Positions 1 through 42,005 of a stretch of DNA of 42,005 bases are shown here, one piece after another. Position 1 is the first letter of the stretch; each line of letters opens with the position of its first letter. Location: assembly GCA_005778115.1 (NCBI GenBank), contig SXKJ01000059.1, positions 1-42,005 of the forward strand, given 5' to 3'. The DNA comes from Planctomyces sp. (GTDB lineage Bacteria > Planctomycetota > Planctomycetia > Planctomycetales > Planctomycetaceae). The notes under the pieces are model-generated. The model made no database searches. It was given only the letters and a program-made list of their open reading frames with translations, and had not been told where the DNA came from. The translations under genes were made by a program, and so were the position numbers.

Positions 1-2
1 GC

Positions 3-734
3 GTCGTTGCCAATCGTTACAAGTTGACTCGCACGGTGTTCGAGAATCACTTGCAAGCCATCGGCTCGCGTTCGTCGATTCGCTGTGCGACGGCTCAGCA
101 AGTCTTGTCCGGCGAGATGAGCCATGTTTGCCCATGCCTAATGACCTTCGATGACGGCGGAATCACCGCACTGACAGAGATTGCTCCGCGTCTCGAATCG
201 CTGCATTGGCGCGGTCACTTCTTCATCACGACCGATTGCATTGGCCGTCCAGGCTTCCTCTCCGCCGAACAGGTTCGGGAACTGCATCAGCGAGGCCATG
301 TCATCGGCACGCATTCCTGCTCGCACCCGTTGCGGATCGACGAGCTGAATGAGGTCGAATTGCTTCGCGAGTGGTCTGAGTCCGCTGCTGTGTTGGAGGA
401 CATCTTGGGGACGCCGATCTGGTGCGGATCGGTTCCGGGCGGTTTCTTTTCACGCCGAGTGGCAATCGCCGCGCGGCAAGCCGGGCTGAAGCTCCTCTTC
501 ACCAGCGAGCCAACGTGCCGTTGGACTCCGTTTGGCGATCTGCGCATCGCCGGTCGATTACCGATCGTGAACCACACGACCGCCTCGCACGCCGCCACAT
601 TGGCCGAAGGGGACCGCTGGACGATCTTCCGTCAGCAGTGTGTTTGGAACGGAAAGAAGTTCGCCAAGTCCATCGCTGGTGAGTTCTACCGAGACGCCTC
701 GGAATGGTTCTTCCGGAAGAAGCAGTTGGCTTGA
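3..734 (+). CDS. Polysaccharide deacetylase (NodB-type) family protein, 5' end probably outside window
   Basis: ORF 24..734 remains open upstream to the window edge (VVANRYKLTRTVFE...). NodB-like motifs: LMTFDDGG, GTHSCSHP, SVPGGFFSRRV. Confidence 0.8.
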   Translation, partial: VVANRYKLTRTVFENHLQAIGSRSSIRCATAQQVLSGEMSHVCPCLMTFDDGGITALTEIAPRLESLHWRGHFFITTDCIGRPGFLSAEQVRELHQRGHVIGTHSCSHPLRIDELNEVELLREWSESAAVLEDILGTPIWCGSVPGGFFSRRVAIAARQAGLKLLFTSEPTCRWTPFGDLRIAGRLPIVNHTTASHAATLAEGDRWTIFRQQCVWNGKKFAKSIAGEFYRDASEWFFRKKQLA

Positions 735-856
735 GACTGCTTGCGAGGCCTTGGCCGAATCGGCACACTCCAACCACGGTACATGGGGATGGCATCCAGT
801 GTGTTTTGCGGTGACATTTCCAGTGATACCTCTAGGGATCATGGCTGAGACGATTG

Positions 857-916
857 CCGTACCGCGACCGTTAGGGAGCGGCCAACGCGGGCCGCTCCCT
901 AACGGTCGCGGTACGG
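857..916. repeat. Long inverted repeat, family A copy 1 (26-bp perfect arms, 8-nt loop)
   Basis: ccgtaccgcgaccgttagggagcggc / gccgctccctaacggtcgcggtacgg. The same core recurs at 18669-18728. Confidence 0.95.
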
Positions 917-991
917 ATTTTCTCGGCCTCAAAAGACGCCTCACCGATGAACAAGCGACGGAGATAACGTCCCATTTAAGGAGAAGACATC

Positions 992-1585
992 ATGGTCAAA
1001 ACTGCTTCGACAATGTTATCGCTGGGAACTGCGGCTCCTGATTTCTCGCTGCCGAATGTCGATGGGCGAGTGGTCTCGCTGAAAGATTTCAAAGGCTCGA
1101 AGGGCTTGCTGGTCGCGTTTATCTGCAACCACTGCCCGTTCGTGGTTCACATCCGGCCGGAGTTCGCCAAGTTCGCTCGCGAGTATCAAGCCCAAGGCAT
1201 CTCGATCGTGGCGATCAACCCCAACGATGCGAAGGCGTACCCAGCCGACGCGCCCGACAAGATGAAAGCCGAAGCCGAATCGGCCGGTTATGCGTTTCCG
1301 TACTTGTTCGATGAAACGCAGTCGATCGCGAAAGCCTATCGCGCGGCCTGCACGCCGGACCTGTTCTTGTTCGACAGCAATCAACGGCTCGTCTATCGCG
1401 GGCAGTTCGACGACAGCCGTCCGACGAACGGAGTCCCCGTGAACGGCTCACATCTGCGAGCCGCCTGTGATGCCGTTCTGGCAGGACGAGCGATCGAAGA
1501 GGGCCAGCGGCCGAGCATCGGCTGCAATATCAAATGGCGGCCCGGCAACGAACCCAACTACTTCACCGGCCAGCCGTCGGAGTAG
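992..1585 (+). CDS. Thioredoxin-family protein (AhpC/TSA-redoxin domain)
   Basis: LGTAAPDFSLPNVDGRVVSLKDFKGSKGLLVAFICNHCPFVVHI...; upstream AAGGAGAA ribosome-binding site. Confidence 0.9.
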   Translation: MVKTASTMLSLGTAAPDFSLPNVDGRVVSLKDFKGSKGLLVAFICNHCPFVVHIRPEFAKFAREYQAQGISIVAINPNDAKAYPADAPDKMKAEAESAGYAFPYLFDETQSIAKAYRAACTPDLFLFDSNQRLVYRGQFDDSRPTNGVPVNGSHLRAACDAVLAGRAIEEGQRPSIGCNIKWRPGNEPNYFTGQPSE

Positions 1586-1665
1586 GGGGAAGGGGGAATT
1601 CGGAGGGCGGAAGTCGGAAAGAGGAGACCGTGTGTTCTTTCCGCCCTCCGCCTTCCGACTTCACC

Positions 1666-2733
1666 TCAGTTCTGCTCGTGCGGTCGCGTGCCTAGCCGTT
1701 GCCTTAGCAGAGTCGCGCGGGCAACGTTGCGTTCGGCGGATTCCAATTGACGTTGCCGCACCTTTTGCAGATGCGCCGGCTGCGTTGTGATGAGCAGTTC
1801 GTTGATCGTCGGAATCTCCAACTTGCCGATCAGGCCGAGGTTGATTCCCAGCCGCACGCTCGACAACAGATGCAGCGTCTCCTCGGATGTGATGGTCTGC
1901 GCGCTGCTCAAGATGCCGAACGCTCGCGAGATTTGATCGTGCAGCCCCTCGCGGTTGTCGTGCAGCAAGCTTTCGCGGGCGCGACGTTCGTACTTCAGGA
2001 TCGACGGGATGACCTCCTGCACCATCTGAATCAGCGATTCCTCGCTGTGGCCGAGCGTGACTTGGTTGGAGACTTGATAAAAGTCTCCCATCGCTTGGCT
2101 CCCTTCGCCGTACAGGCCGCGCACCGCCAGTCGCAGCCGCTGCAACGCCTGAAAGACTTTCTGGAGGTCTTTCGTCAGCACCAGTCCCGGCAGGTGCAGC
2201 ATCACGCTGACTCGTATTCCGGTGCCGACGTTCGTCGGACACGCGGTCAAATAGCCCAGGCGATCGTCGAACGCGAACGTCACTTCGCGGCTGAGCAGGT
2301 CGTCGATGCGATTGATCTCTTGCCAGCAATCGTCCAGCGCGAAGCCGCTGTGAATGACTTGCATCCGCAGATGATCTTCCTCGTTGATCATCAGGCTGAC
2401 GCTTTCCTCGTCGCTGACGGCAACGCCGCGCGGGCCGGCGGCTTCGGAGTGCTCGCGGCTGATGAGCTGCCGCTCGACCAGAAACTGCCGGTCCAGCGAG
2501 TTCATTTCGCTGACGGGCATGAATTCCAAGTGGTGCCGGAGCGGCAGCGCGGTGGCTCGGTCGCGGATCAGTCCGACGATCTCGGCCTTGGCGGCTTCAT
2601 CGGCTTTGCTGGGAAACGGAAAGTCGGCGAGGTTGCGAGCCAGCCGAATCCGGCTGGACATGACTATGTCCGACTCCGGCCCCGTGCCGCGCAACCATTC
2701 GCCACAGTGTTGAGCAAGTGCATCCAAATCCAC
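1666..2733 (-). CDS. mcsB: Protein-arginine kinase McsB-like (ATP:guanido phosphotransferase)
   Basis: ESDIVMSSRIRLARNLADFPFP, NEEDHLRMQ, LGYLTACPTNVGTGIRVSVMLHLP, GLYGEGSQAMGDFYQVSNQ. GTG start at 2733 is preceded by GGAAGGAGA; the longer ORF to 3042 is probably not translated. Confidence 0.9.
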   Translation of the reverse strand: MDLDALAQHCGEWLRGTGPESDIVMSSRIRLARNLADFPFPSKADEAAKAEIVGLIRDRATALPLRHHLEFMPVSEMNSLDRQFLVERQLISREHSEAAGPRGVAVSDEESVSLMINEEDHLRMQVIHSGFALDDCWQEINRIDDLLSREVTFAFDDRLGYLTACPTNVGTGIRVSVMLHLPGLVLTKDLQKVFQALQRLRLAVRGLYGEGSQAMGDFYQVSNQVTLGHSEESLIQMVQEVIPSILKYERRARESLLHDNREGLHDQISRAFGILSSAQTITSEETLHLLSSVRLGINLGLIGKLEIPTINELLITTQPAHLQKVRQRQLESAERNVARATLLRQRLGTRPHEQN

Positions 2734-2878
2734 GATCGGTCTCCTTCCGTGAGTGACGCGCGGCAGAATACCGAATCCGTCTCCGGCCGACAGCCGATCG
2801 CTGAAGGCCGACCGCCGATTTCCCAAACTCGCGCGTCGATCGTACAGTCCACAAACGACTTTCCTCAGCGAGACGGCC

Positions 2879-3886
2879 ATGTTCCTCGGCATCGAAATCG
2901 GCGGCACGAAACTGCAATTGGGAGTCGGCACCGGAGATGGTTCGCCGCTGATCGCGCTGGAACGGCGAACCGTCGAACGCACGCGCGGAGCGGACGCGAT
3001 TCGCGAACAGATTCTCGAAGCCGGACGCCTGCTGTTCGACAAATATCCGATTCAACGGATCGGCTACGGCTTCGGCGGTCCCGTGAACTCGGCGACCGGC
3101 CGAGTCATCACCAGCCATCAAGTCGAGGGTTGGACCGACTTCCCGATCGTCGATTGGACGAGAGAAGCATTCGGAGTTCCGGTTCGATTGGGGAACGACT
3201 GCGACGTCGCCGCGCTGGCCGAAGCGACCTACGGCGCGGGACGCGGGCACCGCACCGTCTTCTACATCACTGTCGGCACCGGAATCGGCGGTGGATTGGT
3301 CATCGACGGGCACTCACAAGGAGCCGGGCGACTCGCCATCGCCGAGATTGGTCATTTACGCCCCGGCCCGCTGGCCGACGATCCGCACGCAACGGTCGAA
3401 TCGCTCGCTGCCGGCCCCGGCATCGAAGCAGCGGCGCGGGCGCTCGTCACCGGACACGCTCGGCATCCGCTAATTGCGGACGGTGGGTTCGCTCCCGTAG
3501 ACATCGACGTCGATTGGTCCGCCGCTGAGAACGACACCGACGACCTGCTTTGCCGATGTCTTGGCAATGTTGAGCAACTAACGGTCAAACAAATCGCGCA
3601 AGCCGCCGCACACGGAAATCAAATTGCGAAGGCCGCGCTGCATCAGGCTCACGTCGCGCTCGGCTGGGGGATCGCGCAGTTGGTGACGCTGCTCTCGCCA
3701 CATGTGGTCGTGATCGGCGGCGGGGTCTCGCTGATGGGCGAGGAGCTCTTCTTTGAGCCGCTGCGTCGGCAGGTTCGGCGTTTTGTTTTTCCGCCTCTGG
3801 CCGACTCGATTCGGCTGGTCCCCGCGGAGTTGGATGAAGAAGTTGTCGTCCACGGTGCGATTGCACTTGCGGCGAGAGAAGATTGA
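2879..3886 (+). CDS. ROK family sugar kinase/regulator-like protein
   Basis: MFLGIEIGGTKLQLGVG, FGGPVNSATGRV, LGNDCDVAALAEATYGAGRG, TVGTGIGGGLVIDG. ATG at 2879, inside ORF 2753..3886. Confidence 0.85.
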   Translation: MFLGIEIGGTKLQLGVGTGDGSPLIALERRTVERTRGADAIREQILEAGRLLFDKYPIQRIGYGFGGPVNSATGRVITSHQVEGWTDFPIVDWTREAFGVPVRLGNDCDVAALAEATYGAGRGHRTVFYITVGTGIGGGLVIDGHSQGAGRLAIAEIGHLRPGPLADDPHATVESLAAGPGIEAAARALVTGHARHPLIADGGFAPVDIDVDWSAAENDTDDLLCRCLGNVEQLTVKQIAQAAAHGNQIAKAALHQAHVALGWGIAQLVTLLSPHVVVIGGGVSLMGEELFFEPLRRQVRRFVFPPLADSIRLVPAELDEEVVVHGAIALAARED

Positions 3887-3947
3887 GTTTCCCTGCGGCG
3901 CGGCCTACCCTGCTCTCATCTTCGGACGATCTTTTTTGGGAAACCTT

Positions 3948-5944
3948 ATGTCGATTCGCGTGAAGTGTGACTCGTGTTCCAAGTCCTTTGCCGTCAGCGA
4001 TGAGAAGGCTGGAAAACGAGTGCGGTGTCCGGGATGCAAAGAGGTGCTCACCGTGCCGTCGGACGATCAAGAACTGGAACCAGAACCGGCTTCGCGACCA
4101 CGCAAAGCTTCCGGTCAGAAAAAGAAGAAGGCCGCGAAATCTCAGGCTCCGTGGTTGCTGATTGGAATCGGCGGCGGCGTGCTGGTTGTCGTGATCGTGG
4201 TCGGCTTCCTTCTGATGGGTGGGCCGGACAAACCAGCCGAGGTCGCTCAGCCAGCTCCACCCAACGGGGCAGCACCCGCGATGCCGAATGCCAACCCAGC
4301 GACTCCGCCGGCTCCCGGCACACCGACAGCGAATGCTCCCGCGACGCCGAGCACACCAGTGAGTGTCGCATGGGCGGCTAAGGCCGACCCGGTTCCTCAG
4401 CCGATTGAGTGGCCTGAAAGTTGGAAAGCGAAAGTGGACGTCTTCGGGAGTGCCTCCGAGGTTTTGTTTCCTACGTCGCTCAGTCCGTTCGTCATGGATC
4501 TCGAAGCGGGAGCCGAAGTGCGCGGTGGCCAGGTTTGGAATCTCACCACCGGCCAGAAGCTGCAAACCTTCAATGGCAAGACTGGGCCGCTAAGCGCGCC
4601 CGAAAGGCGGCTGAGTCCCGATGCCAAGTATCTGTTGGGCAAGGCCGTCGATAAGGAAAACAACACGAAGCTGGAAATCTGGTCGTTGGAGACCAGTCAG
4701 CTTGTGCGTCAGATCTCAGCCGATGACGCGGGCATGAACCTGGCGTTCGCCGATTTTCTTCCGGGCGATCGCCTCATCACGATCACGACTGGCAAACAGG
4801 GAGATAAGAATGCCCCGCATCGACTGCGCGTGTTCAACCTCAGCTCAGGCGAGCGACTGCAATCCCACGACGACAATTTGTTGGAACCTCGCAATGCTGT
4901 CTTTAGCCAGGTTGGCGATACCTCGCCAGTTACTCGCGAGCCGTGCGTGGTGAGCTGGTGGTCTACGACACGCAATCCGGTCAGCTTGTCGCCAAGAAGC
5001 TGATGAGCGGCAAGGGGACGGACTCGGTGGAAGCGGTGGGGTTTTCTCCGTCGGGGGACAAGATCGCGGTCGCGATGGGTGGGTACAACGTGTGCCGAAT
5101 CGCGGTGCTCGACGCCGCGACCGGCAACGAAGTGCAGGAGCATCGTTATCCCGCTAGCTTCAGGAATCTCGTGCCGGGCCTGCTCTACACGGGCCCAACG
5201 ATTGATTGGTTCCCCGACGCCAGCGGCTTGCTCTTGGGAGGCACCGTGGCCATTGATCTCGTCAGCGGGCGTCTGGTGTGGACGATGTTCACGGCACCCA
5301 ACGAGTACAACCTCGACAATACCAATCGCCGGATGCCAGTCCCCGGCGGATTCCTCATGATTACCGGCAAGCAGGGCAAGGCGAAATTCTCGCTGCTGCC
5401 GTTCGAGGCGAAGTTCTTGTCGCTGGCTCAATCGCTCTCGACGAACAACTCCCTCGATGCGCTCATCAAGCCCAGCCAAAAGGTGAGCCTCGATGTGAAA
5501 GTCGAAAAGCTCCTCTTCGGGACTCCTGAGGAAACGAAAAAGACTCTGGAAGGGACTTACCGCGAGATCCTCGAAGCCGCCGGCTTTGAGTTAGCGGACA
5601 ATCAACCGATCGTCTTCAAGGTCTCGTACAACGAGGTCGCGGAGGGCAAGTTCGATTCCTTCATGCGCGGCCCGATTGGCGGCGGTGCCACTTCTTCCGT
5701 CGTCGGGACGAAGGCTCTGCTCAACCTCGAATGGGCCACCAACCAGAACGAATCGCTCTGGAAGCACGCTTTTGGGTTTGCTCCCAGAACGATCAGTGTC
5801 AAAGGGGAATTCACCGCCGAGGCGGCTCGCAAAAGCATGTTCGAGCAACTCCAAAGTTTCACCTTCAGCCAACCGCTGCCGTATTATCTCTCAACCGACA
5901 AGCAGACGATGCTCCCCGCCTCAATTACGGTCGTGCGCGAATAG
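3948..5944 (+). pseudogene. MJ0042-type zinc-ribbon, TM and WD40/beta-propeller-like protein, split by an apparent 1-nt deletion near 4907
   Basis: ORF to 5003 begins MSIRVKCDSCSKSFAVSDEKAGKRVRCPGCKEVLTVP plus a TM helix. ORF 4943..5944 carries the C-terminal half. Re-reading C4907 joins the frames as AVFS-PGWRYLASYSRAVRGELVVYD. Confidence 0.75.
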
Positions 5945-6059
5945 CGTCGCCAGTCATCGTCGAGACAGACACCAGTTTTGACAGCGGTGTTGCAGTCAAT
6001 TGCCGACAGGCATAAAACGATGCCGACGTTTCGTTACTGACTTCGGGGAATCTCGCCCT

Positions 6060-8483
6060 ATGAGTGTCGTTCGAACTGCTTTGATCGTCGTGGGACTGTC
6101 GCTGAGTGGATTTGCTCACTCGGCGGAGTTGCAGGTCAGCCCGTCCGTGATCGTGCTCGACCGGCCGGAAGGGGCGCAGCAAATCCTCGTGACGGAGGTC
6201 GAGGGGGAACGCCGTCGCGATGTGACTCGCGAAGCTCGCTACGAGATCGCGGCTCCGGCCATCGCCAGCATCACTGCCGACGGACTGCTGCGGCCCGCGA
6301 CGGAAGGGGCGACGCAACTCACCGTGAAGTTCGGCGACAAGACCCTCAACGTGCCGATCACCGTCTCCGGTTTACAGAAGCCGGTGCCAGTTTCGTTCAG
6401 TTATGAAGTCGTCCCGATCCTGACCAAAGGCCGCTGCAACGCCGGCGGCTGCCACGGAAAGGCGGAAGGCCAGAACGGATTCAAACTGAGCCTGTTCGGC
6501 TTCGACGCTGCCGCCGACCACGATGCGATTTTCAAAGAGGCCAAGGGGCGACGTCTCAATCTGACCAATCCCTCGGCCAGTCTTATGCTGCTGAAGGGGA
6601 CCGCCACGATGCCCCACGGAGGCGGGCGAAAGATCGAACCAGGCAGCCCCGCCGAACACCGCCTGCGCCGCTGGATCGCCGAAGGTGGTTCGTTCGTCGT
6701 CCCTCCGTCAGACGGAAAACCGATCGAACGGCAAATCGTCAGCATCGAAATCGAACCGGCCCAAGTCGTCATCGCCGCAAATGGTACGCAACAGATTCGA
6801 GTTACTGCGATTGACGATATTGGCGGCAAGCGATGTGCGACGGTCGAAGCCGATTACATCTCGAACGCGCCCCACATCGCCGACGTGAATACGCGTGGGT
6901 TGTTGCAGGCCAGCGATGTGCCCGGCGAGTCGGCCATCCTCGTCCGGTATCTCGGACATGTCGCCGTCTGCCGAGCTGTGATGCCTCGACCGGGCAGCAC
7001 ATTCGCTCGGCCTCCGGAAAACAACTTCATCGACAAGCATGTCTGGGACAAACTGACTCGGCTGGGCATTCCCCCCAGCGAACCGATCGACGATGCGACG
7101 TTCCTTCGGCGAGCGTTCCTCGATGTGATCGGCACGCTCCCCACGGCTGCCGAAGCCCGCGCATTCATCGCCGATGCGTCAGCCGACAAACGAGCAAAGC
7201 TCGTCGATGCTCTGTTGCAACGCCCGGAGTACGCCGAGTACTGGGCGATGAAATGGTCCGACTTGCTGAAGGCCGACACGCTGAAGATCACTCCGAAGGG
7301 AACGGTCGGATTGACTCGCTGGTTGCGAAAGCAATTCACCACGAACCGGCCCTACAACGAAATGGTCCATGAGATTCTCACGATCCAGGGACCAACGCAG
7401 AGCGAAAGTCCAGCCTCGTTCTTCAAATCGCTCGACTCACCGGAAGTCACCAGCCGAGCAATCAGTCAGTTGTTTCTCGGCGTGCGGATCGAGTGCGCTC
7501 AGTGTCATCACCATCCCAGCGAACGCTGGAGCCAGGACGACTATGCCGGCCTCGCCGGATTCTTCTCCGGCACAGTGGTCAAGAAATTGCCGGACGGCAC
7601 CGATGCGATCGTCGCGCGTGCGGGAACCGATCAAAAGCATCCGCGCACTGGCGAACTCGTCCCGGCTCGAGCGCTCGGTGCGACGACGGCCGACTTCACG
7701 AATGTTATCGACCGCCGAGTCGTACTCGCCAACTGGATGACCGCTCCCGACAACCCATTCGTCACAAAGGCGATCGCCAATCGCCTCTGGTCGCACTACT
7801 TCGGCCGTGGCCTTGTCGAGCCGATCGACGACAACCGCGCAACGAATCCCGCAACCAACGAACCGCTGCTCGCCGCGCTCGAAGCGCATCTCAAAGAAGT
7901 GAAGTACGACCTCAAGGCATTCACTCGCACGCTGTTGCTGTCGCGAGCCTATCAGCTCGGATCAGGAACCGATTTGAATCGCGATGACCGCCAGCACTTC
8001 TCACACGCTCGACCGAAGACGCTGCCGGCCGAGGTGCTGCTCGACGCAATCAGCCAAACAACCGGCGTTCCCGAAAAGTTCAACGGCTGGCCCGATGGAG
8101 TCCGCTCGATCCAAGTCTGGGACAACCGCATGCCGTCCTACTTCTTCCGCATCTTCGGCCGCCCCGTCCGAGCCACCGTCTGCGAATGTGAACGAAGCAA
8201 CGAGCCGAGCATCTCGCAGGCGCTGCACCTGCTGAACTCTCCCGAAGTCCACGCCAAGCTGACTCATCGCCACGGCCTGGCCCGCAAACTCAGTGCGACT
8301 CCCAAGTCCAACGACGAACTGGTCGATGAAATCTACCTGAGCACTCTCACCCGCTTCCCCACCGCTGAAGAAAAAGCTCTGATGGCCTCTGCCTTCGAGG
8401 CCGCCGGAGCGAACCGGCATCAAGCGGTTGAGGATGTGTTGTGGGCGGTGCTCAACACGAAGGAATTTCTCTACAATCACTAA
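6060..8483 (+). CDS. Planctomycete DUF1549/DUF1553 secreted protein with bacterial Ig-like (Big2) N-terminal region and heme-like Cys motifs
   Basis: Signal peptide MSVVRTALIVVGLSLSGFAHSAE; RCNAGGCHGKAEGQNGFKLSLFGFD; ECAQCHHHPSERWSQDDYAGLAGFF; FLRRAFLDVIGTLPTAAEARAF. Confidence 0.85.
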   Translation: MSVVRTALIVVGLSLSGFAHSAELQVSPSVIVLDRPEGAQQILVTEVEGERRRDVTREARYEIAAPAIASITADGLLRPATEGATQLTVKFGDKTLNVPITVSGLQKPVPVSFSYEVVPILTKGRCNAGGCHGKAEGQNGFKLSLFGFDAAADHDAIFKEAKGRRLNLTNPSASLMLLKGTATMPHGGGRKIEPGSPAEHRLRRWIAEGGSFVVPPSDGKPIERQIVSIEIEPAQVVIAANGTQQIRVTAIDDIGGKRCATVEADYISNAPHIADVNTRGLLQASDVPGESAILVRYLGHVAVCRAVMPRPGSTFARPPENNFIDKHVWDKLTRLGIPPSEPIDDATFLRRAFLDVIGTLPTAAEARAFIADASADKRAKLVDALLQRPEYAEYWAMKWSDLLKADTLKITPKGTVGLTRWLRKQFTTNRPYNEMVHEILTIQGPTQSESPASFFKSLDSPEVTSRAISQLFLGVRIECAQCHHHPSERWSQDDYAGLAGFFSGTVVKKLPDGTDAIVARAGTDQKHPRTGELVPARALGATTADFTNVIDRRVVLANWMTAPDNPFVTKAIANRLWSHYFGRGLVEPIDDNRATNPATNEPLLAALEAHLKEVKYDLKAFTRTLLLSRAYQLGSGTDLNRDDRQHFSHARPKTLPAEVLLDAISQTTGVPEKFNGWPDGVRSIQVWDNRMPSYFFRIFGRPVRATVCECERSNEPSISQALHLLNSPEVHAKLTHRHGLARKLSATPKSNDELVDEIYLSTLTRFPTAEEKALMASAFEAAGANRHQAVEDVLWAVLNTKEFLYNH

Positions 8484-8537
8484 CGCCTTGGATTCAATGC
8501 GGTGATGACTTACCGCACTCCACAATCGGAGCCAACC

Positions 8538-9884
8538 ATGCTCAGCTTCCAATCGCCATCCGTCGGTCATCGATTCTGCGACGGCCTTACTCGCCGACAA
8601 ACCTTGCGGCTCGGAGCGACCGGCCTCTTCGGTGGGCTGACGCTACCTCGGCTTCTGCGAGCGGAGGAAGCCAACAAGTCCGAACGAGTTCGTGAGGCCA
8701 AGGCCAAGTCGTGCCTGTTCATTTTTTTGGAAGGTGGTCCTCCTCAACAGGACATGTGGGATCCAAAACCGGAGGCCCCAGCCGAGATTCGTGGGCCGTT
8801 CGAGCCGATCTCGACCGCGCTGCCGGGTGTGATCTTCACCGAGCACTGCAAGAACTGCGCGAAGATCGCCAACAAGTTCACCGTCGTGCGCAGCCACAGT
8901 CACGCGGATAACGGCCACGCGACCGGGTATCACTACGTCATGACCGGCCGACGCGCCGCGTTCGCCGATGGCGAGTATCCGATTCCGACGAACGAACTTT
9001 ATCCGTCGCTCGGTTCGATCGTGTCGCGAGAACTCGGCAGCAGCGGAACCGTGCCGCCGTATATCAACATGCCGCACCCGATGTCGGCCGGTGGGCCAGG
9101 CTTCTTCGGTGCCGAGTACGCACCGTTCGTGATCGAAGCAGATCCCAGCCAGCCGGACTTCGAGGTTCGCGACCTCGCCAAAATCGACGGCGTGTCGAGC
9201 CAACGCACGGCGCTGCGTCAAAAACTGCTCGCCGGACTCGAACAACGCCAACCGCGCACCGGCCGAGCGGCGGCGATGAGCACCTATTACCAAAAGGCTC
9301 GCGACCTCATCACGTCGCCGGAGGCTCGCAAGGCGTTCGACATTCAATCCGAGCCAGCCAACGTGCGTGAGTCGTACGGCATGTCTCAGATTGGACAATC
9401 CGCATTGCTGGGCCGCCGCTTGATCGAAGCGGGTTGTCGCTTCGTCGGCATCGACGGTCCCGGTTGGGATGTGCATTTCAACTGCTTCCCCAGCTTGGTG
9501 AATGACCTGATCCCGCCGGCCGACAAAGCGTTCGCCGCGCTGATCACCGACATGGAGCAACGCGGACTGCTCGACAGCACGCTGGTCGTGATGATGGGTG
9601 AGATGGGCCGCACTCCGCGCGTGAACGCCCAAGCTGGCCGAGACCATTGGTCGATGGCCCAGTGCATCCTCTTTGCCGGCGGCGGAGTGAAGCCCGGACA
9701 AATCATCGGCTCGACCGACAAGCAGGCCGCGTATCCGACCAGCGACCCGATCAGCGTTGCCGATCTGCTGCGCACGATCCACACGCTGCTGGGGATTGAC
9801 GCGGATCGAGAATACGACGACCCGCTGGGACGTCCCGTTCCGCTGGTCAGCGGCGGTAAAGTGATCCCGGGACTCATCGCCTAG
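8538..9884 (+). CDS. DUF1501 domain-containing protein (sulfatase-like, planctomycete type)
   Basis: FCDGLTRRQTLRLGATGLFGGLTLPRLL leader; GGPPQQDMWDPKPEAPAEIRGPFEPI; ends GRPVPLVSGGKVIPGLIA. Directly follows the DUF1549/1553 gene. Confidence 0.9.
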   Translation: MLSFQSPSVGHRFCDGLTRRQTLRLGATGLFGGLTLPRLLRAEEANKSERVREAKAKSCLFIFLEGGPPQQDMWDPKPEAPAEIRGPFEPISTALPGVIFTEHCKNCAKIANKFTVVRSHSHADNGHATGYHYVMTGRRAAFADGEYPIPTNELYPSLGSIVSRELGSSGTVPPYINMPHPMSAGGPGFFGAEYAPFVIEADPSQPDFEVRDLAKIDGVSSQRTALRQKLLAGLEQRQPRTGRAAAMSTYYQKARDLITSPEARKAFDIQSEPANVRESYGMSQIGQSALLGRRLIEAGCRFVGIDGPGWDVHFNCFPSLVNDLIPPADKAFAALITDMEQRGLLDSTLVVMMGEMGRTPRVNAQAGRDHWSMAQCILFAGGGVKPGQIIGSTDKQAAYPTSDPISVADLLRTIHTLLGIDADREYDDPLGRPVPLVSGGKVIPGLIA

Positions 9885-9899
9885 AGGCAGTTTCAAAAC

Positions 9900-9966
9900 C
9901 AGCACGACGCGCGAGCGAGTGGTTGTCTTTTGCGGCATGTTGACCACTCGCTCGCGCGTCGTGCTG
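9900..9966. terminator. 23-bp perfect inverted repeat between convergent genes, probable bidirectional terminator or REP-like element
   Basis: cagcacgacgcgcgagcgagtgg (9900-9922) / ccactcgctcgcgcgtcgtgctg (9944-9966), flanked by A-rich and T-rich tracts (tttcaaaac ... tattttgaga). Confidence 0.75.
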
Positions 9967-9995
9967 TATTTTGAGACCGCGTCGAGCGACGAACG

Positions 9996-10832
9996 TCACT
10001 TGGACGACTTCGGCCGTTCGCGAATCTGCTTGGCGAGAAACTTCGCAGTTACATCACCGATCACGTGATAACCGGCGAGATTCGGATGCCGGTCGGCAAA
10101 CCAACCCGGCAGGTCGCGAAAGTGGGCGTCGAGCCGATTATCCATCACGACGACCGAGCCTCCTTGAACGAACGGCTTGACCCACTCGCGATGCTGCTCC
10201 GGAATTCTGTCGAGCGAGTAGCGACGGTAGTTGAGCATGTTCTGCCCGTGAGCCAGTTCCGCTTGATACCGCGTGTAGACATCGAACAGCGGCAACTTCT
10301 CGTCTTCGGCCACTTGCTTGATCAGCCCGTTGATTCGCGCATCATTCTCCGGTGTGAGATAGGGGATGATCGTGGTGGGAAAAATCTTGACCTGAGGAAA
10401 ATCCTTACGCAGCCGAGCAATCAAGTCGCGGAAGTCCTGCGGAAAGTTTTTGGCGAAGTCCTCGCGTTTGCTGTTGTCGTTCAAACCGTAACGAACGAAG
10501 ACGTAGTCTATGCCCGGCAACTTGGCGATCTCGCGTTCGTAGCGTCCACCAGTCAGCAGGCCATGAATGAACTCTCCATCGCGTCCTTGATTGATGACGT
10601 TGGTCGGCGGCAAATCCTTCTCTGTCGCCAGCAGCAAACGAATCACGTCCTCCAAGTGCGGTCCCTCGCGATGCGTGATTCGGCAGACACTTCCAATCGT
10701 CGTGCTGTCGCCAAGCAACAGGATTTGCAGCTTCCCTTCATGCTCGGCCCGGGCGACTTCTGCCCCAGCCGAAAGCAGAACGACCACTCCCACTAATACG
10801 ACAAACATGTTGCGGGCAAGAAATTTCGGCAT
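9996..10832 (-). CDS. SGNH/GDSL hydrolase family protein
   Basis: KLQILLLGDSTTIGSVCR (GDS block), VFVRYGLNDNSKR, DRHPNLAGYHVIGD. Confidence 0.8.
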   Translation of the reverse strand: MPKFLARNMFVVLVGVVVLLSAGAEVARAEHEGKLQILLLGDSTTIGSVCRITHREGPHLEDVIRLLLATEKDLPPTNVINQGRDGEFIHGLLTGGRYEREIAKLPGIDYVFVRYGLNDNSKREDFAKNFPQDFRDLIARLRKDFPQVKIFPTTIIPYLTPENDARINGLIKQVAEDEKLPLFDVYTRYQAELAHGQNMLNYRRYSLDRIPEQHREWVKPFVQGGSVVVMDNRLDAHFRDLPGWFADRHPNLAGYHVIGDVTAKFLAKQIRERPKSSK

Positions 10833-10862
10833 GACGATGACTCCTGAGAACGTAAACAGAGA

Positions 10863-10880
10863 ACGGCCGCCCTCGGCCGT
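10863..10880. repeat. Short perfect hairpin (ACGGCCG-CCCT-CGGCCGT)
   Basis: acggccgccctcggccgt upstream of the GDSL gene. It shares the GGCCGAGGGCGGCC core with the inverted repeat at 30668-30738. Confidence 0.7.
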
Positions 10881-11221
10881 CTTGATTCTTCGTCATCCAA
10901 TCATGTGCAACTCAGACGAGCAAGAGTGGCCACCCCCTGACAGGCTTGGTGAGGGTTGGCCTTCCGCGATGGAGTCGAGTTTTTCAGCCGTGGCTCGGCA
11001 TTGGTCAGGTTGCCAGAGGATCAAACTCTGTGTCGCGTGGGGTGGTCTCGGCCAGTGCTCAACACGTCGTGAAAAAGACTGTGCGTCCCCTTTCCGTACG
11101 GAATTTGAAACTTCAAAACGGACGTGCCGAGCCCGTGTCAGCCTTTTGCCTTTTTGATGCGCTGGACCCACAATGCCGCCCCGTTGATTCGATTCCAAAA
11201 CCCTCACAGGGAGCCTGCCTC

Positions 11222-12247
11222 ATGCGAGCATTCATTCGTCCTGCCGTTCTGTTTGGTTTTAGCGTTGTCGTCGCGTCTGCGTGGTGTGTTGCGGATCGTT
11301 CGCCGGTCGCGAGCGCCGCGGCCCCGAAGGGGATCGTCGCGATCACCGTCGAGGACGCGAAGAAGGATTCGGACTTCGCCATTCAAGGCGAGTATGAAGG
11401 GCAACTCGGCGGTCAGGACGATAAGAAAAAGTGGGGTTTGCAAGTGATCGCGCTGGGGAACGGGAAATTCCACGCGGTCGCTTACGCCGGTGGATTACCG
11501 GGAGCTGGTTGGGACAAGAACGAAAAACTCGAAGTCGATGGAAGCGTGCAGGACGGCGTCGCGACGTTCAATGGAGAGAAGGGATCGGCCACGATCAAGG
11601 ACGGAGTTGCCACCATCAAGCATCCGGATGGCAAGTCACTCGGCGAGATGAAGCGTGTCGACCGCAAGAGCCCGACGATTGGTAAGAAGGCACCGGAAGG
11701 GGCGGTCGTTCTGCTCGATGGGAAGTCGGGCGACGCTTTCACCGATCCCAAGAAGTTCGTGGATGGCCTGATGTCGCAAGGCATCACCAGCAAGCAGAAG
11801 TTTCAGGACTTCTCGTTGCACATGGAATTCTTGCTGTCGTACATGCCGGCCAGTCGCGGTCAGGGCCGAGCCAATTCCGGCTGTTACTTGCAGGGCCGCT
11901 ATGAGGTGCAGATCCTCGACAGCTTCGGCCTCTCTGGTGAGCACAATGAATGCGGTGGCATCTACACGATCAAGAAGCCCGACGTGAATATGTGCCTGCC
12001 GCCGCTCGTTTGGCAGACCTACGACGTCGAATACACCGCGGCTCGCTTCGATGCGGACGGCAAGAAGACCAGCAACGCCAAGCTGACGGTCTCACACAAC
12101 GGCGTACAAATTCACAAAGACGTCGAATTGCCGAAGGCCACGACCGCCGCGCCGGTCGCTGAGGGTGCCGAACCCGGCCCGATCTACATTCAAGATCACG
12201 GCAATCCAATTCGTTTTCGCAACATTTGGGTCGTTGAGAAGAAATAG
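11222..12247 (+). CDS. DUF1080 (3-keto-disaccharide hydrolase-type) domain protein
   Basis: Signal peptide MRAFIRPAVLFGFSVVVASAWCVA; ANSGCYLQGRYEVQILDSFG, ECGGIYTIKKPDVNMCLPPLVWQTYDVEYTAARF, IRFRNIWV. Confidence 0.88.
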   Translation: MRAFIRPAVLFGFSVVVASAWCVADRSPVASAAAPKGIVAITVEDAKKDSDFAIQGEYEGQLGGQDDKKKWGLQVIALGNGKFHAVAYAGGLPGAGWDKNEKLEVDGSVQDGVATFNGEKGSATIKDGVATIKHPDGKSLGEMKRVDRKSPTIGKKAPEGAVVLLDGKSGDAFTDPKKFVDGLMSQGITSKQKFQDFSLHMEFLLSYMPASRGQGRANSGCYLQGRYEVQILDSFGLSGEHNECGGIYTIKKPDVNMCLPPLVWQTYDVEYTAARFDADGKKTSNAKLTVSHNGVQIHKDVELPKATTAAPVAEGAEPGPIYIQDHGNPIRFRNIWVVEKK

Positions 12248-12263
12248 TACGACCGTCCGCCGG

Positions 12264-12341
12264 CGCTCGTAGTGACCCCATTTATGGGGTCGCGGGCACT
12301 GCCGACCCGACCCGACCCGATAAATCGGGTCACTACGAGCG
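12264..12341. repeat. Branched inverted repeat between convergent genes (15-bp outer stem plus inner hairpins)
   Basis: Outer arms cgctcgtagtgaccc (12264-12278) / gggtcactacgagcg (12327-12341). Inner gaccccatttatggggtc hairpin and a cgacc tandem (cgacccgacccgaccc). Confidence 0.85.
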
Positions 12342-12345
12342 TTTG

Positions 12346-15042
12346 TTAGCTCACGAACCGCTTGTGCCCGGTGGCGTCGAATTCGGCCAGCGTGTTGCTG
12401 AGTTCGCGCTGGATCGACGCGAGCCGGCTGGCGTCGGTGATTTTCTTCCCCGCGCGATCGGTGACGTAGAAGGCATCCAGCACCTGGTCGAGATGCGTCG
12501 CGATCTTGGCCAGGTCAATCGACAGCTCCAACCGAAAAATCGCACGGCTGATCGTGTAGAGCAGACCCGGCCGGTCGTGCGCGAAGACGCAGACGATGTT
12601 GCAGCGATCCGAGGAATCGTTGTCGATCGTCACGCGGTTGGACAGATCGCTGATTCGAGGCTTGACCGTCCCCCAATCGAAGCGGCGTGAGCGATGAAAC
12701 ATCTCATCGACTTTGACTTCCTTGCGGAGCATGCGGGCGATCACTTGGCCGACTTCGTCCATCCGGTGCTTCGGCACCGGGCCGGCGAAGTCCGTGTCGC
12801 GGACATCAAAGACATCCACCACGATGCCCTCGGTCGTCGTACAAATCTGAGCGGACAGGATCTCCAGCCGCTGTGACGTTAGCGTGCCGGCGATGCGGTG
12901 GAAGCAGCCTTCGGAGTTCTGCCGATCGAGTACGATGCGGTACTCGACGGTATCGGTCCCGGCATCGTGATTCGCCGTGACCACGATTTGTCCCGGCTGC
13001 AAGCGGCGGATGATTTCCAAGTCGGACGCGATGCGATCGCGCGGCGTGCCGAGCAAATAGTGCGGCGGGAATTGCTTCAAATGCTGATCGAACCAGTGGG
13101 CGAGTTGTTGCCGCTCCTCGTCCGCCGCGCTTTTGGGAATCAACGTCCTCATGACATGCTCGCGGACTTTTACGAGCCGTTCCTCTTCCAGGAACTGCGC
13201 GTGCTTGCCGCTGAGAATCAGCATCGACCGGTCGTAAAGATCGGTGAGCAACCCCGCCTTCCAATCATTCCAGATTTCCGGGCCGACAGCGGAGATGTCC
13301 GCGACGGTCAACACAAAGAGCATCGTCAACCGCTCGGGGCTGCCGGCCAGGTGGCTGAATCTCGCCAGTTCACCGGGGTCAGCGATGTCGTGACGGAAGG
13401 CAATATCCGCCATGACCAGATGCTTGTGAACCAGAAACATCAGCATCTCGCGCTGCGTCTCTGGCAGACCGAAGCGGACGGCGATCTTCTCGGCGATGCC
13501 TCGTCCGACATCCGAATGGTCCTCGACTCCCCCCTTACCGATGTCGTGCAGCAACATCGCGAGGTGCAACACCGATTTGAGTTTGACCTCACGGTACGCG
13601 GCTCCGATCGGATTGTCGACTTTTTCAAACGATTCGATGATCGACATCGCTCGCAGCGTATGCTCATCGACGGTGTAGCTGTGATAGGCATTGAATTGCA
13701 GCAGGCAGCGGACACGAGCGAACTCTGGCAAGAGAATCTCCAGCACGCCGGTGTCGTGCATCGCCCGCAGTGTCGCCCCCAGACTTCCGCGCGGTTCGAG
13801 AATCGCCAGAAACAGCCGCGAGCATTCAGGATCGACGCTCCCGCCCAGCTTGGGGACCGCCTGGCGAATGCGTTCGAGCACTCGCGGCGCGATCGACACG
13901 TTCTGCCGCGCCGCCGTCAGAAACAGCCGCAGGACGTTGTGCAAATCAGAACACACCGCATCCAGTCGTCCCGGCGAGACGTCCAATCGTGAATGACCGA
14001 TCAAGAAATGCCCATCCTGTCGCCGCATCAACAGCCGATCGAGCAGCCAATCTTTCAGCGGCTGCCGGCGATGCTGAGCGATAAATCGCGTGACCACCGC
14101 CGAGATCAGGGACGTGTGCTGAAAGTATTGCTGCATGAAGCGTTCGACCGGAAGCTGCGCCGGAGTCGCTTCGATGCCACGCTTCTCGGCGATCCGCAGT
14201 TGCTCCTCGCGAGTCAGCCGATCCTGCGGCTTGCCGGCCGCGAAGTGCAGGTCCATCCGAATCTTCATCAGGAATTCCTGCGCGGAAATCAGATGCCGAG
14301 CATCCTCGCTCGTCAGCGCCCCGTTGAGTCGCAGCGAGTCAATACCGGGAGCTCCATACCAGGCGAAGCCGACCCAGCGCAGCAGATGCAGATCGCGCAG
14401 CCCGCCCCGCGAGCATTTGATATCCGGCTCAAGCTGCTGCACCGCTCCGCCATGCTTGAGCAACTCCGCTTCGCGGTTGGCGATGGCGGATTCAAAGAAG
14501 GCTCGCCGCCGACGTCGCACGACAGTCCGCTCGAACTTCCGCTTGAGCTTGGCGACCAAATCGGACGACCCCCACAGCGACTGCATTTCGAGCAACGACG
14601 TCGCGACAGTCGAATCCTCTAGAGCCATCGCGATGGCTTCCTGCGGCGTGCGGACGCTGCGACCAAGGTCCAACTGCGCGTCGTACAAACTGTGCTGGCA
14701 GCGATTCGAGACCTGCTTGAACTCTTCGCCAACCGACGGCTCGTACAAAAACATCAAGTCGATGTCGGAATACGGAGCCAACTCGCCCCGCCCCGTCCCC
14801 CCGACCGCAACCAGCGCCGAACGCCGAGCCAACTTCTCCGACACCTCCGGCGAAACGATCGACAAAGCTTCCAGCCATTGCTCGACAACAAACGCTCGAA
14901 AGCCATCCGACAACGCCGTGGCCGTCTGCGCGCCCCCCGCGCCATGCTCAAATTGTTTCCGGCCGCGCTCGCGAATTTCGGCGATGCGACTACGGAGAGA
15001 TTCCAGGTGGTTGGCGTTAATCGCGGGAGAGATCGTGGTCAT
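12346..15042 (-). CDS. glnD: [Protein-PII] uridylyltransferase / uridylyl-removing enzyme
   Basis: 898 aa. Nucleotidyltransferase motif VAVGGTGRGELAPYSDIDLMFL; HD motif HLAMLLHDIGKGG; C-terminal ACT-like repeats. Confidence 0.93.
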   Translation of the reverse strand: MTTISPAINANHLESLRSRIAEIRERGRKQFEHGAGGAQTATALSDGFRAFVVEQWLEALSIVSPEVSEKLARRSALVAVGGTGRGELAPYSDIDLMFLYEPSVGEEFKQVSNRCQHSLYDAQLDLGRSVRTPQEAIAMALEDSTVATSLLEMQSLWGSSDLVAKLKRKFERTVVRRRRRAFFESAIANREAELLKHGGAVQQLEPDIKCSRGGLRDLHLLRWVGFAWYGAPGIDSLRLNGALTSEDARHLISAQEFLMKIRMDLHFAAGKPQDRLTREEQLRIAEKRGIEATPAQLPVERFMQQYFQHTSLISAVVTRFIAQHRRQPLKDWLLDRLLMRRQDGHFLIGHSRLDVSPGRLDAVCSDLHNVLRLFLTAARQNVSIAPRVLERIRQAVPKLGGSVDPECSRLFLAILEPRGSLGATLRAMHDTGVLEILLPEFARVRCLLQFNAYHSYTVDEHTLRAMSIIESFEKVDNPIGAAYREVKLKSVLHLAMLLHDIGKGGVEDHSDVGRGIAEKIAVRFGLPETQREMLMFLVHKHLVMADIAFRHDIADPGELARFSHLAGSPERLTMLFVLTVADISAVGPEIWNDWKAGLLTDLYDRSMLILSGKHAQFLEEERLVKVREHVMRTLIPKSAADEERQQLAHWFDQHLKQFPPHYLLGTPRDRIASDLEIIRRLQPGQIVVTANHDAGTDTVEYRIVLDRQNSEGCFHRIAGTLTSQRLEILSAQICTTTEGIVVDVFDVRDTDFAGPVPKHRMDEVGQVIARMLRKEVKVDEMFHRSRRFDWGTVKPRISDLSNRVTIDNDSSDRCNIVCVFAHDRPGLLYTISRAIFRLELSIDLAKIATHLDQVLDAFYVTDRAGKKITDASRLASIQRELSNTLAEFDATGHKRFVS

Positions 15043-15152
15043 GCGGCGTCAGAAAATAGAAAGCGTCGGGTCCGTCCGTTTCAGAACGGACGAACTATCG
15101 GCAGACGAACCAAAAATGTCGAACGAGTTTGGCGAGCGATCCGGGGTTATCT

Positions 15153-15231
15153 ACTTCGGAATTTCGGAATTGGCAGAGAGTGGTTATGAAGTAGGTCAGC
15201 TTTCCGTCGGCCGATTCCGAAATTCCGAAGT
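15153..15231. repeat. 18-bp inverted repeat in the divergent glnD / hypothetical intergenic region
   Basis: acttcggaatttcggaat (15153-15170) / attccgaaattccgaagt (15214-15231). Confidence 0.85.
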
Positions 15232-15276
15232 GCCTGATCCGTTGTTGACACAATGTAAAATTCGGAGAAGCAGATC

Positions 15277-15537
15277 ATGACGAGATCAGAAGCCGAGACA
15301 ATCGCGATAGCTCATGTCCAATGCGACCGACCGCAATTGACACATGTCGTCAACGCGGCGCTTTTCACGGACGCGACTCTGGCCGAAATCCCCGATCGCA
15401 TCCGAAAGAAGTTTCCGTCACCGCCATTTTGGTCAGTGGCTTTGAATCTGGAAGAGCCGCCCGATGAGGTTAATTCCTTGCACTGCGTGTGCATCTTTGT
15501 TTCCGACACAACAGGCGAAGTCGTCAAAAAAACCTGA
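15277..15537 (+). CDS. Small hypothetical protein, possibly immunity-protein-like
   Basis: MTRSEAETIAIAHVQ...FWSVALNLEEPPDEVNSLHCVCIFVSDTTGEVVKKT; preceded by cggagaagcagatc. The TGEV-type ending and the neighbouring Imm35-like gene suggest an immunity-like fold. Confidence 0.55.
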   Translation: MTRSEAETIAIAHVQCDRPQLTHVVNAALFTDATLAEIPDRIRKKFPSPPFWSVALNLEEPPDEVNSLHCVCIFVSDTTGEVVKKT

Positions 15538-15631
15538 GAAGATAGGGCAGCGCAAAGGTGTCAGGAGACGTTTCTGGGGAAATCGCCGGTAATTGGGATT
15601 CTGACGCCATTTCTCACTGGGAACTATCAAC

Positions 15632-15970
15632 ATGTTTTCCAAATTTGACGCAACCGAGGCAGTACGGGCAATTCTTCGGCAACTGCATCCGGATGCTTTG
15701 GGTGACGATGCGATTGAAGTCGTTGACGGTGCGACGATTGAATTCGAAACCGGATGGATGTTTTTCTACGATCGTAAACGTGCCTTAGAAACAAACGACA
15801 TGAATGACATGTTGTTTGGGAACGCACCATTGATTTTTGAAAAAGACACGGGGCGAGTCTTCGTGACCGGAACTGCTGAAGATCCTGATGCCTATGTCGA
15901 GCGCTTCTGTAAAACTGGCTCTCCCTTCGAAATGCCTATTGAGCCATCGTGGATCATTTCGCAGGAATGA
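15632..15970 (+). CDS. YrhB / Imm35-like immunity protein
   Basis: IEFETGWMFFYDRKRALETNDMNDMLFGNAPLIFEKDTGRVFVTGTAEDPDAYVERF matches the Imm35/YrhB pattern (W-FFY ... L.GNAP.i.....G.v..tGTA). Confidence 0.75.
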   Translation: MFSKFDATEAVRAILRQLHPDALGDDAIEVVDGATIEFETGWMFFYDRKRALETNDMNDMLFGNAPLIFEKDTGRVFVTGTAEDPDAYVERFCKTGSPFEMPIEPSWIISQE

Positions 15971-16022
15971 CGGAAAGCGGACGCAGCCTTTTTCGAGAAC
16001 CCGGGAAGTGATTGCCTCAGCG

Positions 16023-17261
16023 TCACTCATACCGCAGGGCTTCGATGGGATCGAGGCGGCTGGCTCGGCGGGCGGGGTAGTAGCCGAAGAAGACTCCGAC
16101 GGCGGCGGCGAAGATGAACGCTGCCACGGCGGCGATGATCGAGACTTCGTGCTTCCAGGGTGTGCCACTGGTGAATGCGTTGATCAGCGAGACGACTCCG
16201 ATGGACGCTCCGATGCCCAGCGAGAAGCCGATCACGCCGCCGATGCACGACAGCAAGACCGCTTCCACCAGGAACTGTCGCAAGATGTCGCCGGAGCTGG
16301 CTCCCACCGCCATGCGGATGCCGATCTCGCGAGTTCTCTCGGTGACGGAGACCAGCATGATGTTCATGATCCCGACACCGCCGACCAGTAGCGAAATGCC
16401 CGCGATCGCGGAGAGCATCAGCGTGAGCGTGCCGGTCACTACGCCGAAGATGTTGGCGATCTCGGTCGTGTTTTGGACGACGTAATCGCGAGGCTCGCCG
16501 GGTTGGATGCGGTGCCGCTCGGCCAGCAGTTGGTCGATTTCGTTTTGAGCTTCGGACATCAACAGCGTCGAACGGGCCGACGCCATGATCGCGTTGACGT
16601 TGTCGAATTCGGAACCGCTCAGCCGCTTGCGAACCGTCGTGTAGGGCATCAGAACGATGTTGTCCTGATCCTGGCCGACCATGTTGGCTCCCTTCTTTTC
16701 GAGCACGCCGATGACTCGGAACGGGATGTTCTTGATGCGGATGCTCTCGCCGATCGGATTAGTCGTTTGAAACAGTTTGGCGACCAGCGTGTATCCGATG
16801 ACGCAGACCTTGTTCGCGCTGGCGATGTCGCGTTGGGTGAAGAACTCACCTCGGCGGAGCGGCCAGTTGCGAACCAACAGATAATCGCTGCCGACTCCCT
16901 GCATGTCCTGCGGGCTGAAGTTGGAGTTTCCGTAGATGACCTTCGCAGAGGCTCCGACGATCGGGGATGTTGCGAGTATCGACGGACAATCCTCCGAGAT
17001 CCGGGCGGAATCGCGAGCGGTCAACGTGACGGTGGCCTGAGAAAGTCCCTCGCGCCGCCGGTTGCCCGGAAAGATCACGATCACATTCGTGCCAATTGCC
17101 TCGAACTGACCCTGCACGAGCGAGCTGGCACTCTGGCCGAGCGACACCATCGTCGTCACGGCCGCAATTCCGATCACAACGCCCAAGACGGTCAGACTCG
17201 CACGCATCTTGTTCTTCGCAAGAGCTCGCAATGCGACCCGGAGAGTGAGGAGCAAGCTCAT
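16023..17261 (-). CDS. ABC transporter permease, MacB/FtsX family
   Basis: ALAKNKMRASLTVLGVVIGIAAVTTMVSLGQSA; MacB periplasmic core; GGVGIMNIMLVSVTERTREIGIRMAVGA; RRASRLDPIEALRYE C-terminus. ATGA overlap with the upstream adaptor gene. Confidence 0.93.
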   Translation of the reverse strand: MSLLLTLRVALRALAKNKMRASLTVLGVVIGIAAVTTMVSLGQSASSLVQGQFEAIGTNVIVIFPGNRRREGLSQATVTLTARDSARISEDCPSILATSPIVGASAKVIYGNSNFSPQDMQGVGSDYLLVRNWPLRRGEFFTQRDIASANKVCVIGYTLVAKLFQTTNPIGESIRIKNIPFRVIGVLEKKGANMVGQDQDNIVLMPYTTVRKRLSGSEFDNVNAIMASARSTLLMSEAQNEIDQLLAERHRIQPGEPRDYVVQNTTEIANIFGVVTGTLTLMLSAIAGISLLVGGVGIMNIMLVSVTERTREIGIRMAVGASSGDILRQFLVEAVLLSCIGGVIGFSLGIGASIGVVSLINAFTSGTPWKHEVSIIAAVAAFIFAAAVGVFFGYYPARRASRLDPIEALRYE

Positions 17262-18544
17262 CGCGGCGGCCCCATCGGAAGGGCTTGCACGCCGGTAACG
17301 AGCATGTCTCCTTTTTGGAGATTGCCCGTGACCATCTCGGTGAATCGGCTGTCGCTGAGGCCGGTCGTGACCTCCACGGCTCGCAGAAGGTTGCCCTCCG
17401 CGACCCAGACATGTCGGCGGTGGCGATCTTTCCGAAGCTGCGCACGTTCTTGAGCGGACAGCAACTTCTCCGACTGCTGAGCCTCTTCCTGTTCGTCGTT
17501 GGGATTCGCCTGGGCCTGGCCTTCGAGAATAGAAATGTCTGCCGGCCGAACTTGCTTGGCATTGGGATAGAACCGCAACGCCGCGTTGGGAATCTTGATC
17601 ACGTCGTCGCGATGATCGACTTGAAACGAGAGGCTCGCGGTCATGCTGGGGAGCAAATCCAGATCAGGGTTCTCGGCCGAGACGACGACTGGATAGGTCA
17701 CGACGTTTTGAGTCGTCGTCGCCGCCAGCCGGATCTCCAGAATCGTGCCGTTGAACAATTTCTCCGGATACGCATCGACCGTGAACGTGGCCGGATACTT
17801 CTTCTGCTGAGCCAACTTGATCCAGCCGATGTCCGCCTCATCGACGGAGGCGTGGATGTGCATTTCTTTCCGCATGTCGGGAGCAACGATGAAGAGTTCC
17901 GGCGTTTGAAACTGAGCGGCCACCGTTTGTCCCGGATCAATTTTTCGTTCGATGACGATGCCATCCACGGGGGAGAGAATCTTGGTGTAGTTCAGATTCG
18001 CTTGCGAGTTCTCCAACGTGGCCTGGGCTTGAGCCACCGCGGTTTCGGCGACCTTGAGCTGCGCGTCCAACGACAACCGCGAGAACTTGAACTTGTCCAT
18101 TTCCGCCTGGGCGATGAAGGTCTCGTCTTCTGTTCGCAAGGCGATCGCTCGCTTCTCGTCGTTGATCGCCTGCTGCAACTGAGCTTTGACGCGAAACACG
18201 TCTGCTTCACGGCTCGCCAGCGAGGCTTCGTCGCGCGAAACGTTCGCCTGATAGAGAGTCGGATCGACCGTGGCCAGCAGGTCGCCGACCTTGATCTCTT
18301 GATTGAACCCGCAGAAGAGTTCTTTGATCGGCCCCGACACGAACGACCCAATGACGACTCGCAACTTCGGCTTGACGGTCCCGGTCGAGTTTACGACCGA
18401 GATGATGTCCCCCTGCTCGACCGTCGCGGTGCGCCAGAGGATTTTGTTGCGCTTGGCCCAGGATTCGGCCATCGGTTTGTAGGCGGCAGCGCCAATTCCG
18501 GCCAGAATCAGCAAGACAACAATCAGTTTGATAAGAAATCGCAT
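17258..18544 (-). CDS. Efflux periplasmic adaptor (HlyD/MacA-like)
   Basis: MRFLIKLIVVLLILAGIGAAAYKP; VEQGDIISVVNSTGTVKPKLRVVIGSFVSGPI; ILSPVDGIVIERKIDPGQTVAAQFQTPELFIVA. Confidence 0.9.
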   Translation of the reverse strand: MRFLIKLIVVLLILAGIGAAAYKPMAESWAKRNKILWRTATVEQGDIISVVNSTGTVKPKLRVVIGSFVSGPIKELFCGFNQEIKVGDLLATVDPTLYQANVSRDEASLASREADVFRVKAQLQQAINDEKRAIALRTEDETFIAQAEMDKFKFSRLSLDAQLKVAETAVAQAQATLENSQANLNYTKILSPVDGIVIERKIDPGQTVAAQFQTPELFIVAPDMRKEMHIHASVDEADIGWIKLAQQKKYPATFTVDAYPEKLFNGTILEIRLAATTTQNVVTYPVVVSAENPDLDLLPSMTASLSFQVDHRDDVIKIPNAALRFYPNAKQVRPADISILEGQAQANPNDEQEEAQQSEKLLSAQERAQLRKDRHRRHVWVAEGNLLRAVEVTTGLSDSRFTEMVTGNLQKGDMLVTGVQALPMGPPR

Positions 18545-18668
18545 GACGGGATCAACCCGGTTTTGTTGGGATAGCAGAAACCGCAAAGTTGCGGATCGGT
18601 AATTACCCAGCGGAATCGGTTTTCGTTTCGGACATCCGGTCGAAGGCGGCCAAGAGTGAGACCTCTCT

Positions 18669-18728
18669 CCGAACCGCGACCGTTAGGGAGCGGTCAGCGT
18701 TGACCGCTCCCTAACGGTCGCGGTACGG
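18669..18728. repeat. Long inverted repeat, family A copy 2 (28-nt arms, one mismatch, GCGT loop)
   Basis: ccgaaccgcgaccgttagggagcggtca / tgaccgctccctaacggtcgcggtacgg; same core as 857-916. Ends 27 nt before the ATPase ATG. Confidence 0.95.
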
Positions 18729-18755
18729 ATTTCGGCGAACACGACGGGGATCGTA

Positions 18756-19484
18756 ATGGCTTTGATTGAAATTCGTGATGTGTGCAAGGTCTACGATTTG
18801 GGCGAGGTCAAAGTCGAGGCCCTGAAGAACGCGCATCTGACCGTCGAGAAGGGGGAGTACATCGCCCTGATCGGCCCCTCTGGTTCGGGCAAGAGCACGC
18901 TGATGAACACGCTGGGCTGTTTGGATCGCCCAACGAGCGGCAGCTACAAACTGGCCGGCGAGGAAGTGGCGACGATGTCGGGCAACGAGCGTGCTCGCAT
19001 TCGCAATCAGCGGATCGGCTTCGTCTTTCAGAATTTCAATTTGCTGGCGCGAACCTCCGCGATCGAGAACGTCGAGCTGCCGCTGCTGTACTCGCGAGGC
19101 ATCTCCTCTTCCGAACGGCATCGCCGCGCGATTGAGAAGCTCAAGCTGGTTGGGCTTGGCGAGCGGCTCGATCATCATCCGACGCAACTCTCTGGCGGAC
19201 AGCAACAGCGTGTCGCGATCGCGCGCGCTCTCGTTAACGAACCAGCAATCCTGATGGCGGACGAGCCGACCGGGAACCTCGATTCCAAAACCAGCCGCGA
19301 AGTCATCGCCTTGTTCCGCGAACTCAATGAGCAAGCGGGCATCACGGTCATCCTAGTGACGCACGATCAAAACGTGGCTCGCCACGCCAAACGAATCATC
19401 GTGCTGCGTGACGGCGGAGTCGTTTGCGACACCACCGACTTTCACCAAGCTACCCAAGCGCTTCAGGCGGAACTTCCAGAGTAA
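18756..19484 (+). CDS. ABC transporter ATP-binding protein (MacB/LolD-type)
   Basis: Walker A GPSGSGKST; LSGGQQQRVAIARAL signature; Walker B ILMADEPTGNLD. Confidence 0.95.
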   Translation: MALIEIRDVCKVYDLGEVKVEALKNAHLTVEKGEYIALIGPSGSGKSTLMNTLGCLDRPTSGSYKLAGEEVATMSGNERARIRNQRIGFVFQNFNLLARTSAIENVELPLLYSRGISSSERHRRAIEKLKLVGLGERLDHHPTQLSGGQQQRVAIARALVNEPAILMADEPTGNLDSKTSREVIALFRELNEQAGITVILVTHDQNVARHAKRIIVLRDGGVVCDTTDFHQATQALQAELPE

Positions 19485-19669
19485 TCCGCAAGCAGCCCCC
19501 AATCGGCAGACGATGAACCATTGGAATTCTTTAACGCGGCGAAGCCGCAACTACGTAGCCGTCATCGCTCCGCGTGACGAGCCGATGCCAGAACAAGTTG
19601 CGATTCGGACAGACTCGCAGCCGCTGGGACACTTCTACGTAATATCGCTTTGTCAGTCTGGACTCCGGC

Positions 19670-21763
19670 ATGGTTCGCAAGTCGCTGATCCTTCTGCTGC
19701 CGGTCTGTCTTGCGCTTGCGGCAGATTCTGCGCAAGCACAGCGCGTGCTGCCGACGCTCTTTCCGGAACAGCGCTCGATCTCCGTTCGAGACCCTTCGCA
19801 GCTTCAGAGAACACCCATCCCGGAGTCGCCGCAGCCCTCGAAGGTTTCCGATCCGCAGCCGGACTTGCAGCCGTTCTATTTTTCGCTGGATGAAGCGATT
19901 CGCACCGCGCTGCAAAACACAGAGGTCGTGCGCGTGCTGGCCGGAGTCACGGCCACGGCCAGCGGTCGGACGATCTACGACCCAGCCGTCGCGAATAACG
20001 GCATTGACGAACAAAACGCACGGTTCGATCCGACGTTGGGAATCAAAAACAATTGGAACCGAGTGGAAACGCCGTCGGCGAGTCCTGATTCGCTTGACCC
20101 CATGCGATCACTGATCACTGGGTTGCGAAGAGACAACTTCAATTCCACCACGAACCTTTCCAAAGAAAATGCGTTGGGGGGAATCTGGGACTTGAACGTC
20201 ATCGTCGATCCGCTCCGCATGAATCCCGGATTGTTTCCTTTGAACCCGCAGACTCGATCATCAACCAGCATCGGCTACACGCAGCCGTTGTTGAAAGGGG
20301 GGCGGATCGGGGCCAACCTCGCACCGATTGTGTTGGCTCGCATCGAGACCGAACGGTCGTACTTTCAGTTCAAGGATTCCATGCAGGAGCAGGTTCGTGG
20401 AGTCATCGAAGCCTATTGGTCGCTGGTGGCAGCACGCACGGACGTGTGGGCTCGTCGACAGCAGGTTGACCAACTGACCGTCGCGGTGACGCGAATCAAA
20501 GCTCGCGTGGCGAAGGAACTCGACAATCGAGCGGACTTGGCTCAGGCTCAACTCACGCTCGCCAACTTTCGAGCCAATCTGGTCACGTCGGAAGCCAATG
20601 TGATTCAGCGCGAAGCCGCGCTGAGAAACATCGTGGGCTGGGTGCCGTCCGACGGAGTGCGACTGATCCCCAACTCGCCACCGAATACCGAACGCTTTCT
20701 TCCCGATTGGCCACTCATCAATGAACTCGCCGGGGAACGCCGGCCCGATGTGATTGAACTCAAGCTGATTCTGGAGGCCGACGAACAACAGTGGCAGATC
20801 GCTCGCAACAACGCACTGCCGCAAGTCGATGCCGTCGGTCTGTATCGCTGGAATGGTCTCGAGGGGAGGATGCCCAACGGTGCGTCGCTGTCGTCGAATT
20901 CCGGAGCGTTCACCGATTGGACGTTGGGAGTGAATTTCTCGGTGCCGCTGGGATTGCGTCAGTCGCGTGCCGCACTGCGTAGTCGCGAACTGCTCATCGC
21001 GCGCGATCGTGCCAACCTGCAACAAGGCCTGCACAATGCTGGCCATCAGCTTGCCACAAGCGTTCGCAGCCTCGACCAGTTCTACGAGCAGTACCTCGCC
21101 TTTCGAGACGCTCGGCAGGCGGCGCGAGTCAACTTGGATGCTCAACTTCTGAGATATCGCACGGGGCAGGCGATCCTGCTCAACGTCTTGCAGGCCCTGG
21201 TCGATTGGGGCAACTCCGTCTCCTCGGAAGCGAGCGCACTCACTCAATACAACACGCAACTCGCCACGCTGGAACGCCAGACCGGCACGATTCTCGAAAC
21301 GCACGGCATCGTCTTCTACGAAGAACGTTCAGGCTGGGTCGGCCCGTTGGGATACTTCGTCGAAGACGTTTGTTATCCGAAGGATCTGCGGCCGTCGCAG
21401 AACGCGGATCGATATCCAATCTCGGACAAGCCGTCCGAAGATGCTTTCGACCTGCAACCTCCGACCAATCTGCGTGAGCGTCTGCCGAACGTCCCCTATG
21501 ACGACATCAAATTGCAGCCACTCGAAGACTTGTTGCCACTGCTTCCCAAGAAAGACGATTCCAAGCCAGAGCCAAGTCCCAAGCGACCAAGTCCGATTCC
21601 ACCACCTCCCGATCCCCCCACGAACGACGCGAAGCTGCCGGCCACGAATCTCTCTGTCGGACAACAGGCCAAGTCTTGGTTCCGCCGCCGAAGTTCCCAC
21701 GCGCCGGCCAACCGTCCAACCGGTCGCCACGCCATTGCGAGCTCGTCCAACACCGAAAAGTGA
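19670..21763 (+). CDS. TolC-family outer membrane efflux protein
   Basis: Signal peptide MVRKSLILLLPVCLALAADSAQAQ; paired coiled-coil outer membrane efflux repeats (SIGYTQPLLKGGRIGANLAPIVLARIETERSYFQFKDSMQEQVRGVIEAYWSLVAAR); Pro-rich C-terminal tail. Confidence 0.88.
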   Translation: MVRKSLILLLPVCLALAADSAQAQRVLPTLFPEQRSISVRDPSQLQRTPIPESPQPSKVSDPQPDLQPFYFSLDEAIRTALQNTEVVRVLAGVTATASGRTIYDPAVANNGIDEQNARFDPTLGIKNNWNRVETPSASPDSLDPMRSLITGLRRDNFNSTTNLSKENALGGIWDLNVIVDPLRMNPGLFPLNPQTRSSTSIGYTQPLLKGGRIGANLAPIVLARIETERSYFQFKDSMQEQVRGVIEAYWSLVAARTDVWARRQQVDQLTVAVTRIKARVAKELDNRADLAQAQLTLANFRANLVTSEANVIQREAALRNIVGWVPSDGVRLIPNSPPNTERFLPDWPLINELAGERRPDVIELKLILEADEQQWQIARNNALPQVDAVGLYRWNGLEGRMPNGASLSSNSGAFTDWTLGVNFSVPLGLRQSRAALRSRELLIARDRANLQQGLHNAGHQLATSVRSLDQFYEQYLAFRDARQAARVNLDAQLLRYRTGQAILLNVLQALVDWGNSVSSEASALTQYNTQLATLERQTGTILETHGIVFYEERSGWVGPLGYFVEDVCYPKDLRPSQNADRYPISDKPSEDAFDLQPPTNLRERLPNVPYDDIKLQPLEDLLPLLPKKDDSKPEPSPKRPSPIPPPPDPPTNDAKLPATNLSVGQQAKSWFRRRSSHAPANRPTGRHAIASSSNTEK

Positions 21764-21839
21764 AATCCCTTCGTCAAGGACGCAAGACGCACATTGTGTG
21801 CGAGCGCTGCGCAACGACAATGAGTTGGGGCAGAGCGCA

Positions 21840-21902
21840 TCAGCCGCAGGGCGCTAGCCCCGGTTGGGACGGCATTAACTGGGGCTAGCGTCCTGCGGCT
21901 GA
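21840..21902. repeat. Inverted repeat, family E copy 1 (26-nt arms)
   Basis: tcagccgcagggcgctagccccggtt / aactggggctagcgtcctgcggctga; related copy at 27042-27104. Confidence 0.9.
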
Positions 21903-22051
21903 TTGACTGACCCCAAGAATCAAGACGTGACACAGCACGCCCCGTCCTCGTTCCTGCTGGATTGGCGGAGGACCGGATTTGTCTTTCTGATTCGCACAGG
22001 TCACGATGTCTCCCCTCCTGTCATCTTCTTCTTTTGCGGAGAGCATTCATC

Positions 22052-23110
22052 ATGAGCGACACGACACGGCGTGACTTTTTGGAACGACTCGCGACCGGAA
22101 CTGGCATTGGCGTTGGCTTGGGGATCGCCGGCTGCTCGCAGCGAGATCAGCAAGCTCCCGTCAACGCAAGCAGCGCCGGCCAGCCTGGACGCAAACGCCT
22201 GCGAGCGGCGTTTTCCAACGCGGGATTGCAGAGCAGTTGGTGCGCGCTCGGCAAGACCACGGCCGAATTGTGGGGCCAATTGCTGGACATCGAGATTGAA
22301 TGGTTTGACGGTGAGTTCGATCCCGAAAAGCAACGCAACAAGATCGACGCGATCGTCCACAAGCCTTGGGACTTCTGCTGCTTCCAAGCGGTGCAGATTG
22401 ATTCGCTGGCGGCTCCAGTGAAGAAACTAAAACAGCGCGGTGTGCCAGTCATCTCGATGGACACGTTGCTGGTCGACATGGACAAGATGCGCGACACCGG
22501 CGTCTGGTGTGAAGTCACTCCCAACCATGTGGACATGGCGGAGAAGAGCGTCGGCTATCTGATGGAGAAGATCGGCGGCAAAGGAAAGGTGATTCACATC
22601 GGCGGGCTGAGTGCACACAGCGGAGCACAGGGACGCAAGCAAGGCTTTGAAAACATCGTCAAGAAGTTCTCCGACGTACAAGTCGTGGGGGGCGAGGTTC
22701 GCTGGTGCGATTGGAAAAAGGAGAAGGCTCGCAACACGTTCGAGTCGCTACTCGAACAAGAGAAGGAGCCGATTGCCGGCGCATTCTTTCACAGCGATGA
22801 CATGGCGCTCGCCTCCGCACCGGCCATCAAAGGGACGATTCACAAGGATATGAAGATCGTCGCGGTAGACGGTCAGAAGGAAGGACTTGAAGCGGTGCAG
22901 AGCGGTGTGTTGGCGGCAACAACGGTGAACCCCGTCTGCCGAATTCACCGCACCTCGTTGATCATCGGCCAGTTCATCGCACGGAACGGCGAGAAGGTCG
23001 AGACCGTGCCGATGGAAGTGATTACCCCGGGACCTCTGGTCTCCTTGGATCACCCCAACGATTTGGCCGCGATGTTCTATCTGGCCGACCCAACCCATTG
23101 CCTCGTGTGA
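22052..23110 (+). CDS. Periplasmic sugar-binding protein (Peripla_BP / RbsB-type) with Tat-like and lipobox-like leader
   Basis: TRRDFLERLATGTGIGVGLGIAGCSQ; RLRAAFSNAGLQSSWCALGKTTAELWGQLLDIEIEW; VISMDTLLVD; GAFFHSDDMALASAPAIKG; KIVAVDGQKEGLEAVQSG. Confidence 0.85.
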   Translation: MSDTTRRDFLERLATGTGIGVGLGIAGCSQRDQQAPVNASSAGQPGRKRLRAAFSNAGLQSSWCALGKTTAELWGQLLDIEIEWFDGEFDPEKQRNKIDAIVHKPWDFCCFQAVQIDSLAAPVKKLKQRGVPVISMDTLLVDMDKMRDTGVWCEVTPNHVDMAEKSVGYLMEKIGGKGKVIHIGGLSAHSGAQGRKQGFENIVKKFSDVQVVGGEVRWCDWKKEKARNTFESLLEQEKEPIAGAFFHSDDMALASAPAIKGTIHKDMKIVAVDGQKEGLEAVQSGVLAATTVNPVCRIHRTSLIIGQFIARNGEKVETVPMEVITPGPLVSLDHPNDLAAMFYLADPTHCLV

Positions 23111-23252
23111 AGTGCTACCTGAGTGAATCCATGTAGCCCGGCTTCTTTGGGGTCAGATAATTCTGGTTTGCCGAGCCGATTCCGCCACGAGGACGCCGGG
23201 GCCGTTAGTCAGTCGGATTCGATGTTTTCAATCAACTTTGAAAGGGCATCCG

Positions 23253-25415
23253 GTGACAGACCCACTGAAAACGACTCATGAGGTGATTACCAGCTTTTGG
23301 CGGCGGCATGTGTGGGCGCGGCCTTTGATGGTGTTGGCATTCCTAGCGGTGGTGGGCTGGCTGCTACGTATGAAGGTCGAATCCTCGTTGCAGGCGAATT
23401 TGACGTCTGTTCTACAGACGACTTTGCAGGCCGAAAAAGAAGCGGTACGGAATTGGGTGCGGATACAGCAGAACATCGCGGCCTCGGCGATGGCCGACGA
23501 GCAAATCAAAGCGACGATCGATTCGCTGCTGGCGGGTGCGAAGCCAGACGCTACCAGAGTGGAGTTGCTCAGCCTGCCACAGGCGGCCGACCTGCGCCGT
23601 GTTCTGAATCCGCTGGTCGCGACTCACAAGTACAACGGTTTTGTCGTTCTCGAAAAAAGCGGCCGCATCGTCGCATCGAATTACGACCAGTTGGTTGGCG
23701 TCCAGCTCACGGAGGCCGAGATGGGATTCATCCGCGAGCACGTCCTGGTTGAAGACCCGATGATGTTGCCCCCCATCAAGAGCAAGGCCGTGATGCCGGA
23801 TCGGGACGGGGTCGAGCGAGCGGGTGTGCCGGTGATGTATTCCACCGCTGCGATACGGAGTGAATCCCAGGAAGTCATCGCGACGTTGGGCCTGCGAATT
23901 CAGCCGGAAGTGGAATTCACCCGAATCTTAGAGATTGCTCGGATCGGTGGAACGGGAGAGACATTCGCCTTCGATCGCCGAGGCGTGATGCTGACGAACA
24001 GTCGCTTCGACAAGCAGCTTCGCCGAATTGGACTACTCAAGGACGACGAAGATTCGACGCTCAACATTTCCCTGCGAGATCCGGGCGTGAACATGACCGA
24101 AGATTTGCGGCCGAAACTGCCGCGTTCCGAGCAACCACTGACTCACATGGCGGCTGAGGCGAGTGAGAAACGCGACGGCGTGAGCATCGAGGGGCATCGG
24201 GACTACCGTGGCGTGCCGGTTGTCGCGGCGTGGGAATGGCTCGACGATGAGGGCTTCGGAATCGCGACAAAGGTGGATGTGAAGGAGGCCAATCAGACGC
24301 TGACCATCATAAGCCGGGCGTTTGGGGGGCTGTATGCGCTGCTGGCAATCGCATCGCTGGCAATGCTCGTGTCGATGGTGCGGGCGAACCGATTGGCTGC
24401 GCAGGCTCAACTCGACGCGTTGGAGCTTAAGCGGCTTGGCCAATACACGCTCGAAGAGAAACTGGGCGAAGGGGGCATGGGGGTCGTCTATCGAGCCAAG
24501 CATGCGATGTTGCTGCGGCCGACGGCCGTGAAGTTTCTCGACTCCTCCAAGGCCAACGAAAAGTCGATCGCGCGGTTTGAACGCGAAGTGCAGCTCACTG
24601 GGCAGCTCAATCATCCCAACACCATCGCGATCTACGACTACGGCCGCACCCCGGAAGGGGTCTTTTATTACGCGATGGAATACCTTGACGGCTTGGATTT
24701 GCAGACGCTTGTCGCTCGGCACGGTCCCCAACCGGAAGGTCGTGCCATTCACATCTTGAAGCAGGTCTGCGGTTCGTTGGCCGAGGCGCATTCGATTGGA
24801 CTGATTCATCGCGATGTGAAGCCGGCGAACATCTTGCTCAACGCGCGCGGAGGGATGTTCGACGTCGTCAAATTGCTCGACTTCGGCTTGGTCAAGTTGG
24901 TCGACAGTGCCAGTGAGTCGCAGGTCACGAAAGCCGGCGGAGTGGTTGGCACTCCCATGTATATGTCGCCGGAAGCCTACCAGTCCCCCAAAACCGTTGA
25001 CGCGCGCACCGACCTGTACGCCGTCGGAGCGGTCGGCTACTTCCTGCTGACCGGCGAACCGCCGTTCGTCGGCGAGACGATGCTCGACGTCCTGAAGCAT
25101 CAAATTCAGTCGATTCCCGAACCCCCTTCGAAACGACTGGGGCAACCGGTGTCTCAGGAATTCGAACAACTTCTGCTGCGCTGCCTGGCGAAAGCTCCCG
25201 CCGACCGACCGGCCACCGCGTACGACATCATTACCGAGCTGGATCGTATTCCCACAGCCAATTCTTGGACCGAGGCTGATGCGCGGTATTGGTGGCGTCG
25301 CTACGTCCCCAATCTCCCGTCCACCACACCTCCTGGTGCTGTTATCTCCGCACAACCGTCTTCGACAATCATCCTCGACCCAGCAAACGCAGCTTCCATC
25401 CTGCCACCCCGCTAA
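23253..25415 (+). CDS. Membrane Ser/Thr protein kinase with N-terminal extracytoplasmic Cache-like sensor
   Basis: Two TM segments flank a ~300-aa sensor. C-terminal kinase: GEGGMGVVYRAKH, AVKFLD, LIHRDVKPANILL, LDFGLVKL, GTPMYMSPE. GTG start assumed at 23253. Confidence 0.9.
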   Translation: MTDPLKTTHEVITSFWRRHVWARPLMVLAFLAVVGWLLRMKVESSLQANLTSVLQTTLQAEKEAVRNWVRIQQNIAASAMADEQIKATIDSLLAGAKPDATRVELLSLPQAADLRRVLNPLVATHKYNGFVVLEKSGRIVASNYDQLVGVQLTEAEMGFIREHVLVEDPMMLPPIKSKAVMPDRDGVERAGVPVMYSTAAIRSESQEVIATLGLRIQPEVEFTRILEIARIGGTGETFAFDRRGVMLTNSRFDKQLRRIGLLKDDEDSTLNISLRDPGVNMTEDLRPKLPRSEQPLTHMAAEASEKRDGVSIEGHRDYRGVPVVAAWEWLDDEGFGIATKVDVKEANQTLTIISRAFGGLYALLAIASLAMLVSMVRANRLAAQAQLDALELKRLGQYTLEEKLGEGGMGVVYRAKHAMLLRPTAVKFLDSSKANEKSIARFEREVQLTGQLNHPNTIAIYDYGRTPEGVFYYAMEYLDGLDLQTLVARHGPQPEGRAIHILKQVCGSLAEAHSIGLIHRDVKPANILLNARGGMFDVVKLLDFGLVKLVDSASESQVTKAGGVVGTPMYMSPEAYQSPKTVDARTDLYAVGAVGYFLLTGEPPFVGETMLDVLKHQIQSIPEPPSKRLGQPVSQEFEQLLLRCLAKAPADRPATAYDIITELDRIPTANSWTEADARYWWRRYVPNLPSTTPPGAVISAQPSSTIILDPANAASILPPR

Positions 25416-25443
25416 TACTTGCCTCTCTGACGCACAACGTCGA

Positions 25444-25469
25444 GTGGGTCGAGTCATCGAGACCCACCA
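25444..25469. repeat. Repeat family F copy 1 (GTGGGTCGAGTCATCGAGACCCACCA)
   Basis: 26-nt near-palindrome identical to 41949-41974. Confidence 0.85.
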
Positions 25470-25571
25470 CAAATTTCCGCGTCACGCTCACAAGACGCTG
25501 GACCACTCTTGGAATACACACACTTTCGACTGGCGTTCGCCGAATTCACATCCTCTCTGGAGATCCCCACC

Positions 25572-27021
25572 ATGCCGCGCCGCATTCTGATTGCCGTTGT
25601 CCTGCTCGCGCTGTTCGCCCCTGTCAGTCGGTCGTTCGCTGCCGATGAAGTCTTGAAGTGCGTGCCAGCGGGAGCGAATGCTTTGATGGTGATTGATGTC
25701 GCGGCGTTGGAGGGAACTCCAATGGCTCAAACCCAAGGCTGGCAAAAGAAGCACGAAGCGGCGTTTGTCGAGCGGCCCATGATGCTGCCGCCGGAAGCGA
25801 GTCGGATCGTCGTGGCTTCGCAGTTGAATTTTGCCGGCGAACTGAACGTCGAATGGCAATTGGCCGTGATGAACCTGACCGAGCCGTTGTCGATGCGTTC
25901 GATCGCTCGGGCGGAAGGGGGCTACGTCGACAAGATTGGCGGAATCGATTGTGCGTGGACACCGAGTGACGCCTACTTCGTCGCGTTGGAAGCCAAACAG
26001 TTGGGAGTCATCTTTCCCGCGAATCGGCAATTCGTATCGCGCTGGGCCAAAGAGAGCACAGGAATGCTGTCGTCTGGCTATCTCTTGGTTGCGGACAAGC
26101 AAGTCGATCGGATGAATCAAATCGTGATGGCCATCGACTTGAAGGATGTGCCGCAGCCGCACCGTTTGCGAGAACGCTTGCAGGCGTCCCCCGCGCTGAA
26201 AACGTTGTCGGCCAAATTGGACCCGATCGAAAAGTTGGTCGCCGGAATCCAAGGTCTCACACTGCGGATCGCGGTCGCCCAGTCGGCTCGCGGGACGTTG
26301 CGAGTGGACTTCAGCGACAGCCCGCAGGTGCTCGGCACGCAGGCCAAAGCTCTGGTGCTGGAGACGCTCGATGGCTTTGGAGCCAAACTGCCGGGACTCG
26401 ATCAATGGACGGCAAAGACCGAGAGCAAGTCAATCGTCCTGGAAGGCCCACTCTCAACCGATGCGCTCCGCCGAGTCTTCAGCTTGTTGGAACTCCCTTC
26501 GACGAAGTTCAGCACGCTCAAAGACGAGATTCCCGACACGCCCAGTTCATCGTCGCCGTCTGAGGCATCGAAAGCGGCCGCATCGAAGACGTATTTCAAA
26601 TCGGTCTCCGTGTTGATCGAAGACCTCCGCAAGACGCTGGGCGACACACGCGATAACCACGCCGTGTGGATGGAGCGTTATGGCCGCAAAGTGGACGCGC
26701 TGCCGATCCTGAATGTCGACGACAACCTGCTGGCCTGGGGGGCGAGCGTCGGGTGAGACCTTCCGCACTATGGCTCTGGCCGAACGAAGCAGTGGCATCA
26801 AGTCGGGCGTCAGAAAGTCGAGCATCTACGGCAACTATCAATACAGCTATGACCAATACGGGTACACCTCCGCCCGCTCGAACGCCAGCGTCAAGGGGCA
26901 GATCGACACCGAAGAAAAGGCTCAAGCCAAAGCCGTGCGCTACAACAGTTGGAAAGAGATCGAAGACGCCACCGCCACGATTCGCAAAGACATGACGAAG
27001 CGCTATCAGACGGAGTTCTAA
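25572..27021 (+). pseudogene. Secreted hypothetical protein split by a 1-nt insertion in a G-rich stretch (26737-26753)
   Basis: ORF 25509..26756 starts MPRRILIAVVLLALFAPVSRSFA and stops right after LLAWGASVG. The +1 frame (ORF 26713..27021) continues GETFRTMALAERSSGIKSGVRKSS...MTKRYQTEF. Removing one G joins them. Confidence 0.75.
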
Positions 27022-27041
27022 CGAATGTAACGCACATCGCA

Positions 27042-27104
27042 TGAGCCGTAGGGCACTAGCTCCGGTTCTCATCATACAAACCGAGGCTAGCGCCCGGCGG
27101 CTGA
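27042..27104. repeat. Inverted repeat, family E copy 2
   Basis: tgagccgtagggcactagctccggtt / aaccgaggctagcgcccggcggctga; diverged copy of 21840-21902. Confidence 0.85.
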
Positions 27105-27159
27105 TTCACGGGACAGAGCTTCGCAGGAGTCCCGCTCGAACCAACAGAGAGATCGCAGC

Positions 27160-28095
27160 ATGTCCGCCTTCTCCGATACCGCAACACTGAATCAAGCCGA
27201 AGCCGAATGGGACGCTTTGGCGGCGAAACACTTCGGCTCGGAGACAACCGCGGTCGACGTTAGCTTCGGAGCGTTGACGCATCCGGGAAAAGTGCGAACA
27301 AATAACGAGGATCATTATTCGGTCGTGCGTCGCTTCCGTTCGCGTGAAGTCTTGCTGACGAACATGCCTCCCAAAACGTATCCGCCGCGTGACGACGAAG
27401 CGTTTGCATTGGCCGTAGCTGACGGCGTGGGCGGTGCGGCCTTCGGAGAATTGGCCAGTTTGATCGCGCTCCGCTCGGGTTGGGAACTGACCGGCTCCGC
27501 ATTCAAGTGGCCGTTCAAAGTGAATGATTCCGAATCGCTGGAAGTGCAGGAGTCGATTCGCGTCTTCATCCGCATGATCCACCGCCGTCTGCAAGCGGAA
27601 TCTGGCCCGGACAGCCCGCTTCGCGGCATGGGGACAACACTGACCGGCGCATTGACCATCGGCATGGATGCCTTCATCGCGCACGTCGGCGATTCGCGCG
27701 CGTATGTGTTTCGACGCGGCCGACTGCATCGACTAACTCGCGACCACACATTGGCCGAGCAATTAGTCGCCGACGGCATCCTGCATTCCATCGACGAAGC
27801 CAGTTCCGGATTCCGTAGCACGTTGATCAACTGCCTGGGGGGCAGCTTTGAAGACGTCCAAGTCGATACCTGCCACGTACCGCTGCTAGACAACGACCAA
27901 CTCCTGCTCTGCACCGACGGCCTGACTGACATGGTTTCAGAAGCGGACATCGCTCGGATTCTCACGAGTACGCTACCGGTTCAGGAGGCATGCCAAGCAT
28001 TGATCGACACTGCGTTGGCCAACGGCGGCAGAGACAACGTGACTGTCGTGCTGGCTCAGTATCAATCAGCGAACAACGCTCGTTGCGGGTCGTAA
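27160..28095 (+). CDS. PP2C-family Ser/Thr protein phosphatase
   Basis: GKVRTNNEDHYSVV, ALAVADGVGGAAFGELAS, GTTLTGALTIGMDAFIAHVGDSRAYVFRRGRLHRLTRDHTL, LLLCTDGLTDMV, GGRDNVTVVLAQY. Confidence 0.93.
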   Translation: MSAFSDTATLNQAEAEWDALAAKHFGSETTAVDVSFGALTHPGKVRTNNEDHYSVVRRFRSREVLLTNMPPKTYPPRDDEAFALAVADGVGGAAFGELASLIALRSGWELTGSAFKWPFKVNDSESLEVQESIRVFIRMIHRRLQAESGPDSPLRGMGTTLTGALTIGMDAFIAHVGDSRAYVFRRGRLHRLTRDHTLAEQLVADGILHSIDEASSGFRSTLINCLGGSFEDVQVDTCHVPLLDNDQLLLCTDGLTDMVSEADIARILTSTLPVQEACQALIDTALANGGRDNVTVVLAQYQSANNARCGS

Positions 28096-28124
28096 TTGAG
28101 AGCGGTAGCATGGCCCAAGTGTCC

Positions 28125-28174
28125 GTAGTTCCGCCTTGAGGCGGCCTTCGCGTTCCGCCTGACGGCGGGACTAC
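28125..28174. repeat. Imperfect 20-nt inverted repeat
   Basis: gtagttccgccttgaggcgg (28125-28144) / ccgcctgacggcgggactac (28155-28174). Confidence 0.75.
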
Positions 28175-28193
28175 AAACTTCAGGAGACGCCCC

Positions 28194-29078
28194 ATGCCCG
28201 CATCTTTTCCACGTCGTGACTTCCTCAAATCCACTCTCGCCGCGTCGGCTGCGACCGCACTGCCGATGCAATTCGCTCTGGCCGATGAGGCGAAGAAGCC
28301 GAAGCTCCGCATTGCGGTCAAGTACGGCATGATCAAGCACGAAGGCTCGATTGAGGACAAGTTCAACCTCATCAAGCAGCTCGGCCTGCAAGGAGTCGAG
28401 GTGGACAGTCCTAGCGGGTTGAACAAGGAAGAGGCCAAGGCCGCCGCCAAGAAGACCGGAATCGTGATTCACGGCGTCATCGACAGCCGGCATTGGCAAG
28501 ACACGCTGTCGAGCTCCAACGCCGACGTCCGAGCCAAAGGGCTGGCCGCTCTGAATGGCGCGATCGAGGACGCGGCATTCTTCGGCTGCGACACGGTGCT
28601 GCTGGTCCCCGGCGTCGTGAAGGACGACGTCACCTTCGAGCAGTGCTACGAACGCTCGCAAGCCGAAATCAAAAAGGCGCTGCCGCTGGCCGAGAAGCAC
28701 AAAGTCAAAATCTGCATCGAGACCGTCTGGAACAATTTCATTACGAAGCCGGAGCACCTGATCTCGTTCGTGGACGATCTGAAAAGCCGGTGGGCCGGCG
28801 CGTACTTCGATTGCAGCAACATGCTCAAGTACGGCGTGTCCTCCGCCGAGTGGATTCGGAAGCTCGGCAAGCGTTTGGTGAAGTTCGACTTCAAAGGCTA
28901 CAGCCACAAAAACAGTTGGTGCAAAATCGGCGAGGGTGACGAAGACTGGCCAGAGGTTCTGAAAGCCCTCGGCGAAATCGGCTACGACGGCTGGGCCACC
29001 AGCGAAGTCGGCGGCGGCGGCGAGAAAGAATTGGCCGACATCACGGCGCGGATGAAGAAGGTGCTGGGGCTAACCTAG
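28194..29078 (+). CDS. Sugar phosphate isomerase/epimerase (AP endonuclease family 2 TIM barrel), Tat-type leader
   Basis: FPRRDFLKSTLAASAATALPMQFALA; KFNLIKQLGLQGVEVDSPSG; WAGAYFDCSNMLKYG; LVKFDFKGYS. Confidence 0.88.
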   Translation: MPASFPRRDFLKSTLAASAATALPMQFALADEAKKPKLRIAVKYGMIKHEGSIEDKFNLIKQLGLQGVEVDSPSGLNKEEAKAAAKKTGIVIHGVIDSRHWQDTLSSSNADVRAKGLAALNGAIEDAAFFGCDTVLLVPGVVKDDVTFEQCYERSQAEIKKALPLAEKHKVKICIETVWNNFITKPEHLISFVDDLKSRWAGAYFDCSNMLKYGVSSAEWIRKLGKRLVKFDFKGYSHKNSWCKIGEGDEDWPEVLKALGEIGYDGWATSEVGGGGEKELADITARMKKVLGLT

Positions 29079-29273
29079 CCAGAGAGCTTGGATTTGCGCA
29101 TCGATGTAGACTGCGAAGTGTCGACTTACAATGAAAAGTCTCGTCGCACTTTGTACGAGAGACTGAAGCCGTTCATCGGCGTGTTCGACGACATGCCTTC
29201 CGACATGTCCGTCAACCACAAACATGACCTCTACGGAACTCCAAAACGCAAATTTGATGCAACAGGACACCGA

Positions 29274-30671
29274 ATGACTCTGCCCATCCATTTCCCAAAC
29301 GAAACCCAATCCAACGCCGCTCGCCAAGCGGTCACTGAATACGAAGCGCTCTCACTGCGGACATTTACTCCCACCCAAGCGGTGCTTGCGAAGTCGGCGG
29401 GAGTATTCCATTGGACGCCGGAGAATCGGCGGTTGTACGACTACAGCTCCGGCGTGCTGGTTGCGAATTTGGGACACAATCCGAAACGCTGGCTCGGACG
29501 GTTGGCCGGTTACATGGGCTGGTCGGCCGAGATGCTCAAGCCGTCGAACGGATTTGATGACTATTATCCGGCTGTGCCGCTGACGGCGTACAACGCGGTC
29601 ACGGAAATCGAGACGCGCGCGACCGAACGGTTGGTCAAGAGCTTGCAAGCGTCACCTGGCGGTGGGCGGTTGCAGACGGTGATGTGGGCGGCGTCCGGCA
29701 GCGAGGCGGTGCAGAAAGCGCTGTGGGCCTGTCTGCATCGGGATGAATCGCGAGACATCATCCTTGCCACGCGTTACGGGTTTCACGGCAAGAAGGGACT
29801 CGCCGGTGCCGTTACCGGTTGTGAGACCGATCACGATCGCGACCCGCGAGTGAAGTTCATCAGCTTCCCGATGGCCGAGTGCGATGACGCGAGCAAATAT
29901 GGTGCGGCGTTCGATCCCGCGTCTTACGTCAACGAACTTGAAAAGATCTGGGCCGAGTACGGTAACCGGCTCAACTGCCTGATCACCGAGCCGTATCTGG
30001 GTGGTGGCGGCAGCTATCACCCACCGGTCGCGTACCTGCAACTGCTGCAACGCTTCTGCCGAGCACACGACATCGCGTTCATTCTCGACGAAGTGCAAGC
30101 AAACTTCGGCCGCTGCGGCCGGATGTTCGCTTTCGAGTCCTACGGCATCGAGCCGGACTTCGTGACGCTCGGCAAAGGTCTAGGAAATGGCGTTCCCGTC
30201 AGCGCGGCGGTCGGCCGAGCGGACCTCATCGCGAGCCTGAAATACGGCGAAGCCTCGGATACTTGGTCGGGCAATCCGCTCGGCTGCGCGGCGGTCCTCG
30301 CAACGCTCGATGAGTTCGAGGCCAACCCGATCCTCGAACATACACGATCGCTGACTGCGGAGTTCTTCACGGGACTCAATCGCCTGAAAGAAACCGGCCT
30401 GATCGCGAGAGTCCGCGGCGAACGTGAGGGGCTTGTTTACGGCATCGAATGCGTCCAGCGTGGATCGCTTTCCGCCAATGACGTCGCCATCCGCATCGTC
30501 GAAGCGTGCTATCTGGGCCTCGGCGACGACGGCATCCACCTGCTCGGTGCTCTCGCCGGCAAGGTGCTGCGAATCAGCCCGCCGCTGACCATCAGCCGCG
30601 CGGAGGCAAAGGCGTCGCTCGATCTGCTCTACGACATCTGTACGAAGCTGGCGGAAAGACTGCCGAAGTAA
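29274..30671 (+). CDS. Class-III PLP-dependent aminotransferase
   Basis: YDYSSGVLVANLGHNPKR, AASGSEAVQKALWAC, FILDEVQANFGRCGRMFAFESYGIEPDFVTLGKGLGNGVPVSA. ATG 29274 chosen over the ORF-track start 29088. Confidence 0.88.
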   Translation: MTLPIHFPNETQSNAARQAVTEYEALSLRTFTPTQAVLAKSAGVFHWTPENRRLYDYSSGVLVANLGHNPKRWLGRLAGYMGWSAEMLKPSNGFDDYYPAVPLTAYNAVTEIETRATERLVKSLQASPGGGRLQTVMWAASGSEAVQKALWACLHRDESRDIILATRYGFHGKKGLAGAVTGCETDHDRDPRVKFISFPMAECDDASKYGAAFDPASYVNELEKIWAEYGNRLNCLITEPYLGGGGSYHPPVAYLQLLQRFCRAHDIAFILDEVQANFGRCGRMFAFESYGIEPDFVTLGKGLGNGVPVSAAVGRADLIASLKYGEASDTWSGNPLGCAAVLATLDEFEANPILEHTRSLTAEFFTGLNRLKETGLIARVRGEREGLVYGIECVQRGSLSANDVAIRIVEACYLGLGDDGIHLLGALAGKVLRISPPLTISRAEAKASLDLLYDICTKLAERLPK

Positions 30672-30738
30672 GATGGCCGCCCTCGACGTCGGTGTTAATT
30701 AACAAGAACCGCAGGACGGCCGAGGGCGGCCATCCTAC
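30668..30738. terminator. 18-nt-arm inverted repeat between convergent genes
   Basis: gtaagatggccgccctcg (30668-30685) / cgagggcggccatcctac (30721-30738), lying between aminotransferase (+) and RtcB-like (-). Confidence 0.75.
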
Positions 30739-30758
30739 GGCGCTTGGCGCGATCTCCT

Positions 30759-31610
30759 TCATCGCTTGTAGGCCAACATCGGTCGCAGTTCGCGGACGAT
30801 CGCTGTCAGGTCGCGTTGTGCTCGCAGGACGGCTTGAACGTCTTTGTAGGCCGACGGAGCCTCGTCGCGCAATTGATCGCAACGTTGATCGTCGAACCAG
30901 ACGCCGTGCATCTCGCGCAGCAGTTGCCGCTGCCCGATCTGCTGGCGAGCGACCGAGCGTGGCAACGCCCGTCCGGCTCCGTGTGAACTGGATGACAATG
31001 ACTCCGCACAGCCACGACCGCGCACCAAATAGCTGCGAGTTCCCATCGAGCCAGGAATCAAACCAGGCTTATTGAGCGATGCCGGTTGTGCTCCCTTACG
31101 ATGAACCCAATGCTCGCGACCGAAGTGCTGCTCGCGAATCAGATGATCGTGATCGGTCTCGACAAAGCTGGCCCAATCCAGCCGACAGCCCACCACTTCG
31201 AACAAGACCTCCTCGACGAACAACAACATCGCGCGGCGATTGGCACTCGCGTACCGTCTCGCCCACGCCATGTCGTGGAGGTAATCCTGCCCGGCGTCGC
31301 TGCTGGCTGACAGACACGCCAACCGTTGACGGCTGACTTGTCTGGCTCGATCGAGATGCCATTGCGAAATCGCTTGTCCGATCCCGCGTGAGCCGGAGTG
31401 GATCATCACCCACAACCGATCTTCGGCATCTCGTTGCAACTCCACGAAATGATTGCCGCGTCCCAACGTACCGAGTTGAACTCGGCCATCCCGCTCGGCC
31501 AGCTTCGTCAGCCGGTCGGTGCTGAGCCGTTGCAACGCGACTCGACAGTCGCTCGGCAACGGCTCGGCCAACCAACACGAAACATGATCCGGGAGTTTGC
31601 GATCACGCAT
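30759..31610 (-). CDS. RtcB-family RNA ligase-like protein, apparently missing a central ~100-aa segment
   Basis: QLGTLGRGNHFVEL, VMIHSGSRGIGQAI, WVHRKGAQ, IPGSMGTRSYLVRG, SSSHGAGRALPRS, ELRPMLAYK are RtcB active-site blocks. No DxGCG block is present. ATG at 31610 overlaps the upstream stop (ATGCGTGA). Confidence 0.85.
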   Translation of the reverse strand: MRDRKLPDHVSCWLAEPLPSDCRVALQRLSTDRLTKLAERDGRVQLGTLGRGNHFVELQRDAEDRLWVMIHSGSRGIGQAISQWHLDRARQVSRQRLACLSASSDAGQDYLHDMAWARRYASANRRAMLLFVEEVLFEVVGCRLDWASFVETDHDHLIREQHFGREHWVHRKGAQPASLNKPGLIPGSMGTRSYLVRGRGCAESLSSSSHGAGRALPRSVARQQIGQRQLLREMHGVWFDDQRCDQLRDEAPSAYKDVQAVLRAQRDLTAIVRELRPMLAYKR

Positions 31611-31938
31611 CGCGCACCTCCTCTCCCGAATCCCCGTAGGTTGGGACTCCGTCCCGACCCGCATTGGTGGATTCGCTCGGCCCAGCGAGTTGAAACACCA
31701 ACTCCGGAATCCGACGGCGCGAGATCGACGCGGCCAACTCCGAACGCAACCACGGGGTTGCTCGGCGCAGCTTCTCGTCGATCACCGACCAATGGCTGAG
31801 AGCCTCCTCAGCCCACGATTGCACCGTCACCAGCAATCGCCCCGCGTGAGGCGCAGGCACGACGCTGATGACGCTCAAACCTTGCAAGTCCGCATCTCTG
31901 GCCTCGCCCGTGAGCACGGCTTCGAGCACATGCCACAC
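31603..31938 (-). CDS. RbfA-like (ribosome-binding factor A family) small protein; similarity extends upstream to about 31995 without a canonical start codon
   Basis: QVWHVLEAVLTGEARDADLQGLSVISVVPAPHAGRLLVTVQSW...LRRATPWLRSELAASISRRRIPELVFQLAGP. In-frame upstream: SADSRHRDQNRKTEQLCQQ-. Confidence 0.65.
   Translation of the reverse strand: MWHVLEAVLTGEARDADLQGLSVISVVPAPHAGRLLVTVQSWAEEALSHWSVIDEKLRRATPWLRSELAASISRRRIPELVFQLAGPSESTNAGRDGVPTYGDSGEEVRDA
31636..31665. repeat. Repeat fragment (GTAGGTTGGGACTCCGTCCCGACCCGCATT) within the 3' end of the RbfA-like ORF
   Basis: Resembles one arm of the intergenic inverted repeat at 39605-39669 (gtaggttgggcactcttgcccgacc); contains GGGAC-tcc-GTCCC. Confidence 0.6.
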
Positions 31939-32457
31939 TTGCTGACAGAGTTGTTCCGTTTTGCGATTCTGATCTCGATGCCGTGAATCCGCCGACCGGC
32001 CAACCGCCAGCCGTGGATCAACGCCATCACCTTCTCCAAGTTGTTGACAGAACTCTTTCTAATTCGATTTGCGCGAGTTTGTTCGCGATTTCATGTGTGA
32101 ATTCCCAGTAAGATTTCAAAACGGATTTCGCGCACGGAAACGCAAGCGCAGGCCGGAATCCAAAGCGGAACCGACGCGCAGCCAGACACGTTTCACGCAC
32201 ACACACGTCAGGGTGAGCAACGCGTGTGGAATGGCCTGAAAACAACATCAACGGCACGGGGCGAGCGACAATCGGTTCGCAAAAGCGTCACCGAAAGTCA
32301 GCACGAATCACGGGCGCAATTATTCCCAAGCCCGGACAACACGATTAAAAGATTGGCGTGCCATGATTGATCTCCTCTCGCAAGAGCGAGGGATGATATC
32401 GGCACGTCTGCGAATTGCACTCAGATTTTCCCGAAGATTTCTCAGTGCTGTCAGACA

Positions 32458-32719
32458 TCAGTCGCGATAGACATCGCGTCGGTGGCCGACTTTCACCAGT
32501 GTGATCACCAACGCTCGGTCATGAATCTCGTAGAGGATGCGGTAGTCACCTTGCCGGACGCGGTACTGTTCGTGACCGCTCAGCTTGATGCACCCACTGG
32601 GACGTGGATCACGTCACCAGAGATTGGATTTTGGCGACGACTCGTTGCCGATCCCTGCGCGGTAGTGATTCGATCTCTTTCGCGGCGGACGGCTTAATGA
32701 GCAGCTCATAGCTTGCCAC
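32458..32719 (-). pseudogene. RelE/ParE-type toxin interrupted by a 1-nt frameshift
   Basis: Frame 1: VASYELLIKPSAAKEIESLPRRDRQRVVAKIQSLVT* (stop at 32609). Skipping base 32611 gives DPRPSGCIKLSGHEQYRVRQGDYRILYEIHDRALVITLVKVGHRRDVYRD*. Confidence 0.8.
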
Positions 32720-32936
32720 GGCGTTTCCAGTCCTGCACCACATCCTGGAATGGCAAACTCGGCTCGCTGGCTCGCTCCTCGAAGGCAGCAAGATCGACAG
32801 CGTCTTCCGCGAGCGCACGACGCAGCGCCTCGTTCACGAGGCACGAAACACTTTGATCCAGCTTCGTCGCCTGGCGACGTACACGCTGATGCAGCTTTGG
32901 ATCCAAATAGACGGTGACTCGTTTAGTGGTCGACAT
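32706..32936 (-). CDS. Ribbon-helix-helix (CopG-like) antitoxin
   Basis: MSTTKRVTVYLDPKLHQRVRRQATKLDQSVSCLVNEALRRALAEDAVDLAAFEERASEPSLPFQDVVQDWKRRGKL. Its 3' end overlaps the toxin start (GTG 32719). Confidence 0.8.
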   Translation of the reverse strand: MSTTKRVTVYLDPKLHQRVRRQATKLDQSVSCLVNEALRRALAEDAVDLAAFEERASEPSLPFQDVVQDWKRRGKL

Positions 32937-32967
32937 GATGCGATTGTGTGGCACTGAGTAACGCTCG

Positions 32968-35418
32968 TCAAACCGCTGCGTCCATCGGCACTCGCGAGGC
33001 TTTGATGGCTTCCCACTGTTCGAGGTTGTAGAGCACCTCGCGGGCTTGGCTGCCGTTGTAGTCGCCGACAATGCCGTCTTCGGCCATGTAGTCGATCAAC
33101 CGAGCCGCTCGGCCGTAGCCGATGCCAAGGTGACGTTGCAGCAACGAGACGCTGCCTCGGCCTTCGCGGATGATGATTTCGACGGCCGGTTCGTAGAGGT
33201 CGTCCTTCTCGCGAGGACTGCCGTCGCCAGCGCCGTCGCCGGACAGCAGGCTCTTCGCGGCGACTTGAGCGAGCTCGGCGCTGTACTGCGGGGCCTGATC
33301 GCCGAAGTGGTCGATGATGCGATTGACCTCGTTGTCGCTGACGTAGGTGCCTTGAGCGCGCAGGAGATTGCTCGTCCCCGGCACGAGGAACAGCATGTCG
33401 CCGTTGCCGAGCAACCGGTCGGCTCCGTTCTCGTCGAGCACCACGCGGCTGTCGGTGCGACTAGCGACTTGGAACGCGATGCGAGCGGGCAGGTTCGACT
33501 TGATGAGGCCGGTGATGACATCGACCGTCGGCTTCTGTGTGGCAAGGACCAGGTGGATTCCGACCGCTCGCGACTTCTGAGCGAGCCGGATGATGTGCCC
33601 TTCGACGTCCTTTCCGGAGGTCATCATCATGTCGGCCATCTCGTCGGCGATGATGACGATGTATGGCATCTGTTCGGGGATCGTGTCGGCCTCGGCGCAT
33701 TCGGCGGTCAGACCGCAGCGGCGCAAGACTTCGTCGCGAGTCATCGCGTTGTAGCTGTCGAGATGCCGCACTCCGATCCGAGCCAGCAGGTCGTAACGCT
33801 CTTCCATCTTCTCGACGGCCCAGGCCAGCACTGCTTCGGCCTTCTTCATGTCGGTGATGACCGGGTGCATCAAGTGCGGAATGCGCTTGTACGGCGACAG
33901 TTCGACCATCTTCGGGTCGATCATCAGCATCTTCACCTGGTCCGGGCTGCGAGTCATCAGGATCGACAGGATCAGCGCGTTGAGGCACACGCTCTTGCCC
34001 GTGCCGGTGCGGCCGGCGATCAAGAGGTGCGGCATCTTACAGAGGTCGATGATCATCGGCCGTCCGCTGACGTCTTTGCCGAGGAACAGCGGGATGCGCT
34101 TCTTCTCGATGTCGCCGGGGCAGGCTTCGATCAACTCGCGCAGGCGGACCATCACCTGCTTTTCGTTGGGGACTTCCACGCCGACGGTGTTCTTGCCAGG
34201 GATCGGCGCGACGACGCGAACGGCCGGCACGCGGAGCGCGATCGCGAGGTCGTTTTCCAACGCGACGACTTTGTTCAACCGCAGGCCGGCTTCTAAGGAG
34301 AGCTCGAATTGCGTGATGACCGGGCCGGTGTCGATCTCGTTGACCTTCACGTTGAGACCGAACTCGGTGAAGGTCTTCTCCAGCGTGACCGCCGCGATCT
34401 GTGCCTTCTTGGCCAGCTCTTCGTACGGGAACTCCACCGGATGTTCGAGCATGTCGAGGCTCGGCAGGATGTATTTCGATCCGTCCGCCTGCTGGCTTCC
34501 CTCTTCAAGCTGCGCGATGACTTGGTCCCGTTCCGACTTCACCGTCGCCGGCGGATTCACCTTGATCGGAAGCCGCTCGGCATCGCCCGTCGTGGAGCAC
34601 GTTTCCAACGTACCCGCCTCGGCGGACACTTCTGAGAGCGCCGCCGCAATCTCCGCATTCATCGAATCGAGCAAACCGACGGCACTGTCGGCAGCTTCCT
34701 CCGCGCTGGTCGGTTTGGCCGACTCCGCCAAGACCACTTCGAGGGAAGGTTGGAACCCCTCCTCACTCTCGCGAGCAGCCAGCGGAGCGTCGGGCTTCTT
34801 CTTCGCGACCTTCTCTTTGACCGGAGCGCTCGCCTGGCCAAACGCGATCCAGTTCACCAGCCACATTGGCGCGGCGATACAATCCAACGCCGCATCGACG
34901 AACAGCACGTCTCCCGCCAGCAACAACCCGGACGCCGCGCACGAGCCGATCAGAATCATCAACCCCGCCTTCGAGAACACGGGCAGCAACATCGCGACTC
35001 CCCACGCTCCAACGTATCCGCCGCTGCCGACAATCTGCCCGCCGCCAAGCCCCGGCATCATCAACTGCAAGCCGACGCACACGGCCAGCAGCAGCAGCGA
35101 CCAGCCGAACGCGACCGTGCCCCAGCCGAAGACCTCTCGTCGAGTAAACATGCGGATGTCGAACGCCAACAGCGAGAGCCAGACAAAGTACGCCCCCAGC
35201 CCCGTGACTGCTCGTAATCCGTAAGCGATGTAGGCTCCGAGGTTGCCGCCCCAATTATGAGCCGTCTCCCGCACCGGGTACGTCTGCGTTGCCGGAGGAT
35301 CGGCCGCATCCCAGCTCACCAGACACAGGCCGAGATACGCCACCGTACCCAGCAGCACGAGCGCCAGCACGTCGTCTCGCAGTCGCCGAAAGTCGAAGGT
35401 CTTTCCCATTGTGCTCAA
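32968..35418 (-). CDS. ftsK: DNA translocase FtsK/SpoIIIE
   Basis: N-terminal TM helices; Walker A LLIAGRTGTGKSVCLNALI; YIVIIADEMADMMM; C-terminal gamma winged helix (VSLLQRHLGIGYGRAARLIDYMAEDGIVG). Confidence 0.95.
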   Translation of the reverse strand: MSTMGKTFDFRRLRDDVLALVLLGTVAYLGLCLVSWDAADPPATQTYPVRETAHNWGGNLGAYIAYGLRAVTGLGAYFVWLSLLAFDIRMFTRREVFGWGTVAFGWSLLLLAVCVGLQLMMPGLGGGQIVGSGGYVGAWGVAMLLPVFSKAGLMILIGSCAASGLLLAGDVLFVDAALDCIAAPMWLVNWIAFGQASAPVKEKVAKKKPDAPLAARESEEGFQPSLEVVLAESAKPTSAEEAADSAVGLLDSMNAEIAAALSEVSAEAGTLETCSTTGDAERLPIKVNPPATVKSERDQVIAQLEEGSQQADGSKYILPSLDMLEHPVEFPYEELAKKAQIAAVTLEKTFTEFGLNVKVNEIDTGPVITQFELSLEAGLRLNKVVALENDLAIALRVPAVRVVAPIPGKNTVGVEVPNEKQVMVRLRELIEACPGDIEKKRIPLFLGKDVSGRPMIIDLCKMPHLLIAGRTGTGKSVCLNALILSILMTRSPDQVKMLMIDPKMVELSPYKRIPHLMHPVITDMKKAEAVLAWAVEKMEERYDLLARIGVRHLDSYNAMTRDEVLRRCGLTAECAEADTIPEQMPYIVIIADEMADMMMTSGKDVEGHIIRLAQKSRAVGIHLVLATQKPTVDVITGLIKSNLPARIAFQVASRTDSRVVLDENGADRLLGNGDMLFLVPGTSNLLRAQGTYVSDNEVNRIIDHFGDQAPQYSAELAQVAAKSLLSGDGAGDGSPREKDDLYEPAVEIIIREGRGSVSLLQRHLGIGYGRAARLIDYMAEDGIVGDYNGSQAREVLYNLEQWEAIKASRVPMDAAV

Positions 35419-35632
35419 GGCTATCCGGCAAACTTCAGCAAGACCGGCAGCATCCGCTCAAGTCGTGAGGAAATGGCCTCAGTCAGCGCGACTCAACGCA
35501 TCGCAGGGATCGGAGCAATCCGCGAAAGACTTCCGGTCGTAGCAGTCGTGCCCAACGCTCAGGGCCGGCCGCGAAGCCGCGACGGCGACAACAGACGGGG
35601 CCGTCAGCCAGACATTTCGAGCAGACTTTTTG

Positions 35633-35703
35633 GCGAGTGGGGCGGCGTCAGCCCCCCGGTTCTGCGATCACCGTACTGGGGGGGCTGACGCCACCCCGCT
35701 CGC
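35633..35703. repeat. Long inverted repeat (~28-nt arms) in the divergent ftsK/tilS intergenic region
   Basis: gcgagtggggcggcgtcagccccccggt / actgggggggctgacgccaccccgctcgc. Confidence 0.9.
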
Positions 35704-35790
35704 CTGTGTCGTTTCTGGCGGCGCGGGCTATAAACTCGGACGTCGCGTCACGCCTTGGAACTGCATCACTTCAACACCGCTGGCTCAACG

Positions 35791-36828
35791 ATGTCTCCCA
35801 CGTCAGAAGCATTGCCGATCTTTCTGACGAGCCTGCAATCGGGCCTGCGACGTTGCGAGGCGATCGGGAGGAGTCTGTTGGTGGCAGTCTCCGGCGGAGC
35901 AGACAGCGTTGCCCTGCTGCGGGGGTTGTTGCATCTTCAACCGGCAATGAACCTGACTCTGCGAGCGGCTCACCTGAATCATCAACTGCGCGGGTCAGAA
36001 GCCGACGCCGACGCCGCTTGGGTGCGGGGCCTCTGTGAGCGTTTCAACGTCCCCTGCGACATCGAAACCGTTCCGGTTCAAGCATTGGCCGAACAAACCC
36101 GACGCGGCCTTGAAGAGACCGCTCGCGACGTCCGCTATGACTTCTTGCGCTCGACAGCCGCACGGCATCGCTCCGACGTCGTCGCTACCGCGCACACCGC
36201 AGACGATCAGGCCGAGACCGTGCTGCATCACATCCTGCGCGGCACCGGACTGACCGGCCTGCGAGGCATGGAATGGTCGCGAACCCTGGACGACGCGGCC
36301 CCGCCAAATGCGACTCTGCATCTGATTCGCCCGATGCTGGCCACTTGGCGAACCGACATCGAACAGTACCTCGGCGAGCTCAGCCAAGACTTCCGGCAGG
36401 ACGAGACCAATCAGGACGTCTCGCTGACTCGTAATCGTCTGCGTCACGAACTGCTGCCGCATCTGGAGCGAGACTTCAATCCACGAGTCCGCGAACATCT
36501 CTGTCAGTTGGCAGAACAAGCCGCTGATCACGATGCAGTGCAGCGCATCGCCGCCGACTCGCTGTTGCAGTCCGCGTTGCTCGATCGGTCAGAAAACCTT
36601 GTGCGACTCCGCTGCGATGAGTTGTCGAAGTCCGCCCGCCCGCTCGTCCGTGAGGTTTTCGTCCGCCTGTGGCAACAGCAACAGTGGCTGCGACTCGCGA
36701 TGACCTATTCTCACTGGGACCGCCTGGCCGATCTGGTCCACTCGAATCCACCAGCTGCGATCCATCTCCCCGGAAAGATTCTCGCCAGCCGCCGAGCCAA
36801 CATGCTGGTGCTAGAACGCCAGAAATAA
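35791..36828 (+). CDS. tilS: tRNA(Ile)-lysidine synthase
   Basis: PP-loop SLLVAVSGGADSVALL; RAAHLNHQLRGSEADADAAWV; VATAHTADDQAETVLHHILRGTGLTGLRGM. Confidence 0.93.
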   Translation: MSPTSEALPIFLTSLQSGLRRCEAIGRSLLVAVSGGADSVALLRGLLHLQPAMNLTLRAAHLNHQLRGSEADADAAWVRGLCERFNVPCDIETVPVQALAEQTRRGLEETARDVRYDFLRSTAARHRSDVVATAHTADDQAETVLHHILRGTGLTGLRGMEWSRTLDDAAPPNATLHLIRPMLATWRTDIEQYLGELSQDFRQDETNQDVSLTRNRLRHELLPHLERDFNPRVREHLCQLAEQAADHDAVQRIAADSLLQSALLDRSENLVRLRCDELSKSARPLVREVFVRLWQQQQWLRLAMTYSHWDRLADLVHSNPPAAIHLPGKILASRRANMLVLERQK

Positions 36829-36889
36829 TCCCCTCAGCAGCGTGATGGCAGCGCTCGCAAACGACCGTTAGCATTCGCCTCGCTTTTCT

Positions 36890-36975
36890 GGCCGAATGGC
36901 GAAATAGGCAGACGCACAGGACTTAAAATCCTGGGTCCCGAAAGGGGCGTGCGGGTTCGATTCCCGCTTCGGCTA
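36890..36975 (+). tRNA. tRNA-Leu (anticodon TAA)
   Basis: GGCCGAA acceptor / TTCGGCT + A discriminator; D-arm GCGAAATAGGCAGACGC; anticodon arm AGGA-CTTAAAA-TCCT; variable arm GGTCCCGAAAGGGGC; T-arm GCGGGTTCGATTCCCGC. No encoded CCA. Confidence 0.95.
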
Positions 36976-37021
36976 TTGCGCAGAGTGCATCGTCTCAAAA
37001 CAAGCGGCAGAGGTTGGCAAA

Positions 37022-37765
37022 TCAAGGACCATCGTTGCCGAGTGCCGTCGATTTGAGGATCCGGCGTGTCAGATCGGTCAAGCGGATTTGCTGTCGGCCG
37101 TTCGCATCGAAGTTGCTTGGGGCGAGCCACGCTTGAAAGGTTTCCCGTAGAGCTGGCCACTCGGCGTCGATGGCGGCGTACCAGGCGGTGTCGCGGTTGC
37201 GGTTTTTGTAGACCGTTGCCTGCCGGAAAATTCCCTCAAACGACAGGCCCAATCGTTGAGCGGCGGCTCGCGAGGGTGCGTTGAGTGCGTCACATTTCCA
37301 TTCGTAGCGGCGGTAGCCCAACTCGAACGCGTGCTGCATCATTAAGAACATCGCTTCGGTCGCGGCGGGGCGGCGCTGCAAGCGCGGGGAATAGTGAATG
37401 TGCCCGACCTCGATAGAACCGCTGGCCGGTGCGATACGGAGATAGCTGGCAACCCCGGCTGGCTGACCATCGGCCAAGTCGATGATCGCGAAGAACAGCG
37501 GATCGTCACCAAGACAGGAATCAGTCATCCACTCGCGATAGCTGGCCAGAGTTGGAAACGGGCCATAGGCCATGTAGGTCCAACTGCGTCCATCTTTGTC
37601 GGCCGAATTCGCTGCGAACAATGCTGCGGCATGACGGTCGGGATCAAGCGGTTCCAGCCGGCAGAAATTTCCCCCCATTGGTTCGCGGGACGGAAGGGGC
37701 GGCGGCATCCAATTCACTAACGGGACACCGATCGGCTGGCCAAGTCCGTTGAGTAATAGGTCCAT
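37022..37765 (-). CDS. GNAT N-acetyltransferase (RimJ/RimL-like)
   Basis: RLEPLDPDRHAAALFAANS; GVASYLRIAPASGSIEVGHIHYSPRLQRRPAATEAMFLMMQHAFELGYRRYEWKCDALNAPSRAAAQRLGLSFEGIFRQATVYKNRNRDTAWY. Confidence 0.92.
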   Translation of the reverse strand: MDLLLNGLGQPIGVPLVNWMPPPLPSREPMGGNFCRLEPLDPDRHAAALFAANSADKDGRSWTYMAYGPFPTLASYREWMTDSCLGDDPLFFAIIDLADGQPAGVASYLRIAPASGSIEVGHIHYSPRLQRRPAATEAMFLMMQHAFELGYRRYEWKCDALNAPSRAAAQRLGLSFEGIFRQATVYKNRNRDTAWYAAIDAEWPALRETFQAWLAPSNFDANGRQQIRLTDLTRRILKSTALGNDGP

Positions 37766-37770
37766 GTCGC

Positions 37771-39594
37771 TTACCTCTGAGGGATCAATCGAGCTTGCCG
37801 CAGATCCATGACGGCCACTCCCGGCTTCTTGATCGCTTTGATTCGGACTTCGTAACGGCCGGGTTGCTCAAGTGTGACTTCGCCAAGCATTCGCGGGACG
37901 AAGTTCTGGAAGCCGCCGGTTTCTTGAACGGTGTATGAGAGTGTTGGCAGTTCGACCGCTGATCCGACTGCTGCGAATTCAAATCGGACGTCACTGCCAC
38001 CGCTGCCGTTGCCGCAGCCGATGAGCGCTTCGAAATGGAATGTCCCGGGCTGCTTGACCGTGAATTCTATGCGAGCCCAGTCCTCAACGCGGACCCAGAA
38101 GCCGAGCGTGTTTTTATGCGGCATCGGCTCGTAGCGGAGCATCACGCCTCGAACATCAGCCGTGCGTGCCGGGAGCAGAATCTCACCGTTGCCGGCTTGT
38201 GGGTTTGGGGTGTAATCGGGATTCGGAGTCGGCAGGAGCGCGCCGACAGACTTCCGCCATGCCGCGAGCTTCTCAGATAACTCGCGAACGCGATCCGGTT
38301 CTTGCTCGGCGAGGTTGCGGGATTCGCTGACGTCTTTGGCGACGTGAAACAATTCGCGGCGGCCCTCTTCGTAGAACTCGATCAGCTTCCATTCGCCTGA
38401 TCGCACGGCAGCGCCGGGCTTGCCCCCTTGATTCGCGTAGTGCGGGTAGTGCCAGAACAAGGAGTCGCGTTTGATTGAGTCCGACTGCTTGAGCAGTGGG
38501 ATCAGGCTGACTCCGTCGAGGCCGGGAGTTTCTTTCTGTTCGATGCCGCAGACGTTGCGCAGTGTTGGCAGCAGGTCGATGCCGCAGACGGGGACGTCGC
38601 TCGTGCTGTTGGGCTTTACGTTGCCCGGCCACTTCACCAGCAACGGCGTACGAATGCCTCCTTCGTAGAGCCAGCCTTTCCCCTCGCGCAGCGGAGCGTT
38701 TGAGGTTGCGGGGGTGTTCGGTCCTTCGGTCGTCGCCAGTCCTCCGTTGTCCGAGGTGAAGAGCACGATCGTGTGATCCGAGAGCTTGAGTTCATCCAGC
38801 TTCGCCACGATTCGGCCGACCGACTCATCAAGGCTTTCGAGCATCGCGGCATAAATCGGATTGTTCTGCTGACCTTTGAATGTCTCAGCGGCTGGATACT
38901 TTTTGACGACGTCCTCTTTCGCCTTCAGTGGCGTGTGCGGCGTGAAGTGTGGCAGATACAGAAAGAACGGCCGCTCGCGATTCGCGGTAATGAATTTCTC
39001 AGCTTCGGTTGTCAGCCGGTCGGGGAGGTACTCGCCATCGGGTGCATCGCTCAGGCCGAGCATTGCCTTGCCGTTTGGTTTGCTGAAGGGAGCGAAATAA
39101 CTTTGTGGAGATCCGGCCGCGTCTCCCGCGATGTTTAGATCGAAGCCCTGCTTGGTCGGCTCGAAGCCTTCACCGCCGAGATGCCATTTGCCGATGCTCG
39201 CGCAGACATAACCGGCGGGCTTGAGCAGATCGGCGATGGTCATCTCTTCGAGTGGCAGATGATTTCGCAATGTCGGCCGATTGAGCTTTTGGTCCGGTCG
39301 ATCGGGCCGGCCGGGGAGCCAGTCGGTCAATTGAAATCGCTGCGGGTATTTTCCGGTCATGATCGCCGCTCGCGACGGCGAGCAGACTGGGCACGCCGAA
39401 TACGACTGCGTGAACCGCATCCCCTCGGCCGCGAGCTTGTCCAGATGCGGAGTCCGATGAAACTTGCTGCCGTAGCACCCCAGATCCATCGCACCCAGAT
39501 CGTCCGCGACGATCAGCACGACGTTGGGCGGTTGCTCGGCGGAAAAGGCGGAGGACGTGGCGAGCCAAAGGATCAAGGCGACGAATCGGTGCAT
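37771..39594 (-). CDS. Sulfatase (arylsulfatase A-type, secreted)
   Basis: PNVVLIVADDLGAMDLGCYGS; sulfatase signature CPVCSPSRAAIMTGKYPQR (C-x-P-S-R formylglycine site). Signal peptide at N-terminus. Confidence 0.95.
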   Translation of the reverse strand: MHRFVALILWLATSSAFSAEQPPNVVLIVADDLGAMDLGCYGSKFHRTPHLDKLAAEGMRFTQSYSACPVCSPSRAAIMTGKYPQRFQLTDWLPGRPDRPDQKLNRPTLRNHLPLEEMTIADLLKPAGYVCASIGKWHLGGEGFEPTKQGFDLNIAGDAAGSPQSYFAPFSKPNGKAMLGLSDAPDGEYLPDRLTTEAEKFITANRERPFFLYLPHFTPHTPLKAKEDVVKKYPAAETFKGQQNNPIYAAMLESLDESVGRIVAKLDELKLSDHTIVLFTSDNGGLATTEGPNTPATSNAPLREGKGWLYEGGIRTPLLVKWPGNVKPNSTSDVPVCGIDLLPTLRNVCGIEQKETPGLDGVSLIPLLKQSDSIKRDSLFWHYPHYANQGGKPGAAVRSGEWKLIEFYEEGRRELFHVAKDVSESRNLAEQEPDRVRELSEKLAAWRKSVGALLPTPNPDYTPNPQAGNGEILLPARTADVRGVMLRYEPMPHKNTLGFWVRVEDWARIEFTVKQPGTFHFEALIGCGNGSGGSDVRFEFAAVGSAVELPTLSYTVQETGGFQNFVPRMLGEVTLEQPGRYEVRIKAIKKPGVAVMDLRQARLIPQR

Positions 39595-39604
39595 GAGTCA
39601 CTCC

Positions 39605-39669
39605 GTAGGTTGGGCACTCTTGCCCGACCTTTTTGAGCGCAAATGGACGGGCAAGAGTGCCCATCCTAC
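39605..39669. repeat. 22-nt-arm inverted repeat in the divergent sulfatase/lipA intergenic region
   Basis: gtaggttgggcactcttgcccg (39605-39626) / cgggcaagagtgcccatcctac (39648-39669). Confidence 0.9.
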
Positions 39670-39714
39670 TCGCGAGCGTTGACACCGCCAGCACACCCGA
39701 CTTCCAATCCGTCC

Positions 39715-40623
39715 ATGATTGCTCTCGAAATCCTGCCTGCCGAACCAATATCCGTCCCTCCGGTCATCGCCAAGCGACGTTTGCCGAGTTGGCTCAAGCG
39801 TCCGATGCCGCAGCCTGGCATGGCCTATACCAGCAACGTCATCTCGGACCTGCGGCTGGAAACTGTTTGCGAGAGCGCGAAGTGCCCGAATCGCACTGAG
39901 TGTTGGTCGAAGCAGACGGCGACGTTCATGATCCTCGGCAATGTCTGCACGCGGCCGTGTGGGTTTTGCTCGGTGCCAAAAGGGAAGACCGAGACGCTGC
40001 AAGCGGATGAACCGGCTCGCGTGGCGGAAGCGGCCGAGCGGCTCGGTTTGAAATACGTCGTCATCACGTCGGTGACTCGCGACGACCTGCTCGACGGCGG
40101 GGCCGAGCACTTTTACGAATGCGTGCTCGCCGTGCGTGAACGAACCGGGGCGAAAGTCGAAGTGCTAACGCCAGACTTTCTCGGTCGCCGAGCGGCGATT
40201 TCTCGCGTGATCGAATCGCGGCCGGATGTGTTCAATCACAACACCGAGACCGTGCCGCGTCTCTATCACCGAGTGCGCCGCAATGCGGAGTATCAACGGA
40301 CGCTCGATCTGCTCAAGCAAGTCAAAGATGAGGCTCCCGACATGCCGACCAAGAGCGGCTTGATGCTGGGGCTCGGCGAGACACTCGACGAATTGCTCGA
40401 CGTGTTTGCCGACTTGCGGGCGGTTGGCTGCGACATGCTGACGCTGGGACAATACCTGCAACCGACTCCCGATCATTTGCCGGTCGAACGTTTCGTCCCT
40501 CCGGAAGAGTTCGATGAGATTGGTGTGTTGGCCAAGCGACTGGGCTTCGGAATGGTCGCCAGCGGACCGTTCGTGAGGTCGAGCTATCATGCCGGCGAGA
40601 TGGCGGCGGAGATCGTGGCATGA
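39715..40623 (+). CDS. lipA: Lipoyl synthase
   Basis: Auxiliary cluster CESAKCPNRTEC; radical-SAM CTRPCGFC; YVVITSVTRDDLLDGGAEHF; VFNHNTETVPRLY; KSGLMLGLGET. Confidence 0.97.
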   Translation: MIALEILPAEPISVPPVIAKRRLPSWLKRPMPQPGMAYTSNVISDLRLETVCESAKCPNRTECWSKQTATFMILGNVCTRPCGFCSVPKGKTETLQADEPARVAEAAERLGLKYVVITSVTRDDLLDGGAEHFYECVLAVRERTGAKVEVLTPDFLGRRAAISRVIESRPDVFNHNTETVPRLYHRVRRNAEYQRTLDLLKQVKDEAPDMPTKSGLMLGLGETLDELLDVFADLRAVGCDMLTLGQYLQPTPDHLPVERFVPPEEFDEIGVLAKRLGFGMVASGPFVRSSYHAGEMAAEIVA

Positions 40624-40871
40624 CGCCTGATTCATCGAACTGGCATCCGATCGCGCTTCCCGATCTCGGCGCGAACGACCAGCCGATCCGCGTCAGCACC
40701 TGGCTGACCCAGATCGGTGAAGAAGTGGTCGCCGGGGAAGCGATCGTCGAAGTGTTGCTCAAAGGGATCACGTTTGATGTCGCGGCTCCGGTGAGCGGAC
40801 AGTTGCGGCGGATCGACCGTTTCGAGAACGATGTGGTTGTGGCGGGCGACGTGTTGGGGTGGCTCGAATGA
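40620..40871 (+). CDS. Stand-alone biotinyl/lipoyl-domain protein
   Basis: IALPDLGANDQPIRVSTWLTQIGEEVVAGEAIVEVLLKGITFDVAAPVSGQLRRI with candidate attachment Lys in LLKGIT. ATGA overlap with lipA. Confidence 0.85.
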   Translation: MTPDSSNWHPIALPDLGANDQPIRVSTWLTQIGEEVVAGEAIVEVLLKGITFDVAAPVSGQLRRIDRFENDVVVAGDVLGWLE

Positions 40872-41932
40872 TTTGGGATTCAATTCGCGGACATGGCGAG
40901 CGAGTGGAGTGGTTTCGGCGGACGATTCGCCGAGGCCGGCTGTCACACGCTTACGTTTTCGCCGGGCCTGGCGGCATTGGCAAGCGGATGTTTGCGCGGA
41001 CGCTGGCGCAGTGCATGTTCTGTCAGCGGCACTCGAATGAAGAATTGCTGGCCTGTGGCGAGTGCTCTGGCTGCAAACAAATCGCTCGGCGATCACATCC
41101 AGATTTGCACGAAATTGGACGCGAGTCGGCGAAGTCGTCCTTGGTTAGAATCGACCAGATCTGCGGTGATTCGGATCATCGCGGAAAGGCTGGCCTTTGC
41201 TTTGATATGTCTCGATTACCGATGGTCGCTGATCGCAAGATTGCCATTATCGACTATGCGGAAGACATGAACGGATCTGCGGCCAATTCTTTTTTGAAGA
41301 CGCTCGAAGAGCCACAGGCTCGAGCATTGCTCATCCTCATTGCAAGTAACCCTGAAGAGCTACAGCCTACGATTCGGTCTCGTTGCCAAACAATTTGGTT
41401 TGAACCGTTGTCGTCACACGACATCGCCGAGTTGCTCGTACAGCAAGAGTTGGTTGTTGATCCGACCGAGGCCGCTGCGTTAGCCGAACTCAGCGGAGGT
41501 AGCTTGGAGGTCGCGACTCAACTCATCGATCCTGCGCTGCGCGAACTACGCGACACGCTGTACCAGCAGCTTGCTGGCGAGTTCGATTCGATCGTACTGG
41601 CTGAGAAGTTGAACTCAGGAATCGAAGCGATTGGTGGCGACGCGGGCACGCAACGGCGAAACGTTTTGTGGCTGATCCGTTTTGGTTTGGAATTCTTCCG
41701 CACCGCCACGCTGCACTTGTCGGATCGGCCGGAAGGGGCGGTGATTCCGGCGGCGGTGGCGTTTGCTCGGCGGTTTGATACCCGATCGCCGGAGGACTTC
41801 GAGTTTGTGATGAGCCTCTTCGAACGCATGGCCGAAACGGAGCATCACATTGAATCGAACGTCTCGGTCCCGCGTTGCGTGGAGGTGCTCTGCGAGGATC
41901 TGGGTCATAAGCTGCGACCGGCTCGGCGGTGA
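40868..41932 (+). CDS. holB: DNA polymerase III delta'-like subunit
   Basis: LSHAYVFAGPGGIGKRMFARTLAQ; zinc module CMFCQRHSNEELLACGECSGC; KIAIIDYAEDMNGSAANSFLKTLEEP; IRSRCQTIWFEPLS. ATGA overlap with the lipoyl-domain gene. Confidence 0.9.
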   Translation: MIWDSIRGHGERVEWFRRTIRRGRLSHAYVFAGPGGIGKRMFARTLAQCMFCQRHSNEELLACGECSGCKQIARRSHPDLHEIGRESAKSSLVRIDQICGDSDHRGKAGLCFDMSRLPMVADRKIAIIDYAEDMNGSAANSFLKTLEEPQARALLILIASNPEELQPTIRSRCQTIWFEPLSSHDIAELLVQQELVVDPTEAAALAELSGGSLEVATQLIDPALRELRDTLYQQLAGEFDSIVLAEKLNSGIEAIGGDAGTQRRNVLWLIRFGLEFFRTATLHLSDRPEGAVIPAAVAFARRFDTRSPEDFEFVMSLFERMAETEHHIESNVSVPRCVEVLCEDLGHKLRPARR

Positions 41933-41948
41933 TTGCTGACCCCGTGGG

Positions 41949-42005
41949 GTGGGTCGAGTCATCGAGACCCACCAGCACGCCGAAATCGTGGTGGGTCTCG
42001 ATGAC
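41949..42005. repeat. Repeat family F copy 2 plus inverted arm, running off the window edge
   Basis: gtgggtcgagtcatcgagacccacca (41949-41974) with inverted arm tggtgggtctcgatgac (41989-42005). Confidence 0.85.

Follow-up and report, generated by a model that had tools for sequence, protein, structure and literature searches.

Gene content of the locus

The window, the whole stretch of 42,005 nucleotides from contig SXKJ01000059.1 of a Planctomyces sp. assembly (GCA_005778115.1), carries on its minus strand a gene for an RbfA-like protein followed by one for an RtcB-family RNA ligase. Both genes are damaged. The affected locus comprises positions ~30759–32094, and together with the conserved leader extends up to ~32480. 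It contains the following features:

32095–32480, minus: 5′ leader region, conserved at 76–88% identity in three congeners and present only once in the genome
32320–32364, minus: candidate leader peptide ORF of 14 codons, MARQSFNRVVRAWE; start, stop and near-invariant sequence conserved in four species
31603–32094, minus: RbfA-like gene, disrupted, with the ancestral ATG at 32094, a TAG at codon 12 and the stop TGA at 31605–31603 (alignment with three intact congeners; translation)
32059–32061, minus: in-frame TAG nonsense codon, the 12th codon of the RbfA-like gene, where all three intact congeners have TGG (alignment)
32011–32034, minus: codons for the conserved EGDGVDPR arm of the N-terminus, severed from the ancestral start (counted from ATG 32094)
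31687–31959, minus: KH-type RbfA domain encoded by the RbfA-like gene (PF02033 match; AF2 fold of an intact homologue; Foldseek matches to RbfA)
31616–31622, minus: AGGAGGT, a Shine-Dalgarno-like sequence for RtcB, within the RbfA-like gene (sequence reading; similar motif at other junctions)
31603–31610, minus: overlap of the RtcB start and the RbfA-like stop, ATGCGTGA (read from the sequence; compared junctions)
30759–31610, minus: RtcB-family gene, internally deleted, 283 aa versus 381 in intact congeners (PF01139, 241.8 bits; alignment A4)
31524–31529, minus: the CGGCTC left where 294 nt were deleted in frame; in intact genes the hexamer flanks the lost stretch at both ends
30981–30983, minus: retained histidine codon of SHGAGR (alignment A4, invariant H308 in the numbering of the L005 protein)

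The eight nucleotides shared by the two genes lie exactly where the preliminary description had placed a stop/start overlap. The overlap is recurrent in the intact pairs examined, most of which also have a GGAGG-like Shine-Dalgarno sequence, and is thus not due to chance.

Alignment to the congeners shows that the RbfA-like gene truly begins at ATG 32094, which is followed in frame by the TAG at 32061–32059, and the listed GTG at 31938 is therefore the start of a remnant only. The small ORF scores 27.1 bits (E 5.5e-6) against the Pfam RBFA profile PF02033, below the cut-off of 34.7. A stop interrupts the arm region also in the locus L069 (2400–3047), where it separates the DDGVDPR arm from the KH domain, and where the adjoining RtcB keeps its motifs. 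Programmed recoding was considered for these two cases; the remaining paired loci that were inspected have an uninterrupted frame at this place, and decay is the simpler explanation.

The RtcB gene of the window matches PF01139 with 241.8 bits (E 2.2e-71) over positions 132–425 of 426 only, and so fails a full-length match, while the intact RtcB of L005 spans positions 3–425 with 290 bits. The resemblance to RbfA and RtcB first noticed from the letters is thus borne out for both genes, by a sub-cut-off profile match together with the fold of the family in the case of RbfA, and by a strong match of partial coverage in the case of RtcB. Alignment to the congeners shows that 294 nt are missing in frame, with the junction at 31529. 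The hexamer CGGCTC flanks the missing stretch on either side in G003 and G009, its two copies lying 294 nt from each other, and a single copy is left at the scar in the window, as expected of a deletion between short repeats. The lost segment includes GGDIGCG, a motif kept by the intact members and contributing two metal ligands of RtcB, so that the product should be inactive and the window copy should no longer function as a ligase. The histidine of SHGAGR, the nucleophile in studied RtcBs, is retained. The set of metal-ligand and catalytic motifs (GxDxGCG, GNH, HxGSR, SHGAG) is therefore incomplete in the window copy, with GGDIGCG absent; nearly all intact members retain these motifs, the exceptions being L048 with GNQ for GNH and L055 with AHGAG for SHGAG. 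The source genome contains a second, full-length RtcB (G000:C282) and a canonical RbfA (G000:C185) elsewhere.

Decay and selection within the genus

The pair is intact in three congeneric genomes (G003, G008 and G009), with an RtcB of 381 aa and the conserved leader upstream. In G004 only a C-terminal remnant is found, with the same FtsK gene upstream of it; in G001 there are two fragments with ~70% identity. Among the intact congeners dN/dS is 0.14–0.16 for RtcB and 0.19–0.25 for the RbfA-like gene, and both genes have been under purifying selection within the genus. The corresponding values for the window copy against the congeners are 0.09–0.12 and 0.22–0.29. There is no excess of replacements in the window copy, which fits fresh decay or an assembly artefact; the TAG and the 294-nt deletion may each be a sequencing or assembly error.

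The window locus is what decay has left of a two-gene unit that is intact in other Planctomycetota, and, being broken, it is evidence only for the former presence of the unit. The repair module proposed for this locus in the preliminary description stands as far as the pairing is concerned, which is real and recurrent, and falls as far as the window is concerned, where the copy is broken and the GGDIGCG motif lost.

The leader and its surroundings

A Shine-Dalgarno-like sequence accompanies the 14-codon leader ORF, and the stretch around it is nearly invariant across four species. The putative leader peptide MARQSFNRVVRAWE may control the operon. Covariation over four sequences is too thin for a claim on the structure of the leader RNA, and an Rfam search of the region gave no match above the gathering score.

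Just upstream of the genes, at 32458–32936 of the minus strand, the window contains what is left of a toxin-antitoxin pair, the antitoxin being of the ribbon-helix-helix and the toxin of the ParE type. The reading frame of the toxin is interrupted, with PF05016 matching the second fragment at E 1e-7, and the toxin copy in L065 (G009) is likewise interrupted. In L005 (G003) the end of FtsK lies close to the leader, and the toxin remnant is thus no constant neighbour. The L065 contig, CAMDRI010000014.1, bears the title Candidatus Kuenenia stuttgartiensis, yet both the pair and the leader on it match their counterparts in L004 (G009, of the genus of the window), and the title may be wrong.

The RbfA-like protein is a predicted paralogue of RbfA

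PF02033 matches all 19 RbfA-like family members scanned, and some relatives exceed the cut-off of 34.7 (G356 with 44.4, G061 with 42.7 and 37, G109 with 39.8 and G197 with 39.5). A profile of the family searched against the PDB retrieves RbfA chains (best E 2.4e-6), with no other entry reaching an E below 0.7. The AF2 model of the intact protein from G003 has an overall pLDDT of 70, with most of the core at 80–90, and shows the topology helix-strand-strand-helix-strand of the KH-type RbfA fold. Foldseek gives RbfA structures as its best PDB matches, either of the isolated protein or of RbfA bound to the small subunit. The small ORF is, by sequence and modelled fold, a divergent RbfA paralogue.

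The KH core and the RBFA profile match are shared with canonical RbfA, but the RbfA-like family separates from it in the tree (98/94) and is an extra gene in most genomes: canonical RbfA is found above the cut-off at another site in 17 of the 20 genomes examined, and the other three (G092, G197 and G356), in which the RbfA-like gene alone was found, are incomplete assemblies. A further difference from canonical RbfA is the N-terminal arm with DDGVDPR or a close variant, present in most RtcB-linked members and absent from the trio of family f53 and a few others. The f53 loci (L084, L085 and L086) are sister pairs whose gene order is unchanged.

Not every member of the family is paired. At 18 of the 34 RbfA-like loci compared, most with ~1.5 kb of flank, there is no adjacent RtcB of the linked type, and five of these 18 solo genes have the DDGVDPR arm. 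Solo genes are common in the phylum, so the family is broader than the partnership with RtcB and has uses beyond RtcB delivery; they argue against an obligate RtcB role. In the poorly resolved tree the paired RbfA-like proteins do not form one clade.

Distribution of the pairing

Two outcomes were named at the outset as grounds for abandoning the proposal, a lack of RbfA similarity and absence of the pairing from related genomes. Neither is what was found, the similarity being seen both with the profile and in the fold. Among 392 Planctomycetota genomes, 14 contain an RtcB scoring >380 bits against the linked-RtcB profile, and each of the 14 has an RbfA-like ORF directly upstream; further loci were returned by a scan of contigs with narrow patterns, all with Planctomycetota titles. 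In the next-nearest RtcB lineage (315–330 bits) none of 16 sampled genes has such an ORF upstream. The junctions of the linked pairs nearly always show an ATGA or similar overlap, and most have a GGAGG-like Shine-Dalgarno sequence. The pairing spans ten families of the phylum, and in the tree the linked RtcBs group together in a single clade (98/88), separate from both canonical RtcB and PrfH-linked RtcB2. Matching subclades are seen in the RtcB and RbfA trees for L039+L044, L034+L069 and the f53 trio.

Plasmid and phage RtcBs belong to other lineages; the linked-RtcB profile found no relative on viral contigs, nor the RbfA-like protein on plasmids, and neither protein was matched by the PADLOC models. 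The papers searched contain no description of the pairing, though an earlier mention in the RNA repair survey of Burroughs & Aravind 2016 is possible; those with both RtcB and RbfA are, by title and abstract, not on the pairing.

Comparison with known RtcB systems

The RbfA-RtcB unit resembles RtcB2-PrfH in being a sporadic two-gene unit of an RtcB ligase and a ribosome-binding protein. The start and stop of RtcB2 and PrfH are closely spaced as well (PMC1586002), and broken copies also exist, as in E. coli BW25113, where the system is truncated (PMC9223846). RtcB2-PrfH confers protection from colicin E3: PrfH releases the peptide, and RtcB2 reseals the 16S rRNA (PMC9223846). Accessory genes around RFH-RtcB, including those for TPR and Pol-beta proteins, are listed in a 2019 review.

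The two units differ in that the partner is an RbfA paralogue and not a release factor, and in that it precedes the ligase, whereas PrfH follows it. The RbfA-linked RtcBs lie outside the PrfH-linked RtcB2 branch of the tree, and the intact members, with 127–189 bits, remain below the cut-offs of the PrfH-type RtcB2 profiles TIGR03073 and NF007153 (271.8 and 407). No prfH adjoins the linked rtcB, whose upstream neighbour is the RbfA-like gene; PrfH is above cut-off in only three of 246 genomes, at other loci, and in both PrfH genomes with an RtcB found alongside, the RtcB comes before prfH. The separate clade, different partner and reversed gene order support the original view of a system analogous to PrfH-RtcB2 yet distinct from it. 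One genome, G113, has PrfH with RtcB2 and, elsewhere, an RbfA-linked RtcB (C2:269470-270066 and C2:1930488-1931621).

The ligase family is also shared with RtcBA-type RtcB, the RtcB paired with the RtcA cyclase. Such an RtcB (e.g. that of L106, adjoining rtcA) scores nearer to the RbfA-linked clade than PrfH-linked RtcB2 does, while the RbfA-linked enzymes differ from it in the RbfA-like gene upstream and in forming a separate clade.

Possible function

RbfA is an assembly factor that acts on the central pseudoknot and on the docking of helix 44 into the decoding center (PMC8201178). The tie between an RbfA paralogue and an RNA ligase thus points to 30S subunits damaged at that place. It is hypothesized that the RbfA paralogue, in most members with the added DDGVDPR arm, is translated first and the RtcB-type 3′-phosphate/5′-OH RNA ligase next, coupled through the overlapping stop and start. 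The RbfA-like protein would bind to 30S subunits that are free or damaged, at the RbfA site next to the neck and helix 44, keep these subunits out of translation and present the ribonuclease-cut ends to RtcB, which would then reseal the 16S rRNA. By analogy, the unit would be a 30S-targeted RNA repair system of the RtcB2-PrfH kind with an RbfA paralogue in place of the release factor, a reading with roughly an even chance of being right. We infer for it translational coupling, 30S binding by the paralogue, contact between the two proteins and a 16S rRNA substrate; the step from gene linkage to 16S rRNA repair is, again, about half probable. Only tentatively, and with less confidence, can the unit be extended to a ribosome-repair system so far undescribed, in which the DDGVDPR arm recruits this RtcB lineage to nicked 30S subunits and, in the genus of the window, the leader peptide senses impaired translation and tunes expression.

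Were 30S repair the function, mending of nicked ribosomes would be no single PrfH-specific invention, and RtcB ligases would have acquired, on two or more occasions, a partner that recognizes the small subunit: a release factor in one case and an assembly factor in the other. The pair would then offer a clean two-gene test of an assembly factor doubling as a damage adaptor, and it would serve as a marker in the search for ribosome-cutting toxins acting on Planctomycetota.

The ligase might instead serve general RNA repair, mending toxin-cut tRNA or mRNA with the RbfA-like KH protein as a non-ribosomal RNA-binding helper. It is general knowledge that KH domains bind many RNAs and that RtcB enzymes seal tRNAs, and the toxin-antitoxin remnants just upstream in the window would suit such a role; ParE toxins target gyrase, not RNA. 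However, these remnants are no constant neighbour, FtsK ending near the leader in L005, and the closest solved relatives of the partner are all RbfA, a 30S factor, which makes general repair unlikely. A role in ribosome biogenesis would have the pair act in 16S rRNA maturation, for example in joining or circularizing processed pre-rRNA, since RtcB is generally known to join end types made by some endonucleases. RbfA itself is an assembly factor (PMC8201178). Such a housekeeping role is improbable: it is ill-suited to a sporadic distribution (14 of 392 genomes) and to the decay seen in the window, G001, G004 and L069, and canonical RbfA is retained alongside.

Repair of the 30S subunit has finally to be weighed against co-transcription without a joint function, the RbfA paralogue and RtcB merely sharing an operon. 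The solo RbfA-like genes and the scattering of paired members in the RbfA tree favor a mere shared operon, which is nevertheless quite improbable, as no unlinked member of the linked RtcB clade was seen among those examined, the subclades of the two trees match, and the pairing persists over ten families of the phylum.
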